Assembly: GCA_938007965.1 (NCBI GenBank)
Contig: CALLMH010000004.1
Coordinates: forward strand, 1 to 64,000
Length of the DNA stretch: 64,000 nt
Source of the DNA: an uncultured Saprospiraceae bacterium
GTDB lineage: Bacteria; Bacteroidota; Bacteroidia; Chitinophagales; Saprospiraceae
Reading direction: 5' to 3'
Under the pieces are notes generated by a model. It saw only the letters and a program-made list of their open reading frames with translations, was not told where the DNA came from and searched no databases. Of this stretch, positions 1 to 64,000 are shown in pieces; position 1 is the first letter of the stretch; every line of letters starts with the position of its first letter. The translations under genes were made by a program, and so were the position numbers.

Positions 1-1
1 T

Positions 2-3000
2 GCAGTGTTGTTGACGGTAGAGGCATGTGGCTGTCCAAATGGAAGTGAGATCATGAACTCAGCGACTGCGACAGGAGTCACTCCAGCGGGAGACGAATTA
101 GAAGATGTGTCAGTAGATGGTTCTGATCCAGATGGAGACGATAATGATGGCAACCCAGATGAAGACGGAACGACCGACATTACGCTAGAAGAGATGGGTT
201 CAATAGGAGCCGCGAAGCGAGTAGTAACGACAGACTTCAATGATGAAGGTTGTACTATGGTTGTGTATGAAATCAATGTAGAAAACTTTGGTAACGTAGC
301 CATAGATAGTGTACAGGTTACAGATGATCTAGACCTTGCAGGATTCGGAGCCTGTGAAGATTACACAGTAAGTTTGACTAGTGATGATTTCATAGTAAAT
401 GTTGATTTTAACGGAAGTAGTGATATTAATTTATTATCTGGTCTAGATGATCTACCAGTAGGAGATGTGGGCGCGATATTATTGACAGTAGAAGCTTGTT
501 CTTGTCCTAACGGAACAATTACAAACAGTGCTACCGTAAGTGGTGTCACTCCAGCTGGAGATGAATTAGAAGATGTATCAGTAGATGGTTCTGATCCAGA
601 TGGAAATGACAATGACGGTAACCCAGATGAGGATGGAACTACGGATATTGATATTAATAATATTCCTTCTATAGGTCTAGCAAAGAGGCTGGTTGAAGTT
701 ATAAATAATGCAGATGGCTCTGCTGATGTTTCATTTGAATTTAATATAGAAAATATTGGTAATGTTGTGATTGATAGTATTCAAGTAATGGACGACTTGA
801 TGGCTGCTTTTGATCCTTGTTCTGACATCACCGTGTTGTCCCTTGTTTCAGATGATTATGTCGTTAATCCAGATTTTGACGGGACATCAGATTTCAATCT
901 ATTAAGTGGTAGCGATTCTGAATTCCCTGGAGATAAAGGGTCAATTTTCTTAATTATCAACGTAGATGGTTGTGGAACAGCCACTGGACCATTTGAAAAT
1001 CAGGGAACACTCACAGGACAAGATCCAAATGGAAATGGAGTAATGGATAATTCACAAGAAGGATCTGAAGTAGATACTGATGGAGATGGATCAGCTAATG
1101 ACGATGATGAACCTACTCTTATTGACTTCATGTTTGATGGGGCATTAGGTGTAGCGAAGAGATTGAGTGAGGGTCCGATATTGAGTACAAATGGATGTTA
1201 CGATGTTACATTCGAAATCAATGTTGAGAACTTTGGAACAGTAGACATAGCGATGTTACAAGTTGTCGAAGATCTAGCAGCTGTATTCGGTACGGATGAT
1301 ATTTGGTCAGTAATAAGTGTAGAAAGTGAAGAGTTCGAAGTCAATACTGGTTTTGATGGGGTCACTGATATTAATTTATTGACTGGTAATGACGTGTTGA
1401 TCAGTGCTCCAAATGGAGATAATGGGACGATTTATGTCAAAGTAAATGTTTGTCCATCAGGTGATACAGACGAATATGTAAATAGTGTTGTAGCAAACGG
1501 TACATTACCGAATGGTACGATGGTACAGGATACTTCACAAAACGGATCGACGCCAGATCCTGATGGTAATGGTGATCCGTTAGATAATAGTGAAGGGACA
1601 CCATTCCAGCTTGAATGTGAGATTCCGATGTTTACTAACTGTCCAAGACCAAATATAGTAGTGGATGCACCTGAAGGATGGTGTACGAGTTTTGTGAATT
1701 TCTCTTCTCCAGAAGCTACAGCCGAATGTGGATTAGACACAATTATCCAAGTAGATAATACAGAATTGTCTTCAGGAGATCTATTCCCAGTAGGGACAAC
1801 CATACTGCAATGGGTAGCTTACGATATATTTGGTAATGCTTCTGATACCTGTGAAATCAAAGTGATTGTAAATGACTTCCATACTCCACCGACAATTATT
1901 TGTCCTGAAGATGCAGAAGCAGTGAATGACTTCGGTATGTGTGGCGCGGTTATCACAGATAGTCTACTTCCGACAATAGAAGATAATTGTCCAGATAATT
2001 TATCTATCGTATATGAAGTGACGAATGAATTTGGAGTTACCTTGTTCCAAGGAATTGAAGATGCTACAGGAGAGACATTCCCAGGAGGAGTATCTACTTT
2101 GACTTATACCGTATATGATCAGCCATTATTATTGATCACAGAGATCGTACAAGATGGGGCGTCCACGGGTATAGAAATAGGAAACTTTGGTCCAGCTACA
2201 GTAGACATTAGTTGTGCAGATGTAAGTCGTACGGATGAATTTGGTGATGAAGTGATTTACAATATTCCAAATGGGACGGTAGTTCCAGTGGGAGGAGTAT
2301 TTACTTACTTGTTCAATGGTGATTTTGGAGCGGGAAACAGGGCGACATTTGCATTCTCATTTACAGATTTACTGATTGATGAAATATCTATCAATGAAGG
2401 AACACTATTCGGTGATAATATCATCAGAATAGATCCAGTGGATGACAATGATGATTCTGATTGGATGGTGGTAAATGACTGTATCGAGGGAAGTTTCGAT
2501 GTGTTCAATCCGGAGCTACCAGTCTATACAGATAATGGAACTATGACATCACTTCAATCAAAAGCGCCTAGTTTTGCAGAGTGTAGTCTTACAGTTACGG
2601 TCTTAGATATTGAGGCACCGACTTGTGCATCTCAAGATACTATAATCTTCGAAAATGGAAGCCTTACGCTCTTAGATGGCATGTGCGCTACAGAGTCAAT
2701 TACAGTGCCGGCGGGAATTGTAGGGGATGTAAATGTGAGAGACTTTATCGCAACTGTAGATAATGCGGGCGGCATTACGGTATTACTGACGAGCCCATCA
2801 GGTACAGAAATAACATTATTCTCTAACGTATGTGGAGATAGTGAGAACATCATGGTGTCGCTTGATGATTCAGCGGCATCGAGCATATTATCAGCTACTT
2901 GTGATCCATTAGGAAATGGAAGCACATTCAAACCATTGAATGCATTTAGTTCATTCTTTGGCGAGGAAGGTGGAGGTGATTGGACCTTATCTGTTTATAC

Positions 3001-6000
3001 TGATGGTTCTACGATGGGTACCATCGATAGTTGGGAACTAGAGGTCATAACGAATGCAGGCTATACACAAGTCGATACACTACTGTCTAATGACGCGGGA
3101 CTATGTGAAGCAGAGTTTGCTTGGATACATCCAGTATTTTCTGATAATTGTAGCGAAGGGGGTATAGATATCACTTATGAATTTGTGAATGATGTAACAG
3201 GTATATCCACAACTGAAACAGAATCAATATTGACACCAAGTGGGTTTATTGATTTTGAAGGGCAATTTGTTACTAGATCATTTGAAGTTGGAATAACTAC
3301 TATAACTTATACATTGACGGACGCTTCAGGAAATGTTAGCAACTGTGGTTTTGAAGTGACAGTGGTTGATGACGAAGCTCCAGTGTTTGTAAATGGATGT
3401 AATGATGTAGATATATTCTTAGAACCTGGATCTTGCGAAGGTATGCTGCCTAGTATCCCAGTGTCAGAGGATAATTGTGGAGTAGATAGCATCACATTCT
3501 TAGTAGATAGTACGCAGATTGATATCAATGAATTACCGATAGGGATGAATAATATCACTCTCATCTCAACTGATATCTATGGTAATATGGATACATGTAC
3601 ATTTACAGCTAATGTAATAGAATTCGAAGCGGATAATACCAGCTTAGCTTGTAACAACACTATTAATTTGTCACTTGGGATAGATTGTATGGCAGAACTT
3701 ACACCTGATATGATATTAGAAGGTGGTCCATATGGCTGTTATGATGACTTCTGTATAGAAGTAACTACAGAAACAGGAATAGTCGTTGACAATATATTTG
3801 ATCTTGGTGATGTAGGCCAATCATTCACAGTAGCGATAACGGATTGTCTAGGTAGTGGCAATAGCTGTTGGGGAACCGTGAATATAGAGGAGAAACTTCT
3901 TCCTGAAATTGAATGTCCAGCAGATGTCGAAATAACTTGTAATCAAGATGCAGAAGAGAGATTTCCAATCGGACATCCACTAGCTGGTCAACTGATTACA
4001 GGAGAAGCAGTATTGCTTACATGTGAGGCAAATGCAAGTATCTATTATGTCGATGATATCATAGACAATGGAGTATGTGAAGATCCTAGAGTACAGATCT
4101 TGAGGAGATGGACAGTTGTAGACAATAGTGGCAATACCGTTTCATGTGATCAGCTGATTACAGTGCTAGCTTACGATCCACTTAATGTTACTTTCCCACA
4201 GGATTATGATTACACTGTAGCATTTAGTTGTAGCGAAGTAGCTAATAATCCAGATACGATACTTCCAGAGTTTACAGGATATCCAATGCTGAATGACACC
4301 TCAATATTTGGCAATAATTATTGTGATATCAATGTAGGTTATTGGGATGAAGTACTACAGGATGTAAACTGTCCTGCTGCGTATTCTATATTACGACACT
4401 GGATTATAGAAAATGAGTGCCTTCCATTAGAAGAAGGCGTAAATCCTCTAAGACATATCCAAAGAATAAAAGTAGATGATAATACGGCACCAGTATTACT
4501 TGCTGTGGATGATATTACTGTCAGTGTAGATCCTTGGTCATGTAGAGGTGAAATAGAACTACCTGATGTTGCTCATGCGGATGATTGTAGTCTGATTGAT
4601 GTGCAATGGAGTGTTCCATATGGATTGGTCCAGGACAATATGTTGACGAATCTATTGGTAGGTGAGACAGTCGTTACTGCAAGAGTAGTAGATGGTTGTG
4701 GAAACTTTGGCTTCGTCTCATTTACGGTAACAGTAGTTGACGCTACGCCTCCAGTAGTGGTAGCATTACAAAATGTAATCGTAGGTCTTACATCTAGTGA
4801 AGGTAATGGATTGGCCAAGGTATTCGCTCAGAGTATAGATAATGGAAGTAATGATGGATGTACAGATGTAAAACTAGAAGTAAGAAGAGACGAGGATATC
4901 TGCGGAATATCTGGCAATACGACTTACAATGATGATGGACATGCTGATGATGGAAGTCCGAATCCTAATAGTCCGAGCTATGATCCAGATGGTGGAGAAT
5001 TTGTTCAATTCTGTTGTGAAGATATCTACAATGCTACTGTGGATGTAGATGGTGATGGTATCCTTGATCCTGGTTACGTCAAAGTATGGTTACGTGTGTG
5101 GGATGATGGTGACAATGATGGAGTATTCGGATCTGATGGAGATAATATGAATGAGGCATGGTCATTTGTGAAAGTAGAAGATAAACTGGAGCCGCAGATA
5201 ACCTGTCCAAGTGATATTACGATCGAATGCTCGGATGATTATACTGATCTAGACATAGTAGGTAAAGGAACAGGATTCGGATCATGTGGTATTGCAGAAG
5301 TAGAGTACAATGACATCATTGTGAACTTATCAGATTGTGGGGATGGATTTGTGATAAGACGATGGTCAATAGTAGGACGTACAGACATTTTCTGTGACCA
5401 GAATATAACTATCGATCCTATTGAGTCTACGCCAGTAACTGTCAGTTTCGCACAAGTTGGAGATTTTACCGCAGAAGGATGTCCTGATGATATTGCTATA
5501 GGAGAGCCTACATGGACTGGTAGTCCGTGTGATTTGATCGCATACAGTGTAGAGACAGATACATTCTTATTCGAAGATGGAGCGTGTTACAAATTAGTCA
5601 ATGAATATACTGTGATCAACTGGTGTACGTATGAACCAAACAATCCTGATACGGACGGAATTTGGAAGCATACACAAGTTGTAAAAGTAACAGACAATAC
5701 CCTTCCTGATCTTCAGAATTGTGAAGATCAAATGTATGAAGTAAACGATCATGACGATAGTGACGAGGACGGCAATGTATGTGAAGCACATATATCACTT
5801 CTGAATACAGCTACCGATATAGGCAGCGAAAACTGTCCGACTGGATGGTTGAAATGGCAAGTTATCATTGATTTATGGGGTGATGGGACTGATGATTATG
5901 AATACAATTCATTCTTACCACCATTTGATTCCCAGTTTAATGATACGAATGGTAATGGTATCCCTGATGTATATATAGCACCAACTGCCAGTGGAGAACA

Positions 6001-7687
6001 AATCAGTGTCCCGCTTCCTGATGTCGAAGGGAGTATGAGTAATCATAAAGTAACATGGAAAGTATCTGATGGATGTAACAATGTAACGAGTTGTACTACG
6101 AACTTCATGGTAGTAGATAAGAAAGCACCTACTCCTTACTGTATAGATATCAGTAGTGCTGTAATGGAAGGTGATGGAACTGTAGAGTTGTGGGCGGTTG
6201 ACTTCAATGTTGGAAGTTTCGATAATTGTACGCAAGATGCTGACCTTAGGTATACATTTACAGATGTAGAGCCTGATCAAGATCCCGACTATGACGAAGA
6301 CCTAAGATCTTCTAGTAAGTTGTTTGGCTGTGATGATGTGTTAAATAGCCCAATAACGGTCAACATGTATGTATGGGATGAAAATGGGAATAGCGATTTC
6401 TGCACGGTGACATTATCATTGGTTGATAACGGAGGATCTTGTGAAGATGGAATGAGGATTGCTGGTTTGATATTGACAGAAGGTGGATTGCCAGTCAATG
6501 ATGTGCAAACTAGACTATTCGCAAACTTACCCGAGTATCCTAGGTTCGATCTTACAGAAGATGATGGTATATATGAGTACTATGGAACGCCTATCAATTC
6601 TGATTTCACTGTTGTAGCGAGTAAAGATATTGATTATACCAATGGTGTAAGTACGCTAGATTTAGTGAAAATACAGAGGCACATTCTAGGTCTAGAAGAT
6701 CTAGATAGTCCATACAAATTGATAGCGGCCGATGTCAATGCTGATGATGATCTGAAAGCAAGTGATTTATTAGAATTGAGGAAGTTGATATTGGGTGTAA
6801 TTATCGATCTACCGACAAACGAATCATGGAGATTTGTAAATGCTGAACAAGAACTTGATATGGAACTTGATCTATCAACAGTGAATTACACTATCGATAT
6901 CGAAAATCTGCAAGAGGATCTGATTGATCAGAATATTGTAGCTGTGAAAGTAGGAGATGTTACTGGTAATGCAACAGCTAATCTAGTGTCGAAAGAAAAT
7001 GTAGAAGTCAGAAGCTCTAACACACTTGAATTCCTGATCGACGACAAATCGGTCAAAAAAGGTGATGTAGTAGAAGTTGACTTCAATGCTAATGATTTCA
7101 AAGATGTATTTGGTTTCCAATTTACATTCGAGTTAAATGGACTAAAAGTTGAAGATGCAACAAGTTCAGTCATAGAATTTTCTCCAGCGAATTTGGGTCT
7201 ATTAAGTGATAGAGTAGTGACAGTCAGTTATCATAGCGGAATAGCGAAGACAGTCGCAGAGACAGAGTCCGTATTTACAATGGTATTCACCGCGATGGAG
7301 GATGGACAACTATCAGAGATGATAGAAGTGACATCGAAAGTTACTGCGGCCGAAGCATACCTTGGAGATGAATTAGAAATTAGGAATGTTTCTATAGTGA
7401 TTAGGGGTGATGTACAGTCGATTGCAGAAAATAATCTTTATCAGAATGAACCGAATCCATTCAAAGATGAAACCTTGATTAAGTACGAACTGGCAAGATC
7501 AGGACCTGTAGTGTTTACAGTGACGGATGTAGCTGGGAAAACACTATATACAGTGACTAGAGAAGGAAGGAAAGGTATGAATACTCTGATACTAGATGCG
7601 GAAGCATTAGGTGTGACGGGGGTATTGTATTATACGATTGAAAATAAAGAATTCACTGCAACTAAGAAGATGATCATTGTGAGGTAG
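2..7687 (+). CDS. Giant T9SS-secreted modular adhesin-like protein (5' end outside window)
   Basis: The reading frame is open to the left edge and the first visible residues are the tail of a repeat, so the gene is truncated at its 5' end. At least 2,560 residues are visible (numbered from nt 5). In order they are: about 156-residue repeats with an AKRL/AKRV core in a DUF11-like style starting near 66, 221 and 378; HYR-like Ig domains from about 541 with further cysteine-bearing copies later; a lamin-tail-like segment (about 707-850); a proprotein-convertase P-domain (about 893-1016); more HYR-like domains; a dockerin-like pair of helices (about 2212-2270); a cohesin-like domain (about 2340-2467); and a type A T9SS sorting domain (about 2476-2560, with NEPNPF). 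The acidic DPDGDDNDGNPDEDG linkers probably bind calcium. Export through the outer membrane by T9SS and an adhesive or matrix role are inferred; no catalytic domain is seen. Confidence 0.9.
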   Translation, partial: AVLLTVEACGCPNGSEIMNSATATGVTPAGDELEDVSVDGSDPDGDDNDGNPDEDGTTDITLEEMGSIGAAKRVVTTDFNDEGCTMVVYEINVENFGNVAIDSVQVTDDLDLAGFGACEDYTVSLTSDDFIVNVDFNGSSDINLLSGLDDLPVGDVGAILLTVEACSCPNGTITNSATVSGVTPAGDELEDVSVDGSDPDGNDNDGNPDEDGTTDIDINNIPSIGLAKRLVEVINNADGSADVSFEFNIENIGNVVIDSIQVMDDLMAAFDPCSDITVLSLVSDDYVVNPDFDGTSDFNLLSGSDSEFPGDKGSIFLIINVDGCGTATGPFENQGTLTGQDPNGNGVMDNSQEGSEVDTDGDGSANDDDEPTLIDFMFDGALGVAKRLSEGPILSTNGCYDVTFEINVENFGTVDIAMLQVVEDLAAVFGTDDIWSVISVESEEFEVNTGFDGVTDINLLTGNDVLISAPNGDNGTIYVKVNVCPSGDTDEYVNSVVANGTLPNGTMVQDTSQNGSTPDPDGNGDPLDNSEGTPFQLECEIPMFTNCPRPNIVVDAPEGWCTSFVNFSSPEATAECGLDTIIQVDNTELSSGDLFPVGTTILQWVAYDIFGNASDTCEIKVIVNDFHTPPTIICPEDAEAVNDFGMCGAVITDSLLPTIEDNCPDNLSIVYEVTNEFGVTLFQGIEDATGETFPGGVSTLTYTVYDQPLLLITEIVQDGASTGIEIGNFGPATVDISCADVSRTDEFGDEVIYNIPNGTVVPVGGVFTYLFNGDFGAGNRATFAFSFTDLLIDEISINEGTLFGDNIIRIDPVDDNDDSDWMVVNDCIEGSFDVFNPELPVYTDNGTMTSLQSKAPSFAECSLTVTVLDIEAPTCASQDTIIFENGSLTLLDGMCATESITVPAGIVGDVNVRDFIATVDNAGGITVLLTSPSGTEITLFSNVCGDSENIMVSLDDSAASSILSATCDPLGNGSTFKPLNAFSSFFGEEGGGDWTLSVYTDGSTMGTIDSWELEVITNAGYTQVDTLLSNDAGLCEAEFAWIHPVFSDNCSEGGIDITYEFVNDVTGISTTETESILTPSGFIDFEGQFVTRSFEVGITTITYTLTDASGNVSNCGFEVTVVDDEAPVFVNGCNDVDIFLEPGSCEGMLPSIPVSEDNCGVDSITFLVDSTQIDINELPIGMNNITLISTDIYGNMDTCTFTANVIEFEADNTSLACNNTINLSLGIDCMAELTPDMILEGGPYGCYDDFCIEVTTETGIVVDNIFDLGDVGQSFTVAITDCLGSGNSCWGTVNIEEKLLPEIECPADVEITCNQDAEERFPIGHPLAGQLITGEAVLLTCEANASIYYVDDIIDNGVCEDPRVQILRRWTVVDNSGNTVSCDQLITVLAYDPLNVTFPQDYDYTVAFSCSEVANNPDTILPEFTGYPMLNDTSIFGNNYCDINVGYWDEVLQDVNCPAAYSILRHWIIENECLPLEEGVNPLRHIQRIKVDDNTAPVLLAVDDITVSVDPWSCRGEIELPDVAHADDCSLIDVQWSVPYGLVQDNMLTNLLVGETVVTARVVDGCGNFGFVSFTVTVVDATPPVVVALQNVIVGLTSSEGNGLAKVFAQSIDNGSNDGCTDVKLEVRRDEDICGISGNTTYNDDGHADDGSPNPNSPSYDPDGGEFVQFCCEDIYNATVDVDGDGILDPGYVKVWLRVWDDGDNDGVFGSDGDNMNEAWSFVKVEDKLEPQITCPSDITIECSDDYTDLDIVGKGTGFGSCGIAEVEYNDIIVNLSDCGDGFVIRRWSIVGRTDIFCDQNITIDPIESTPVTVSFAQVGDFTAEGCPDDIAIGEPTWTGSPCDLIAYSVETDTFLFEDGACYKLVNEYTVINWCTYEPNNPDTDGIWKHTQVVKVTDNTLPDLQNCEDQMYEVNDHDDSDEDGNVCEAHISLLNTATDIGSENCPTGWLKWQVIIDLWGDGTDDYEYNSFLPPFDSQFNDTNGNGIPDVYIAPTASGEQISVPLPDVEGSMSNHKVTWKVSDGCNNVTSCTTNFMVVDKKAPTPYCIDISSAVMEGDGTVELWAVDFNVGSFDNCTQDADLRYTFTDVEPDQDPDYDEDLRSSSKLFGCDDVLNSPITVNMYVWDENGNSDFCTVTLSLVDNGGSCEDGMRIAGLILTEGGLPVNDVQTRLFANLPEYPRFDLTEDDGIYEYYGTPINSDFTVVASKDIDYTNGVSTLDLVKIQRHILGLEDLDSPYKLIAADVNADDDLKASDLLELRKLILGVIIDLPTNESWRFVNAEQELDMELDLSTVNYTIDIENLQEDLIDQNIVAVKVGDVTGNATANLVSKENVEVRSSNTLEFLIDDKSVKKGDVVEVDFNANDFKDVFGFQFTFELNGLKVEDATSSVIEFSPANLGLLSDRVVTVSYHSGIAKTVAETESVFTMVFTAMEDGQLSEMIEVTSKVTAAEAYLGDELEIRNVSIVIRGDVQSIAENNLYQNEPNPFKDETLIKYELARSGPVVFTVTDVAGKTLYTVTREGRKGMNTLILDAEALGVTGVLYYTIENKEFTATKKMIIVR

Positions 7688-7738
7688 GATTATGAAACGA
7701 TTTATAGTCTGCTTATAGATTGTAATGCAAATACTGTG

Positions 7739-7776
7739 AAAGAGACCTTCTGTATTGATTTGCAGAAGGTCTCTTT
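7739..7776 (+). terminator. Rho-independent-like terminator of the giant gene
   Basis: A perfect 12-bp inverted repeat (7739-7750 with 7765-7776) can extend by two inner pairs to leave a 10-nt loop. It lies about 50 nt after the stop codon of the giant gene. The 3' arm ends in TTT, but there is no long T run. Confidence 0.7.
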
Positions 7777-7913
7777 ATAGGACTATGTTTTCTTGAAAAT
7801 AGTGTGTCATTTTCACGATTAAATCATTAATAAAGGGGTGCTTTTTTCAGAATTAAGACTGTCATTGTTTAGTGAATAAAAGGATATTCAGTAATTAGGA
7901 ATATCCCAATTCA

Positions 7914-7949
7914 AAACAGCCTCTCCAGAAATCTCTGAAGAGGCTGTTT
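7914..7949 (-). terminator. Terminator of the PfkB kinase gene (possibly bidirectional)
   Basis: A perfect 11-bp inverted repeat (7914-7924 with 7939-7949) has a 14-nt loop that contains a 4-bp inner stem. Read on the minus strand the hairpin ends in TTTT, which fits termination of the kinase gene ending at 8015. Confidence 0.65.
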
Positions 7950-8014
7950 GATGAAGTCAAATTCATAATTCAACTCAAACTATTATTCGTATCCAATTAT
8001 AATTTCAATGGGTA

Positions 8015-8929
8015 TTAAAGATCGAAGTGAGTCATTTCTTTGAAGAGATTCATTCTTTCAGTAATATCGTCGTTGGTTAGATTTCTGAGTTTTTCTATAC
8101 TGAATTCTTCCACACAAAAAGAAGCAAGACATGATCCATACATGATTGCTTTTTTCATGTTTTCAAAAGATATATCATCTGTATGTGTCAGATACCCTAT
8201 GAATCCTCCTGCAAATGTATCTCCCGCTCCTGTAGGGTCGAATACCTGTGCAAGCGGAAGTGCAGGCGCTGCAAATATCTTACCTTCTGAAAATAGTAAA
8301 GCTCCGTGCTCACCTTTTTTGATGATTACATACTTAGGACCCATCTTGTGGATCTTCTCAGCAGCGGTAACGAGTGAGTATTCTCCTGATAGCTGCCTAG
8401 CTTCCTCGTCATTGATAGTGATTACATCTACTTTAGCGATTACTTCCAGTAAACTATCCATAGCTATGTCCATCCAGAAATTCATCGTATCGAGTACGAC
8501 TAACTTCTGAGATCCATCTAATTGTTTGATGACTTGCATCTGTACCTCAGGAGTTAGATTTCCTAGCATGACATACTTGCTGTCTTTGAATGATGCAGGG
8601 AGTACAGGGTCAAAATCATCCAATACATTTAAGTCTGTCGCCAAAGTATCTCTCTGATTCATATTTTGATGATACTTTCCTGCCCAGAAAAATGTAAGTC
8701 CATCTTGCTTGATCTGCAAACCTTCCATATCTACACCTCTATTTTCTAGAGCTTTGATTTCTTCTGTTGGAAAATCTGCTCCTACGATAGAGCAAAGTCT
8801 AATATTATCAGTGAAGTAAGATGCGGCATAACTAGCATACGTGCATGCTCCACCTATTGCTTTTTCAGCTTTGCCATATGGAGTTTCTATATCATCAAAG
8901 GCTACTGTTCCGATTGTAAGTAAGCTCAT
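8015..8929 (-). CDS. PfkB-family carbohydrate/nucleoside kinase
   Basis: A cytoplasmic ATP-dependent kinase of the ribokinase (PfkB) superfamily, 304 residues, the usual length. The N-terminal di-glycine (GG at 26-27) and the C-terminal signature DPTGAGDTFAGG (231-242), with its anion-hole GAGD and catalytic Asp237, are both present, so the protein should be active. The short lid and general make-up resemble Bacteroidota sugar or adenosine kinases, but the substrate cannot be read from the sequence. It is transcribed alone, convergent with the giant gene and divergent from dgt. Confidence 0.88.
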   Translation of the reverse strand: MSLLTIGTVAFDDIETPYGKAEKAIGGACTYASYAASYFTDNIRLCSIVGADFPTEEIKALENRGVDMEGLQIKQDGLTFFWAGKYHQNMNQRDTLATDLNVLDDFDPVLPASFKDSKYVMLGNLTPEVQMQVIKQLDGSQKLVVLDTMNFWMDIAMDSLLEVIAKVDVITINDEEARQLSGEYSLVTAAEKIHKMGPKYVIIKKGEHGALLFSEGKIFAAPALPLAQVFDPTGAGDTFAGGFIGYLTHTDDISFENMKKAIMYGSCLASFCVEEFSIEKLRNLTNDDITERMNLFKEMTHFDL

Positions 8930-9293
8930 AGGTTTGTATTTATCTCTTTTAGAGGATTATAAAACGTATTAAAGTATTTTTACATGTAATACAATGAGCC
9001 GCAAAAGTAAATAAATTTATTCTAATATGTAAGAAATTCATATATGCGGTGGATTACAGACCTTTTTGATGAGTCATGGAGTTGGATGAGATTATGATTT
9101 TGAGGTATTACTACGATTCTGGATGTAATTAGACGCTCGGTTTCTTCAAGGGATATTATTAGTATGGGATTGGCAACGGTATAATCTTAAAATTGCATTT
9201 GCGAAATCAAATAAAACGAGGTTATATGATTGGCATTATTTTTTTGATTCTTGATTTTCGTAATTTTATAAAAAGAATAGTAATCTTTACACT
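8930..9293. other. Divergent intergenic region, kinase/dgt
   Basis: This is the 5'-to-5' region between the PfkB kinase and dgt. Apart from the kinase -7 candidate at 9002-9009, only AT-rich sequence without clear repeats or ORFs is seen. A dgt promoter could not be assigned with confidence. Confidence 0.5.
9002..9009 (-). promoter_or_regulatory. Candidate -7 element of the kinase promoter
   Basis: On the minus strand this reads TACTTTTG, which fits the Bacteroidota TAnnTTTG element. It lies about 73 nt upstream of the kinase start. No TTG -33 element is seen at the usual distance. Confidence 0.35.
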
Positions 9294-10676
9294 ATGATGA
9301 ATTGGGTAAATTGTATTTCTGCGAAGCGAACTGGATATTCTTATCCTTCGTCACCGAATATTAGATCAGATTATCAGAGAGATTATGATCGGTTGATATT
9401 TTCTTCAGCATTTAGAAGATTACAAAATAAGACACAAGTATTTCCATTGCCTGGGAGTAGCACTTTTGTGCATAATCGATTGACTCATTCTCTAGAAGTA
9501 GCTTCTGTAGGTCGATCTCTTGGATCTGTGGTAGGGGATTTTATTGCGGAAGAAGTAACTGGAAGTGAAGAGGCGGTACATTTCTATAAATATGATCTAA
9601 AAGGAGTAATAGGAGCCGGCTGCTTAGCTCATGATGTGGGTAATCCAGCATTTGGGCACAGCGGAGAGAAGGCGATTTCCAATTATTTTATTCAAAATGC
9701 AGATTTGGTCATCGGTGGAGCTAATATGAGGTCATACTTCAATAATAAAGAATGGGCAGACCTTACAGACTTCGAGGGGAATGCAAATGCATTGCGAGTA
9801 CTTACCCACCACTTCAAGGGAAAGATGGAGGGTGGATTGAGTCTTACATACACGACTCTGGCTTCCATCCTAAAATACCCTTGCGAGTCCATTGCAAAGA
9901 ATAAGGAGAAGCATAGAAAAAAATACGGTTTCTTTCAGTCTGAAAAATTCACATTCAATGAAATCGTCTCAGACACGAATATGTATCAAGAAGAGGATAG
10001 TCCACTTTCTTATCAGAGACATCCGTATGTATATCTGGTAGAAGCTGCGGATGATATATGTTACAGAATCATCGATATGGAAGATGCACATAGATTAAAA
10101 ATCATCTCAAAAGAAGAAATCCATGATGCATTTCTTAATGTGATCTCAGAAGCGGACAGATCTGATAACAATATTTCAAAAATAAAAAGTACGCTCATAA
10201 AACTTAAAGATGCCAATGAATCTGTTGCATATCTAAGAGCGAAAGCAATCAATACATTGGTCAATGAAAGTGCAGATGTATTCAAAGCGAACGCAGCGGC
10301 TATAATCAATGGTAACTATGCATCGACACTGATGGATGATGTAGAGACCAAATGCCCAAGCTTAAATGACATCCAAGAACTATCTGTAAATAGGATATAC
10401 GACCATCACTCAGTGATCAAAGTAGAACTAGCGGGCTACAAAGTGATGTCTGGACTACTAGAGATATTGGTGCCAGGAATTATCAATGAAAGCCCAACAG
10501 GGATAGAGAAAAAAAGCTTATTGTTACTGCCAGAACAATTCAGAGTGGATGGCAGTGCCTCTCCATATGATAAAGTGATGGGGGTAATCGACTACGTATC
10601 AGGTATGACTGATGACTACGCTATAGAGATGTATCGTAATATTATGGGTATTGAGATCGCTATGCATTCGGCATGA
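9294..10676 (+). CDS. dgt: Deoxyguanosinetriphosphate triphosphohydrolase (dGTPase)
   Basis: An HD-superfamily hydrolase that cleaves dGTP (and in this family other dNTPs) to the deoxynucleoside and tripolyphosphate, 460 residues. Key features are the N-terminal RDYDRLIFSSAFRRLQNKTQ block, the first metal ligand in NRLTHSLEVA (His65), and the HD pair in LAHDVGNPAFGHSGEKAI (His113-Asp114). Two ATG codons are adjacent at 9294 and 9297; either could be the start. It is followed 88 nt later by nadK in the same direction, so the two nucleotide-metabolism genes may be co-transcribed. Confidence 0.92.
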   Translation: MMNWVNCISAKRTGYSYPSSPNIRSDYQRDYDRLIFSSAFRRLQNKTQVFPLPGSSTFVHNRLTHSLEVASVGRSLGSVVGDFIAEEVTGSEEAVHFYKYDLKGVIGAGCLAHDVGNPAFGHSGEKAISNYFIQNADLVIGGANMRSYFNNKEWADLTDFEGNANALRVLTHHFKGKMEGGLSLTYTTLASILKYPCESIAKNKEKHRKKYGFFQSEKFTFNEIVSDTNMYQEEDSPLSYQRHPYVYLVEAADDICYRIIDMEDAHRLKIISKEEIHDAFLNVISEADRSDNNISKIKSTLIKLKDANESVAYLRAKAINTLVNESADVFKANAAAIINGNYASTLMDDVETKCPSLNDIQELSVNRIYDHHSVIKVELAGYKVMSGLLEILVPGIINESPTGIEKKSLLLLPEQFRVDGSASPYDKVMGVIDYVSGMTDDYAIEMYRNIMGIEIAMHSA

Positions 10677-10764
10677 TCGATATTGAAAGTCTGAACCTTA
10701 AACACAGAAATCTCAAAGTATCTACTTAGACACATATACGCCTAAAAAAGAAAATTCTAAATTG

Positions 10765-11649
10765 ATGAAACTACTACTATATAGTCAGCTACTTAAAGAA
10801 AAGGATATAGAATATGTATCTGAGTTATTATCTGTGATTAAAAATAATGGGGTAGAATTGTCTATTTCTGATTCTTATGCTGAGCAATTGGAGGCATCGA
10901 CCTTAGTCTTACCTACTTATAAGAGAGTAACAAAATACGAAGAACTTATAGCTGAGGGGCCAGATATGGTAGTGACACTCGGTGGAGATGGGACTATCCT
11001 GAATGCTATCGACATAGTAAGGGATAGCAATATTCCTATCCTTGGTGTCAATCTAGGGAGGCTAGGATTTTTGTCCAGTATAGAAAAATCAAAAATCAAA
11101 GCATCCATCGAGGGCGTAATAAATGGCGAATACTATATCGAAGATCGATCTTTACTAGCGATGGAATGTAATCTGCCGATTTTTGAAGATCTCCCATATG
11201 CATTAAATGACTTCACCTTGCACAAGCGTGATACTTCGTCTATGATTACGATTCATACGTATGTGGATGGAAATTTTCTCAATAGTTATTGGGCGGACGG
11301 ATTGGTTGTTTCTACTGCGACTGGTAGTACAGGTTATTCATTGAGTTGCGGCGGACCTATTATTTTTCCAAGTAGCAATAATATTGTAATTACGCCAGTT
11401 GCACCGCATAATCTTAATGTGCGACCTATAGTGCTGTCTAAATATTCCAAAATTTCATTTGAAATAGAGGGAAGGTCTGACAACTTCCTCTGTACACTTG
11501 ATTCTAGATTCGAGACGATTACGGCAGAACATAAAATAACGATCAAGAAAGCTGGTTTCGATATTAGATTAGCTCATCCCAATGATATCACCTTTATGAA
11601 AACGATAAGGGGTAAATTGATGTGGGGCTTGGACAAAAGAAATCATTAA
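10765..11649 (+). CDS. nadK: NAD kinase
   Basis: Phosphorylates NAD to NADP with ATP or polyphosphate; cytoplasmic. The frame is open from a TTG at 10762, but the adjacent ATG at 10765 gives the normal N-terminus (MKLLLYSQLL), so that start was chosen. Family motifs are present in order: GGDGT at residues 73-77, the following LGVNLGRLGFLS block, NDFTLH, and the catalytic-core segment DGLVVSTATGSTGYSLSCGG. The protein has 294 residues, a normal size. It sits downstream of dgt and convergent with the lytic transglycosylase. Confidence 0.95.
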   Translation: MKLLLYSQLLKEKDIEYVSELLSVIKNNGVELSISDSYAEQLEASTLVLPTYKRVTKYEELIAEGPDMVVTLGGDGTILNAIDIVRDSNIPILGVNLGRLGFLSSIEKSKIKASIEGVINGEYYIEDRSLLAMECNLPIFEDLPYALNDFTLHKRDTSSMITIHTYVDGNFLNSYWADGLVVSTATGSTGYSLSCGGPIIFPSSNNIVITPVAPHNLNVRPIVLSKYSKISFEIEGRSDNFLCTLDSRFETITAEHKITIKKAGFDIRLAHPNDITFMKTIRGKLMWGLDKRNH

Positions 11650-11720
11650 GTAGGGCTCTATACCCAATGGAATAACTTTATAAAGAGAATATTCCTTGCC
11701 AAAAGAAATTCTTCGAGACG

Positions 11721-12629
11721 CTATCTCGGTAACTTGATTAAGTATTTCTTTTTTATTACTGTTAATTTATTGTCTCTTAGCCATGGATTATAATATTTGA
11801 GCATGCGATATGTGATACCATTTTGTGCTGCAAATGCTGACCAACTGGCCACGGACTTGTCCACTTCCACGAAGTACACATTGTCTATTCTTTCATAGAG
11901 TTCACTAGGATCTACGTAGAAGCCAAATCTTTCTGGATTTTTCATGATTTCTTTGATCGCTATTAGTCGAAATACATATCGAGCAGTTTCACTATTTACA
12001 TTTACATCGTAAAAAGACGTTTGTCCTTGTTCTTTGAGTATCCTTGCGAATTTGGTTGGTCCCACATTATAGGCAGCTGCTGCATTTGCCCAAGATCCAA
12101 ATCTATTGTGGAGTTTTTTCAGATAACCACAAGCCGCTTTGGTAGCTTTTTCCACATGGTATCTTTCATCTACTTCATCATTTATTTCAAGACCCAGTTC
12201 TTTAGCGGCAGCTTTTCTAAACTGCCAGAAACCTTTGGCATTTGCAGAAGATTGTACATTTCTGAGACTACTTTCTGCCACAGCAAGATATTTGAAGTCA
12301 TCAGGAACTCCCTCTTGAGCCAGTATAGGTTCGATGATTGGGAAAAATTTATTGGCACTTTTGATATGCATGAGTGTCGCTGACTGCCAATATGCATTTA
12401 CAGATAATTCTCTATCTAGTCGTTCTCGAGTATCCATATTGATAGGCATAGATTCTCCGGCGAAAGAAGGCGCTTCGATAGTCGGTGTTTTTATGACCTG
12501 AGGAAGTGAATCATTAGAAGTGGGGGCGGATTCACTATTTTCGATCGATAATGAAAATGAGGTAAAAATCAAGGCACACACAGTTATAAAGCCAATCGCT
12601 GAAAAGATAGAAAGAACCAATCTAGACAT
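11721..12629 (-). CDS. Lytic murein transglycosylase (SLT domain, MltD-like)
   Basis: Cleaves the beta-1,4 bond between MurNAc and GlcNAc in peptidoglycan with 1,6-anhydro product formation. The 302-residue protein starts with a membrane anchor or signal segment (about 5-28). The SLT domain follows, with catalytic Glu119 in AVAESSLRN, GFWQF (133-137) and AAAYNVGPTKF. The C-terminal about 45 residues (from VDKSVASWSAFAAQNGITY to the end) look like one LysM-type wall-binding unit. This gives the periplasmic layout of the MltD group, but shorter. It lies next to ddl on the same strand, with 177 nt between them. Confidence 0.85.
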   Translation of the reverse strand: MSRLVLSIFSAIGFITVCALIFTSFSLSIENSESAPTSNDSLPQVIKTPTIEAPSFAGESMPINMDTRERLDRELSVNAYWQSATLMHIKSANKFFPIIEPILAQEGVPDDFKYLAVAESSLRNVQSSANAKGFWQFRKAAAKELGLEINDEVDERYHVEKATKAACGYLKKLHNRFGSWANAAAAYNVGPTKFARILKEQGQTSFYDVNVNSETARYVFRLIAIKEIMKNPERFGFYVDPSELYERIDNVYFVEVDKSVASWSAFAAQNGITYRMLKYYNPWLRDNKLTVIKKKYLIKLPR

Positions 12630-12777
12630 AATTATAGTTTAATATTTTAAGCTGAAAATTATTGATGAGACATTTTCATTTACTGATGATTGTCTAATCT
12701 ATGGTCAGATAACATCCAAAAGTATGAATTTATTATCCTAATGCCGATAGTGTATATTGGAAAGTGGATTTCATTTG

Positions 12778-12803
12778 CTATTTATTTTACCAATCATAAA
12801 TAG
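12778..12803 (-). terminator. Weak hairpin after ddl
   Basis: A perfect 8-bp inverted repeat (12778-12785 with 12796-12803) lies just after the ddl stop codon. It is AT-rich and lacks a clear T run, so the terminator reading is tentative. Confidence 0.3.
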
Positions 12804-12806
12804 TGC

Positions 12807-13898
12807 CTACGTTTTTAGTTTTTGTTCATCGTCGAACTTTGAGATAGCTAAGTCTATCAAGGTAGTAATTAACGTCTGATATTCGATTCCAGAGTGACTC
12901 CATAGTTTAGGGTACATGCTGATCTTAGTAAATCCAGGTAAGGTATTCACCTCATTGACGATGATCTCACCATCAGATTTTAAGAACATATCTACTCTAG
13001 TCAGACCACTGCATTCCAGATTGATATAGGTGTCGATCGCTATTTGCTGAGCTTTCTTAGTTTGCTCTTCACCTATATCTGCGGGTATAGCTAGTCCTGC
13101 ACCATCATCATCTATATATTTATTTTCGAAGGTGTACCATTCGGTTTTAGGTAGAATCTCTCCAATGGTGCTTGGTTTTGGATTTTCATTTCCGAGCACT
13201 GCGCATTCTATTTCTCGACCGTTTATTTTTTCTTCTACGATCACTTTTGGATCATATAAGAAGCCACTTGCCACTGCATTATTGAAATCTTCCTCATTGT
13301 CCACAAATGATACGCCTACCGATGAGCCCAGGTTAGCAGGTTTGATAAAGAGTTCTTCTCCTAGGGTTTTACTGATTTCGGAGAAAGTGAGGTGTTCATT
13401 GTATCCTTTTCTAAGTGTTACGAATTTGGCAATGCCGATACCGGCATCTCTGAGTAGTCGCTTTGTTACATCCTTATCCATACCAGCAGAAGAACCTAAT
13501 ATACCACATCCGACACATGGGAGTCCCGCGACTTTGGCCATGCCTTGGATGGCACCATCTTCTCCATATGCTCCATGCAGTATAGGGTAGAGTACGTCTA
13601 TTTTTGTTATTACCTTACCTGTCTCTTTATCTATGACAGCTCGTTCATGTGCATTTTGACTGATGTAGACGATGTTGTCAAACTCTGGCAGAGAGACAGT
13701 AGCTGCATCTGTAGGGTTTGATATATCCATTTGATCACCTCCATAGTGCCATGTTCCTTCTTTGTCGATTGCTAGAAGTACAGGTTCGTACATTGATCTG
13801 TCGATATTGCCTACTACATTGTAAGCGGACAGAAGAGATATATTATGCTCAGGAGATCTGCCTCCATATACGATTCCTACTTTTAATTTTCCTGACAT
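12807..13898 (-). CDS. ddl: D-alanine--D-alanine ligase
   Basis: Joins two D-alanines with ATP to make the peptidoglycan dipeptide; cytoplasmic ATP-grasp enzyme of 363 residues. The N-terminal GGRSPEHNISLLSA motif, the substrate-binding HGAYGEDGAIQG block, the ATP-grasp centre and the C-terminal metal-binding EVNTLPGFTKISMYPKLW are all present. The ATG at 13898 begins MSGKLKVGIVYGG, as expected for the family. It is one of two cell-wall genes here, with the transglycosylase downstream. Confidence 0.96.
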   Translation of the reverse strand: MSGKLKVGIVYGGRSPEHNISLLSAYNVVGNIDRSMYEPVLLAIDKEGTWHYGGDQMDISNPTDAATVSLPEFDNIVYISQNAHERAVIDKETGKVITKIDVLYPILHGAYGEDGAIQGMAKVAGLPCVGCGILGSSAGMDKDVTKRLLRDAGIGIAKFVTLRKGYNEHLTFSEISKTLGEELFIKPANLGSSVGVSFVDNEEDFNNAVASGFLYDPKVIVEEKINGREIECAVLGNENPKPSTIGEILPKTEWYTFENKYIDDDGAGLAIPADIGEEQTKKAQQIAIDTYINLECSGLTRVDMFLKSDGEIIVNEVNTLPGFTKISMYPKLWSHSGIEYQTLITTLIDLAISKFDDEQKLKT

Positions 13899-13924
13899 TA
13901 CATTATAGTTTTTAATAATATGTT

Positions 13925-13932
13925 CAAAAATA
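13925..13932 (-). promoter_or_regulatory. Candidate -7 element of the ddl promoter
   Basis: The minus-strand reading is TATTTTTG, matching TAnnTTTG, 27 nt upstream of the ddl start. No matching -33 TTG is seen. Confidence 0.35.
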
Positions 13933-14156
13933 TAAAATAATCGGCTCTTTATTGAATCGAGTAGGCAATCTATTAATCTAGATTTTAGTTAGGTCAAAGT
14001 TTATCATACATACTCGCACGATATCGAATATAGTCTACATGGACGCCTTTCGACCGATTTCTTTAGCGCTTAGTACTTTCGACAAACGACAAATTGGCTG
14101 TACCCTAAGATAATTGAAGAAAGTACCATTCGTGCATATGCACCAAATATATTTGG

Positions 14157-14189
14157 TTGTTCAATATCAAACTAAATTAATTACATTTG
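14157..14189 (+). promoter_or_regulatory. fabI promoter, Bacteroidota type
   Basis: TTG at 14157-14159 and TACATTTG at 14182-14189 (consensus TAnnTTTG) are separated by 22 nt, inside the usual range for the phylum's primary sigma factor. The -7 element ends 23 nt before the fabI ATG. Confidence 0.6.
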
Positions 14190-14212
14190 TATCAAACTAA
14201 AAAAAACTTAAT

Positions 14213-15016
14213 ATGTCAAACGGATTATTAGCTGGAAAAAGAGGAATCATCTTTGGTGCTCTTGACGATAAATCGATAGCTTGGCAGGTAGCTGAGAAAT
14301 GTGTAGCTCAAGGGGCAAAAATCACACTAACAAATGCTCCTGTAGCCCTTAGGTTTGGTGGAATCTATGAACTGGCGGAAAAAATAGGAGCGGAGGTGAT
14401 TCCTGCTGATGCTACTAGTTTAGAAGATCTAGAAAACCTAATCGTAAAATCTCAAGAGATATTAGGTGGTAAGATGGATTTTATGCTTCATTCTATCGGA
14501 ATGTCACTTAATGTAAGGAAGAAGAGAACCTACGACAATATCAATTATGATTGGATGCAGAAGACATTTGATATCTCTGCGATCTCATTCCATAAATTGA
14601 TGCAGACTGCGATGAAATTGGATGCAGTGAACGATTGGGGATCTATATTGGCCCTGACCTATATCGCAGCACAGCGAGTATTCCCTGATTACAATGAGAT
14701 GGCAGAATCAAAGTCATTGCTTGAGAGTTTTGCTCGTAGCTTCGGGTACCATTGGGCGAAGAAGGCGAATGTAAGAGTCAATACTGTATCTCAATCTCCA
14801 ACGCTGACTACAGCTGGTATGGGTGTAAAAGGATTTCAAGAATTTTTTGACTATTCAAAAAAGATGTCTCCACTAGGAAATGCGCCCGCTGACGCCTGTG
14901 CTGATTACTGCGTAGCTATGTTCTCAGATCTTACAAAATATGTAACGATGCAGAATCTATATCATGATGGAGGATTCAGCAATATGGGGATGGCTCCAGA
15001 AGTAATAGGATTATAA
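14213..15016 (+). CDS. fabI: Enoyl-ACP reductase (NADH), FabI
   Basis: Reduces trans-2-enoyl-ACP in the last step of each fatty-acid elongation cycle. It is a 267-residue short-chain dehydrogenase-like protein. The nucleotide-binding N-terminus GIIFGALDDKSIAW, SIG at 94-96 and the Y-x6-K catalytic pair (Tyr160 and Lys167) are typical of FabI rather than FabL or FabV. It has its own promoter and is followed 12 nt later by a small membrane-protein gene. Confidence 0.95.
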   Translation: MSNGLLAGKRGIIFGALDDKSIAWQVAEKCVAQGAKITLTNAPVALRFGGIYELAEKIGAEVIPADATSLEDLENLIVKSQEILGGKMDFMLHSIGMSLNVRKKRTYDNINYDWMQKTFDISAISFHKLMQTAMKLDAVNDWGSILALTYIAAQRVFPDYNEMAESKSLLESFARSFGYHWAKKANVRVNTVSQSPTLTTAGMGVKGFQEFFDYSKKMSPLGNAPADACADYCVAMFSDLTKYVTMQNLYHDGGFSNMGMAPEVIGL

Positions 15017-15028
15017 CTAGGAATCCAA

Positions 15029-15673
15029 ATGGGAATCTTATTCAAAATAATGAGGGTAGTGCTAGTCATAGTGCTGCCCTTTTTTCTTTTGATCCGCGGG
15101 GCGATATTGATGCATGGTCATTATGATCTCGGTGCATGGATATCTCTAGTAGGAGGAGCTATATTGACTGCGATTGTTTTATTTATATATATGACATTTA
15201 TCTATCGCCGATTTACACGGAAATTTGGAGATAGTGATAATCTGCAGCGGAGGGGTCTTTTTTCTATAGCTCTTGTAGTGGTGTATTGTGCATATGGTTT
15301 GTTTTTTATTTCTGCTGGGAATATGAAAAATGCTGCGTTGCAAGAAGAGATTACCGACCTACATCCTATTTTGCGGATGGGTATTAGCACCTTCATTCTG
15401 ATGGATAAGAAGATGATCATTACTGATGCCAGTCGAGTACCTGAAGATTATAAAAGAATGGGACTCAAGGCTTCTAATAGCTCTCTGCATTACAAACAAA
15501 AAGATGGATATGCATATGCTCTAGACCTCAGGACTAATGGTCGATACGAAACTAGAAACTATATGATGGCTATGTATTTTAATGCATTGGGCTTTAAGAC
15601 TCTGCGCCATGTGGGGACTGATGATCATCTGCATGTGAGTCTGCATTGTCATTACAGACCTGGAGCTAGATGA
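15029..15673 (+). CDS. Membrane protein with an M15-like C-terminal metal-site pattern
   Basis: A 214-residue protein with three predicted membrane helices (about 8-25, 37-57, 77-96) and a C-terminal extracytoplasmic-looking domain. That domain carries S-x-H154, G160-x-A162-x3-D166 and, 34 residues later, H200-x-H202. This order resembles the zinc ligands of M15 D-Ala-D-Ala carboxypeptidases (SxHxxGxAxD ... HxH), with a few extra residues between His154 and Gly160. A peptidoglycan peptidase role is therefore possible but unproven. The gene follows fabI by 12 nt and its stop codon directly abuts the end of the convergent 61-codon gene at 15674. Confidence 0.7.
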   Translation: MGILFKIMRVVLVIVLPFFLLIRGAILMHGHYDLGAWISLVGGAILTAIVLFIYMTFIYRRFTRKFGDSDNLQRRGLFSIALVVVYCAYGLFFISAGNMKNAALQEEITDLHPILRMGISTFILMDKKMIITDASRVPEDYKRMGLKASNSSLHYKQKDGYAYALDLRTNGRYETRNYMMAMYFNALGFKTLRHVGTDDHLHVSLHCHYRPGAR

Positions 15674-15859
15674 TTATTCCTCTTCTTCACTCTCTCCACT
15701 GTTCAATTTTTTGTCCTCCACGTTTTCATTTAGAAATGAATTCAATTTATCTACTGGGATAGTCGTCTCCATCTCACCAAATGCATTGATCTTGATATTG
15801 AATCCCTCCAATTCTTCGTGCACATTAGGTTTTTGTTTTTTCGCTTTTTTCTTAGCCAT
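15674..15859 (-). CDS. Small lysine/glutamate-rich protein, translationally coupled to gltX
   Basis: A 61-residue protein with a basic N-terminus (MAKKKAKKQK), a central FNIKINAFGEMETTIPVDKLNSF core, and an acidic tail. Its ATG lies inside the last codons of gltX (8-nt overlap), which suggests coupled translation and supports a real gene. The basic/acidic polarity could suit RNA or ribosome binding, but I do not recognise a named family. Confidence 0.7.
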   Translation of the reverse strand: MAKKKAKKQKPNVHEELEGFNIKINAFGEMETTIPVDKLNSFLNENVEDKKLNSGESEEEE

Positions 15860-17393
15860 TTTGTGCTTTTTTTAATGCTGAGAATATTTCAATACTTTCT
15901 TTCATTCGCGAGACCACTGTGTCTTTGCCGAGTAATTCCATCGTCTCGAATAGATCGGGGCCTTTCATCGTACCACAAGCGCCTAGTCTTAGGATAGGCA
16001 TGATGGCACCAAAGCTTAATTCATTATCTGCGATATATGATTTTACGACGGATTCTAAAGATGATGAAGTAAATTGCTGCATTCCCTCCATCGACTCGAT
16101 CAATGCATCGAAGTGTGGTCTATTCTCTAGTTTATATTTCTTTTTAGCCATCTTCTGATCGATCTCAGTTGGCATTTCGAAGAAGAAACCTCCAGCGGTA
16201 AAAAAGTCAGGTATTACTTCTGCTCTTTCTTTCATAAGATCTGCAAACTTGAGCATGAAATCTTCGGATACATCAAATCCTTTTTCTGTAGCTATCGGTA
16301 ATAATAAATCTACGAGCTCCGTATTCGGTTTTGCAATGATATATTGCTGGTTAAACCATCTCGCCTTATCTATATCGAATTTAGCGCCCGATTTCACTAT
16401 TCTTGATGGATCGAATGCTTTAATGAGTTCTTCTAGCGAAAACATCTCCTCATCTGTACCAGGATTCCATCCTAGTAGTGATAGGAAGTTGGTCACTGCC
16501 TCTGGTAAGAATCCATCTTCTTTGAAACCTTGGTAGGTCTTGTCTTCTTCCTTATCGTGCCATTCTAATGGGAATACAGGGAATCCGAACTTGGCTCCAT
16601 CACGTTTACTTAATTTTCCTGAGCCTACCGGTTTTAAGATCAGAGGAAGATGCGAAAATGAAGGGGCCGTCCAACCAAACATCTCATACATCAGGACGTG
16701 ATGTGCGGTACTCGGTAGCCACTCTTCTCCACGGATTACGTGGGTGATTTCCATCAGGTGATCATCTACAATATTGGCTAAGTGATAAGTAGGCATTCCA
16801 TCGCCTTTCAAGATGATCTTGTCATCTAATTCGTCAGAATTGAAAGAGACCGCACCTCTCACTGCATCTTCGAATTCTATATTTCTACCAGTAGGGATTT
16901 TAAGCCTTACAGTTACATTTTCTCCTTCTTTGAGTAATCGGTCTGTTTCTTCTTTGGATAGAGAGAGGCTGTTTCTCATTTCCATACGTGTGGCGTGATT
17001 GTATTTTACGCCGTATATCTTTTGTGCTTCATTTTTCTCTCTCCATGTAGTTAATTCTGCAGAGGTGTCAAAGCAGTAATATGCGTGTCCTTTTTCTATG
17101 AGATCGGTCACATACTGACCGTATAGGTCTTTTCTTTCAGACTGTCTATATGGTCCGAAGTCTCCACCTATACCTGGACCTTCTTCTGGCTTGATGCCAA
17201 ACCATTCTAGAGATTTGATAATGTATTCTTCCGCTTCTGGTACGTATCTAGTTTGATCCGTATCCTCTATTCTTAGGATGAATGTTCCTCCATTCTTCTT
17301 AGCGAATAGATAGTTGTATAGCGCTGTTCTGACTCCTCCAATATGTAGTGGTCCTGTTGGACTTGGTGCAAATCTTACTCTTACATTACTCAT
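15852..17393 (-). CDS. gltX: Glutamyl-tRNA synthetase
   Basis: Charges tRNA-Glu; class I synthetase of 513 residues from the chosen start. The frame is open to 17435, but the ATG at 17393 gives the standard MSNVRVRFAPSPTG start. The HIGG motif is at residues 17-20 and the KMSKS-type motif appears as KLSKRDG near residue 265. The anticodon-binding helical domain is complete at the C-terminus. The candidate -7 element at 17433-17440 lies within the upstream open frame, which also favours the internal start. The gene overlaps the 61-codon gene downstream. Confidence 0.95.
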   Translation of the reverse strand: MSNVRVRFAPSPTGPLHIGGVRTALYNYLFAKKNGGTFILRIEDTDQTRYVPEAEEYIIKSLEWFGIKPEEGPGIGGDFGPYRQSERKDLYGQYVTDLIEKGHAYYCFDTSAELTTWREKNEAQKIYGVKYNHATRMEMRNSLSLSKEETDRLLKEGENVTVRLKIPTGRNIEFEDAVRGAVSFNSDELDDKIILKGDGMPTYHLANIVDDHLMEITHVIRGEEWLPSTAHHVLMYEMFGWTAPSFSHLPLILKPVGSGKLSKRDGAKFGFPVFPLEWHDKEEDKTYQGFKEDGFLPEAVTNFLSLLGWNPGTDEEMFSLEELIKAFDPSRIVKSGAKFDIDKARWFNQQYIIAKPNTELVDLLLPIATEKGFDVSEDFMLKFADLMKERAEVIPDFFTAGGFFFEMPTEIDQKMAKKKYKLENRPHFDALIESMEGMQQFTSSSLESVVKSYIADNELSFGAIMPILRLGACGTMKGPDLFETMELLGKDTVVSRMKESIEIFSALKKAQNG

Positions 17394-17432
17394 TCTTAAA
17401 TGATATTTATTGGTCTGATTATTAAGAAGCGG

Positions 17433-17440
17433 CAAAGGTA
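17433..17440 (-). promoter_or_regulatory. Candidate -7 element of the gltX promoter
   Basis: The minus strand reads TACCTTTG, a match to TAnnTTTG, 40 nt upstream of the chosen gltX ATG. Confidence 0.4.
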
Positions 17441-17591
17441 AGGTTTTTATTTCCTTTAGTAAGAAGGGAAAGAGACCAAGATCAAAATCTTATAGCTCCA
17501 TACCTCTTAATGTGTCACATACTTACTGACTTTAGGATTCACAAAAGTGATAATTGTTACCTTGATCGATTATTTCGGTTTGGATCAACGC

Positions 17592-17627
17592 AAAAAAGAG
17601 GTATGCTACATCTAAGTAACATACCTC
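17592..17627 (-). terminator. Rho-independent terminator of rpsT
   Basis: An 8-bp perfect stem (17598-17605 with 17620-17627) is followed on the minus strand by six T residues. It lies just downstream of the rpsT stop codon. Confidence 0.8.
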
Positions 17628-17653
17628 ATTGGAATTGAATTTCCTTATATATC

Positions 17654-17908
17654 TTATCCTAAAGAAGAAACATGCTTCGTCAACTTAGACTTCAGGTTAG
17701 AAGCTTTATTGTTGTGCCATGTATTTCTTTTAGCTAATTTGTCGATCATTGAGATTACCTTCGGTAAGAAGACTGCAGCATCTTTTGCATCTGTCATTTC
17801 TCTTAACTTTGCAATCGCTGTTCTAGCAGACTTTTTATAATATCTATTTCTTAGACGAATTTTAGCGTTTTGTCTGATTCTCTTTAATGCTGACTTATGA
17901 TGTGCCAT
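17654..17908 (-). CDS. rpsT: 30S ribosomal protein S20
   Basis: An 84-residue, strongly basic helical protein that binds 16S rRNA in the small subunit. The N-terminus MAHHKSALKRIRQNAKIRLRN and the C-terminal HNNKASNLKSKL are characteristic of S20. It is a single-gene unit with a -7 candidate 24 nt upstream and a strong terminator downstream. Confidence 0.97.
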   Translation of the reverse strand: MAHHKSALKRIRQNAKIRLRNRYYKKSARTAIAKLREMTDAKDAAVFLPKVISMIDKLAKRNTWHNNKASNLKSKLTKHVSSLG

Positions 17909-17931
17909 ATTGTTTATTTTAAATTGGAGTG

Positions 17932-17939
17932 CAAAAGTA
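17932..17939 (-). promoter_or_regulatory. Candidate -7 element of the rpsT promoter
   Basis: The minus strand reads TACTTTTG, a TAnnTTTG match 24 nt upstream of the rpsT ATG. Confidence 0.4.
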
Positions 17940-18184
17940 ATATAATTTTATGAACTGTAAAAGGAGATGTTGTTAAAAAACAGAGAAAGATTCATATTAA
18001 TATTCTTATAATATGTTATTTGATATGATTTTAGATCTTTTGGCACCTATTCGATGGAAATCTATGGCTTCTGAAACTCTTCAAGGAAGGTAATAACTCA
18101 ATAAGTTTAAATAAATCCGTCATTTTGCTCAACATTGATACCAATATACTATTGAATCAAGACAAATAATTTCATATTTGTACT

Positions 18185-18202
18185 TGCGCTCAATTGAGCA
18201 CA
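18185..18202. promoter_or_regulatory. Palindromic candidate operator upstream of sucA
   Basis: A perfect 12-bp palindrome (18188-18199) is flanked by further complementary bases with a single mismatch. Its symmetry and position fit a dimeric-regulator site; the regulator is unknown. Confidence 0.35.
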
Positions 18203-18395
18203 GTATTTGATATAATGAGGGTATAGAATCTTGGTTTCAAAAACATTTTCATAGAATATGGAAATCATTCGGGAGAATTCTCCCACCCCAATATTCTAAT
18301 AACTATAAACTAGAAAGCCAAAAAACGGAGCGATACAAGCGTGATTTACAATAAGTGGACACGCGAAGTTAAAATCAGATTTAAAAAACAAACAT

Positions 18396-21140
18396 ATGAA
18401 AGATTATTCATACGTATATAATGCACATCCTTCTTTTATAGAACAGATGTATAAAGAATTCCAAAAATCTCCTGAAAATGTAGATAGTGGCTGGAGAACA
18501 TTTTTTGAAGGTTTCGAATTTGCTGGTGTAGGATCAGATGGCGAGGCGAGTTCGGATGGTGGTGTACTTGGTGGAGGAAACGTAACTAAGGAGTTCGGAG
18601 TGCTTTCATTGATTCATGGTTTCAGGACTAGAGGACACCTGCTCGCGAATACCAATCCGATCCGAAAGAGAAAGGATAGAGCACCTCACCTAGATCTCGA
18701 TGATTATGGACTCGTAGATGCTGATATGGATACGGTATTCGCAGCTGGAAAAGAGATAGGACTCGAGAACGGGACACTCAAGCAAATCCTCGATAGATTA
18801 TATCTCCTCTATACAGGGAATATAGGTATAGAATACGCACATATCGAAAATAGAGAAAAAAGAACCTGGCTCAGATCAAAGATAGAGACAATGAATCTCG
18901 ATGGGAGCTACGGATTGAGTCTCGACAAGAAAAAAAGAATACTAGAAAAACTGAACGGGGCAGTAATGTTCGAGAAGTTTTTGCATACAAAGTACGTAGG
19001 ACAGAAAAGATTCTCACTTGAGGGAGGAGAGACTACTATCGCTGCGCTAGATGCTGTGATTACAGCGGCAGCTGCGGATAGAGTAGAAGAAGTTCTTGTA
19101 GGTATGGCGCATAGAGGAAGGCTCAATGTACTAGCCAATATCATGGGCAAAACATACGAACATATATTCAATGAGTTCGAAGGTGTAGCAGTTCCTGACA
19201 TGAAATATGGTGATGGTGATGTGAAGTACCACTTAGGATATAGCTCTCAAGTAAAGACTCCCGCTGGGAATGATGTACACTTAAAGTTAGCGCCTAACCC
19301 ATCACACCTCGAATCTGTAGATCCAGTATTGGAAGGGTTCGCAAGGGCGAAAGCGGACATACTCTATGATAGTGATTATGATAAGATACTACCTATCTTG
19401 ATCCATGGTGATGCTGCAGTCGTCGGTCAAGGTGTAGTATATGAGACTGTGCAGATGAGTCAGCTCGAAGGATACTACACAGGAGGTACACTGCACTATG
19501 TGATCAATAATCAGGTAGGATTTACGACTGATTTCGAAGATGCGCGTTCGTCTACATATTGTACAGCGGCAGCTAGCCTAGTACAAGCACCAGTATTCCA
19601 TGTGAATGGTGATAATCCTGAAGCGGTAGTATGGGCAGCCGAATTAGCCATTGAATATCGTCAGAAATTCAACAATGATGTGTTCATAGATATGGTATGC
19701 TATAGAAAGCATGGCCACAACGAAGGAGATGATCCGAAATTTACCCAGCCAGAGATGTATAAGTCTATTGGCAATCATAAGAATCCAAGAGAAGTATATC
19801 TAGAAAAACTAATATCTAGAGGTGATGTAGAGGGCGAGATGGCGACCAAGATGGAAGAGACTTTCTGGGCAGATCTGCAAGGTAGATTAGATTCTGTAAA
19901 AGAAAAACCTCTGCCGTATTCGTACCAAGAACCAGAAAAATCTTGGCAAAAGCTTCAGAAAAATACCAGATATGAAGATCTGAAAACGGTCAAGACATCG
20001 ATCACAAAGAAGGTGGTGGATACAGTAGTCGATAAGCTGCTCAATCTTCCAGAAGGATTCACGCCACTATCAAAAGTCGCAAGACTACAGAAAGGATCAA
20101 GAAAACTGATCGATGCTAAGAAGATCGATTGGGCATTCGGTGAGTTGATTGCTTATGGATCTATCTTATTGGAAGGTAAGAATGTAAGGATGAGTGGTCA
20201 GGATGTAAAAAGAGGAACATTCTCTCATAGACATGCAGTGCTTAGAGACGTAAAGACCTATGAACAGTACAATAGACTTAGCCAGCTGGCCGAGAAGCAA
20301 GGTAAATACATGATTTACAATTCATTGTTGTCAGAGTTTGCAGTTCTTGGGTTCGAGTACGGTTATTCTCTAGCTTCTCCTGATTCGCTTGTTATTTGGG
20401 AAGCACAGTTTGGAGATTTCTATAATGGTGCACAGACGATCGTGGATCAGTACATATCAGCTGCCGAAAGTAAGTGGCAGCGGATGAGTGGATTGATCAT
20501 GCTACTTCCCCACGGATATGCAGGTCAAGGACCTGAGCATAGTAGTGCGAGAGTAGAGCGATTTCTGCAGTCATGTTCTGATTTCAATATGATCGTAGCA
20601 AATGTAACGAGCCCGGCAAATTATTTCCACTTATTGAGACGACAGCTGGCACTTCCATTCAGAAAACCGTTGGTAGTGATGTCACCTAAGTCACTGCTTC
20701 GTCATCCGAAATGTGTGTCTGATATCTCAGAGCTTACCGGTAAGAATGCTTTCGTAGAGACATACGATGATCCGATTGCGAAACCAGCAAAAGTGAAGCG
20801 TCTATTAATATGTACGGGTAAGGTATATTATGATTTGTTGGCGAAGCAAGAAGAAGACAAAAGAGATGATATAGCCATCGCAAGAGTAGAGCAACTGCAC
20901 CCGTTCCCAGAAGCGCAGGTACGTAAGATTATGTCTAGATATAAGAAGGCTGATGTAAAGTGGGTGCAAGAAGAACCAGCGAACATGGGATATTGGGATT
21001 TCGTAATGAGATACATGAGACGTGACCCGATCGAACTCGTGTCAAGACCAGCGAGTGCTTCCCCTGCCACAGGATTCAAAAAAGTCCATGATAAGCAACA
21101 AGCGAAGTTAGTAGATGCTGCGTTCGATCTGAAGAAGTAA
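18396..21140 (+). CDS. sucA: 2-oxoglutarate dehydrogenase E1 component
   Basis: The thiamine-diphosphate-dependent E1 subunit that decarboxylates 2-oxoglutarate in the TCA cycle. It has 914 residues, close to the usual length. The N-terminal E2-binding-type segment (SYVYNAHPSFIEQMYKEFQK), the HGDAAVVGQGVVYETVQMS block, the ThDP/Mg segment around GHNEGDDPKFTQPEMYK (near residue 445) and the C-terminal transketolase-like domain with EAQFGDFYNGAQ are present. The partner sucB (E2) gene, often next to sucA, is not found downstream; a HupE-like gene follows instead, so E2 must be elsewhere. Confidence 0.96.
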   Translation: MKDYSYVYNAHPSFIEQMYKEFQKSPENVDSGWRTFFEGFEFAGVGSDGEASSDGGVLGGGNVTKEFGVLSLIHGFRTRGHLLANTNPIRKRKDRAPHLDLDDYGLVDADMDTVFAAGKEIGLENGTLKQILDRLYLLYTGNIGIEYAHIENREKRTWLRSKIETMNLDGSYGLSLDKKKRILEKLNGAVMFEKFLHTKYVGQKRFSLEGGETTIAALDAVITAAAADRVEEVLVGMAHRGRLNVLANIMGKTYEHIFNEFEGVAVPDMKYGDGDVKYHLGYSSQVKTPAGNDVHLKLAPNPSHLESVDPVLEGFARAKADILYDSDYDKILPILIHGDAAVVGQGVVYETVQMSQLEGYYTGGTLHYVINNQVGFTTDFEDARSSTYCTAAASLVQAPVFHVNGDNPEAVVWAAELAIEYRQKFNNDVFIDMVCYRKHGHNEGDDPKFTQPEMYKSIGNHKNPREVYLEKLISRGDVEGEMATKMEETFWADLQGRLDSVKEKPLPYSYQEPEKSWQKLQKNTRYEDLKTVKTSITKKVVDTVVDKLLNLPEGFTPLSKVARLQKGSRKLIDAKKIDWAFGELIAYGSILLEGKNVRMSGQDVKRGTFSHRHAVLRDVKTYEQYNRLSQLAEKQGKYMIYNSLLSEFAVLGFEYGYSLASPDSLVIWEAQFGDFYNGAQTIVDQYISAAESKWQRMSGLIMLLPHGYAGQGPEHSSARVERFLQSCSDFNMIVANVTSPANYFHLLRRQLALPFRKPLVVMSPKSLLRHPKCVSDISELTGKNAFVETYDDPIAKPAKVKRLLICTGKVYYDLLAKQEEDKRDDIAIARVEQLHPFPEAQVRKIMSRYKKADVKWVQEEPANMGYWDFVMRYMRRDPIELVSRPASASPATGFKKVHDKQQAKLVDAAFDLKK

Positions 21141-21184
21141 TATGAACGTGCTCGAAATCTCATGATCTCGAAATCTAGAATTAA

Positions 21185-21820
21185 ATGATAGGAGCATACA
21201 TAGAATTAGGATTTGATCATATTCTTGACCCTCAAGGGTATGATCATATTCTTTTTGTGGTTGCGCTCTGTACCATATATCTGATCCAAGACTGGAAGAA
21301 GATATTGGTCTTAGTCACCGCATTTACGATCGGGCATTCATTGACTTTAGCACTATCTTCTTTGAAGATTGTGAATATCTCAGCTTCTTTAGTGGAGACG
21401 TTGATTCCAATTACGATTATACTTACTTGTATTTATAATATCTGGAAAGCGCAATCGCTACCGGAAATACCTCGTTCAGCAGATAATGATCAAAACTATC
21501 TTGATCAAAATTTACCAGCTGTTAATTCTGAACAGAAGAAAGAAAGTGTAATGGCTAATTATGGTCTCGCACTTGGTTTTGGATTGATCCATGGACTAGG
21601 GTTTTCTAATTTCTTCAAGGCTATGTTGGGGAGGGATGAAAGTATTGTGATGCCGTTGTTGTCTTTCAATATTGGTGTAGAGTTGGGTCAGGTAATTATA
21701 GTTTTGGTGACTTTGGCTTTTAGCTTTTTATTTGTTGGTGTTTTGAAGGTTGCTAGAAAAAAATATACGATCAGTATATCATTAATATGTATGGTATGGG
21801 CGACTTATTTGGTGATGTAA
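21185..21820 (+). CDS. HupE/UreJ-family membrane protein
   Basis: A 211-residue integral membrane protein with about six helices. The N-terminal GFDHILDPQGYDHILFV (two Asp-His pairs), the GHSLTLAL segment and GFGLIHGLGFSNFF with the later GVELGQ are the HupE/UreJ_2 hallmarks. Members transport nickel or cobalt in some bacteria, but Bacteroidota copies are often far from any nickel enzyme, as here, so the metal is not assigned. It follows sucA by 44 nt. Confidence 0.8.
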   Translation: MIGAYIELGFDHILDPQGYDHILFVVALCTIYLIQDWKKILVLVTAFTIGHSLTLALSSLKIVNISASLVETLIPITIILTCIYNIWKAQSLPEIPRSADNDQNYLDQNLPAVNSEQKKESVMANYGLALGFGLIHGLGFSNFFKAMLGRDESIVMPLLSFNIGVELGQVIIVLVTLAFSFLFVGVLKVARKKYTISISLICMVWATYLVM

Positions 21821-21953
21821 AGCCTAAACTTCTTTTTCAAAGAGGCAATAAAATCACGAGATATTCATTCAATTAGGTCATTTAGGAATAGACTTTCTGG
21901 TTTACATCTTGGCGATACACCCAATACATTAACTAATCACAACAACTTTATAG

Positions 21954-22748
21954 ATGCATATGATTTATTCAATTAGAAGTATCATTATATATAGCATTGG
22001 TATATTCATTTTTGTTGGGTGCTTATCAAATGGCTTATCTGAGGAACAGGACGATGAAGTATGTCCTTATGCTAGAAAGTCGGGAAGGTTTTTTCAGCTT
22101 CAGGCTAATCTAGATGTGATACCGCATTAAAAGGTCTATCATATTGGAGATACTGTGACATGGAAGATTACTGCTACTGATTCTATTTTTGATTTTAATA
22201 GGGATATGATATTTCATATTGAGAATTATCCGTTCCAGCCATTTTTTCATCTTTATAGAATAGTGGGAAATACATGGACTTCTGGGTATGAACATATGGA
22301 GGTAATGATAGATAGCGTCTACTCTCCAAGATATGTGACGGGTGGGAATACTTTTGCTAGGAGCATTAGAGGCATCTCAACATTTATTGATGGTGTTTAT
22401 CTATTTGAGTTTAAAACGGTATTCAATGAAGCTGGGGTTTATATCAATTATGTACCTGATAAAACTATTATTGTGGGACAAGATGAAATTGATAAAGGGT
22501 TACATCCAGAATATAATGAAATCATAGACCATAGCGGATGCCCCAACCCGAATTACATTGTTGATTATCTTCTGCAAGGAGATCCATATTATGATAATTT
22601 TCAAGAGGAGATGGTATTCCTTGATAAGGAAGTATATTATGATGAGATGATAAGAGTTGATGGAAAAGATGGTGATATTTGGGGACGACAGCGAGGAGCA
22701 ATTCCTTTAGACTGGCGAGGAGTTTTCGGCTTTGAGGTAGTAGAGTAG
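21954..22748 (+). pseudogene. Lipoprotein gene interrupted by an in-frame TAA
   Basis: From the ATG at 21954 (or 21960) a lipoprotein signal peptide with an FVGC lipobox is followed by about 35 residues. A TAA stop then occurs at 22128-22130. The same frame resumes at once (KVYHIGDTVTWKIT ...) and runs 206 codons to the stop at 22748, with no start codon of its own other than a GTG at 22155. The joined product would be about 264 residues, an exported lipoprotein of unknown function. One base change from CAA, AAA or GAA explains the break. This is either recent gene loss or a sequencing error. Confidence 0.8.
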
Positions 22749-22768
22749 AACTTCTTTAAATATACTAT

Positions 22769-22800
22769 AAGATAAGAGTTCCTATTGGAGCTCTTATCTT
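22769..22800 (+). terminator. Terminator after the broken lipoprotein gene
   Basis: A 10-bp perfect stem (22769-22778 with 22791-22800) is extended inward by four pairs, one a G-T wobble, to a 4-nt loop. It lies 21 nt after the stop codon. The retained terminator supports a once-functional gene. Confidence 0.7.
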
Positions 22801-22864
22801 TATTATTATGAAGCGGTGTTTGTTTATATCTAATATGTCGTGGTGTGGTGGTGTACGTGTTTGA

Positions 22865-23437
22865 TCATGATCCCACCATTGGATCTTTTACCTTATTCTT
22901 ACCCAAAAACCCAAACACACTACCACATACTCCACCGATGATATGAGCAAACTGAGACACTTGGTCACTGCCCATAATTTGAAGAACTTCCTTTCCTACA
23001 AAAAGTAAGGCTACAAGAATAAAAGTTAATGGTATCTCACCACCATTGGTATTTGTAAATGAGACCAAAAGAATAAGCATAAATACTATGCCCGATGCTC
23101 CGAGGAGACCAGTATCGAAGAATGTGACATTGAGTAAACCCGTAATCAGTGCGGTAATAAGAATCATAAATAATGTGAACCTAGATCCATATTTCTCTTC
23201 CATAATGGGGCCTAGGAGTAATATGAAAGTCATATTACCCAATAGATGATCCATGCTTCCATGTCCTACTACATGAGAGAAAAGACTGAAAATAGATAGA
23301 GGATTAGTCACATCTACAGAAGTGCCAACAGCAAAGAAACCCATCAGCGTGCCTGCCATAAACTTATCAAGAAAAAATACCGCTGTACAAATCAATGCAA
23401 ACGTAAGGATGACTGGAGAATTATATTTGATATTCAT
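22865..23437 (-). CDS. Rhomboid-family intramembrane serine protease
   Basis: A six-helix inner-membrane protease of 190 residues. The catalytic Ser115 is in GASG and the partner His165 in FAHIIGG. The helix-2 His64 and Asn68 (HLLGN) that stabilise the oxyanion are present, so it should be active. Substrates are unknown. The start ATG at 23437 has a -7 candidate 33 nt upstream. It is co-directional with the MerC gene, 99 nt apart. Confidence 0.88.
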   Translation of the reverse strand: MNIKYNSPVILTFALICTAVFFLDKFMAGTLMGFFAVGTSVDVTNPLSIFSLFSHVVGHGSMDHLLGNMTFILLLGPIMEEKYGSRFTLFMILITALITGLLNVTFFDTGLLGASGIVFMLILLVSFTNTNGGEIPLTFILVALLFVGKEVLQIMGSDQVSQFAHIIGGVCGSVFGFLGKNKVKDPMVGS

Positions 23438-23469
23438 GGGTAATAATATTGTGTAATCGAAAGATAACC

Positions 23470-23477
23470 CAAATATA
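23470..23477 (-). promoter_or_regulatory. Candidate -7 element of the rhomboid gene promoter
   Basis: The minus strand reads TATATTTG, a TAnnTTTG match 33 nt upstream of the start codon. Confidence 0.35.
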
Positions 23478-23536
23478 AATGCGAATGCTAAAAATCAGAT
23501 AAAGATCAGAAATTGATAGAGGAAAATAAAGGTGCG

Positions 23537-23917
23537 TTATGATTTTACTGCGATTCTAGGATGGGATAACCTCCAATTGATCAAGTGACTGATTACGATC
23601 AATAATCCTCCAAGAATATTAAGTATGAATAAATCACCGTGTGTCTCGATTCCGATAAATAGTGTGATGAATCCTACTAAAGCTAAGAATAATGGCATCG
23701 GATTTTTATGAGATTTGATATAATCTTTGACCAAAGAATACCCAGCTATCAAGACTCCTATAGACATCATGACAAAATCAAAAGTATGATTGTGCGTAGT
23801 ATTCGTCGTCAGGCCTAATGAAAGAAAAATCGGAAACAATGTACAATGAACAGCACAAAGTGAAGCCGTGATGGCACCAGCAAAATCAAAATTAAGTCCG
23901 AAAAACCTGCTTATCAT
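23537..23917 (-). CDS. MerC-domain membrane protein
   Basis: A 126-residue four-helix membrane protein. The first helix holds the CAVHC motif (Cys21, His24, Cys25) of MerC-type metal transporters, and THNH and ETHGD histidines lie in the loops. The family was named for mercuric-ion uptake; Bacteroidota members often sit near Fur-family metalloregulators, so a transition-metal role is a reasonable guess. No regulator gene is adjacent, but the promoter has two direct repeats (see next entries). Confidence 0.8.
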   Translation of the reverse strand: MISRFFGLNFDFAGAITASLCAVHCTLFPIFLSLGLTTNTTHNHTFDFVMMSIGVLIAGYSLVKDYIKSHKNPMPLFLALVGFITLFIGIETHGDLFILNILGGLLIVISHLINWRLSHPRIAVKS

Positions 23918-23922
23918 ACTTC

Positions 23923-23978
23923 TTAAATGAAACGTTGTTGCAAATGTACGTTAAATGAAACATAGTTACAAATACAAT
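23923..23978. repeat. Two head-to-tail 28-bp direct repeats over the MerC-gene promoter
   Basis: Units 23923-23950 and 23951-23978 both begin TTAAATGAAAC and agree at about 20 of 28 positions. They abut without a gap, start 6 nt upstream of the MerC-gene ATG and cover its promoter, the arrangement expected of a repressor-binding site. Confidence 0.65.
23941..23972 (-). promoter_or_regulatory. Promoter of the MerC-domain gene
   Basis: On the minus strand TTTG (23969-23972) and TACATTTG (23941-23948) are spaced by 20 nt, a good match to the Bacteroidota primary promoter. The -33 element lies in one direct repeat and the -7 element in the other. Confidence 0.55.
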
Positions 23979-24012
23979 GTTCATTGAATTTACATTTTGG
24001 AGTGCCAAAAGC

Positions 24013-24047
24013 AAAAAAGCCATACATATAATTAAATATGTACGGCT
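24013..24047 (-). terminator. Terminator of the M43 protease gene
   Basis: A 12-bp stem with one mismatch (24018-24029 with 24036-24047) is followed on the minus strand by a run of six T residues. It lies 44 nt downstream of the protease stop codon. Confidence 0.75.
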
Positions 24048-24090
24048 ATGCCTTATTTATTAATTCTGTATCTATTTGGTCACTGACGCA

Positions 24091-25827
24091 CTAGTTCTTG
24101 CTTGTTCTTGAAGCTTTCTGTACTAGGTTGGCTACCTTTTCGTCTTTATCGACATCTAGGTTAGTAGTTTTAGATATATCTTCTCCATCGGTTCTGTATT
24201 CAGTTAAGTCGATACAGAATTTCACTTTTTCTCTTCTTCCAAAGTTACCGTCTGATTCGTAGAATGTATCTCCTTCTTCATCCAAGATAGAGAAACTACC
24301 GTATCCATAATCACAACACATGCCATCTCCATAAGAATCTTTTACGATTAGTCTGTAACATCCATCTTCTAGACAAACATCTTCGTAGATCGTTTCTCCT
24401 ATATCATCAGCTGTGTATCCTCCTCCTGAAATTACGATCTGACCGGTACTAAGATCTTTCAATTTCCAAGTAGTTTCTTCTGGGTAATCATCAAATGTAA
24501 AGCTTAATGTGATATTATAACAATCATCATCTGATCCAGTATCATCATCATTGTCATCAGTATCATCACAAGCATCACCGATACCATCATTGTCACTATC
24601 TGCTTGATTAGGATTAGATACTGTTGGACAGTTGTCTTGATTATTATTTATGCCGTCTCCATCTATATCGTTATTGTTTGTGTCATCACAAGCATCACCG
24701 ATACCGTCATTATCACTATCTGCTTGACTAGGATTAGATACTGTTGGGCAGTTGTCTTCATCATCATCAATTCCGTCATTATCAGTATCATTATCTTCTT
24801 CTTCACTCCCGTCATCACTACCAGAACATACATTACCTATGTTGCTGATTATGTTTTGGAAGTTTGCAGTTACATAGTTATTCATTCTAGATGCTTGACC
24901 ATTAGAGAACATGTACATACATGCATCGTTCGTATAGTCCATATAGCTCATGTATAAGTCTATTGATCCACAAGATGAAGTGTTTGTGCCCGGGCATCCA
25001 TAGTTTGGATCACTTTGAGATGGAGTATCAGATACACCATCATCAGAGTTACATCCCCCATTACCCCAGTTGTGATCTAGTAATAAGTAGTGACCCAATT
25101 CGTGCGTGAGTGTACGACCGAGGTTGTAAGGTGCTTGTGGCACTACACCACTACATCCTGATCCACTACCAAAAGCCGCAGCATCAATGACTACTCCATC
25201 TCCATTACCCGATCCTCCAAGAGGAGAATATCCCAATAGTCCTGTATTCGGTTGTACAAAGATATTGATATATCCAGACCATGTAGGTGAGTTGTCGCCT
25301 GAAGTAGCATTGAATGTTACAGCAGGTTCTCCATCTGCTATACCTGACGCTGATGGGTGTCCTTTATCTGCAAGACAAAACTTGATACAAGCATCACTTG
25401 GTGTCACACCTGGGTAATTGCTAGCTACTGCATCGAAGAGACTAGCATCTGCATTTTGAGCTTGATAATCGGCATTTAAGATGTCAATTTGGTTCTGAGC
25501 GAGTGCTTTGAGACACGCTTCATCCGGATTACTTAATCCTTGGAAGTGAACTGCGATCGGTAGAACGATAGGTTCTGTACAATCTACTACACTTCTTGTT
25601 TGGATAAGTTTGTCTGTTTTTTCTACTCTTTTTTCAAAGCTAGCTCTATAGTCTTCATCTTTTAGTAAGCTGTGTTGGTGGCCTTCTGTACTACAAGTAC
25701 GTTGGCTGTATGCGGTCTGTGCTTCAGATAATTCTGTAACTTCACTTGATTCTGTTATTTGATCTTCATTACAAGAAGTAAGGAAAAGGGCTGTAGCTAT
25801 AAAGCAGTAATAAATGATATTTTTCAT
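24091..25827 (-). CDS. M43-family (pappalysin/cytophagalysin) metalloprotease lipoprotein with TSP3 repeats
   Basis: An exported zinc protease of 578 residues. A lipoprotein signal (LTSC lipobox near residue 19) predicts membrane anchoring. The zinc motif [11 protein letters not shown] is near residue 240 and the M43 Met-turn [19 protein letters not shown] follows. Residues about 345-425 are acidic thrombospondin type 3 calcium-binding repeats ([13 protein letters not shown]). The C-terminal about 115 residues form a Cys-rich beta domain with [15 protein letters not shown]. No T9SS sorting domain is visible, which is unusual for this family in Bacteroidota. It is divergent from the sigma factor gene at 26138. 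Confidence 0.88.
24561..24760. repeat. Tandem TSP3-encoding DNA repeat (120-bp period)
   Basis: About 78 bp starting at 24561 recur almost identically at 24681, exactly 120 bp (40 codons) away, inside the M43 protease gene. The high nucleotide identity suggests a recent duplication or gene-conversion event within the calcium-binding linker. Confidence 0.75.
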
Positions 25828-26137
25828 AATTGCTAATTTTTTTGTTGTTGGATAAATGAATTAATAAGAAAGATCGCGAGTCTTACGTTTATGTGTTTCA
25901 TGAGAATAAAAGTCCCCCTAGTTGTTTTTGAAATTATTTAAATAAAAAGTTAATAGTCCCGTATTCACAGGGGTTTAAGAGTGAAATTTTATTTCTAATA
26001 ATTGAAGTCGGAGTATTAATAATGATGCACGTGAGGTGTAATTATGAGTCAGAATCAGTCTAGTTGGCTATTAACCGCTCTTTCATAATATGATTCTCTA
26101 GAATGTTTAATATTTTGCAGCTTCAACTATATGCTGA
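25828..26137. other. Divergent intergenic region, M43 protease/sigma factor
   Basis: 310 nt of AT-rich sequence. I see no ORF, no clear inverted repeat and no full TAnnTTTG promoter in either direction. Confidence 0.45.
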
Positions 26138-26731
26138 TTGGGTACAGAACAAGAAATATTTAATAAAATGCTACATGGTGATGAGAAGGCTCTGAAGGCC
26201 TTACTCACTCAGTATCACAATTATCTGCTTGTCGTAGGAACTAGATATCTCACAGATAGATTTAGAGTAGAGGATGTAATCCATGACGTATTCGCAGATC
26301 TATGGAATAAGAAAGAAAGTATAACAATACACGCAGGCGTAAAATCTTTTCTTCGTGGTGCAGTGATCAATAAGTGTCTTGCTATTATAAGGAAAGATCA
26401 AAGAATGGATTACGTAGAAGATCATAGTTTTGATTCTACTGATAAAGCTCCATCAGCGGATAAGCTCATGGACGCAGAAAATCTAAAAAATGCCATCGAT
26501 GATATAGTTGCTAGTCTGCCTGATAAATGCAGACAAGTTTTTCAACTAAGCAGATATGAAGGGAAGAGTCACAAAGAGATATCTGAGGCAATGGATATTT
26601 CTAAAAAGACGATAGAGAATCATATGACTAGGGCGCTCAAGACGCTCAAAAACGAACTAAAACGAAGAGAATTACTGATTATTATCTTCTTATTAATAAA
26701 AATCAGCTTTTTGGTAGGGGGAAACACCTAA
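26138..26731 (+). CDS. ECF-type RNA polymerase sigma factor
   Basis: A 197-residue sigma-70 family factor. Region 2 (about 20-85, with DRFRVEDVIHDVFADLW) recognises the -10 side, and region 4 (about 130-185, SLPDKCRQVFQLSRYEGKSH, then a helix-turn-helix) the -35 side. A hydrophobic C-terminal tail (LLIIIFLLIKISFL) is seen in many Bacteroidota ECF factors. The start is uncertain: TTG at 26138 gives a full-length N-terminus, and the first ATG in frame is at 26168. With the FecR-like and TonB-receptor genes downstream it forms a FecI/FecR/FecA-type signalling unit. Confidence 0.9.
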   Translation: MGTEQEIFNKMLHGDEKALKALLTQYHNYLLVVGTRYLTDRFRVEDVIHDVFADLWNKKESITIHAGVKSFLRGAVINKCLAIIRKDQRMDYVEDHSFDSTDKAPSADKLMDAENLKNAIDDIVASLPDKCRQVFQLSRYEGKSHKEISEAMDISKKTIENHMTRALKTLKNELKRRELLIIIFLLIKISFLVGGNT

Positions 26732-26772
26732 TTATGAAACACAATGAAAACCACTAGATAGGAAACAAAATA

Positions 26773-27765
26773 ATGACGACGGACGAGTACATATTATTAG
26801 TATATAAAAACTTAAAGGGAGAAATAACTGCCGAGGAGTTTCAACTGCTGAACACCAAGACAGCTGCGGATCCGTTATTGGCTGAGACTCGATTCGAGAT
26901 AGAAGACTCCTGGGATCTTGCTGGCGAGGAAGCTCTGTTAGTCAGTTCGTCTGATACAAATAAATTGTACGAAAAACTAGTAGGGAAGAATAATGAAACA
27001 AAGGTAGCTGCAATCTCAAATGAAAAGATTAATGATAAGAAAACTAAGTCAGCTAAGGTATTTAAAATAAAAAGAATATTATCTAGCGTAGCGGCGATGT
27101 TGGTTTTGGCACTTGGTGCTATGTTCTTATTTCAAAATGATACTGTGACTTATGACAGTCCGGGAGTATATACTTTGGCGGATAATTCTACAGTAACACT
27201 TAGAGAAGGGAGTACGCTTACCGTTTACAAATTTGATAATACAAAGAGAGATGTAGCGCTTAATGGAGAAGGATACTTTGAAGTAGCAAAAGATGCAAGT
27301 CGGCCGTTTACAGTAGCTGGGAGACATGTGAAGATAGAAGTGCTTGGAACTTCTTTCCTTGTGAAGCAGTCAGGCGAGGATACATACATTGATCTTACAG
27401 AAGGAAAGATAAGTACACTAGATAGTCGAACTCTAGATACAGAGATACTTACCACTGGTATGAAAGCACATCATACTTCTGATGGTAAGATAAAGTTGAT
27501 GACTGGATTTGATAACCTTGCTTCATGGAGAGATGGATTCTATCAATATAGAGATACTAATCTCGGCAATGTGGTGGAAGAGTTGTCCATTATATTCGAC
27601 ACGAAAATCGTGATTACAAATGCTGATCTTATTGACTGCAGCTTTAGCGGTAATCTGAGTGGAGACACACTAGACGATCTTCTTAGGCCGATAGCTAATA
27701 AATACAAACTGAATATTCTACAACAGGATTCTCAATGGATTTTATCAAATGGAACATGTAATTAG
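26773..27765 (+). CDS. FecR-family anti-sigma factor
   Basis: A 330-residue single-pass inner-membrane protein. The cytoplasmic part (1-101) should bind the sigma factor; one membrane helix spans about 102-120. The periplasmic FecR domain (about 128-225) is followed by a DUF4974-like domain (about 255-328) that resembles an STN fold. It relays receptor occupancy to the sigma factor encoded 41 nt upstream, and overlaps the receptor gene by 17 nt. Confidence 0.92.
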   Translation: MTTDEYILLVYKNLKGEITAEEFQLLNTKTAADPLLAETRFEIEDSWDLAGEEALLVSSSDTNKLYEKLVGKNNETKVAAISNEKINDKKTKSAKVFKIKRILSSVAAMLVLALGAMFLFQNDTVTYDSPGVYTLADNSTVTLREGSTLTVYKFDNTKRDVALNGEGYFEVAKDASRPFTVAGRHVKIEVLGTSFLVKQSGEDTYIDLTEGKISTLDSRTLDTEILTTGMKAHHTSDGKIKLMTGFDNLASWRDGFYQYRDTNLGNVVEELSIIFDTKIVITNADLIDCSFSGNLSGDTLDDLLRPIANKYKLNILQQDSQWILSNGTCN

Positions 27766-30391
27766 ACGTTTTCTGATCTTATTGTCTTTTTTGGTGCTCT
27801 ACTTGGGTGCTGATGCTCAGAATAGTCTTCCATTGCACGATGCGCTTATCGAAATATCAAAACAACACCGACTCAGTCTGATATTCAATCCCGAACAGGT
27901 CGAAAACACCAGTGTCTCGTTTCCAGATACATCATGGTCAGTCGATAAGCAACTATCAACAATTCTCAATAAATCAAATCTTCAATATAAGATAGAAGAT
28001 GGGCAGATTCTTATCTATATAAAACGTAAAATATATGGATATCTAGAGGATGCTGAAACTGGGGAAAGATTGATTTCTGCCACTATACTATCAGTGAATA
28101 ACGGGACTTACGATATTGCGAACGAGTCAGGGTACTTCACCTTATCGACTATAGAGGATTCATTGGAGATCGAAGTGTCTTATGTTGGGTATTCTACATT
28201 GAAGCGAACCATCTATGCCAAAGAAATGAACCGACCGATTACCCTAGGTCTATCATACGATAATAATCTTGAGCAAGTGGAGATAAGTGATGCATTAGCT
28301 TCTTACGATGAACGCAAATACATAGAACTCAATAAGGGAAGTGATATCTTGCTGTATCAGAATCAGGCTAGCTCTGCGGTAGGAGGAGAGCCGGATATAT
28401 TCCAAGCGATGATCCGTCAGTCTGGTGTCAACTCTGGACCAGATGGAGTAGGAGGTATACATATAAGAGGAGGCAGGAATGACCAGAATCAAATATTATA
28501 TGATGGGGTAAGGTTGTATAATTCGTCCCATGCATTTGGAGTGTATTCTATCATCAACTCTAATATTATAGATCAGGCTAGATTACATAAGTCTGGAGCG
28601 AGTGGTCAGTTCTCAGGTAGGCTTTCTTCAATAATGGATGTAAGGATCAAGGATCCCAATCTTAATTCGATTAATGGAAATATTCAGCTATCTACGATAG
28701 CCAGTCAAGCGAGTCTAGAAGTTCCAATTATCAAAGATAAACTCGGAGTAATGCTAACTGGGCGCAGAACACATATAGATCCATTCATACAATCAATATC
28801 AAGAGAGAATAAAAAGGACAATGCCCAAGATGGACAGTCTAATTTTTATTTCGATGATATGAGTCTGAAGTTACATGGTAAGATCAGTAAATCGCAGAGA
28901 TTGTATCTTAGTTTGTATAGAGCGACCGATCAATTTTCGGATCAGTTTGCAGAGCAATTATCCTTTGGTGGAGAACTAATCTATGATTATGAAGAACGTT
29001 CTCAAATCAATTGGTCCAATCAACTTGCGGCACTCAGATATAATCTTCTGCTGGGATCAAATACGATCGTTGATTTCCATATGTCAGCTTACGAGTATGA
29101 ATTTGAGAATGATTACAAAGATGATTTTGTGGAATACTTAGATTATTATAATTACCCAATATACAATGGGCATATCGCAGAGTTTGATGCTGGAATCAGA
29201 ACGATAGATATGAGACTAGATTTCCAGACGCATACCGAGAATCATGAGATCAAATATGGGGTAAAGGCTGGAAGGAAGAATTATCAAGGTGGCTTATTGA
29301 GGGAGTATGATATGGATGAGATTGATGAAACTATGCCGTTGGTTAATGTACCCTTGCTAGAGTATGACCTTGGTAACTTTGATGCGACGGAAGCTACACT
29401 ATATCTATCACATAAGTATAGGTCGACTGATGCTGTCCTCTTGGAGTCGGGATTGTATGCGACACATTTTCAGAGTGTCGATAATCTAGATACAGATACG
29501 GGCAGTTCGTATACCAATATGTTTGGCTATCTAAAGGGCTTGTTCAAAATTGCAGAAGGTATGCATTTTGGAGTATCCGCAGGAACCTTCGTGCAGAATG
29601 AGCATCTACTTTCTATTGGTGATAATGGATATCCAAGTGATGTGTGGCTTCCGAGTACAAAAGGTACACCGCCTCAGAGATCATATCAAGCAGAGGTATT
29701 CGGTGATATCAAATATGGATCACATACATTAAAAGCCTCAGCATATTATAAAGAGCAAAAAGGGCTCGTGGTATTCAGTGAACCTTCATTGCCGTCAATA
29801 TCAAATACAGAGACAGATTTTTGGGAAGAAGATACTTTTCTAGCGGATGCCAAAGGCTACGGTATCGAATTAGACTACACTTTTTCGATCAGAGATAAAT
29901 TTACATTTAGATCTATTTATACGGCTACGCATGCTGATTATTTTTATTTAGATCAGTTCGGGCAAGAGGATAGTTACCCTTTTGACTATTCTATTCCTCA
30001 TACAGTGAATATTGCGATGAATGCAAAACTGACAAATCGTTTTAGACTTTCTATTGATTGGTATTTTGCTGCGGGACGCCCATATACTTTATTTTCTGTG
30101 GATAAGAGTTTTTCTCCTATCGAACGGATCGAAGCGGGTGCTGTCGTATTTCAAATAAGCGATATTGATAATGATCGTACACTGCCAAGCGCGCACAAGT
30201 TATCCATAGCATTGAGCACCTCATGGCACTGGGGTAAAGTGAAGAATGATCTCACGCTTGGTGTTCAAAATGTATATAACCGAAATAACTTCCTCTATAA
30301 ATACGAATTTGATGATGGTTATGAGAGAGAGACAAGAGGACAAGGTTCTTTTCCAATATTACCATTATTAAGATGGAGAGTAGAGTTTTAA
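27749..30391 (+). CDS. TonB-dependent receptor with STN signalling domain
   Basis: An outer-membrane beta-barrel receptor of 880 residues. Signal peptide 1-23 (ends GADAQ); STN domain about 24-88, which contacts FecR-type proteins; a carboxypeptidase-regulatory-like Ig domain about 90-170; plug about 200-310 (GGIHIRGGRNDQNQILYDGVRLYN); and a barrel to the C-terminal phenylalanine used by the BAM machinery. The start overlaps fecR-like by 17 nt. No SusD-type lipoprotein gene follows, so it is not a classical glycan-utilisation pair; the ligand could be a siderophore, peptide or oligosaccharide. Confidence 0.92.
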   Translation: MEHVIRRFLILLSFLVLYLGADAQNSLPLHDALIEISKQHRLSLIFNPEQVENTSVSFPDTSWSVDKQLSTILNKSNLQYKIEDGQILIYIKRKIYGYLEDAETGERLISATILSVNNGTYDIANESGYFTLSTIEDSLEIEVSYVGYSTLKRTIYAKEMNRPITLGLSYDNNLEQVEISDALASYDERKYIELNKGSDILLYQNQASSAVGGEPDIFQAMIRQSGVNSGPDGVGGIHIRGGRNDQNQILYDGVRLYNSSHAFGVYSIINSNIIDQARLHKSGASGQFSGRLSSIMDVRIKDPNLNSINGNIQLSTIASQASLEVPIIKDKLGVMLTGRRTHIDPFIQSISRENKKDNAQDGQSNFYFDDMSLKLHGKISKSQRLYLSLYRATDQFSDQFAEQLSFGGELIYDYEERSQINWSNQLAALRYNLLLGSNTIVDFHMSAYEYEFENDYKDDFVEYLDYYNYPIYNGHIAEFDAGIRTIDMRLDFQTHTENHEIKYGVKAGRKNYQGGLLREYDMDEIDETMPLVNVPLLEYDLGNFDATEATLYLSHKYRSTDAVLLESGLYATHFQSVDNLDTDTGSSYTNMFGYLKGLFKIAEGMHFGVSAGTFVQNEHLLSIGDNGYPSDVWLPSTKGTPPQRSYQAEVFGDIKYGSHTLKASAYYKEQKGLVVFSEPSLPSISNTETDFWEEDTFLADAKGYGIELDYTFSIRDKFTFRSIYTATHADYFYLDQFGQEDSYPFDYSIPHTVNIAMNAKLTNRFRLSIDWYFAAGRPYTLFSVDKSFSPIERIEAGAVVFQISDIDNDRTLPSAHKLSIALSTSWHWGKVKNDLTLGVQNVYNRNNFLYKYEFDDGYERETRGQGSFPILPLLRWRVEF

Positions 30392-30540
30392 TCTTCTGAG
30401 AACCCATTATCAAGATTATTATTAGATTAAATTGATCGTAACCGTTCAGACCTTAATAGCGATGGTTCAGCCTAAACCAATTCGTACTTCCTACTAGTCT
30501 CCGCATATTTGGATCATCGTTAATCAAAAAAAACATTACC

Positions 30541-30960
30541 ATGACTCCAGCAGAAATATTTCCAATCGGCGGATTAAGCGCAATGCCTATGTGGGCTTTG
30601 ATGATTCTTTTTCCGAGATGGAAGGTCACTAGATTTTTAATTGATTATAAGGTTGTTCCCATTTTTATAGCTGTCATATATGCTGTTTATATCGGTTTGT
30701 CGATAAGTAGTGATGGCGCCATGGACTTTGGAAGTTTTGAGTCAGTCAAGGAATTATTCACCAAAGACAATGCAATCTTAGCCGGATGGATGCACTATAT
30801 CTGTTTTGATCTTCTGATAGGAATGTGGATGGTCAATCAGAATAGAGACCTTAAAATCCATCTATTATTAATGGCTCCTTGTCTCTTCTTCACATTTATG
30901 CTGGGACCAATCGGATTTCTACTTTTCATCATTTTTAAATCACTTAAGAAAACTAAATAA
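30541..30960 (+). CDS. ABA4-like (DUF4281) membrane protein
   Basis: A 139-residue protein with four predicted helices. The pattern LAGWMHYICFDLLIGMWMV and the preceding acidic segment match the ABA4-like family. Plant ABA4 is needed for neoxanthin formation; the bacterial function is not known to me. It is the first gene of a four-gene unit: the next gene starts 2 nt after its stop codon. Confidence 0.75.
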   Translation: MTPAEIFPIGGLSAMPMWALMILFPRWKVTRFLIDYKVVPIFIAVIYAVYIGLSISSDGAMDFGSFESVKELFTKDNAILAGWMHYICFDLLIGMWMVNQNRDLKIHLLLMAPCLFFTFMLGPIGFLLFIIFKSLKKTK

Positions 30961-30962
30961 CC

Positions 30963-31880
30963 ATGGACTTCATAAATCAATCAAACCCAACTCAACTAAT
31001 CTCACCAAAAAATAGAATAATGATGATAAATGACCATCAGTTAAAACAGAATAATTCAAAGTCAAATTTTGCTACACTAAAATCACTATTTAAATCTATG
31101 GTGACTACAGTCAAAAATGAAAGCCCTTCACTATATTGGATTGTGGTGGCTCATTTTGCGTTTGCTTTAGTTTGTATTCTCGGACTTATGTTTGACGATC
31201 GATTACTTTTGGGAATTAATGTGTGGATAAAGCCATTGAAATTTCTAATTTCAACAGGAATATATCTAATGACTTTTGGCTATTTTACATCTTTGTATCC
31301 ATTTTCGACACGTAAGAAAAAGATACTTAACAATGTAGTGGCTTGGACTTTATTGGTGGAGACTGCGATCATAGTAGGTCAGGGAATCAGAGGAGTTCAG
31401 TCTCATTATAATATGAATAGTCCTTTGGATGGAATACTATTCGCAGTGATGGGGATTCTTATAGGGGTCAATGTTGTTATCATGATGTTTTATTTAATTG
31501 AAACAATCAGGCTGAAAATGAATACTACAAAGTCTGTACAATGGGCGATTTTATTGGGTTGGATTATACTTATTATTGGTAGTTGGGTCGGCGGGCAGAT
31601 GATCAGTCAGATGTCTCATAATGTGGGAGTAGCTGATGGTGGCGAGGGCCTACCCTTGGTCAATTGGAGTACAATAGCAGGTGATTTAAGGGTAGCTCAT
31701 TTTTTTGGAATCCATGGAATGCAGATCATCCCATTATTTGCTTTTTGGATATCTAGGAAATGGAAAGCAACAAATAGGAATCAAATCATAGTAGTAACTA
31801 TCTTCGGCTTAGGTTATGCAGCTTGGATAGGATATACATTCTATCAAGCGAAAGAAGGAATGGCTTTAATCAATCTTTAA
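30963..31880 (+). CDS. Multi-pass membrane protein of unknown function
   Basis: A 305-residue protein with about seven hydrophobic helices after a long polar N-terminus. ATG codons near 31020 or at M46 could be the real start, since the first 45 residues are polar and low in complexity. Conserved-looking polar positions in membrane parts include GINVWIKPLKF, GQGIRGVQSHYN and RVAHFFGIHGMQIIP. I do not recognise a named family. Spacing of 2 nt upstream and 9 nt downstream places it in an operon with an ABA4-like protein and a LytS/LytTR pair. Confidence 0.75.
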   Translation: MDFINQSNPTQLISPKNRIMMINDHQLKQNNSKSNFATLKSLFKSMVTTVKNESPSLYWIVVAHFAFALVCILGLMFDDRLLLGINVWIKPLKFLISTGIYLMTFGYFTSLYPFSTRKKKILNNVVAWTLLVETAIIVGQGIRGVQSHYNMNSPLDGILFAVMGILIGVNVVIMMFYLIETIRLKMNTTKSVQWAILLGWIILIIGSWVGGQMISQMSHNVGVADGGEGLPLVNWSTIAGDLRVAHFFGIHGMQIIPLFAFWISRKWKATNRNQIIVVTIFGLGYAAWIGYTFYQAKEGMALINL

Positions 31881-31889
31881 TCAATAGAA

Positions 31890-32972
31890 ATGTTACTACC
31901 GGGTAAGAAGGATAGAATTAAGTATTTTGGATTTGATGATCAATGGTTTTTTATCATCGGGGTGTTTGTAGTATCTGTTATTATTGATTTTTTATTCAAT
32001 AATTCGTTTGCACGGTACTTACTAGAAGAGGCATTAATTAGTTGGGGCATTTCATTATGTTTTACGATCTGCAACTGGTCAGTGATGAGGTGGTCAATGC
32101 TTAGCCTACGAAAAAAACTCCCTTTGTTTAAGGACAATATCAAGCGAAGTGGTATTCTATTTATTCTTATGATATGCACGGTTTTGATCATTGATGCGAT
32201 TGGGAATTTTTTCCTTGCTAAAGCTTTCGGACATACTTACCATCCAATATCAAAGCCAAGACTATTGATTCCTATATTACTGATAAGTACAATGGTGCTA
32301 GCTATTTATGAAGCTATATATTATTATTTGAGATTGAAAACTACAATCAGGCAAGAGGAGCAAGCAAAACAACTAGTAGTGCAAGCAAAGATGGATGCAT
32401 TAAGAAATCAAGCTCAACCACATTTTTTGTTCAATAGCCTGAATACATTGCGCGATATCATAGACTATGATTCTAAAGAGGATGCAAAAAAGTTCGTGGA
32501 TAAACTATCGGATGTATATCGATTCATACTAGATACTGGCAATGCAAACTTGGTTACTCTACGTGACGAATTGAAATTCGCAAAATCATATATTCATATA
32601 CAATCTGAGAGATTTGGTGATAATTTGAAGTTGGTGTGGGATATAAATGAAGCATCTTTGGACAAAAAAGTAGTACCGATGAGTTTGCAATTATTACTAG
32701 AGAATGCCATGAAGCATAATATAATCTCTAAGGCAAATCCACTCGAGATCGTAGTTAAGGTAGTGGATAGTCAGTTGATAGTAGAAAACAAAATTCAACC
32801 AAAATCAACCCAATTGCCATCAACAAAGCTGGGATTAAAAAACATAGAAAAACGATACTCCTTGATCTCAGAAGAGATTCCTTCTTTTGTAAATGAAGGT
32901 GGTTATTTCACAGTCTCTCTTCCATTATTGAAATCAACTAAAACTTATAGTTATGAAAATACTAATAGTTGA
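31890..32972 (+). CDS. LytS-type membrane sensor histidine kinase
   Basis: A 360-residue kinase with four N-terminal membrane helices (about 15-140), a short coiled coil, and the His_kinase domain with QAQPHFLFNSLNTLRDII, phospho-acceptor His178. A degenerate HATPase part (LLLENAMKHN, GLKNIEKRY) follows. It has no extracytoplasmic sensor domain, so the signal is probably sensed in the membrane or by the two membrane proteins encoded just upstream. The gene overlaps the response regulator by 20 nt, marking a cognate pair. Confidence 0.9.
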   Translation: MLLPGKKDRIKYFGFDDQWFFIIGVFVVSVIIDFLFNNSFARYLLEEALISWGISLCFTICNWSVMRWSMLSLRKKLPLFKDNIKRSGILFILMICTVLIIDAIGNFFLAKAFGHTYHPISKPRLLIPILLISTMVLAIYEAIYYYLRLKTTIRQEEQAKQLVVQAKMDALRNQAQPHFLFNSLNTLRDIIDYDSKEDAKKFVDKLSDVYRFILDTGNANLVTLRDELKFAKSYIHIQSERFGDNLKLVWDINEASLDKKVVPMSLQLLLENAMKHNIISKANPLEIVVKVVDSQLIVENKIQPKSTQLPSTKLGLKNIEKRYSLISEEIPSFVNEGGYFTVSLPLLKSTKTYSYENTNS

Positions 32973-33705
32973 AGACGAACCCCGTGCGGCAAGTCAGCTA
33001 CAGATAATGCTTAATATCTGTAATTTCGATTATCAATTGCTCGATATATTAGATACCATCGAGGATTCAGTTGCCTGGTTTCGAGGACACAAGAGTCCAG
33101 ATCTAGTATTTATGGATATCCAACTGGCCGATGGTCTCAGTTTTGAGATATTTCAGCAAATAACTGTTGATGCACCGATCATATTCACTACTGCATTTGA
33201 CCAGTATGCGATACAAGCATTCAAAGTGAATAGTGTAGATTATCTTCTCAAGCCTATCCAAAAAGAAGACTTAGATGCAGCTTTGATTAAGTTTACGAAG
33301 ACCAATAAGCCTACTAGCATTGATCATGATATGCTAAAGCAACTTCTTGGAAGTATTCAGAAACCTAAGACTAGAGGAGGAATTCTTGTGAAAGAGGGTA
33401 GTGGTTTTGTCCAAGTTGATATCTCACTTTTTTCCTATTTTTATTCTGAAGATAGTGTCACTTTTGGTATTACTGACAATAAGCGATTTATCATTGACGA
33501 GACGATAGATCAGCTATATGAAACATTGGATAAGGATCAATTTTATAAGATAAATCGTGGACAAGTCATCAGCAAGTTGTCACTCATCAAAATCGACCCA
33601 TATTTTAATCATAGAGTCAAACTTACTATATCTAATCCTCGTGATCAAGAGTTCATAGTCAGCCGGCAGAAAACTACTGAGTTCAAAGCTTGGATCAATA
33701 GGTAG
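32953..33705 (+). CDS. LytTR-family response regulator
   Basis: A 250-residue regulator. The N-terminal receiver has the acidic EDE patch, the phospho-acceptor Asp in FMDIQLADG and the LLKPIQ lysine. The C-terminal LytTR DNA-binding domain includes VDISLFSYFYSEDS and FYKINRGQVIS. Partner of the overlapping LytS-type kinase. Confidence 0.92.
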   Translation: MKILIVEDEPRAASQLQIMLNICNFDYQLLDILDTIEDSVAWFRGHKSPDLVFMDIQLADGLSFEIFQQITVDAPIIFTTAFDQYAIQAFKVNSVDYLLKPIQKEDLDAALIKFTKTNKPTSIDHDMLKQLLGSIQKPKTRGGILVKEGSGFVQVDISLFSYFYSEDSVTFGITDNKRFIIDETIDQLYETLDKDQFYKINRGQVISKLSLIKIDPYFNHRVKLTISNPRDQEFIVSRQKTTEFKAWINR

Positions 33706-33759
33706 TAGTATTTCTGAAACCTTTTACTCGTCTAAGACCATTAAAATAACTAATTCCGT

Positions 33760-33767
33760 TATTTTTG
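33760..33767 (+). promoter_or_regulatory. Candidate -7 element of the nadE promoter
   Basis: TATTTTTG matches TAnnTTTG, 25 nt before the nadE ATG. It overlaps the right arm of an 8-bp perfect inverted repeat (33743-33750 with 33758-33765) that could also end the upstream operon. Confidence 0.35.
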
Positions 33768-33792
33768 GATTCTAAATTATACATAGCATCAT

Positions 33793-35430
33793 ATGAAAAT
33801 AACCGTAGCACAACTCAATTACCATATAGGAAATTTCGAAGGGAATACTGCCAAGATGCTAGAAGCAGTAGCAAAGGCGAAAGAGGATAAAGCTGATATC
33901 ATCTGCTTTAGTGAATTGGCAACATGTGGATATCCACCGAGAGACTTTTTGGAGTTTGATGATTTCATCAGATTAGGAGAAGAGAGTATTGCTCGATTGG
34001 CGAAAGCTGCAGATGGGATTGCTATCGTCGTAGGGTCTGTATCTAGAAATCCTGTAGTCGAGGGCAAAGATTTGCACAATTCTGCCTACTTCCTAGAAGA
34101 TGGTAAGGTAAAGTACGTGCAGCATAAAACACTACTGCCGACCTATGATATATTCGATGAATATCGATACTTCGAACCCGCTTCCGATTGGGGGATAGTA
34201 GAGTATAAGGGTAAGAAAATCGCGCTTACAGTATGTGAAGATATTTGGAATATAGGCAATGAAAATCCGCTCTACAAGATCTGCCCACTAGATGAAATGA
34301 TCAAACTAGGACCTGATTTTATATTGAATGTATCAGCATCACCTTTTGATCATAACCATGCAGAAAATAGGATCGATATCGTAAAGGCCAACTGCGAACG
34401 ATACAAAATACCGATGATCTATGTCAATCACGTAGGCGCTCAAACCGAGATCATATTCGATGGTGGCTCTTTGATAGCTTCAAGCGATGGTTTGATTCAT
34501 GAAGAATTGCCGTTCTTCGAAGAAAGTGTCAAGACATTTGACATTGCAGATATAGAGAATACGACAAAAGATAATATCAACCCCAAAGAAAAGATAGCAC
34601 TGATCCATGACGCGATCATAATCGGGATCAAGGATTACTTCGGTAAATTAGGATTTACAAAAGCGATGCTCGGATTATCCGGTGGTATTGATTCGGCTGT
34701 TACTCTGGCACTAGCTGCAAGAGCACTTGGTCCTGAGAATGTGCATTCACTACTTATGCCTTCGCAATACTCGTCAGATCATAGTGTGAATGATGCAGTA
34801 GCACTAGCTGAAAATCTGGGATCTCCATATAATATCATCCCCATCAAAGGGATCTATGATGCTGTCATGGAACAGATGGGGCCAATATTCGGCGATCGAC
34901 CATTCAACGTAACAGAAGAAAACATACAAGCAAGATCTAGAGGATTACTCAATATGGCCTTGTCCAATAAATTTGGGAATATCTTACTCAATACCTCCAA
35001 TAAAAGTGAGATGGCAGTAGGATATGGGACACTTTACGGTGATCTCTGTGGTGGACTTTCCGTGATTGCTGATGTCTACAAGACAGACGTATTTCGATTG
35101 GCAGAATATATCAACAAAGACAAAGAGATCATACCGATCAATACCATAAAAAAACCACCATCTGCAGAACTAAGACCAAATCAAAAAGACAGTGATAGTC
35201 TTCCGGATTATGATATCTTGGATGAGATTTTGTATCAATACATTGAACTTACCAAAGATCCACAGGATATCATCGAGATGGGTTATGACGAAGCACTCGT
35301 CAAGCGAATTCTGAAGATGGTAAATAGAAACGAATTTAAAAGATATCAAACAGCGCCTGTATTGAGAGTGTCGTCCAAAGCGTTCGGCATGGGAAGAAGA
35401 ATGCCCATAGTAGGAAAATACTTGAGTTAG
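33793..35430 (+). CDS. nadE: Glutamine-dependent NAD+ synthetase
   Basis: Amidates nicotinic acid adenine dinucleotide to NAD, using ammonia from its own glutaminase domain. The 545-residue protein has an N-terminal nitrilase-type glutaminase with the Glu41, Lys112 and Cys148 triad (FSELATCGYPP, VQHKTLLP, TVCEDIW). The C-terminal synthetase domain has the ATP-binding SGGIDSA near 295-301. It is a complete two-domain enzyme, shorter than the about 640-residue type. Its stop codon directly abuts the repeat array at 35431. Confidence 0.95.
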   Translation: MKITVAQLNYHIGNFEGNTAKMLEAVAKAKEDKADIICFSELATCGYPPRDFLEFDDFIRLGEESIARLAKAADGIAIVVGSVSRNPVVEGKDLHNSAYFLEDGKVKYVQHKTLLPTYDIFDEYRYFEPASDWGIVEYKGKKIALTVCEDIWNIGNENPLYKICPLDEMIKLGPDFILNVSASPFDHNHAENRIDIVKANCERYKIPMIYVNHVGAQTEIIFDGGSLIASSDGLIHEELPFFEESVKTFDIADIENTTKDNINPKEKIALIHDAIIIGIKDYFGKLGFTKAMLGLSGGIDSAVTLALAARALGPENVHSLLMPSQYSSDHSVNDAVALAENLGSPYNIIPIKGIYDAVMEQMGPIFGDRPFNVTEENIQARSRGLLNMALSNKFGNILLNTSNKSEMAVGYGTLYGDLCGGLSVIADVYKTDVFRLAEYINKDKEIIPINTIKKPPSAELRPNQKDSDSLPDYDILDEILYQYIELTKDPQDIIEMGYDEALVKRILKMVNRNEFKRYQTAPVLRVSSKAFGMGRRMPIVGKYLS

Positions 35431-35594
35431 ACAAGCGTGGCTTACGTTGTAAACGCGCGAGCCCTTGTTATAGAAAATTGAAAATTTGCGGGACAAGCGT
35501 GGCTTACGCAGTAAACGCGCGAGCCCTATTAGCAAGCGTGGCTTACGCATTAAACGCGCGAGCTCTTTTAGCAAGCGTGGCTTACGCAGTAAAC
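35431..35594. repeat. Array of four 34-bp imperfect palindromic repeats
   Basis: Units at 35431-35464, 35493-35526, 35532-35565 and a truncated one at 35571-35594 share the core CAAGCGTGGCTTACGC and, in the first three, AAACGCGCGAGC. Each full unit folds as GGCTTACGC paired with GCGCGAGCC (one mismatch, one G-T wobble) around a 7-nt loop. Spacers are 28, 5 and 5 nt. The GC-rich units contrast with the AT-rich surroundings and fill the gap between nadE and the paaG-like gene. Confidence 0.85.
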
Positions 35595-35621
35595 TCATAA
35601 AACAAATCAAAACTAAAGACA

Positions 35622-36395
35622 ATGACATTAATATTCGAAAAGAAAGATAACATAGCTTACATCACATTCAATAGACCGGATAAATACAATAGTGTCAACA
35701 AGCAAACCGCCTTGGCATTTCAATCGGCATTAGATGATTGTGCTTCGGATAAGTCTATCAGGTGTGTGGTGATTACTGGCAAAGGAAAAGCATTCTGTGC
35801 GGGACAAGATCTAGGAGAAATCGTAGATCCGAATGGTCCACCATTAGATGAGATCGTAAGCAATCACTACAATCCGATCGTCATGAAAATCAGGGGGTTA
35901 GAAAAGCCGGTCATCGCTGCGGTAAATGGAATCGCTGCAGGAGCGGGAGCTAATATCGCCTTGGCGTGTGATATTGTGATCGCTACGATGTCTGCTAGTT
36001 TTCTACAAGCATTTAGTAAGATAGGATTGATCCCTGATAGTGGAGGCACATATACACTTCCACGGAAGATCGGATTAGCTAGAGCGAGTGCATTGATGAT
36101 GTTAGGTGAGAAAGTGCCAGCCGAAGATGCTCAACAGATGGGGATGATCTATAAAGCTGTAGCGGACGAAGACTTCGAATCGGTAATAGCTAAGACGGCC
36201 AAAAAACTAGCCAATATGCCGACAGTCGGATTAGCACTCACCAAGAAATTACTCAACGAAAGTGCAAAAAACAACATGGAAGAACAACTCGCGCTAGAAC
36301 ATGAATGTCAGAATATCGCAGGAGTAACTGAAGATTACAGTGAAGGGGTAAAGGCATTCTTAGAGAAGAGACCTCCGGTATTTAGAGGAAAGTAG
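35622..36395 (+). CDS. paaG: Enoyl-CoA hydratase/isomerase, PaaG-like
   Basis: A crotonase-fold enzyme of 257 residues. KAFCAGQDLGEIVDPNGP (57-73), VNGIAAGAGAN (oxyanion hole) and FSKIGLIPDSGGT with Asp139 are closer to PaaG, the ring-1,2-epoxyphenylacetyl-CoA isomerase, than to general hydratases; the second hydratase Glu is not in its usual place. No other phenylacetate genes are nearby, so the physiological substrate may be another enoyl-CoA. It is preceded by the repeat array and convergent with the glycosyltransferase gene. Confidence 0.8.
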   Translation: MTLIFEKKDNIAYITFNRPDKYNSVNKQTALAFQSALDDCASDKSIRCVVITGKGKAFCAGQDLGEIVDPNGPPLDEIVSNHYNPIVMKIRGLEKPVIAAVNGIAAGAGANIALACDIVIATMSASFLQAFSKIGLIPDSGGTYTLPRKIGLARASALMMLGEKVPAEDAQQMGMIYKAVADEDFESVIAKTAKKLANMPTVGLALTKKLLNESAKNNMEEQLALEHECQNIAGVTEDYSEGVKAFLEKRPPVFRGK

Positions 36396-36450
36396 ATAGT
36401 ACATAGAGTTAATAGGGTAATCAGATAATTCAGTAATAGTAAGGATTATA

Positions 36451-37884
36451 TTATTCACCGTCTTTCTTAAAACCTTTTCGAGTCATCTCTCCCCACCCTT
36501 TATTATTACCAGTGAAGTGATCGATATTTCCTTTGATACTCCATTTGACTGTTTTCGGATGATATAGAATCGGCTCTAACATGGCAGTAGCCACCAATGA
36601 AAGGATATCTGATACTGACTCATACTTATGATAAGTCAATTCTTGGATAAGAATCGAGTAGATGCTTATGAAAATGGCAAATGTGTACACAAGAAATAAT
36701 AACGCAAAGAAAAATGGCCAATTGGCTAATCCTAGTACAGCAATGATGAAGAAGAAAAGTAACCCCCCCGCTTCTGCATATGGGGCAAACCATTCTGCCA
36801 CCAACCAATATGGATAGCTGATATAACCTAGGATCCCAAATTTCTTATTCATGAACATGGACTTATGAAATTTCAGACACTCGATAGTTCCTCTTGTCCA
36901 TCGATTTCTTTGTCTGCCTAATACATCATAATCTGAGGGGGCCTCTGTCCAGCAGAGCGGATCAGGAATATATGCTATTTCATACGGCATATCGTTTAAC
37001 CGGTAATAGGCGTGCATCCTCATGATGAGTTCCATATCCTCTCCTACTGTGTTATGATTGTAACCACCCACTTTGAGGACTGTCTCACGATCAAATACAC
37101 CAAATGCTCCTGAAATCAATAACATTCCATTTTTAGCTGCCCAAGCAGGCCTACCTAATAGAAATGCTCTAAAATATTCTACAACTTGGATTTTACCGAT
37201 GTATGATTTTGGGGCTCTAAGTTTCATGACCTTGCCACTTTTTATATCGGCATCATTAGTCAGCCATACTATACCACCGACGGCACCGACTTTTTTCTCA
37301 CCTCCTTTCATTATTGGTTCTACGAGTCTTAGGAAAGCGTCTTGATCTATTATACAATCCACATCTATACAGGCAAAGTATTCTGTTTCTGTGACATTGA
37401 TACCTACATTTATAGCATCGGCTTTCCCACCATTATGTTTGTCTACGACGATCAGTTTTGAAAATGCCTTTTTTCTAGATTTGTATATACCTCTTACATC
37501 TTTGGTATCGATTTGCATATCGTATTCTTGATCTGTAAGATAGAGGTCATAGTTGTCGATTGCCATTTGGAGTGTTTCGTCTTTGCTTCCATCATTCACA
37601 ATGATGATGGTCATATTGGTGTAGTGTAGTGATAGTAATGATCTGATATTATCTACGATGGTAACGGATTCATTATAGGCAGGGGCTATTATACTAATAC
37701 TCGGCTGGTAAGGCGAAGAGACTAGTGTGGCATGATCTAGTATTGATCTTCTTCTCGTATAATTTTTTACCGATACTGTAGATATAAGACTAATCACTAG
37801 ATAAGAAGACAGGATAAACATGCAGTAAAAGAATACTCCGTACTCAAAAAACTGTACTATGATATTTAAGATTGTATTGATCAA
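36451..37884 (-). CDS. Processive family 2 glycosyltransferase (exopolysaccharide synthase type)
   Basis: A 477-residue inner-membrane glycosyltransferase. One N-terminal helix (about 11-37), a cytoplasmic GT2 domain with DGS (98-100), the DVDC metal motif, the GED motif before MELIMRMHAYY and the acceptor QRNRW, then at least two C-terminal helices (about 355-430). The D, DxD, D, QxxRW set marks processive beta-glycan synthases such as those making cellulose, chitin or poly-GlcNAc. It overlaps the upstream helical-repeat gene by 4 nt (ATGA), is last in the receiver-glmS-yaiO-like operon, and GlmS there hints at a GlcNAc-containing polymer. Confidence 0.88.
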   Translation of the reverse strand: MINTILNIIVQFFEYGVFFYCMFILSSYLVISLISTVSVKNYTRRRSILDHATLVSSPYQPSISIIAPAYNESVTIVDNIRSLLSLHYTNMTIIIVNDGSKDETLQMAIDNYDLYLTDQEYDMQIDTKDVRGIYKSRKKAFSKLIVVDKHNGGKADAINVGINVTETEYFACIDVDCIIDQDAFLRLVEPIMKGGEKKVGAVGGIVWLTNDADIKSGKVMKLRAPKSYIGKIQVVEYFRAFLLGRPAWAAKNGMLLISGAFGVFDRETVLKVGGYNHNTVGEDMELIMRMHAYYRLNDMPYEIAYIPDPLCWTEAPSDYDVLGRQRNRWTRGTIECLKFHKSMFMNKKFGILGYISYPYWLVAEWFAPYAEAGGLLFFFIIAVLGLANWPFFFALLFLVYTFAIFISIYSILIQELTYHKYESVSDILSLVATAMLEPILYHPKTVKWSIKGNIDHFTGNNKGWGEMTRKGFKKDGE

Positions 37885-38696
37885 AATGTAACTAAGTTTT
37901 TAAATTCAAGGACAGGATTGAGCTTTTGGTCTGCGATTTGTATGAGTTCTTTATCTTGTATTTGTGCCATTATTAGGGCATTGAAATTTACGTTTTCTAG
38001 TTGTAGTCTTTCTATTTCGAATACTATTTTGTGCCATTCCCAAGCATCCATTTTTCTCTCGATCTCTGTCAAAACAGATATATCGTTATCAAGTGAAATC
38101 CTTACTATTATTGCATGAATTGCGATTTCTCTATTTTTATGATTGACCAATGAATTGATAAGTTCTAGTCCTTCTTGAATACGGAATTCATTTAAGAATT
38201 GCATGCCTTTTACTATATCCGTCCAGGATCTACTTCTGACGAGATCTAGTGCCTCTTTTTGTAGTCCTAGACCATAAAAATAATTTGATAATTGTTCTGC
38301 TTGTTGTCCAGTAAGTTGTTGTTTAAATTTGAATATTTCATTTGCCAATATCTTTCGACGGTGTGTGTGAGATATATCTAGCGGTTCGAGTCTAGTCAGA
38401 TTCTGATTATTTTTAGTAATACCAATAAATGAATCATCATTCGGTAGTGTGATGAAGCTACTTAAAAAATCTTGATACCTTTCCATTAGTTTTGTGTCAG
38501 ATATCTTATTCTTATTCATGTTTTTTCTTCTTAAGACCATGAAAAGCGTCATCAAGAATGCGAGCACTGCAAAACCAAAACTTATGTTCAGTATAAGAGA
38601 TAAGAAATATTCAACAGCTAGATCATCAGTTACGTTGTCCTTATTTGCTAGAAGTTGAGACACTTCATCTTTATATACAGATTGTAGTATTATCAT
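37881..38696 (-). CDS. Inner-membrane protein with HEAT-like helical repeats
   Basis: A 271-residue protein with one membrane helix (about 30-52) and a cytoplasmic helical-repeat domain (about 110-265) of paired helices resembling HEAT repeats. Its ATG follows the yaiO-like stop codon directly and its end overlaps the GT2 gene by 4 nt, so the three products are probably made together. A scaffold linking the synthase to other parts is an inference from this tight coupling. Confidence 0.8.
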   Translation of the reverse strand: MIILQSVYKDEVSQLLANKDNVTDDLAVEYFLSLILNISFGFAVLAFLMTLFMVLRRKNMNKNKISDTKLMERYQDFLSSFITLPNDDSFIGITKNNQNLTRLEPLDISHTHRRKILANEIFKFKQQLTGQQAEQLSNYFYGLGLQKEALDLVRSRSWTDIVKGMQFLNEFRIQEGLELINSLVNHKNREIAIHAIIVRISLDNDISVLTEIERKMDAWEWHKIVFEIERLQLENVNFNALIMAQIQDKELIQIADQKLNPVLEFKNLVTF

Positions 38697-39449
38697 TTAG
38701 ATTGTCTTCTTTATCCCCAGCATTATGTTAGCGGATCTTGAGGTGTAGTCATTAGAGTCAGTCCCGACAGAACTAAACGAAATCTGTATTTGAATTGCTT
38801 TCAATATGGTTTTATGGAATGCAAACTGGAATGTATTTGAAGAAAACATATCTATTGAACCTAGTAAATTTGATGCTTCAAAGTATCCATAATAAATTCC
38901 TAACTGCATATAATCACTTTCAGATACCAGGTATCGACGTGTGACTATTTTTTGAGAATAGGTGTTATTGTCATTTCTATATATCATATAAGTACCCATC
39001 CACGCTCCCCAATAATAAGTGGAACCCAATGAAATGATTGATCTCTTATTTTTATCGGAGTACTGATAGAACTGTACACCCGATGTTACTGATAGACCCT
39101 TGACGATATTCAGATGTCCATTGCCCATCAGCGTGAGAGTGGGATAGATGGTGCTACCGCTATATAATATGGTGCCATCGATATATCCCCAATCCAACTC
39201 CTTGTAAGCGGCAGTTCCAAACTGCACACCCGTCATTTTATGAATCGATTTTTGAGCAACTCTAGGTACGAATGTCGAGGATAGTTTCTTGAGTGTCATT
39301 TCAGCTGTTTTTACTGTATATTTAGCTGCATTCTCAGGGACGATTCCATTCTCATATCTGAGCGTTATGTTTGATTGCCATGAGCTATCTATTTGAGCTA
39401 AGAGTATTGAAGGTACATACGCGAGTATAAGTAATAATAGTATTCTCAT
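38697..39449 (-). CDS. YaiO-family outer-membrane beta-barrel protein
   Basis: A 250-residue exported protein with signal peptide (1-18, ending ILLAQ) and alternating aromatic/hydrophobic strands typical of a small outer-membrane barrel. The spacing of tyrosine-rich strands (WGYIDGTILYSGSTIYPTLTL, YQYSDKNKRSIISLG) resembles the YaiO family. Placed between GlmS and a processive GT2 it is a good candidate for the outer-membrane export pore or tether of the polymer. It overlaps glmS by 1 nt. Confidence 0.78.
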   Translation of the reverse strand: MRILLLLILAYVPSILLAQIDSSWQSNITLRYENGIVPENAAKYTVKTAEMTLKKLSSTFVPRVAQKSIHKMTGVQFGTAAYKELDWGYIDGTILYSGSTIYPTLTLMGNGHLNIVKGLSVTSGVQFYQYSDKNKRSIISLGSTYYWGAWMGTYMIYRNDNNTYSQKIVTRRYLVSESDYMQLGIYYGYFEASNLLGSIDMFSSNTFQFAFHKTILKAIQIQISFSSVGTDSNDYTSRSANIMLGIKKTI

Positions 39450-41236
39450 TATTCTACGGTTACAGATTTAGCCAGATTTCTTGGCTTATCTACATCTAAC
39501 TCTAGAGTAGTAGCGGTATGGTAGGCTAGCAGCTGCAATGGGATATTCTGAATGATAGGAGCAATAAATTCATGGCATCTTGGTGTCTCTATCACGAAAT
39601 CGGCAAGCTCTTTTGGAATATGGATTCCTTCACTTTTTAGCAGAATGATGATTCCATTTCTAGCTTTCATTTCTTGGATATTACTGATGGTCTTGCTCAG
39701 GTGCTTATCTTCATTGCATATTCCTATTATAGGCATCTTATTATCTACCAGTGCGATAGGCCCATGTTTCATTTCACCAGCGGGATAGCCTTCTGCGTGT
39801 ATGTATGATATCTCTTTTAGTTTTAGTGCACCCTCCAGAGCTACAGGATACATAGTACCTCTTCCTAAGAATATTGCACTTTTGTATTGACTTATATATG
39901 CTGCAATGTCTACTATGTTTTCATTTGCTTTTAGTGTTCTCGAAATCAGAGAAGGTAGTTTCTGTAACTCACTTTTTAAGTCATACGCTAGGTCGATATT
40001 TGAATCTTCAAGTAGGTTGATTATCAAAAGACAGAATGTAACCAACTGGTTGGTAAATGCTTTTGTCGAAGCAACGCCGATTTCTGGACCAGCATTAAGG
40101 AGAGATACTTGGTCTACCATTCTAGCTATAGTGCTATTGGCTGTGTTCACGATAGCCATTGTCTTGCAACCTGCATTTTTTGCCATTTGTAATGCGGCTA
40201 TTGTATCTGCCGTTTCGCCTGATTGTGAGATTCCAAGTACTAGATCTCGCGATGATAAGACAGGATCCCGGTATCTGAATTCTGAGGCATATTCTACCTC
40301 TACATTGATCCTTGCAAATTTTTCTATCATATATTCAGCGATTAGACCACTGTGCCATGATGTGCCACAGGCTGTAATTATTATTCTATCGATATTTTTA
40401 CCGATGTTTATATCAATGCCAGAAGTTATTAATCTATGTGCCGCTTCGGTTTGCTCATGTACTTCTTTCAACATGAAAGATTCAAATTCTCCCATGTCGT
40501 ATGCAATAGATGCATTTTTGATATCGCTAATAGGTTGATCTATTTGGGTAAGATTTAGGTCGAAAAATTTGTATTCGCCTGTATCGTCAGTTTCGATGAT
40601 TACATCATCTTCGACATACACCACTTGGTCTACATATGGCGCTAATGGCATAGCGTCAGAAGATATCATGCATTCTTTTTCTCCGATCCCAAGAACCATT
40701 GGACTTTGTCTTCTTGCTGCAAATAATTTCGTAGGATCATATACATCAAATAAGACGACAGCGAAGCTTCCTTCTACATCCTGGAGAGCTCTTGAAAATG
40801 CTACTATAGTGGTGAGATTGTATCTTTTTTGGTACCATTCTATAAGTTGTACAAGCACTTCTGTATCAGTACTACTTTGGAATTTATAACCATGCTTGAT
40901 TAGCATTTCTTTCAGTGGTTCGTGATTCTCTATGATACCATTGTGTACTATAGTTAACCTTTCGGATTGAGACTGATGAGGATGTGCATTGATATCAGAT
41001 GGTATTCCGTGAGTAGCCCATCTTGTATGACCAATTCCGATATTTCCTTCTGTTTTTCTCGTCTCTGCAAAAGTTTCTAAGGCTTGTACTTTGCCTTCCT
41101 TTTTTAGCAGGCTTAAGCTACCATTCATGATTGCTACGCCAGAAGAGTCATATCCTCTGTATTCTAATTTTTTAAGTCCGTTTAATAGGATTGGGTATGC
41201 TTGTTTTTTGCCGATGTAAGCCATGATGCCACACAT
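39449..41236 (-). CDS. glmS: Glutamine--fructose-6-phosphate aminotransferase (isomerizing)
   Basis: Makes glucosamine-6-phosphate, the first step to UDP-GlcNAc. The 595-residue protein has the N-terminal glutaminase with catalytic Cys after Met1 (MCGIMAYIG) and two SIS domains (CGTSWHSG, GISQSGETADT), ending in the usual ...NLAKSVTVE. It lies between a receiver-domain gene (35 nt upstream) and the YaiO-like gene (1-nt overlap), so it belongs to the polysaccharide operon. A separate housekeeping glmS elsewhere in the genome is likely but not visible. Confidence 0.96.
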   Translation of the reverse strand: MCGIMAYIGKKQAYPILLNGLKKLEYRGYDSSGVAIMNGSLSLLKKEGKVQALETFAETRKTEGNIGIGHTRWATHGIPSDINAHPHQSQSERLTIVHNGIIENHEPLKEMLIKHGYKFQSSTDTEVLVQLIEWYQKRYNLTTIVAFSRALQDVEGSFAVVLFDVYDPTKLFAARRQSPMVLGIGEKECMISSDAMPLAPYVDQVVYVEDDVIIETDDTGEYKFFDLNLTQIDQPISDIKNASIAYDMGEFESFMLKEVHEQTEAAHRLITSGIDINIGKNIDRIIITACGTSWHSGLIAEYMIEKFARINVEVEYASEFRYRDPVLSSRDLVLGISQSGETADTIAALQMAKNAGCKTMAIVNTANSTIARMVDQVSLLNAGPEIGVASTKAFTNQLVTFCLLIINLLEDSNIDLAYDLKSELQKLPSLISRTLKANENIVDIAAYISQYKSAIFLGRGTMYPVALEGALKLKEISYIHAEGYPAGEMKHGPIALVDNKMPIIGICNEDKHLSKTISNIQEMKARNGIIILLKSEGIHIPKELADFVIETPRCHEFIAPIIQNIPLQLLAYHTATTLELDVDKPRNLAKSVTVE

Positions 41237-41271
41237 AAGTATAAATTTTTACTGGGTGAGTTATTAATGAA

Positions 41272-41637
41272 TTATATATTGTACTTGATTAGTCTTTTTA
41301 CTCGAGCTATAAGTTCTGATGAAGCGAAAGGCTTGGTTACGAAGTCGTCCACTCCCATATCAAATGCATGAGATATTGTATCTTCCATTTTCATAGAAGA
41401 GAGCACTATTATTTTTGTGTATTGGAGTTCTGACTCTCTGATATGCTCTATCAATTCGAGTCCCGTTAAGAATGGCATCATAATGTCAGAAATAACAAAT
41501 GATGGTTTCACTTTATCATATATTTCTTTTGCTTGTAGTCCATCTATCGCGCAGTGCACATCAAGGCTTGTCTGCGAAAAAGTATGCGCCAGCGACTTTA
41601 GTATTAATGGATTATCTTCTGCTATTAAGATGCTCAT
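41272..41637 (-). CDS. Stand-alone receiver-domain response regulator
   Basis: A CheY-like receiver with no output domain. The ATG at 41637 (MSILIAEDNP) was chosen over one at 41670, because the extra 11 residues do not belong to the receiver fold. The acidic pair Glu-Asp at 7-8, phospho-acceptor Asp51 (FVISDIMMP), the switch Ser/Ser in IVLSSMK and the TKPF lysine are all present. It heads the operon with glmS and the synthase, and may take phosphate from the Hpt domain of the hybrid kinase at 42610-45105. Confidence 0.88.
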   Translation of the reverse strand: MSILIAEDNPLILKSLAHTFSQTSLDVHCAIDGLQAKEIYDKVKPSFVISDIMMPFLTGLELIEHIRESELQYTKIIVLSSMKMEDTISHAFDMGVDDFVTKPFASSELIARVKRLIKYNI

Positions 41638-41808
41638 GCTTTGTCTAATTTGACTGCAAGATGGGGGCAAAAGAAAGATAATTAGTTTGGTTTTCGTTTT
41701 TTGGTAGGATTCCTTCGTCTTTTGGTAAGGAAATGAGGTAGATGGATTTTTTACAGGAATATTATGCTATGGTATTTCAGAAGTAGTTAGATATACTGTT
41801 ATGAAATA

Positions 41809-41836
41809 AGGGTATTCGTTATTTACGGATATCCCT
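41809..41836 (-). terminator. Bulged hairpin between the LytTR and receiver genes
   Basis: AGGGTATTCG and CGGATATCCCT pair with one bulge and one wobble around a 7-nt loop. It resembles the hairpin at 7882-7906. It could end the H-NOX/kinase/LytTR transcript, but the following T run is weak. Confidence 0.35.
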
Positions 41837-41920
41837 AGGAATAGAATCCATATAAATTTTGAATAATGACAAACATGAATATCCAAAAATAAAGTCGTAG
41901 CTCTAGAAAAGAATTATCTT

Positions 41921-42625
41921 CTATAGTATATTGATACTCTTCATCAAGATGGGTTTGTGTGCTCTGCTAATCGGAATCACAGTTTTTGCTATTACCAGCG
42001 TATTATCCTCTATGTCCAATATCTTATCTAGATTGACAATGTAAGATCGATGCACCTTCATAAAACGTGGATGCTGTATACGTCCAGCTATCGACTTCAT
42101 GCTTCCATGGATGATATGGCTGCCCTTCTGTGTGATTACTTTTACATAATCTCCTACATTTTCAAAATATAGAATTGATTCATATGATACCCTTACGAAT
42201 CGACCTTCTGTCTTTATGTAGATTTCATTTCTGGCACTTGCAGTGGCAATAGCGTCTAACTGATTCTGCCTATATACGGCCTTGTCGATTCCTTTAAAAA
42301 AACGCGCTTGAGTGATTGGTTTTTTCAGGAAGTCCGTAACGTCATATTCATAGGCGTCGTATGCGTACTCTTTATTACCAGTGGTGAATATTACCTGAGG
42401 AATTATTGATAGTGATTCTAGAAGTTCGAGGCCTGACTTTCCAGGCATCTCAATATCTAATAGGATTAGGTCCAGATCTTCAGTGGCATCCGATGATAAT
42501 ACTTCTTCGGCATTTTCATATACACCTACTAATTGTAATCGATCTGATTTTTCACACAATTTTATAAGTGATTTTCTAGCCATTATCTCATCTTCGACGA
42601 TGATACATTTTAGTTTTTCAGCCAT
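41921..42625 (-). CDS. LytTR-family response regulator
   Basis: A 234-residue DNA-binding regulator with a receiver (IIVEDE, phospho-acceptor Asp57 in LLDIEMPGKSG, LKKP lysine) and a C-terminal LytTR domain from about 130 (YIKTEGRFVRVSYESILYFE, KVHRSYIVN). Its start overlaps the hybrid-kinase gene by 16 nt, so it is probably the kinase output. Promoters under its control could include the 41.7-kb region in front of the receiver-glmS operon. Confidence 0.92.
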   Translation of the reverse strand: MAEKLKCIIVEDEIMARKSLIKLCEKSDRLQLVGVYENAEEVLSSDATEDLDLILLDIEMPGKSGLELLESLSIIPQVIFTTGNKEYAYDAYEYDVTDFLKKPITQARFFKGIDKAVYRQNQLDAIATASARNEIYIKTEGRFVRVSYESILYFENVGDYVKVITQKGSHIIHGSMKSIAGRIQHPRFMKVHRSYIVNLDKILDIEDNTLVIAKTVIPISRAHKPILMKSINIL

Positions 42626-45105
42626 GTATTGATTCTATTTATTTCGTCTATAATTAAAGGGGTTTTTGATTTTGTCAGCTTGTCAAATTCTTCAAACCAA
42701 TCTTCCAATTTGGCAGTAGTCATACCATCTAACTCAGGCTCTACAGATTCGATATTTTTAGTTATTTCACCAATTCCGACCATGGTAAATGTAGGTTTTA
42801 TCCGATGCAGTTGTTTTTTTAGTGCGCTGATATCATTCGTTTTTATACTATCTTGAATCAGGAGTAGATCCTCATCAATGATATCTAGATATGTTTCGAA
42901 CATGTCTAGAGCGTACTCTGAGTCATTGCCATATGCTCGTTTTAGATAGACTCTATCTAATTTGTCCGAAAAGACAAAGTCCTCATCAGATATAATTTCT
43001 ATTTGACTATTATTCAAATACTTATCGATCATTTCATGGAGTTGATCTGGGGTAAATGGTTTCGATAGGAAATTAGTCATTCCAGCTTTCAGTGCGAGTC
43101 TTTTTTTACTTAGGAAAGTAGAGGCAGTAAGTGCTATTATAGGTACCCGTGCGTTTGTATTTTTCGATTCTCTTATAAGTTGAGTCGCCTCAAATCCACC
43201 CATTACTGGCATTTGGAGATCCATAAATATAAGATCATATTCGTTCTTTAAGAATAAATCATACGCTTCTTTCCCATTATATGCAATGTGGTGTTTTATT
43301 TCCCATTTTTTCAGTAGTGAGGTGATATATTTAATATTCAGAGCATTATCCTCGACGACTAGAATCGTATTTTCATTTGTGCCGATTTTATTAAGAAGAG
43401 ATATCTTCTTTTCTTCTCTAGGTAACTCTTCAGAGATTTTCATGTCTAGTTCAAAGATGAAATTACTGCCTTCACCTTCGGCAGACGATACTGAAAGTTT
43501 GCCGCCTAGGAGCTTTACCAGTTGATATGAGATACTCAATCCTAGTCCGCTACCTCCGAACTTGGTCCTGATCGTGTTGTTTGCCTGTTTGAATTCTTGA
43601 AATATTTGATTGGCCTCTATTTGTGAAATCCCAATACCTGTATCTTTAACTTGAAATCTAATTTTTGCAGTTTTATTATTTTCTGAAATTAGGTCAATTA
43701 TCAATTCTATTCTTCCTGAATCCGTAAATTTTTGAGCATTACCAAGTAGATTGATTAGCACCTGATTGATAAGTTGAGGGTCAGAGCTTAATGAAGAATG
43801 TATATTAGGATCACAGAAATACTTAAATTCTACTTTCCCCTCTCTTTCCTGCTTTTTGAAGGTTTTGAACAGTTTTTCTCCAAGTAATCTTAAGTTAAAT
43901 GGTCTATTCTGTACTTCAAGAGAACCCGCATCTATCTTTGAAATGTCTAGTATATCTGAAATTAGAGTTTTCAACATAGAAGCAGAATTACTCAACGTAT
44001 CGATGAAGTCTGATTGCTCTTCATCGAGTCGCGTATCCATGAGTAGATGACTCATTCCTATGATTGCATTTAATGGAGTACGTATTTCGTGGCTCATATT
44101 TGCTAGGAATGCTTTCTCGGCTTGCTGAGCTTTCACAGCTTTTCTTCTAGAGATTTCTAATTGTGTTTCGAGTTCTTTTCTATCTGTAATGTCGTAGTGG
44201 ACTCCAATGGACCCTATTACATTTCCTTTATCGTCATAGAAGGGTGCACCGCTTATAATAACCCAAATTTCTGATCCATCCTTTTTCTTAATTTTTACTT
44301 CATATACACCTGTTTGACCTTTAATTCTCTTTTCGTCTTCTTCGCTTAGTTTTTCTTCAAAGGATTCCACGAGAAGTGTTTCGTTTGCATTTTTTCCGAC
44401 CAATTCGTCTCCTTCGTACCCTAGCATTTTGTTGAAAGCATCATATACACGGAGAATATTGCCTATAGTATCTACTTCTATGATACCGAGTTCCATATTT
44501 TCTAGGATTCCTTTATACTTAATTTCACTCTTTTGCAATTCTATTTTTGCTTTAGCTAGAGCTCTTTCAGTAGCTTTTCTTTGGGTAATATCTCTAGCCA
44601 CTGCTGTAAAATAAATAATGCCCGAAGAATCGACAATTCTATTTACATTTTGACCAACCCAAAATATGTTTCCATTCTTTGCTACAATTCTAAATTCATG
44701 ATAATCAGTTAATACTTCTGAATCCCGCACTTCTGTATAGTATGAGAATTCTTTTTCCAAATCGTCTTCGGGAATAAACTCAATATATCTTTTACCTATT
44801 ATTTCTTCTTCGGTATACCCAAATTTTTCAATTCCTATTTTATTAATGAATAAAAAATAACCCTCATCATCGATTCTATAGATTATATCTTTAGCTTGTT
44901 CGATTACGGTTCGGTATTTCTCCTCACTTTCCATGAGAGATTTCGTTCGAATAGCAATTTCACTTTCAAGATTTTGATTTAGTTCTCGAAGTAATTCGTT
45001 GGCTTTATATAATTCCAGGGCCTTAGTTTCTAAAATTGATTCCGCTTGTTTTCTGGCCAATTTTTCCCGCTGAAGTTGCCTCTTAATGATTGCAATTTCA
45101 TCCAT
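42610..45105 (-). CDS. Hybrid sensor histidine kinase (PAS-PAS-HisKA-HATPase-REC-Hpt)
   Basis: A soluble 831-residue phosphorelay kinase: coiled coil (1-60), PAS (62-176), PAS (194-311), HisKA with His339 (SHEIRTPLNAIIG), HATPase with N-box NLLGNAQKF, DTGIGIS and GGSGLGLS, receiver with Asp629, and a C-terminal Hpt-like domain with His767 (LHRIKPTF). No membrane helix is present, as expected if it senses through a cytoplasmic partner. It lies 1 nt downstream of the H-NOX gene and overlaps the LytTR gene by 16 nt. H-NOX proteins regulate adjacent hybrid kinases in other bacteria. Confidence 0.93.
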   Translation of the reverse strand: MDEIAIIKRQLQREKLARKQAESILETKALELYKANELLRELNQNLESEIAIRTKSLMESEEKYRTVIEQAKDIIYRIDDEGYFLFINKIGIEKFGYTEEEIIGKRYIEFIPEDDLEKEFSYYTEVRDSEVLTDYHEFRIVAKNGNIFWVGQNVNRIVDSSGIIYFTAVARDITQRKATERALAKAKIELQKSEIKYKGILENMELGIIEVDTIGNILRVYDAFNKMLGYEGDELVGKNANETLLVESFEEKLSEEDEKRIKGQTGVYEVKIKKKDGSEIWVIISGAPFYDDKGNVIGSIGVHYDITDRKELETQLEISRRKAVKAQQAEKAFLANMSHEIRTPLNAIIGMSHLLMDTRLDEEQSDFIDTLSNSASMLKTLISDILDISKIDAGSLEVQNRPFNLRLLGEKLFKTFKKQEREGKVEFKYFCDPNIHSSLSSDPQLINQVLINLLGNAQKFTDSGRIELIIDLISENNKTAKIRFQVKDTGIGISQIEANQIFQEFKQANNTIRTKFGGSGLGLSISYQLVKLLGGKLSVSSAEGEGSNFIFELDMKISEELPREEKKISLLNKIGTNENTILVVEDNALNIKYITSLLKKWEIKHHIAYNGKEAYDLFLKNEYDLIFMDLQMPVMGGFEATQLIRESKNTNARVPIIALTASTFLSKKRLALKAGMTNFLSKPFTPDQLHEMIDKYLNNSQIEIISDEDFVFSDKLDRVYLKRAYGNDSEYALDMFETYLDIIDEDLLLIQDSIKTNDISALKKQLHRIKPTFTMVGIGEITKNIESVEPELDGMTTAKLEDWFEEFDKLTKSKTPLIIDEINRINTWLKN

Positions 45106-45106
45106 T

Positions 45107-45646
45107 TTAGGTTTGTTTTATTGTGAACTTGACAATGGAGCCATCTTCGTTGATCAATTCTTTTGTTATGATATGCGTCGAATTATAATGCGCAATAGAT
45201 TTCTCTATTAATCCTTCTGCTAGTGCTGCCATTTTTCTTTCACTTTGATATATCATTTCCAAGCTTCCATCTTCAAGTCTTTGTGTATCAAATTTTGGAA
45301 GAGTGGCATCCGGATATAGTTTCAGGACCTCCACATGAATATGACTATCTATAGAAATCAAAAAATCAAAAGGATTATCCACAGCACTAAAAAACTGAGG
45401 GTAAGCTTTTAGAAAAGTATCAAATAAATATTCTCCAAAGGCTTTGAGCAGTACTTGTGCATCAGTCTTCGAATTAGTCGAAAGATTGCCAAGTAATTGT
45501 ACAATCTCACTATGATGGTATGTTCCTATCGAAGTGTATATACCGTTCGAGGGGAGTTCTGATTCTTCGATGATTTTATCTACCATTTCGTAGCCAAATT
45601 TCATCTCTACCATTTCTAAGAATTCTGTGAATACTATTCCTTTCAT
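45107..45646 (-). CDS. H-NOX heme NO/O2-binding sensor
   Basis: A 179-residue stand-alone heme sensor. Proximal ligand His104 lies in the family context IHVEVLKLYPDATLPKF, and the heme-propionate clamp Y-x-S-x-R is at Tyr133, Ser135 and Arg137 (YQSERKM). Stand-alone H-NOX proteins bind NO through ferrous heme and control a neighbouring kinase or cyclase; here the hybrid kinase gene follows after 1 nt. Selectivity for NO over O2 depends on a distal tyrosine that cannot be judged from sequence alone here. Confidence 0.92.
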   Translation of the reverse strand: MKGIVFTEFLEMVEMKFGYEMVDKIIEESELPSNGIYTSIGTYHHSEIVQLLGNLSTNSKTDAQVLLKAFGEYLFDTFLKAYPQFFSAVDNPFDFLISIDSHIHVEVLKLYPDATLPKFDTQRLEDGSLEMIYQSERKMAALAEGLIEKSIAHYNSTHIITKELINEDGSIVKFTIKQT

Positions 45647-46042
45647 GTGTTTATTATTTATACCGCTTTAAAACGTCGTCCACCTATTTTTAGTAAAACT
45701 CAATTCGAAACAAGTTTTCCTGAGCATCTTGTTTTTGGTTGCTGGCGTTCCGTTTGCGTTGGATTTGATTTCGGATATATGATTCCTTACTTTCTATTGC
45801 CGATAGGGTATTTTTGTAGATCTACTCAAACATATCCTAAAATCTCCGAAAAAGAACAAAATTAATTGATTTCTACAATTTATTAATTAGGATTTCATAT
45901 TTCAATTAGAGGAGTGATTTAAGAAAACCATACGTAAACTACCAAAACACGAAGAAACTTTACCAAAAAACTAAAAGTCAATATAATCAAGGTGGGTAAC
46001 TACATCTTTGCGCTATAAATAAACAAAAAAAAACAGCAAGTT
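45647..46042. other. Divergent region between the H-NOX operon and the DUF4114 gene
   Basis: 396 nt. On the minus strand TAATTTTG (45857-45864) fits TAnnTTTG, 211 nt before the H-NOX start, without a -33 match. A small open frame (45647-45865, plus) shows no family features and is not called. The A-rich stretch just before 46043 is a typical Bacteroidota leader. Confidence 0.45.
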
Positions 46043-48463
46043 ATGAATAGTAAGATTACCCTCGCAGAAGTAATATTTATGCTTTTATTATCATTGAGTC
46101 TATTTTCTCAAAACTATAGTTATCTCAGTGATTATGATAGTCAAGGTGTCCCATTAGATATGGTGAATACTTCCGTATCACCGTCATTGGTAGATAATAT
46201 CAATGCATCACTTCCAGAAAATTATCCAGTACCGGAATACAATCCTGAATATATCTCTGAAGGTGTAGAAACGAATATAATATTAAATGAACTCGCTGAT
46301 GTATGGGTTACATTCGTTGGAGAAGGAGCGGGTTACAGGAACGTGCTTGGGTTTTACACCTATGATATCTTTGATCCTCCGCTAAGTCCTCCATCTGAGG
46401 AGGATATCACGATAATATTTCCCAATGTTTCGGCAATTGGAAGTGGTGGTGGATTATTAATAGGTGATAAAGTGTACCTAGGTCAATATCCGGCAAATAC
46501 TGGAATCGGATGGGTACTCATAGCTAACGGATGGAATGGATCAAGCGTAACTTATGGTAACTGGACATTGTATTCTAACCCATATTGGAATCCAGAAGGT
46601 GATAATGATCTTCAAAAACATAATGTAAATCTATTTGATAATAATGAGCAAGTTGTCGTCTTCGGATTCGAGGATATAAGAAGAGATTTTAGTTCGTGTG
46701 ACCAAGATTTCAATGATGCTCTATTTTTAGTAACGACTAATCCATATTCAGCCATTAATACTACAGACTTCAATCAAATCACATATGATGGCGGTGGACA
46801 AAGCTCGGGAGGAGATGGAGGACTAGAAAGCAATAGAGGTCTGTCAAGTAAAGTAGTGCAGAGAGCATTTCGAAGAACGAAAAATCACGCTCCGCTAGAA
46901 GAAAAAAACAAAATCGAAAGCAGGTCAAAAACAAAATTAGAATTGTATGTACCATCAACTATCAAGGAGGGTGACCAGAGGATAATCTCCTCTCCGACGG
47001 ATCTCAAATCTATAACTAAAGCGGAAGAAGTATGGTCAGCGGATTATATTTTAAATGAAAATATTTTTGCAACAGTATTCTCTACCATGACCAGTGATGG
47101 TGTGTATGATCATACCAAAGTCGTATGTGAAAGGCTGGCAGGAACAAAAATTAGAGATATTCAGAATGTTACTGTGGAGGGTCATGATATATTAATGACT
47201 ACACTAGAAAGAGAAAATGGAAATTTAGAATATTCGATATCGGTATCAATAGAAATAATAAACGATCAAAAGTACAAGGTGTTTTCTAGGTGGGCGGTCG
47301 ATCAATACCCAAAAGTGGGTAAGTTTTTGAATTATCAAATATGGTCTTCCGCTCCATTTTTAACTAAGGATATCTTAAAACAGATATTATCAAATATCAA
47401 TCAGAATATGGATCGGATAGAGGATACTTCGATGCCGTCAATAATACCTGAAGTCTTCATCGAATCCGGAAGATATATCGACAATACTATCGAGTATAAA
47501 ATAAATAATACGACGAACGAAAATCAATTCATAAGCCTGATAGGTTCCACTACTAGCACTGAAATAGACAGTTCGCCAATGCCTTATTTGGAGTATGTCA
47601 CAGTGAAGCCCGGATTAAATAATTTAATATTAGAAAATAATTCAGGGGCATTATTTGATGTAGAATTGAAGGTGATTACCGCGGGATCTGATAATTACGA
47701 TGTAGTTTATTTTTCTGATGGAGCTTGGGCACTTGACTATGAAACCGCGAATACTGATATATCTGATTTTGAAATCCTTAGTAACGACGTAGAAACGAGT
47801 CAAAATGAGTTTGTGATACCGAGAGATATAGCTGTAGAGTATAGATCAAATGACTATCTGACACTATATAAAAACCTAAAACCGAGCGGGGGATCTATTG
47901 ATTTAGATAGATACAATGGCATGACGCTTGAAATAGAAGGGGAAGGCGCTCTAGAAGTGAAATTAATCAAATCTAGTATTGGAAAATGGGAAGAACAGTC
48001 TTATCATACGATAGACTTAGAACAAGGAAAAAATGAGGTGATAGTTCCGTTTGCATATTTTAGAAATAGCCGAAGTGCTGAGATGACTTTCGAAGATGTG
48101 AGAATGATCACATTTACTCAAAAGAATTTAGCTGGGTCATCGAAATCTTTATCTATATCCAATTTGAAATTTACAGTATTGGATAATGTAGAGACCATAA
48201 GTAGTGATAAAGAGAGTTGTGGCGTTTACCCAAACCCGACCGATGGGATTACAAAAATAACTTTCGAATCCGATACCGAAGGGGAAGGAAGCCTTAATGT
48301 ATACAATGATCAGGGTATAAAAATTTCGTCACAGTATGAATGCTTCCACAAGGGACTTAATGTGAAGCAAATAGATTTTCAATCATTGCCTAGAGGAATA
48401 TATTGGGTAGAAGTCAGTGGAATAAATAATGCTGTAAAAGGTCAAAAAGTTATAGTGCATTAG
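46043..48463 (+). CDS. T9SS-secreted protein with DUF4114 domain
   Basis: An 806-residue exported protein. Signal peptide about 1-24; a DUF4114 domain (about 90-235) recognised by GDKVYLGQYPANTGIGWVLIANGW and the acidic FGFEDIRRDFSSCDQDFNDALF, which probably binds calcium; a large central region of unknown fold; and a C-terminal type A T9SS sorting domain (about 728-806, from SCGVYPNPTDG). It is divergent from the H-NOX/exopolysaccharide cluster, so a matrix role is possible. Confidence 0.88.
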   Translation: MNSKITLAEVIFMLLLSLSLFSQNYSYLSDYDSQGVPLDMVNTSVSPSLVDNINASLPENYPVPEYNPEYISEGVETNIILNELADVWVTFVGEGAGYRNVLGFYTYDIFDPPLSPPSEEDITIIFPNVSAIGSGGGLLIGDKVYLGQYPANTGIGWVLIANGWNGSSVTYGNWTLYSNPYWNPEGDNDLQKHNVNLFDNNEQVVVFGFEDIRRDFSSCDQDFNDALFLVTTNPYSAINTTDFNQITYDGGGQSSGGDGGLESNRGLSSKVVQRAFRRTKNHAPLEEKNKIESRSKTKLELYVPSTIKEGDQRIISSPTDLKSITKAEEVWSADYILNENIFATVFSTMTSDGVYDHTKVVCERLAGTKIRDIQNVTVEGHDILMTTLERENGNLEYSISVSIEIINDQKYKVFSRWAVDQYPKVGKFLNYQIWSSAPFLTKDILKQILSNINQNMDRIEDTSMPSIIPEVFIESGRYIDNTIEYKINNTTNENQFISLIGSTTSTEIDSSPMPYLEYVTVKPGLNNLILENNSGALFDVELKVITAGSDNYDVVYFSDGAWALDYETANTDISDFEILSNDVETSQNEFVIPRDIAVEYRSNDYLTLYKNLKPSGGSIDLDRYNGMTLEIEGEGALEVKLIKSSIGKWEEQSYHTIDLEQGKNEVIVPFAYFRNSRSAEMTFEDVRMITFTQKNLAGSSKSLSISNLKFTVLDNVETISSDKESCGVYPNPTDGITKITFESDTEGEGSLNVYNDQGIKISSQYECFHKGLNVKQIDFQSLPRGIYWVEVSGINNAVKGQKVIVH

Positions 48464-48558
48464 GACATAGGGCTTGATATACCTTTATTCTTTTGATTCT
48501 TGTCATTGAAGTTATTTTGTTATTATTATCATTAGTTTTGCTATTGAATTTAATCAGT

Positions 48559-49779
48559 ATGACTAAAGTCCGCAAAGCAGCTGTCAATTTCATTTTTATC
48601 ACAGTATTACTTGATATTATTGGTTTTGGAATCATTATACCTGTGTTACCTGCGCTACTGGAGGGCATGATGAGTATCGATGCGAATGAAGCGGCAGTCT
48701 ACGGTGGCTATTTGCTATTTGCGTTTGCGATTACTCAGTTTTTGTTTTCTCCTTTTATGGGAAATCTCAGCGATCAGTATGGCCGTAGACCTATCATTCT
48801 ATTATCGCTTCTTGGCTTTGTAGTAGATTATTTGTTATTGGCCGTTGCGCCTACATTCGCATGGTTGGTCATTGGTAGATTGATCGCTGGGTTCTTCGGA
48901 GCGAGCTTCTCTACAGCTAATTCTTATATAGCTGATATCAGTACAGATGAGAATAGGTCTAAGAATTTTGGGATGCTAGGAGCTGCTTTCGGTGTAGGAT
49001 TTATCGTGGGTCCGTTGATGGGTGGCTTATTAGGTGAGATTGGGTTGAGGGTACCTTTTTATTGTGCTGCGGCTCTTACATTTTGTAATCTACTATATGG
49101 ATACTTCATTCTACCAGAATCATTATCTATAGAAAATAGACGAAAATTCGAATGGAAAAAATCAAATCCGATCAGCACACTGCGGAAAATAGGGAACTAT
49201 AAAAACATCGGATATTTACTAATAGCATTTTTTATAATCAATCTTGGATCGCATGCGATACAGAGTAATTGGACATACTTTACGATGTATAAATTCGATT
49301 GGAGTGAGGGGATGGTAGGTCTCTCTCTTGCTGTGGTAGGGGCTATGGTGGGTGTAGTGCAGGCAATGTTAGCGCAGAAATCCGCCGACACCATTGGGGT
49401 AGGGAAGAGTATTATAGTTGGTTTTGGTCTTTATACTATGGGGATGTTTCTTTTTTCTGTTGCTAGTGCTACGTGGATGATGTTTCTTTTTTTAGTCCCG
49501 TATGCATTAGGTGGTATCGCTATGCCTAACCTACAGTCATTTATGGTCAGTAAAGTGTCACCGAAAGAACAGGGAGAACTGCAGGGTGGCTTAACTAGTT
49601 TGATAAGTTTGTCCACGATTATTGGGCCTATTATGATGACGCAAGTTTTCTTCTATTTTACTTCCGAAACATCTATTGTTCAATTTGCAGGTGCACCTTT
49701 TTTACTTGGAGGAGTATTTATGCTTGCAAGTTTTCTGATTGTATTTTTTACATTGGATAGATCTCAAAGCACTGATTGA
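48559..49779 (+). CDS. MFS transporter, TCR/Tet-like drug-proton antiporter family
   Basis: A 12-helix transporter of about 406 residues. The frame is open from 48493, but the ATG at 48559 (MTKVRKAAVNFIFITVLLD) gives the normal start with the first membrane helix, so the hydrophobic extra 22 residues were dropped. The loop 2-3 motif GNLSDQYGRRP and the VGPLMGGLLG motif C of exporters place it near TetA-like multidrug antiporters. The substrate is unknown; resistance should not be assumed. Confidence 0.87.
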   Translation: MTKVRKAAVNFIFITVLLDIIGFGIIIPVLPALLEGMMSIDANEAAVYGGYLLFAFAITQFLFSPFMGNLSDQYGRRPIILLSLLGFVVDYLLLAVAPTFAWLVIGRLIAGFFGASFSTANSYIADISTDENRSKNFGMLGAAFGVGFIVGPLMGGLLGEIGLRVPFYCAAALTFCNLLYGYFILPESLSIENRRKFEWKKSNPISTLRKIGNYKNIGYLLIAFFIINLGSHAIQSNWTYFTMYKFDWSEGMVGLSLAVVGAMVGVVQAMLAQKSADTIGVGKSIIVGFGLYTMGMFLFSVASATWMMFLFLVPYALGGIAMPNLQSFMVSKVSPKEQGELQGGLTSLISLSTIIGPIMMTQVFFYFTSETSIVQFAGAPFLLGGVFMLASFLIVFFTLDRSQSTD

Positions 49780-49980
49780 TATTTAATCTTTGTTTTAGAA
49801 TTTTGGGTCGGATTGATTTAGACCTTAATTCTAGAGTGTCTAATTGAACCAAGATCAGTATAGCCTAATTACACAATACCTCGCATCTAGAATTGAGAAA
49901 ATCAAAGAGATAAAATGATATTCGTCTTTTCAAAAAGCTTCTTCATCCATTATTTAGAACTACTTGTTTATATATAGGGT

Positions 49981-49988
49981 TATATTTG
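49981..49988 (+). promoter_or_regulatory. Candidate -7 element of the sppA promoter
   Basis: TATATTTG matches TAnnTTTG and lies 18 nt before the sppA ATG. A TTG at 49964-49966 is only 14 nt upstream, shorter than usual. Confidence 0.4.
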
Positions 49989-50006
49989 CGGATATAAAAA
50001 TGAAAT

Positions 50007-51776
50007 ATGAATCAGTTTTTTAAGTTTTTTACAGCTTCTTGCCTAGGAGTTTTTGCAGCTATTGCTATTATATTTTTGATTTTTGCTGGTTTTCTAGGAA
50101 GCATGGCAGGCAATAAGCCTGTAGTGCCGAAGAATACCGTTCTAGAATTGGATTTTTCATCATTTGTACCTGAAAAGACTGGAAATGTAGAGTCCGACGC
50201 AATGAGTTTTGAGCAAGTGAATAAGTTAGGTCTGAATAGTATCGTAGCACTATTAGACCATGCAGCGACGGATGATAAAGTAAAAGGTATCCTTATCAAA
50301 GGGAATGAAGTCAACGCTGGACAAGCGACAGTATCTACGATAAGAGAAGCACTAGTGAAGTTCAAAGAATCAGAAAAATTTGTTTATTCATATGCTGATT
50401 TTTATAGCCAATCAGGTTATTTCTTGAGTTCTGTAGCTGATTCTGTCTATCTTAATCCCAATGGTATGGTAGATGTAAAAGGGTTCGCGACGATGATTCC
50501 ATTCTTCAAAAATGCGATGGACAAGGTCGGAGTGAAGATGAATGTCTTCTATGCAGGAAACTTCAAGAGCGCAACAGAGCCATTTCGAAGATCTGATATG
50601 AGCGAGAATAATAAAATCCAAACAAGAGAATTCTTGATGAGCATGGTAGATCAGTATAAAGAGCTTGTGTCAGCATCAAGAAATATGACAGCGGAAGAAT
50701 TAGATCAAATCATGACGGAGTACCAAGGTAGAGACGCCAAGTCTTCTCTTACATCCGGATTAGTAGATAGGATAGCATACTGGGACGAGGTAGAGGCTAG
50801 ATTAAGATCAGATTTAGATATAAAATCAGATAAAAAGATAAAACTAAAATCAATTCATGAGTACAATGCTGCGGTGACATTACCAAAAGGATCATCTTCA
50901 AAAGATAAAATAGCGGTCGTATATGCCGAGGGAACAATCTCATATGGTACAGATGCCAAAGGGTCAATCAGCGAAGAAAAGTATCTAAAGATATTCGAGA
51001 AAATTAAAAATGATGATAATATCAAAGCTATGGTATTACGAGTCAATAGTGGGGGAGGAAGCAGTGTGACGTCTGATATCATATGGAGAGCTATCGAGAA
51101 TATCAAAGCTGAAGGCAAACCCGTCGTAGCGTCATTCGGAGATTATGCAGCATCTGGCGGATACTATATCTCAGCCGGAGCGGACACTATAGTTTCTGCA
51201 CCTAATTGTCTCACAGGGTCTATCGGTGTATTTATGATGTTTCCTAATCTTACAGAGTTGATGAATGAGAAAATCGGAATCAACTTCGATGAAGTTAAAA
51301 CGCATCCTATGGCTGTAGGTTTATCAATGACAAAAGAACTCACTGACGCAGAGAAAGAGCTTCTTCAAAATGGGACTGATGATATCTATGAGCAGTTCCT
51401 ACAAAGAGTTGCTGTAGGTAGGGGTATGACGAGAGATGAAGTACATGCTGTCGCTCAAGGAAGAGTATGGACTGGATCAAAAGCACTAGAAATAGGACTT
51501 GTAGATGTAATAGGAGGCATAGATGAAGCGATAAAAATCGCTGGGGAAATGGCTGGTGTCCAAGAATACAAAATAAAGGATTATCCAACGATCAAAGAAA
51601 CATTCCTAGATCAAGTAGCAAAGGGAATCGCTGAAAGTAATAACGTGCAAGCCAGTCTAGGAATCGATATAGATCCATCTGATGCTGAGATGATCAGACA
51701 ATACAAAGAGGTAAAAAACCTCATGCTTGATAGGACTCCTCAGGCAAGACTGCCATTCATCCTTAAGGTAGATTAA
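50007..51776 (+). CDS. sppA: Signal peptide peptidase SppA, 67K type
   Basis: An inner-membrane protease that degrades released signal peptides, 589 residues, tandem-domain type. One N-terminal helix (about 10-32) anchors it. The Ser/Lys dyad is split between halves, with Lys187 in the first (AGNFKSATEP) and Ser383 in the second (DYAASGGYYIS), as in E. coli SppA, so it should be active. Glycine-rich NSGGGSSVTSD precedes the serine. A membrane protein gene follows 5 nt later. Confidence 0.95.
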   Translation: MNQFFKFFTASCLGVFAAIAIIFLIFAGFLGSMAGNKPVVPKNTVLELDFSSFVPEKTGNVESDAMSFEQVNKLGLNSIVALLDHAATDDKVKGILIKGNEVNAGQATVSTIREALVKFKESEKFVYSYADFYSQSGYFLSSVADSVYLNPNGMVDVKGFATMIPFFKNAMDKVGVKMNVFYAGNFKSATEPFRRSDMSENNKIQTREFLMSMVDQYKELVSASRNMTAEELDQIMTEYQGRDAKSSLTSGLVDRIAYWDEVEARLRSDLDIKSDKKIKLKSIHEYNAAVTLPKGSSSKDKIAVVYAEGTISYGTDAKGSISEEKYLKIFEKIKNDDNIKAMVLRVNSGGGSSVTSDIIWRAIENIKAEGKPVVASFGDYAASGGYYISAGADTIVSAPNCLTGSIGVFMMFPNLTELMNEKIGINFDEVKTHPMAVGLSMTKELTDAEKELLQNGTDDIYEQFLQRVAVGRGMTRDEVHAVAQGRVWTGSKALEIGLVDVIGGIDEAIKIAGEMAGVQEYKIKDYPTIKETFLDQVAKGIAESNNVQASLGIDIDPSDAEMIRQYKEVKNLMLDRTPQARLPFILKVD

Positions 51777-51781
51777 GATCA

Positions 51782-53272
51782 TTGGTAGGCGAACAAAGAT
51801 ATAGATGGATAGAGCGGTTTGTGCTCCTCGTATCTATGTCATTGTGTGTCTTGCTTTTTGTCCAGGATAGGTCTCTTTTATTAGATAGTCTTAATGTTGC
51901 TAGAAATATCGGAGAGCGTTCTTTTATCGGTTTAGTTGATCCACTTAGCTACGAACAGAGTGCTCCATTGCTATTCTTGTGGATTAGTGAATTGTGCACC
52001 TCCATCATGGGGATTACCCATTATTCTTTGCGAATACTACCGTTATTAGCGGGGTTGGTTTCTCTATTATTGTTTGCGGATATATCTAAGACGGTACTGA
52101 AAAGTCCGTTTTCACTTATTGCTTTATTTTGGTTTGGGACACATCAATTGACTGCTCGATATGCGACAGAATATAAGCAGTATATGGTAGATGTATTCGT
52201 AGGGTTACTGATTATATGGATCGTCCTAAAAATAAAAAAAGTCAACAAACACAATTGGTGGAAACTGTCCATCGGTGGTGCTATACTGATATGGCTTAGT
52301 ATGCCTTCTGTCTTTTTCGTTATTTCTGCGGCGATATATTTATCGTTGGTGCGAAATAGAGAAAATCATTCATGGAGACCATTAATATATACTTTTGGTT
52401 GTGTCGGATTCAGCTTTTTAGCCAATTACTTGATTGTGCTCAGCCCTACGATTGGCAGCGATCATATGCAGGATTTTCACAATAATTTCTTTCTAGAAGG
52501 TAAGATATTTGATCTTGATTCATTATCCCATGACTTCGGTTTGATTATTGGACAGGCCAGGATGGTGGTTGGAAAATCGGGCTTAGCTATAGGTGCAGTA
52601 TTGATTTCTGTAGTGATATGCATATTTGGCTCTGTCAAGAGTAAGCGGTACGAGCTCATATTGTTATTGCTTCCGATCGTAGGTGCATATGGAGCATCGT
52701 TAGTTGATAAATATTCTATCATAGAGCGATTGATGTTGTTTTCTTTGCCCATATCAATATTGATTGTGATGATGGGCGTACAATATGTATATCAACGTTC
52801 CGTATTCAAGAACGCTTATGTCTCAAAATTCGTTTTTGGCATTCTTGCGCTTGGGCTGATCGTAGGATTCGTAGAGAAGCAATCATTCAAATACATAGTC
52901 GATCCATTCGAACATGAGGACAATAGGTCTTCCTTAGTGTATATATCAAACCATATCGAAAAAGATAGAAAAATCATATGCACACAACATGCAGAGGCTG
53001 CGTATGATTACTATACTAGATATGACGAAAGCTACAAAGATATGTCCGTCGGAGCTGCAGTACCGACTGTTTACGGAACGGATATAAGTGAATTTGCTTT
53101 GGGACGATTATATACAGAAGAGAAACTGTGGATTTTGTGCAATCATTATCATGAAGAGGAGATAGACAAACTGATCAATAATCTAGAAAAAGTCGTTCAA
53201 ATAGAAAATAGCCACAGAGCCAAAAGCTCTGCAGCTATTCTTATTTCTATTAAAGATTCAATTAACAAATAG
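51782..53272 (+). CDS. Multi-pass membrane protein, GT39/ArnT-like glycosyltransferase candidate
   Basis: A 496-residue protein with about eight to ten hydrophobic helices and a C-terminal soluble part (about 375-496). The N-terminal loop with DRSLLLDSLNVARNIGERSF and PLSYEQSAPLLFLW resembles the first periplasmic loop of polyprenyl-phosphate-dependent GT39/PMT_2 enzymes. The donor and acceptor are unknown. The start is uncertain: TTG at 51782 is used, 5 nt after the sppA stop codon, which suggests co-transcription. Confidence 0.65.
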   Translation: MVGEQRYRWIERFVLLVSMSLCVLLFVQDRSLLLDSLNVARNIGERSFIGLVDPLSYEQSAPLLFLWISELCTSIMGITHYSLRILPLLAGLVSLLLFADISKTVLKSPFSLIALFWFGTHQLTARYATEYKQYMVDVFVGLLIIWIVLKIKKVNKHNWWKLSIGGAILIWLSMPSVFFVISAAIYLSLVRNRENHSWRPLIYTFGCVGFSFLANYLIVLSPTIGSDHMQDFHNNFFLEGKIFDLDSLSHDFGLIIGQARMVVGKSGLAIGAVLISVVICIFGSVKSKRYELILLLLPIVGAYGASLVDKYSIIERLMLFSLPISILIVMMGVQYVYQRSVFKNAYVSKFVFGILALGLIVGFVEKQSFKYIVDPFEHEDNRSSLVYISNHIEKDRKIICTQHAEAAYDYYTRYDESYKDMSVGAAVPTVYGTDISEFALGRLYTEEKLWILCNHYHEEEIDKLINNLEKVVQIENSHRAKSSAAILISIKDSINK

Positions 53273-54068
53273 TAAATTATCTAGAGTTATTCCTATTGAG
53301 AAAAGAAAACTACACACGCATTCTGCGGGTACAACTACATTAGGTCACAATATTATAGTACCCTACCAGAACAACATAATAAATCGGTTTTTGGAAGGCC
53401 TCTCATTACAATTATTCTTTTCTTTTGGGTGGATACGCATATAGTTTTCAAACGGATCTCAAAATTGAAAAACTCTTTAGTTTCTCTAAAAACTTTTGTT
53501 GATGGGACAAATATAGCATAAAACATATTACTTAAAAGCGTAATATGTAATTACTTCATATTTTTATTTATCGATATAAATAATTGCTTTAGATAAAACA
53601 ATTTAAATAATTGTAAATCAGTTATTTATAAAAATAAATTTATAAAAATTATAAGAAAAAATATTTTAATATTATTTGTAGATAAATATTATTGAGCGCG
53701 AGAATTCGATAGTAGCTGTTTTTGAACCTTCATTTTCAGAATCTAATCTAACGATATAAATATCAAGTAAATCCATGAAAACAATACAGATTTAATCTCA
53801 AACTATAATGTTATCATTGATTTTGGACGCATCGCCGTTGATCGTTTTCGGATTCATAAGAAAAGTGTACGAAGAAAGGTGATAAAGCGATGTAGCAAAT
53901 CAAGAAGTCCACGTGACTTAGTGAAAGATAGTGTGAAGGAGAAACGAAAATAAGGGTTCTAATATAGTTATGCTTTTGTAAGCATATGCCGAACTCGTTC
54001 TAAATGAGACGTAGGGTTTATCGTATTGGAGGGAAGTAAAGCGAAAAGATTGTATTTCATTTGTCTAC
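53273..54068. other. Long non-coding stretch with very AT-rich core
   Basis: About 0.8 kb without a supported gene. 53520-53700 is almost pure A/T and includes a perfect 8-bp inverted repeat (53523-53530 with 53541-53548). A 24-codon frame at 53808-53882 is too short to support. There are no transposase remnants, tRNA or repeat arrays that I can recognise. Confidence 0.5.
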
Positions 54069-54105
54069 AAAAAAAATCCGCTCCAGAGAAATACATCTCC
54101 GGAGC
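54069..54105 (-). terminator. Terminator of the SH3b gene
   Basis: GCTCCAGAG (54080-54088) pairs with CTCCGGAGC (54097-54105) with one mismatch; the minus-strand transcript then has eight U residues. It lies 44 nt after the SH3b-gene stop codon. Confidence 0.8.
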
Positions 54106-54148
54106 TTCTAGTTGAAAATTATTAAATCGCCTTATCTTAATTTTGACA

Positions 54149-54934
54149 TTACGAACCACATAAGTAATTAAGAGTCTTGATTGTAATCTTGACATCTCCA
54201 TTCTTAAGCTTTCTGATCCATATCGGATTGTCTATATCTACAGTTATTTTATACAATTCGTCATTTCTAGCTTCGATGAAGGTTGACATGTCTTTGAATG
54301 TTGATATTGACTCCTTGCCATCGAGCATACTCAATAGAAGGTGGTACGCATCCATGAGTCTGATATCTTTTAGATATAGTTCTACTTTGTATTCATCATT
54401 TTTATGAGTTCGGATCATTTTATCGCCCATGTCGAAGTATGAGGTTCTTTTGTTTAGGGTACCAGCATTTAATGTGTCCATATGATCTAAGCCTAGGTTT
54501 ACCTCCGCCCATGATTCTATTGGGTATATTAAGTCCATGTCCAATTGGCACTTCTCGAAATCATATGCAGGAAGAGGTAGATCTGATAAGTAACCGTCAA
54601 ACATATAGCCAGTGACGCCATCATGTTCTACATATATCCAGTGACCTTCGACCCATTCTATTTTGTCATGCGTGTCTATGCTGTCAGGTTGATTAAGTAC
54701 GATCACGTTAAATCCAAATCCTACGACTCCGAGAGATTCCGAGTTTGAGCTTGGTTCTGCTCGCAATGTGAGTCCTGAGTTTGCCATCACATAGAGTTGC
54801 GCTCCTTCAGCGAAGAGTGGTTGGCTCGTTCCCCACATCTGTACGTAGAAGATCAACATTAGGAATAGTGCAACTGCCTTTTTAGTGATTTTAGATGTTG
54901 TCTTTTGAGTGTTCATTGTTATTAGATTATTCAT
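54149..54934 (-). CDS. Exported protein with an SH3b domain
   Basis: A 261-residue protein with a signal peptide (about 18-42). A bacterial SH3 domain (about 45-125) carries the typical NSGLTLRAEPSSNSESLGVV and WIYVEHDGVTGYMFDGYL strands. The C-terminal half is unrecognised. SH3b domains often bind peptidoglycan. ATG codons at 54934 and 54916 are both possible; the second gives a standard signal peptide. It is a single-gene unit with its own terminator. Confidence 0.8.
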   Translation of the reverse strand: MNNLITMNTQKTTSKITKKAVALFLMLIFYVQMWGTSQPLFAEGAQLYVMANSGLTLRAEPSSNSESLGVVGFGFNVIVLNQPDSIDTHDKIEWVEGHWIYVEHDGVTGYMFDGYLSDLPLPAYDFEKCQLDMDLIYPIESWAEVNLGLDHMDTLNAGTLNKRTSYFDMGDKMIRTHKNDEYKVELYLKDIRLMDAYHLLLSMLDGKESISTFKDMSTFIEARNDELYKITVDIDNPIWIRKLKNGDVKITIKTLNYLCGS

Positions 54935-55384
54935 AATTCTAGGTTTTATAATTTGAAAATGTTTTGCTTTTAGGCTCTAGTTTTATTGTTGTTCAATTGG
55001 CTTTTAAATTTGATGCTATTAATTCTGTTTTTGGATTGTCTATAGATTTCGTTGGCTCTGGAAATTCTGAAATACAGATATTCAATAAGCAAAAGAGACC
55101 TAAAGCATATAAGAATCTATTGTCTGTCTTTCTGTTGATGTTTTCTAATGTTGCTCTCATAGTTATTGTGTTGTTATGATGTAAATATGAGGGCGTTTGA
55201 GCTGTGTTGAGGCGGACTTCTATTATTCGTCGAGGATGAGCTATTATTTGAGGGGGCTGTAGTATATTGTTGGAGGAGGAAGAGTATTCTACATCATGTA
55301 AGTAGTCCACCATGATGTGACACATGATGAATTACTACCAGAATGATGTTGTGATGTAATATTATAGTAGAATCGGCGAAATAG
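54935..55384. other. Intergenic region with nested short inverted repeats
   Basis: 450 nt upstream of the SH3b gene and downstream of the AAA ATPase gene. ACATCATG (55291-55298) can pair with CATGATGT (55311-55318), and the overlapping CATCATGT (55292-55299) with ACATGATG (55322-55329). Overlapping small frames on both strands show no protein-like features. No promoter match was found. Confidence 0.45.
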
Positions 55385-56581
55385 TTATAATAGCCCTAGC
55401 ATCCATATGGGTACGACATTGGTTCTAGGCTCTTCGACTCCGTCTTTTATCAATACAGGATTAGGCATATCATATATCTGACTAAACATTTTAGACTTAC
55501 CACCAATCTCTACAGTATATTTCCCATCGAGGAGGATGTCTCCTTTGGCGGGAGTGGCGATGGGATATTTGTTTTTTAGGGCATTGACAACGAAAGTTTC
55601 TCTGATAGTCCCTATGCGCTCCGATGCCGTGGATAGTGCATAGAGCATATTCGTATTATTGAGGAGTATCTTGTCTGGTTTGGTCATCGCGCTATCTGAT
55701 TTTCTTCCAGATGTGATGACGGATATGACATCTGCGTGTGCCATGATATCTATCGCTTTGAGTACCATGTTTCGAGTCATTTTTAGATCTCGAGAGAGCT
55801 TCGTGATATTGGGTTCGAATGGTGCTATCTTCGATATTACTGAGAGTAGTTTCTTTATTTGTCGAGTTGATTCATAGTCAATATTGAATATCGCAGGCAG
55901 ATCAATCTCTATCACTTGATTGAGTGTGGTCATCATCTTGGAATAGTACGCAGATTTTGACTCTTTATAATATGGGTAATATCCTTTTTTAAGATAGGCG
56001 TTAAATTTTCGACTGAGATCGTATTTGGTATAGTATGCTTCGTAGATGTTAATTCCATTTTCTAGTAGCTCGTCAAATGTATAACTCGGTATATCAATCT
56101 TATGCTCGTACATGAGGTATTCTCGGAATGATAGGCCTGTCATCAGGAGGTTCTGCGCTCTTCTGCTGAGATCTCCAACACCACTATATATATCTAGTGC
56201 AGAAGATGATGTAGCCCACACCTTTGTGTCGGGATAGCTGTCGTATATGTTCTTTAGTTCCCTAGACCAATCTGCATATTTATGTACTTCATCTAGTACG
56301 AATACTCTGTAGCCTTCTTCGTAGAGTGCGTCTATAGTATAGTATAGTTTGTTTTCTGCGAAGTGGATATTATCCAATGATAGAAAAATCCCCGTTTCAG
56401 GCTTATCGAGAAGATTTAATTTTTGGAGTAGAAATGTGGTTTTCCCTACGCCTCTGAAACCTTTTAGAATAATCAACCGGGCCTCCGTGTCAAAATCGAA
56501 CACACGAACGTAGTCCATATCTATCGTGCTCAATAGACGGTCAGAGGTTTTCTTGAGATGGTGTAGGTTGTCGGTGCTCAT
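55385..56581 (-). CDS. AAA-family ATPase (AAA_14/DUF4143 type)
   Basis: A 398-residue cytoplasmic ATPase. Walker A is GFRGVGKTT (41-49), Walker B VFVLDEVH (Asp97, Glu98), and the arginine-rich sensor LSRRAQN follows. A winged-helix-like middle (about 245-290) and a C-terminal DUF4143-like nuclease-fold region (about 330-398, DGKYTVEIGGKS) complete it. The family is widespread, often horizontally transferred, with unknown function. It is a single gene behind an AT-rich, palindrome-dense region, which would fit transfer. Confidence 0.85.
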   Translation of the reverse strand: MSTDNLHHLKKTSDRLLSTIDMDYVRVFDFDTEARLIILKGFRGVGKTTFLLQKLNLLDKPETGIFLSLDNIHFAENKLYYTIDALYEEGYRVFVLDEVHKYADWSRELKNIYDSYPDTKVWATSSSALDIYSGVGDLSRRAQNLLMTGLSFREYLMYEHKIDIPSYTFDELLENGINIYEAYYTKYDLSRKFNAYLKKGYYPYYKESKSAYYSKMMTTLNQVIEIDLPAIFNIDYESTRQIKKLLSVISKIAPFEPNITKLSRDLKMTRNMVLKAIDIMAHADVISVITSGRKSDSAMTKPDKILLNNTNMLYALSTASERIGTIRETFVVNALKNKYPIATPAKGDILLDGKYTVEIGGKSKMFSQIYDMPNPVLIKDGVEEPRTNVVPIWMLGLL

Positions 56582-57048
56582 ATTTTACATACTACTTACT
56601 AGCACAAATGTATGCATTATTTATCAAAGTTAAAAATCGTTAAATACATTTAACATTTATTACTTTTGTTAATTACATATAACAATATGTATTATTGTTA
56701 TATAGGATAAATGTATTTTAAATACTTGAAAATGTTTTAATTATGAAATTATTTACATTAGTAAATAAAAAATATTTTTAAAAAAAATCACATTTTATAG
56801 ATATAATACTTTCTTAGGTAGGAGGTAGAATACGTTGATAGTATCAATTATAGCATCTATTATAGACAGTATTTGACTCTTTACATTCGTCCGCCGGCAG
56901 GCGGATGAGTGCAAAGCGGTGAGTGAAATGATATGCTTGAAAATATTGCATCATTACTATGATAAGCTATTAAAATAGGGGTAGTCTTTTAAGAAGTAAA
57001 GCTACTATAGACTATTGAATAAAACGATTCTGTATTTTGGCAATATCC
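56582..57048. other. AT-rich upstream region of the AAA gene with overlapping palindromes
   Basis: 56590-56780 is extremely A/T-rich and holds several inverted repeats: GTTAAATACATTTAAC (56639-56654), an 11-bp pair (56642-56652 with 56708-56718), ATAACAAT with ATTGTTAT (56679-56686 and 56694-56701), and TACATAT with ATATGTA (56674-56680 and 56685-56691). TACATTTG on the minus strand (56605-56612) is a -7 candidate for the AAA gene. A GC-rich palindrome follows at 56890-56905. Confidence 0.55.
56888..56907. repeat. GC-rich palindrome in an AT-rich region
   Basis: TCCGCC (56890-56895) and GGCGGA (56900-56905) pair around GGCA, with further pairs outward. From general knowledge, this type of sequence recurs in intergenic regions of many Bacteroidota; only one copy is in this window. 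Confidence 0.6.
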
Positions 57049-57906
57049 CTACTTACTAAGATATTTTTTAAGAATCCCGCCTTTTACATTATTGACATCA
57101 AATTCTATGATAAATGCTTTCGCATCTATATTATCTATGAGATTGTAAGTTCGTCTCATGTCTATTCTATTGATTACAGTATGGATGATCTCAGTTTGGT
57201 TTTGGATCCCTCGAGAGCCATATCCTTTATGTCCTTTATACATTGTGATTCCAGCATCTACCTCTTTTATGAGTTGGTTGGCTATTTCTTTAGATTGATT
57301 CGAGACGATCATCAATCCTACATAATCTTCGAATCCTTCGATGGTCAGATCTATCACTTTGGCGGTAATCAGAAAAGTCAAGATAGAATACATCGAGACT
57401 TCTATGGATAGCAGAAATGCAGTTATAGAAAATAGAATAATATTAAAGGCCAAGATCACTTTTCCAATGCTGATTCCGAACCTATTATTGATGTATATAC
57501 CTAGGATCTCAGAACCATCGAGAACTGCTCCGTTTTTGATCGCTAAGCCTATGCCCGATCCGAGAAATAGGCCGCCGAAGATAGCAATCAATAACTTATC
57601 ATCTGTAATGGGACCAAAGTTTTCATAGTGGATGAAAACAGCTAATGCCGATATAGCTAAGAAAGACTTCAGCACGATAAGCCGAGTGAGTGTATTCCAC
57701 GCTAAGATCAAAAAAGGAATGCTGACGATCAATAAGATCATGGAAATATTCATATCAAAAATCTGACTTATCAATATTGATATTCCAGTTACGCCGCCAT
57801 CTAGAAATCCATTAGGTAGTAAGAATGCTTTCAATCCAATACTTGCTAATACTATCCCAAGAGATATTTGGACAGTTTGATTGAGTACCTGTTTATAATT
57901 GAGCAT
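57049..57906 (-). CDS. YitT-family membrane protein (DUF161 + DUF2179)
   Basis: A 285-residue protein with five to six N-terminal helices (about 10-180; GFLDGGVTGISILI and GSGIGLAIKNGAVLDGSEIL are family marks) and a cytoplasmic DUF2179 domain (about 195-282) with GYGSRGIQNQTEII. The function of the family is unknown; transport has been proposed. It is a single gene between the LpxR-like and AAA genes. Confidence 0.88.
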   Translation of the reverse strand: MLNYKQVLNQTVQISLGIVLASIGLKAFLLPNGFLDGGVTGISILISQIFDMNISMILLIVSIPFLILAWNTLTRLIVLKSFLAISALAVFIHYENFGPITDDKLLIAIFGGLFLGSGIGLAIKNGAVLDGSEILGIYINNRFGISIGKVILAFNIILFSITAFLLSIEVSMYSILTFLITAKVIDLTIEGFEDYVGLMIVSNQSKEIANQLIKEVDAGITMYKGHKGYGSRGIQNQTEIIHTVINRIDMRRTYNLIDNIDAKAFIIEFDVNNVKGGILKKYLSK

Positions 57907-58022
57907 TTATTAAAATTTTCGGGATTTTGATATAAGACCATCTTTTCATTGAAATCAGTAATCTTCTAAAGTAAATGTATCTAACTTTTATGTAGTGTAA
58001 GTACTTATTGATTATAAATTTC

Positions 58023-59006
58023 CTAAATCAATCCAGTAATCCCAAGCCTAATACCTCCCCAACTGGCGGGTCCAAGTGATGCAATCTCTTTCGTGATGTG
58101 GCTTCTGTAATATTCTAAATAGATATATTCCGTCTGCAGTATGATGCCATAATTTACTTGACCTACGATTCTTGATATCTCATTTGCCGAAATTACATGT
58201 ACGCTATTATCAGAAAATAAATCCCCCTGCAACGTACCATCATACCCGACTAAGCTTACCGTCGTATGTAAGTAAGTATAGATTTTGAATTTCTTTTGTT
58301 GATCATTTTTATATGGATTATGGAGGAGACCAAGGCTAGAATTAAACCCCACTGATGCCTTAGTGTACATGTTCCCAACCATTGCTGAGCCATTTGCAGC
58401 AATATTGAAGTAATCACTAACTCTCAACATTTCTTTCTCATAATCTATACCATAATTGATAATTGGGTGATCCTGTATTTGATTGTCCCATCCTCTCGGA
58501 ACTCTCCCGTTCGTAGCTTCATGGATGCTTGTTTGTATTTCTTTTCCGAGGCCTGCGGGACCTATGATGCCAATACTGAGATGGGATGCTAGTCTTTGTT
58601 TTGATTCTTGATTGGTAGATATGCTGAAACTCTTCAGATAAGCGGCTCCGGCAAACGGTCGGTCATCTTCTTGAATCTCAACCTCATCATATTTATCTGG
58701 CGTAAATCCTAGATGCTCGAATACTATGCCTGCCCTTCTATCGTCATTTCTTAGATTAAAGAACAATTTATTGATCGGATTTCTAGATAATATTGGCGAG
58801 ACAAATTCTAGACTATAGCCTTGTGTATAATTTTTATCTTGCTGAGCAAATAGGTCGTTGTCATAATTGATTCTGAAGTATACCTCACCTGATATTTCAC
58901 GGAAGGATGCTAAGTTATCAATCTTCTGTCCATGACTTATCGTACATATGAATAAAAGAGATAGTACTAATATAATTCTCATACCGATATAACGATTACG
59001 GATCAA
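58023..59006 (-). CDS. LpxR-like outer-membrane protein (DUF2219)
   Basis: A 327-residue outer-membrane barrel with signal peptide 1-26. The strand NYDNDLFAQQDKNYTQGYSLEF holds Asn50-Asp51 and YTQG, corresponding to the Asn-Asp and Tx-rich start of LpxR, and DDRPFAGAAYL is the second family mark. LpxR removes the 3'-acyloxyacyl group of lipid A in a calcium-dependent way; catalysis in this protein is inferred only from the family. The divergent repeat region lies at its 5' side. Confidence 0.82.
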   Translation of the reverse strand: MIRNRYIGMRIILVLSLLFICTISHGQKIDNLASFREISGEVYFRINYDNDLFAQQDKNYTQGYSLEFVSPILSRNPINKLFFNLRNDDRRAGIVFEHLGFTPDKYDEVEIQEDDRPFAGAAYLKSFSISTNQESKQRLASHLSIGIIGPAGLGKEIQTSIHEATNGRVPRGWDNQIQDHPIINYGIDYEKEMLRVSDYFNIAANGSAMVGNMYTKASVGFNSSLGLLHNPYKNDQQKKFKIYTYLHTTVSLVGYDGTLQGDLFSDNSVHVISANEISRIVGQVNYGIILQTEYIYLEYYRSHITKEIASLGPASWGGIRLGITGLI

Positions 59007-59427
59007 TTACTGTTCGAATATTCTCGGTAACTCTCATAGGTAATTATCAATCCTGATAGCTATACAGATCGTTTTCCCGCGACTTTAGGGCTTTTCTTTC
59101 TGGGATTGGCTCTTGGGTACAGATCGTTTTCCCGCGAATCGGTGATTCGCTACAAAAAGCCGATCTATGATTCACTACAAAAGCCGATCTATGATTTGAT
59201 ACAAAAGCTGATCTATTTTTTTCTGATTTAATTTGGAGCCTGTACTGAGATCGTTTTCCCGCGAATCGGTGATTTTCTTTCTGGGATTGGCTCTTGTGCA
59301 CAGATCGTTTTCCCGCGAATCGGTGATTCGCTACAAAAGCCGATCTATGATTCACTACAAAAGCCGATCTTTGATTCACTACAAAAGCTGATCTATTTTA
59401 TTTACTTTTATCATATAAAATAGATGT
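59007..59427. other. Divergent intergenic region filled by repeats
   Basis: 421 nt between the LpxR-like and TPR genes. About 330 nt of it consist of the two repeat types described next, so both promoters are close to or inside the repeats. Confidence 0.7.
59064..59396. repeat. Compound repeat array: four 17-19-bp and six 24-bp units
   Basis: The unit AGATCGTTTTCCCGCGA occurs at 59066, 59121, 59248 and 59302. Downstream, 24-bp units of the type GATTCACTACAAAAGCCGAT... occur at 59144, 59169 and 59193, then at 59325, 59349 and 59373. A stretch of about 125 bp (59091-59216) is duplicated as 59274-59396. CGAATCGGTGATTCG folds as a 6-bp hairpin with a 3-nt loop in copies two and four. The period of 24 keeps a minus-strand frame open, but no gene is called. 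Confidence 0.85.
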
Positions 59428-60957
59428 ATGAAATATTCAATATACTTACTTGTAATTTCTTTTTTGCTCATACAGTGTGCGGACAAACAAAGCTCGATAT
59501 CAGAGGATTCTACTCTGGGGAAAATAGAATTTGATGTAACAGGATCCGATAAGGCATTGCCTTTATTTGAGGAAGGATTATTATTACTGCATAGCTTTGA
59601 GTTCGAAGATGCTGCAGAAAAATTTGTCCAAGCACAGGAAATCGATTCTGATTTTGTGATGGCATACTGGGGGGAAGCGATGTCTTACAATCATCCGCTA
59701 TGGAGAGAACGCTACACAAAAGAAGGTGCCGCAGCGCTCAATAAATTAGCCAAAACTCTAGAATTACGACTCGAAAAAGCGAAAACACCGATAGAACGAG
59801 ATTTATTACAGGCCGTAGAGATACTTTATGCACAAGGAGATAAGACAAAACAGGATATAGCCTATGCCGGTAAGATGGAAGAACTTCATAGGAAATATCC
59901 TGATCATCACGAAGTATCGGCATTCTACGCACTGTCTCTCTTAGGATCCTCGAAAAGCCGAAAAGAAGATGATAATTATGAACGTGGAGCTAAAATCGTA
60001 CAAGGCATTATAGACGAAAATCCTCAGCATCCTGGTGCGCTACACTATTTAATTCATTCTTATGATGATCCAGATCATGCACCTCTGGCACTAGATGCTG
60101 CAAATAGATACTCGAAGGTAGCACCTGATGCCGAGCATGCATTGCATATGCCTTCTCATATATTCGTCGCACTAGGAATGTGGGACGAAGTGATCAAGTC
60201 GAATATAGCCAGTTATAATGCAAGTGTAGAAAGAATGAAAGAAAAAGAACTCGACAATGATGCGAGAGGGTATCATGCATTTAAGTGGTTGATGTATGGT
60301 TACCTACAGAAAGGAAATTTCGATAGGGCGAGAGATTTGGTCTATGATATGAAAAAGTATTGTGATGAAAAACCATCGAGTAAGGCCAGGTCTCACTATA
60401 TCATGATGAAGGCCAGTTACTTGATAGAATCCGGCAATTGGGCTGATTCTATAGCAGATCAAGTGGTGGATTTGGACGAACTGAACTTACTTACCAAGGG
60501 CGTTCAGATTTTTACTCAAGGAATGTTAGGCTACAAGACAGGTAATGTCGATCAGCTAAATGCTGCCATCCATGAATTGAATACCATCCAATCCAATGCA
60601 GAAAACCGAATGGTCGTAGGTGCACCCAAAATGTGCAGTGGCGTATCTAGTTACAAACAACCACCATCAGTCAATGAAGTGAACAGTGTGAAAGTACTGA
60701 GTTATGAATTGCAGGCTGTGCTCGCATTATATAAAAAAGAGGAAAAAGAGGCCGAAAAATGGATGAAACGAGCCACAGAAACGGAAGAAGGTACAAGATT
60801 TACATATGGTCCGCCCAATATAGTAAAACCATCTTTTGAGATGTATGGAGAGTGGCTACTAAACCAAGGACGTAATAATGATGCCAAAGCTCAGTTCGAA
60901 AAAGTCTTAGAACGCGCTCCTAAGAGGAAATTGGCGTTGGAAGGAATGGGGGTTTAA
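59428..60957 (+). CDS. Tetratricopeptide-repeat lipoprotein
   Basis: A 509-residue exported lipoprotein (lipobox LLIQC, Cys17). Several TPR motifs are spread over the length (about 43-76, 170-215, 285-320, 430-505). The segment HPGALHYLIHSYDDPDHAPL and the following DAEHALHMPSHIFVALGMWDEV form a histidine-rich core characteristic of a broadly distributed uncharacterised TPR family. The histidines could bind metal, but no enzyme activity is known to me. It is followed 75 nt later by a sigma-factor gene. Confidence 0.83.
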   Translation: MKYSIYLLVISFLLIQCADKQSSISEDSTLGKIEFDVTGSDKALPLFEEGLLLLHSFEFEDAAEKFVQAQEIDSDFVMAYWGEAMSYNHPLWRERYTKEGAAALNKLAKTLELRLEKAKTPIERDLLQAVEILYAQGDKTKQDIAYAGKMEELHRKYPDHHEVSAFYALSLLGSSKSRKEDDNYERGAKIVQGIIDENPQHPGALHYLIHSYDDPDHAPLALDAANRYSKVAPDAEHALHMPSHIFVALGMWDEVIKSNIASYNASVERMKEKELDNDARGYHAFKWLMYGYLQKGNFDRARDLVYDMKKYCDEKPSSKARSHYIMMKASYLIESGNWADSIADQVVDLDELNLLTKGVQIFTQGMLGYKTGNVDQLNAAIHELNTIQSNAENRMVVGAPKMCSGVSSYKQPPSVNEVNSVKVLSYELQAVLALYKKEEKEAEKWMKRATETEEGTRFTYGPPNIVKPSFEMYGEWLLNQGRNNDAKAQFEKVLERAPKRKLALEGMGV

Positions 60958-61032
60958 TCCTCAATAAATACTGTAAGTGCCATGGGTAAGTACTTGATAT
61001 ATATAAAACCTAAAAATCCTAGTTAATAAAGT

Positions 61033-61572
61033 ATGTTGTCTGACGAAGAAATCATATTGGAATATAAATCAACGGGAAATAAGAAACTCTTAGCTCCATT
61101 GTTCAAGAAGTATAATGATAAGCTTTTTGGTCTTGCTTTTTATTATCTCCATGAACGCGAATCAGCTATGGACACTGTAATGGACGTATTTGAGGCTATT
61201 TTAATATCTATTGATAAAAAAGATATAACCTATTTTAAAGGCTGGGCCATGGGTATTTGTAGAAATATTTGCTTAAAAAAGATCCGGGATTTGAAGAAAT
61301 TTGATGAACTGACAGAAACGTCAGACAATTCTGTGGAATATGGATCGGACAGGGTATATAATGATGAAACCATTGAAAAACTGTTAGAATATATACCAGA
61401 ACTGAAAGAAAATCAAAGAGTTTGTGTACGTGATTTTTATTTGCTGGGAAAGTCTTACGATGATATATCTAGATCATATGGGATGTCACTCAAAGAAGTA
61501 AAATCATATATACAAAATGGTAAACGAAACCTCAAAATAAAGTTTGATAAGAGTGCAATAAATGACATGTGA
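61033..61572 (+). CDS. Sigma-70 family (ECF-like) RNA polymerase sigma factor
   Basis: A 179-residue factor with region 2 (about 10-80; PLFKKYNDKLFGLAFYYLHE, the DTVMDVFEAIL segment) and region 4 (about 120-172; LKENQRVCVRDFYLLGKSYDDIS then a helix-turn-helix). It is more divergent than the sigma factor at 26138. The next gene begins at its stop codon (GTG overlap of 4 nt, or ATG 3 nt later), the layout of a sigma/anti-sigma pair. Confidence 0.85.
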   Translation: MLSDEEIILEYKSTGNKKLLAPLFKKYNDKLFGLAFYYLHERESAMDTVMDVFEAILISIDKKDITYFKGWAMGICRNICLKKIRDLKKFDELTETSDNSVEYGSDRVYNDETIEKLLEYIPELKENQRVCVRDFYLLGKSYDDISRSYGMSLKEVKSYIQNGKRNLKIKFDKSAINDM

Positions 61573-61574
61573 AA

Positions 61575-62249
61575 ATGGATAAATTGGATAAAAAGTCTCA
61601 GAAAGGGCTTGAATTTTTTTCAGAAAAAGGGAATGTTTTAGACGTGAAATCATCATTAGATGGTATGATCGATCAGATGTTTGATGAAGAGCATAATGAT
61701 CGAGATAATGAGTCAAATGAAAATAATAAAAGATATAACATAAAATGGATCTGGATGGCGTTGGCTATACTTTTGCTAGGTCTAGTAGGTTATCTTGGAT
61801 TTGAAGACAGGAGAGCTTCAAATAAAAATGAAGAACCTACAGTACTATTCGCTCAATACTTTGTACCTATGGATGATATTACCTCTGAAGTAAGTAGAAG
61901 TGATACTGTGACCGATAATTCTAGCGTAGGTATGCGGTTATATAATGCAAGAAAATTTGAAAAAGCCTCCGCTGAGCTGTTTGCAAATGAAGATAAAATA
62001 AGCCAAGTCTATGGAGCACTTTCTTTATTAAATGCTGGTCATACTTCCGAAGCTATAGCCTTTATGGAAAATCAATTGCGCTCTATGGATTACGAAGACT
62101 ATCATGATATTATCAGATGGTATTATTCATTGGCAGTTTTACAACAAGGTGATAAGAAAAAAGCTATTAATCAGCTTCAGTTTATCAAAAAATCTAAAGG
62201 GTATAAAAACAAGGAAGCCGCTGAAATATTAGACGAATTATATAGATGA
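61575..62249 (+). CDS. Single-pass membrane protein, putative anti-sigma factor with TPR-like C-terminus
   Basis: A 224-residue protein from the ATG at 61575; a GTG at 61569 would overlap the sigma gene by 4 nt. An N-terminal charged cytoplasmic part (about 1-55), one membrane helix (about 57-75) and a periplasmic helical region (about 115-224) with TPR-like pairs (RLYNARKFEKASAELFAN, GALSLLNAGHTSEAIAFMEN). Coupling to the sigma gene suggests it holds the factor at the membrane; no known anti-sigma domain is recognised. Confidence 0.72.
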   Translation: MDKLDKKSQKGLEFFSEKGNVLDVKSSLDGMIDQMFDEEHNDRDNESNENNKRYNIKWIWMALAILLLGLVGYLGFEDRRASNKNEEPTVLFAQYFVPMDDITSEVSRSDTVTDNSSVGMRLYNARKFEKASAELFANEDKISQVYGALSLLNAGHTSEAIAFMENQLRSMDYEDYHDIIRWYYSLAVLQQGDKKKAINQLQFIKKSKGYKNKEAAEILDELYR

Positions 62250-62294
62250 TTAATATATATTGTGGGTTGATATTTATAGTTTATTGACCTAAGA

Positions 62295-64000
62295 TTAGGC
62301 TTTTGCTCTTGACTTGATAATGAAATAAATCAATAATAAAAATACAGTGCCTAATACGATCCATAATGTAAGATTTCCATACGATGATGATATATCTATA
62401 GTCGTATCTTCTCCATAATATACAAAACCTGCCCAATAATATGGATGCCTCATCACTTCTGGCGCTGAGGATAGATAATCCAATTTGGCGTTTTGTAACG
62501 CGGTAGATTTACCTTGACCTTTCTTCAGATTAGTGTAGTAGTTACTCATTAATTGGGTAGTAGACTTATCATTGGCGGGCCACAGACTGATGAGCTGATT
62601 TTTGCATCCAGCAAAGGCAAATGCTCGGCCTAAGCTGGCTACACCTTCACCACTCTTTATAGCACCTACTCCTGTATTGCATGCACTGAGAGTGACGAGT
62701 TCAGTTTGACTCAGATCTAGATTCATGATTTCGAAGGCATTTAGTTTGCCGTCTTCCTTACTAGTGCTATCTGGGTAAAAATACAGTCTAGACCTGTCGG
62801 GATTCTCATGATTGACGAAGCCGTGCGTAGCCATATGTATGAAGCCTGATTTTGGTGCCATTTTTTTGAATGTTGCTTCCGTAGCATCAGCTCTTAGTAA
62901 GTATTGACCAGTGAATAGATCTCTTATTGCTTTGATTTCGTTTTCGGATTCTTTGAGTTCGACCATTTCGTTTCTATAGATATCATTTTCGTTTTTATCG
63001 TATAAAGCGGCAATAGGATGTGTTTCTTTTTCAATCCCTTCGAATATAGGTGCTATGGCTAGGAAGCCGTTTTGGCTATTTTTATTTTGCTTATTCATGA
63101 CCTTTACCGTTGCAGAATACTGATGCGAAATTGTCATTTTCTCAAACAGGAATGGTTTATCGGCGGATTCTCTGATAAGTCCAAAAGGAATAAGTCCAAA
63201 TATTCCATCGGCGATTATAGTAAGGTGAGTTGTGTGATCTAGATCAATAGGACCTACTATAAGATCATACATTTTTGCTGAGGCAATATTGAAATTATCA
63301 ATGTGTGTTTTATCTTTTACCGCTGATAGAAAGTTGGTGAGTTGATCTACAATGAGATCTCTATCGCCCAAGTTATAAATTTTAGAATTCTCACTTGCTA
63401 CTTTTAAAGCTAGCATGGAGTTTTCTCCATTGTAAAAAGTTATTGAAGTTTCATTAGGAGCTAATCTACTTTGATATTCCGATAATGAGACAATGTTGAA
63501 ATTTAATATTGATTGAAAATATTTAGGATATTCGAGCTCGATTTTTTTGATGAGATTGTATTGTTTTTTCTTGTATTCAGCAATCTTATTGAAAATGTAT
63601 GGGTCCTCTTTATTTTCAATGATTTTGTTTTCGTAGCTTGTAAGGCTATCCTCAATGATTCGTTTTTGATCTATGATTTCTTTCGGCATTCCTAGAAGAG
63701 TTGAGCTATTTTCAGCTCCGATTTTCTCATAAATCATACCATTGTTTCCGTCTTCAATTAGTCTGAATATGAGTGCAATAGCCTCTTCATTTGCATCGTG
63801 ATCGTATTTTGTTAAGTGGGCAGTTATAGCTTGATCATACACATACTTTTGTTTTTGTCTGAAGATTCGTCTAGATGTAGGATCGTCAAGGTAATCTTTC
63901 ATATATGTTATAAGAGTATCTATTTTTTTAGCTTGATGTCTTATCAAGTTGTAGTTAGCCTCTGTAGGGTTGTTTTTGTATTCTCGCGTAAGAAGCGTAA
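62295..64000 (-). CDS. CHAT-domain (caspase-like) protein with C-terminal membrane anchor, 5' end outside window
   Basis: The frame is open to the right edge, so the N-terminus, probably TPR repeats, lies outside. The CHAT domain has the catalytic His in HMATHGF (about nt 62823) and Cys in SACNTGVG (about nt 62679), followed by GEGVASLGRAF and the Trp-rich ISLWPAND. A membrane helix (LTLWIVLGTVFLLLIYFII) and a short basic tail end the protein, unusual for CHAT proteins. CHAT peptidases cleave specific partners in some systems; a target is not known here. It converges with the sigma/anti-sigma pair, 45 nt apart. Confidence 0.88.
   Translation of the reverse strand, partial: TLLTREYKNNPTEANYNLIRHQAKKIDTLITYMKDYLDDPTSRRIFRQKQKYVYDQAITAHLTKYDHDANEEAIALIFRLIEDGNNGMIYEKIGAENSSTLLGMPKEIIDQKRIIEDSLTSYENKIIENKEDPYIFNKIAEYKKKQYNLIKKIELEYPKYFQSILNFNIVSLSEYQSRLAPNETSITFYNGENSMLALKVASENSKIYNLGDRDLIVDQLTNFLSAVKDKTHIDNFNIASAKMYDLIVGPIDLDHTTHLTIIADGIFGLIPFGLIRESADKPFLFEKMTISHQYSATVKVMNKQNKNSQNGFLAIAPIFEGIEKETHPIAALYDKNENDIYRNEMVELKESENEIKAIRDLFTGQYLLRADATEATFKKMAPKSGFIHMATHGFVNHENPDRSRLYFYPDSTSKEDGKLNAFEIMNLDLSQTELVTLSACNTGVGAIKSGEGVASLGRAFAFAGCKNQLISLWPANDKSTTQLMSNYYTNLKKGQGKSTALQNAKLDYLSSAPEVMRHPYYWAGFVYYGEDTTIDISSSYGNLTLWIVLGTVFLLLIYFIIKSRAKA

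Follow-up and report, generated by a model that had tools for sequence, protein, structure and literature searches.

A compound repeat array between LpxR-like and TPR genes in a Saprospiraceae genome and the hairpin family to which it belongs

Pneumococcal BOX elements are composed of the modules A, B and C, arranged in the order boxA-(boxB)n-boxC. GTAG repeats are reported from Proteobacteria, Cyanobacteria, Chloroflexi and the PVC group in the accessible part of a survey (Di Nocera et al. 2013) that lists Bacteroidetes with CGTC repeats and not with GTAG repeats (PMC3733652). For TnpA-REP subclasses 2.4 and 2.6, the taxa listed in the portion of the source at hand include Bacteroidetes; subclass 2.4 goes with canonical GT[AG]G REPs, and subclass 2.6 with 'atypical secondary structures' that have copies elsewhere in the host genome (PMC6006769). 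The BrickBuilt repeat is described, in the available text, as 23-nt tandem units at 19 sites in one strain and with variable copy number (PMC4596501). The array reported here resembles BrickBuilt of Porphyromonas gingivalis, as far as that partial description goes, in its Bacteroidota host, its intergenic seat, its tandem units (24 nt versus 23 nt) and its predicted long stem-loops (PMC4596501). Within the terms searched, none of the open-access titles and abstract openings listed describes such repeats in Saprospiraceae.

The window, meaning the whole stretch of DNA analysed, comprises bases 1-64000 of contig 4 of an uncultured Saprospiraceae genome (the source genome, G000), a draft assembly of 4,189,211 bases in 113 contigs. 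Our main reading, to which we give a probability of about 0.8, is that the array between its LpxR-like and TPR genes belongs, as one of several sites, to an intergenic family of scattered hairpin-forming repeats that are apparently non-coding, and that it has grown locally and is probably incidental to both neighbours.

Anatomy of the array

The repeat array spans 59066-59394 of the window (329 nt) and is far beyond chance expectation. The first-pass annotation had described it as a compound repeat with hairpins filling a divergent 5' gap, and this description was borne out. Its four copies of a 17-19-bp unit correspond to four exact copies of GATCGTTTTCCCGCGA (starts 59067, 59122, 59249 and 59303), whereas none of 100 dinucleotide shuffles of the window reached four matches with up to three mismatches. 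Its two blocks of three 24-bp units were found as three-copy tandem arrays at 59143-59216 and 59324-59396. The duplication of about 125 bp was likewise recovered, 59092-59216 and 59273-59396 being identical at 118 of 125 positions, compared to at most 51% in letter-shuffled controls of the pair (n=200). This duplication is part of a larger one, in which 59066-59216 and 59248-59396 agree at 138 of 151 positions (91%). The two blocks of ~150 nt lie 182 nt apart, and each consists of a left arm, a spacer, a complete hairpin and two extra right arms.

The counts of the 17-bp and 24-bp units thus stood, but their separateness did not, as both are arms of one imperfect palindrome of 45-46 nt, with the 17-19-bp unit on the left and the 24-bp unit on the right. 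In the window array, cut at the shared ends, the palindrome reads AGATCGTTTTCCCGCGAATC, a 3-nt loop and GATTCGCTACAAAAGCCGATCT. From the outside inwards, its parts are an outer stem, an internal loop that is asymmetric, a 7-bp inner stem and a terminal loop of 3-4 nt. The internal loop is 3x4, with CCC opposite TACA, and the other strand carries GTAG...CGGG. The minus-strand order is GTAG-CGAATC-loop-GATTCG-CGGG, where GTA lies in the internal loop closed by the outer stem and the last G is paired. A repeat finder run on the window array reported no inverted repeats, which we ascribe to the indels by which the arms differ. Folded as RNA, the array was more stable than its shuffles on both strands, with z at -4.1 for the minus strand and -2.7 for the plus strand, and none of 100 shuffles of either strand equalled it. 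Within the window no Rfam model was matched at gathering score, and an Rfam search of 15 loci at E up to 0.5 returned two tRNAs only.

The features of the gap and of its flanking genes are listed below. R1 and R2 denote a hairpin model and a broader version of it.

58023-58982, minus strand: LpxR family outer-membrane protein gene (Pfam PF09982, E 1.8e-56)
59047-59379, minus strand: 110-aa open frame through the array, containing the octapeptide RSAFVVNH; judged a by-product of the 24-nt period
59066-59082, plus strand: left arm copy 1 (AGATCGTTTTCCCGCGA), right arm absent
59083-59120, plus strand: T-rich spacer s1; of its last 29 letters, 27 are common to the C3 array (by-eye count)
59121-59166, plus strand: complete hairpin 1, 46 nt, loop GGT (R1 66 bits; R2 46.8 bits)
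59167-59214, plus strand: two extra 24-nt right arms; the unit is RSAFVVNH-type on the minus strand
59215-59247, plus strand: T-rich spacer s2
59248-59264, plus strand: left arm copy 3, right arm absent
59265-59301, plus strand: spacer s1, second copy
59302-59346, plus strand: complete hairpin 2, 45 nt, loop GGT (R1 72.9 bits; R2 47.5 bits)
59347-59394, plus strand: two extra 24-nt right arms
59428-60957, plus strand: TPR protein gene (Pfam)

The LpxR start was taken at an ATG; as listed, its ORF starts further out, at the TTG of 59006. The first-pass identification of the flanking genes as LpxR-like and TPR agrees with their Pfam matches, and the two are transcribed divergently.

A dispersed hairpin family with covarying stems

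The genome search for the 17-bp and 24-bp units that the first-pass annotation had proposed was run with BLAST and pattern search. The palindrome unit builds four arrays in the source genome, the one in the window (on contig C4) and three more:

C3 array: between a PpiD-like gene and purA
C22 array: between metG and a TPR membrane protein gene
C66 array: between an OmpA/NMT1-domain gene and the gene for a 338-aa protein

The 16-nt left arm gave 19 matches in this genome with up to two mismatches, and the pattern read backwards gave none. The terminal loops (GGT, TAGG, CGT and TAAG) are the same in most complete copies of a site and different between sites. Mean hairpin identity was 94.5% within sites (19 pairs) compared to 90.9% between sites (72 pairs), a modest difference. 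These site-typical loops and the within-site identity suggest local growth with homogenisation. In each array, single arms and a larger block would have been duplicated locally in tandem, and the copies within a site may have been kept alike.

As for GTAG REPs, the copies are dispersed and mainly intergenic. The 31 listed R2 matches in the source genome (of 34) fall at 13 sites on 11 contigs, a low copy number for a REP. Among 34 sites classed in three genomes, a set that left out contig-end sites and some loci fetched later, 29 are clear of any ORF of 120 aa or more and 5 were called inside one; for at least one of these five, the frame is made by the repeats themselves. Genes are present on both sides of 31 sites, where 21 gaps are co-directional, 8 divergent and 2 convergent, so divergent gaps are not the rule. 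The strict CCC/TAYA form is sparse, with none in ~400 kb of source-genome DNA outside the window and one in 398 kb of the congener G001; the R2 matches listed for those same stretches numbered 0 and 5. Stretches were sampled by place, and the G001 contigs included three already known to carry the family.

A second R2 match in the window lies on the minus strand at 35465-35496 (42.1 bits), beside a 39-bp tandem array at 35494-35594. In 35465-35594 as a whole, a 39-bp unit that forms a simple hairpin (GTTTACTGCGTAAGCCACGCTTG on the minus strand) is repeated in tandem ~2.6 times, and a CCC/TATA hairpin borders the repeats. The genes on its two sides are presumably NAD-synthetase-like and enoyl-CoA-hydratase-like. 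Elsewhere in the window, at 24563-24802, two 120-bp tandem units with 83% matches have the look of a duplicated coding stretch.

The congeners G001 and G002 have related hairpins whose stems differ. At E up to 0.05, R1 gave 30 matches in the source genome, 36 in G001, 20 in G002 and none in G003; for R2, with 150 candidates scored per genome, the counts in these four genomes were 34, 57, 84 and 0. In 16 other genomes, 14 had no R2 match and two had one weak match each. The family is present in three of four genomes of the genus (Saprospiraceae) and, in these searches, is confined to that genus. Since every genome here is a draft, array lengths may be misassembled. An array on contig C41 of G002 occupies the same gap as the C66 array of the source genome. 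Its inner stem is changed in both complete hairpins, and its outer stem is AGACCG/CGGTCT in one and kept as AGATCG/CGATCT in the other.

In a BLAST of a 70-nt piece, 26 of 60 relatives matched at E up to 1, mostly over stretches of ~15-25 nt that we take for chance; clear matches were those in the source genome, G002 and G001, with the right arm also matched in G033, a genome of another genus. An exact search for the left arm in named genomes and viral contigs, a set that possibly excludes the source genome, returned nothing. A gapped core search found 16 stretches, 12 in the G001 MAG, one in another Saprospiraceae MAG (locus L194) and one each in Segetibacter, a Eubacterium MAG and Paenibacillus, of which the last three may be chance. 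R1 over 199 family genomes gave three weak single matches (G092, G101 and G164); the misses of this search say little, because 30 candidates were scored per genome under strict filters and G001 was missing from the list. In G033, loci L093-L101 and L108-L113 hold some twelve copies of a motif of the TTCGCTACAAAAGCCGATCT type, several of which, by eye, lie in a larger palindrome of the type GAGCTTGTTTGGAGG...CCTCCAAACAAGCTC. This motif is possibly distant kin of the right arm.

To describe the stems, 19 hairpins (set A1) were aligned to a 17-pair structure. In this set 97.2% of cells were paired. Seven A1 pairs had changed on both sides, a count reached by 5 of 500 shuffles. The covariation score was 0.291 compared to 0.111 in shuffled alignments (0 of 500 reached it), and further pair types showed no excess (11 versus 10.5 in shuffles; 251 of 500). 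Sliding the partners by one column reduced pairing to about half. The second set (A2) comprised 40 distinct cores, each required to have CCC and TAYA, no more than one mispair in the inner stem and three or four of the four outer pairs; nine further cores, some of them mispaired, were left out by hand. The loci of this set, and those scanned and counted below, came from a model with the loop built in, so the invariance of the loop and the percentage of paired cells are largely by construction. All 11 of its 11 pairs had changed on both sides (2 of 500 shuffles reach this), and its covariation score was 0.711 compared to 0.225 (0 of 500).

In weaker matches both stems differ and the internal loop stays CCC opposite TACA or TATA. 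A scan for this loop plus pairing found 23 hairpins in 11 source-genome loci, 23 in 28 G001 loci and 20 in 13 G002 loci; the same scan with each of four altered loops found none. In the window it found three hairpins, compared to 0 or 1 in each of 20 dinucleotide shuffles and none with five altered loops. A further count in the fetched repeat loci named no loop and took in every hairpin with a 3x4 internal loop, a perfect inner stem of 7 bp and a perfect outer stem of 4 bp. CCC/TAYA made up 17 of 26 in the source genome, 16 of 41 in G001 and 19 of 38 in G002, with at most two of any other type. When 6-bp inner stems and loops of 3-4 were used, CCC/TAYA fell outside the top five loop types, which we ascribe to most members having 7-bp stems. 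Judged from these alignments and scans, the window array is one site of a dispersed hairpin family whose stems covary.

Gene context and alternative readings

The TPR-side edge of the array lies 33 nt from the TPR start codon. Orthologues of the TPR gene are present in all three congeners, with an array upstream in none and, within the up to 1.5 kb inspected, an LpxR neighbour in none. The final ~30 nt before the TPR start are alike in the source genome, G001 and G002 (common TTACTTTTA), and directly adjoin the array edge in the source genome. Similarly, purA is present in all three congeners and the array is absent from all three; a block conserved upstream of purA starts a few bases from the edge of the source-genome array. 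The metG gap of G002 holds other members of the superfamily (R2 matches at C192:7471, 7637 and 7681, with the end of metG near 7437), and the metG contigs of G001 and G003 had no R2 match among the matches listed.

In G001 and G002, pattern search placed many hairpin copies inside a conserved element with the ends TTAAATTTTTATTT and AAATAAAATTTTAA. This leader has a base form of ~147 nt and in G001 holds expandable hairpin arms. Our set comprises 16 gene-sense copies among the fetched loci, from G001, G002 and one other MAG, with one antisense row dropped:

Leader copies in G001: L089, L091, L156, L161, L163, L196, L209, L211, L212, L214, L216, L217, L232
Leader copies elsewhere: L226 and L228 (G002); L194 (another Saprospiraceae MAG)

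In 15 of the 16 copies the end of the leader is followed, after 3-5 nt, by an ATG, and the downstream genes are unrelated by eye. Approximate counts of left and right arms range from 0/0 to 7/3 and appear to rise together. In L194 and L217, short leaders stand behind an array-bearing leader. One leader-borne array of G001 has 5 left and 3 right arms; before the same gene, which we take to be topoisomerase-like, the related MAG has 4 and 3, with a second leader between. The difference between 5 and 4 left arms in two related genomes makes expansion or contraction of such arrays plausible, as judged from this one gene. No Rfam match to the leader was found in the loci tested. We treat the leader observations, including the likenesses in the source genome given below, as a lead.

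Two leaders in a row also precede one gene in L194:300-830 and L316:15480-16060, where the upstream copy has its own ATG and a very short frame. The repeated stretch of L194 includes ATGAAAGTC, as if one duplication had taken in both the leader and the opening codons of the gene. Weak likeness to the leader was seen upstream of genes of the source genome, metG among them, at L293:10834-10890, at L052:2301-2353 and in the window at 18223-18267. The last of these lies upstream of a gene starting at 18396, presumably 2-oxoglutarate dehydrogenase E1-like.

The first-pass annotation had suggested that changes in the array could alter the promoters of LpxR and TPR. A cis-regulatory promoter array of variable copy number would suit a filled divergent gap that ends so close to the TPR start codon, the difference in left-arm number between the related leader arrays, and the bidirectional promoter activity reported for BrickBuilt in Porphyromonas in the part of that study available (PMC4596501). 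The wider context argues against it. The family adjoins unrelated genes in both orientations, and the congeners keep the TPR gene with neither the array nor, in the sequence inspected, LpxR beside it. A sigma-70-type scan of 58800-59600, which does not cover Bacteroidota promoters, found one site, inside the TPR gene, compared to 3.4 expected. We consider a dedicated promoter array improbable, and the claim of control over these two genes was not upheld; any effect of the array on LpxR or TPR is probably incidental. The array was also rejected as a terminator, as no terminator-like site was found in 58800-59600 and orientation to the neighbours varies among the four arrays. A second claim, that the 24-bp period keeps a minus-strand frame open, holds for the array in the window and fails in the other three arrays of the source genome. 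Read as coding, the frame of 110 aa would specify a short repetitive protein of RSAFVVNH repeats, and one plus-strand frame (79 aa) does stay open throughout the C41 array of G002. The C3 and C22 arrays have at least three stops in each of the six frames, and the C66 array is stopped in all six as well, with its longest open run on the opposite strand relative to the repeat. The frame is thus not kept across copies, and Pfam gave no match to it at an E value of 0.001 or below. A protein-coding repeat is rejected as very improbable, and the frame probably does not represent a gene.

The hairpins have presumably spread to new gaps, and their anatomy resembles that of single-strand hairpin repeats moved by HUH/Y1 enzymes. 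The GTAG, short hairpin and CGGG of the minus strand, together with clusters, compensatory stem subfamilies and an intergenic seat like those in the accessible part of PMC3733652, would fit a GTAG-type REP moved single-stranded by a REP-associated tyrosine transposase (RAYT/TnpA-REP). Two full-length Y1_Tnp genes are present in G001 and two in G002, but in a separately drawn sample of the family Y1_Tnp occurs in 110 of 150 genomes, which makes its presence little informative. The source genome has no Y1_Tnp over the cut-off, and the 4-5 kb retrieved around each of the four full-length genes contained no CCC/TAYA hairpin. The nearest pairing is a partial Y1_Tnp match (G002:C192:4494-4697) ~2.8 kb from a hairpin, with metG between, and no mobilising enzyme was found near the hairpin family in the loci examined. 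The GTAG, moreover, sits inside the outer stem and not at a free hairpin foot. No RAYT gene flanked by the hairpin was found in the source genome, G001 or G002, drafts in which a capped scan could have missed a REPtron. We regard this reading as doubtful. G003, which is without the hairpin, has partial or weak Y1_Tnp matches only. One Y1_Tnp gene of G033 and a TTTTCGCTACAAAAGCCGA-type motif are ~1.3 kb apart; this link was rejected as the flanking repeats differ, and no CCC/TAYA hairpin was found in 15 G033 loci.

Template switching in quasi-palindromes can yield paired changes in the absence of selection. The family could be neutral debris of this kind, a palindrome that template switching has perfected and slippage has lengthened, having neither recogniser nor function. 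This would fit its sparse, genus-limited distribution and its absence from the congeners at TPR and purA. Against it, such correction should erase the mismatched CCC/TACA loop, yet many stems carry it, in loci that were themselves chosen by the loop. We see neutral debris as a real contender that falls short of an even chance. A bolder reading is of a structure-defined repeat family of Bacteroidota in which both stems turn over by compensation while the 3x4 loop (CCC/TACA, hiding GTAG) is held fixed by a putative reader, an ssDNA nuclease or an RNA-binding partner, and in which, in the sister genomes, a two-armed minisatellite in a leader abutting the start codons of unrelated genes would set, by arm number, the length of a 5'-UTR hairpin. 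This is possible but tentative, and the recogniser of the internal loop is postulated. On the main reading, any incidental effect on LpxR or TPR may come from untranslated RNA copied off the hairpins or from an altered spacing to promoters nearby.

The main reading turns an apparent promoter curiosity into a repeat family that can be searched by structure. Its members form a natural series of different stems around one internal loop, and make it possible to ask whether REP-like hairpins of Bacteroidota have a recogniser and, if so, which. An array-bearing leader before many unrelated genes would, if transcribed, offer a testable example of 5' untranslated regions remodelled by repeats.

Comparison with known repeat systems

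GTAG REPs, as the available part of their survey describes them, are short GTAG-tagged palindromes with stems of 6-13 bp and loops of 2-3 nt in many families; they are mainly intergenic, show complementary stem changes and form clusters that take in flanking DNA (PMC3733652). The present family is similar in all of these respects. It differs from that description in having the GTAG inside the outer stem, a 3x4 internal loop and no linked RAYT found (PMC3733652). In contrast to E. coli-type REPs and TnpA-REP, so far as the accessible text of that source describes them, the motif here is within the palindrome and no cognate enzyme is known (PMC8266576). The structures of subclasses 2.4 and 2.6 adjoin a transposase gene in the portion of the source available, whereas in the loci fetched here no hairpin was within 2.8 kb of Y1_Tnp (PMC6006769).

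An intergenic seat, host limitation and variable copy number, the last from one comparison of related arrays, are shared with BrickBuilt. The leader and tail of BrickBuilt, with their small inverted ends, resemble the leader element of G001 and G002, as far as the partial text allows (PMC4596501). By eye, the source-genome arrays showed no leader or tail with inverted ends, whereas pattern search finds such ends in the G001 and G002 elements. BrickBuilt is described there as one direct 23-nt unit, whereas here left arms accumulate to the left and right arms to the right of a hairpin (PMC4596501). Likened by description to the accessible account of pneumococcal BOX, the family is similarly interspersed, has extensive secondary structure and is found in close relatives only; some large BOX elements also open reading frames on both strands (PMC3049150). 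Filed as a member of none of these systems, the family is judged to work like REP, BOX or BrickBuilt repeats.
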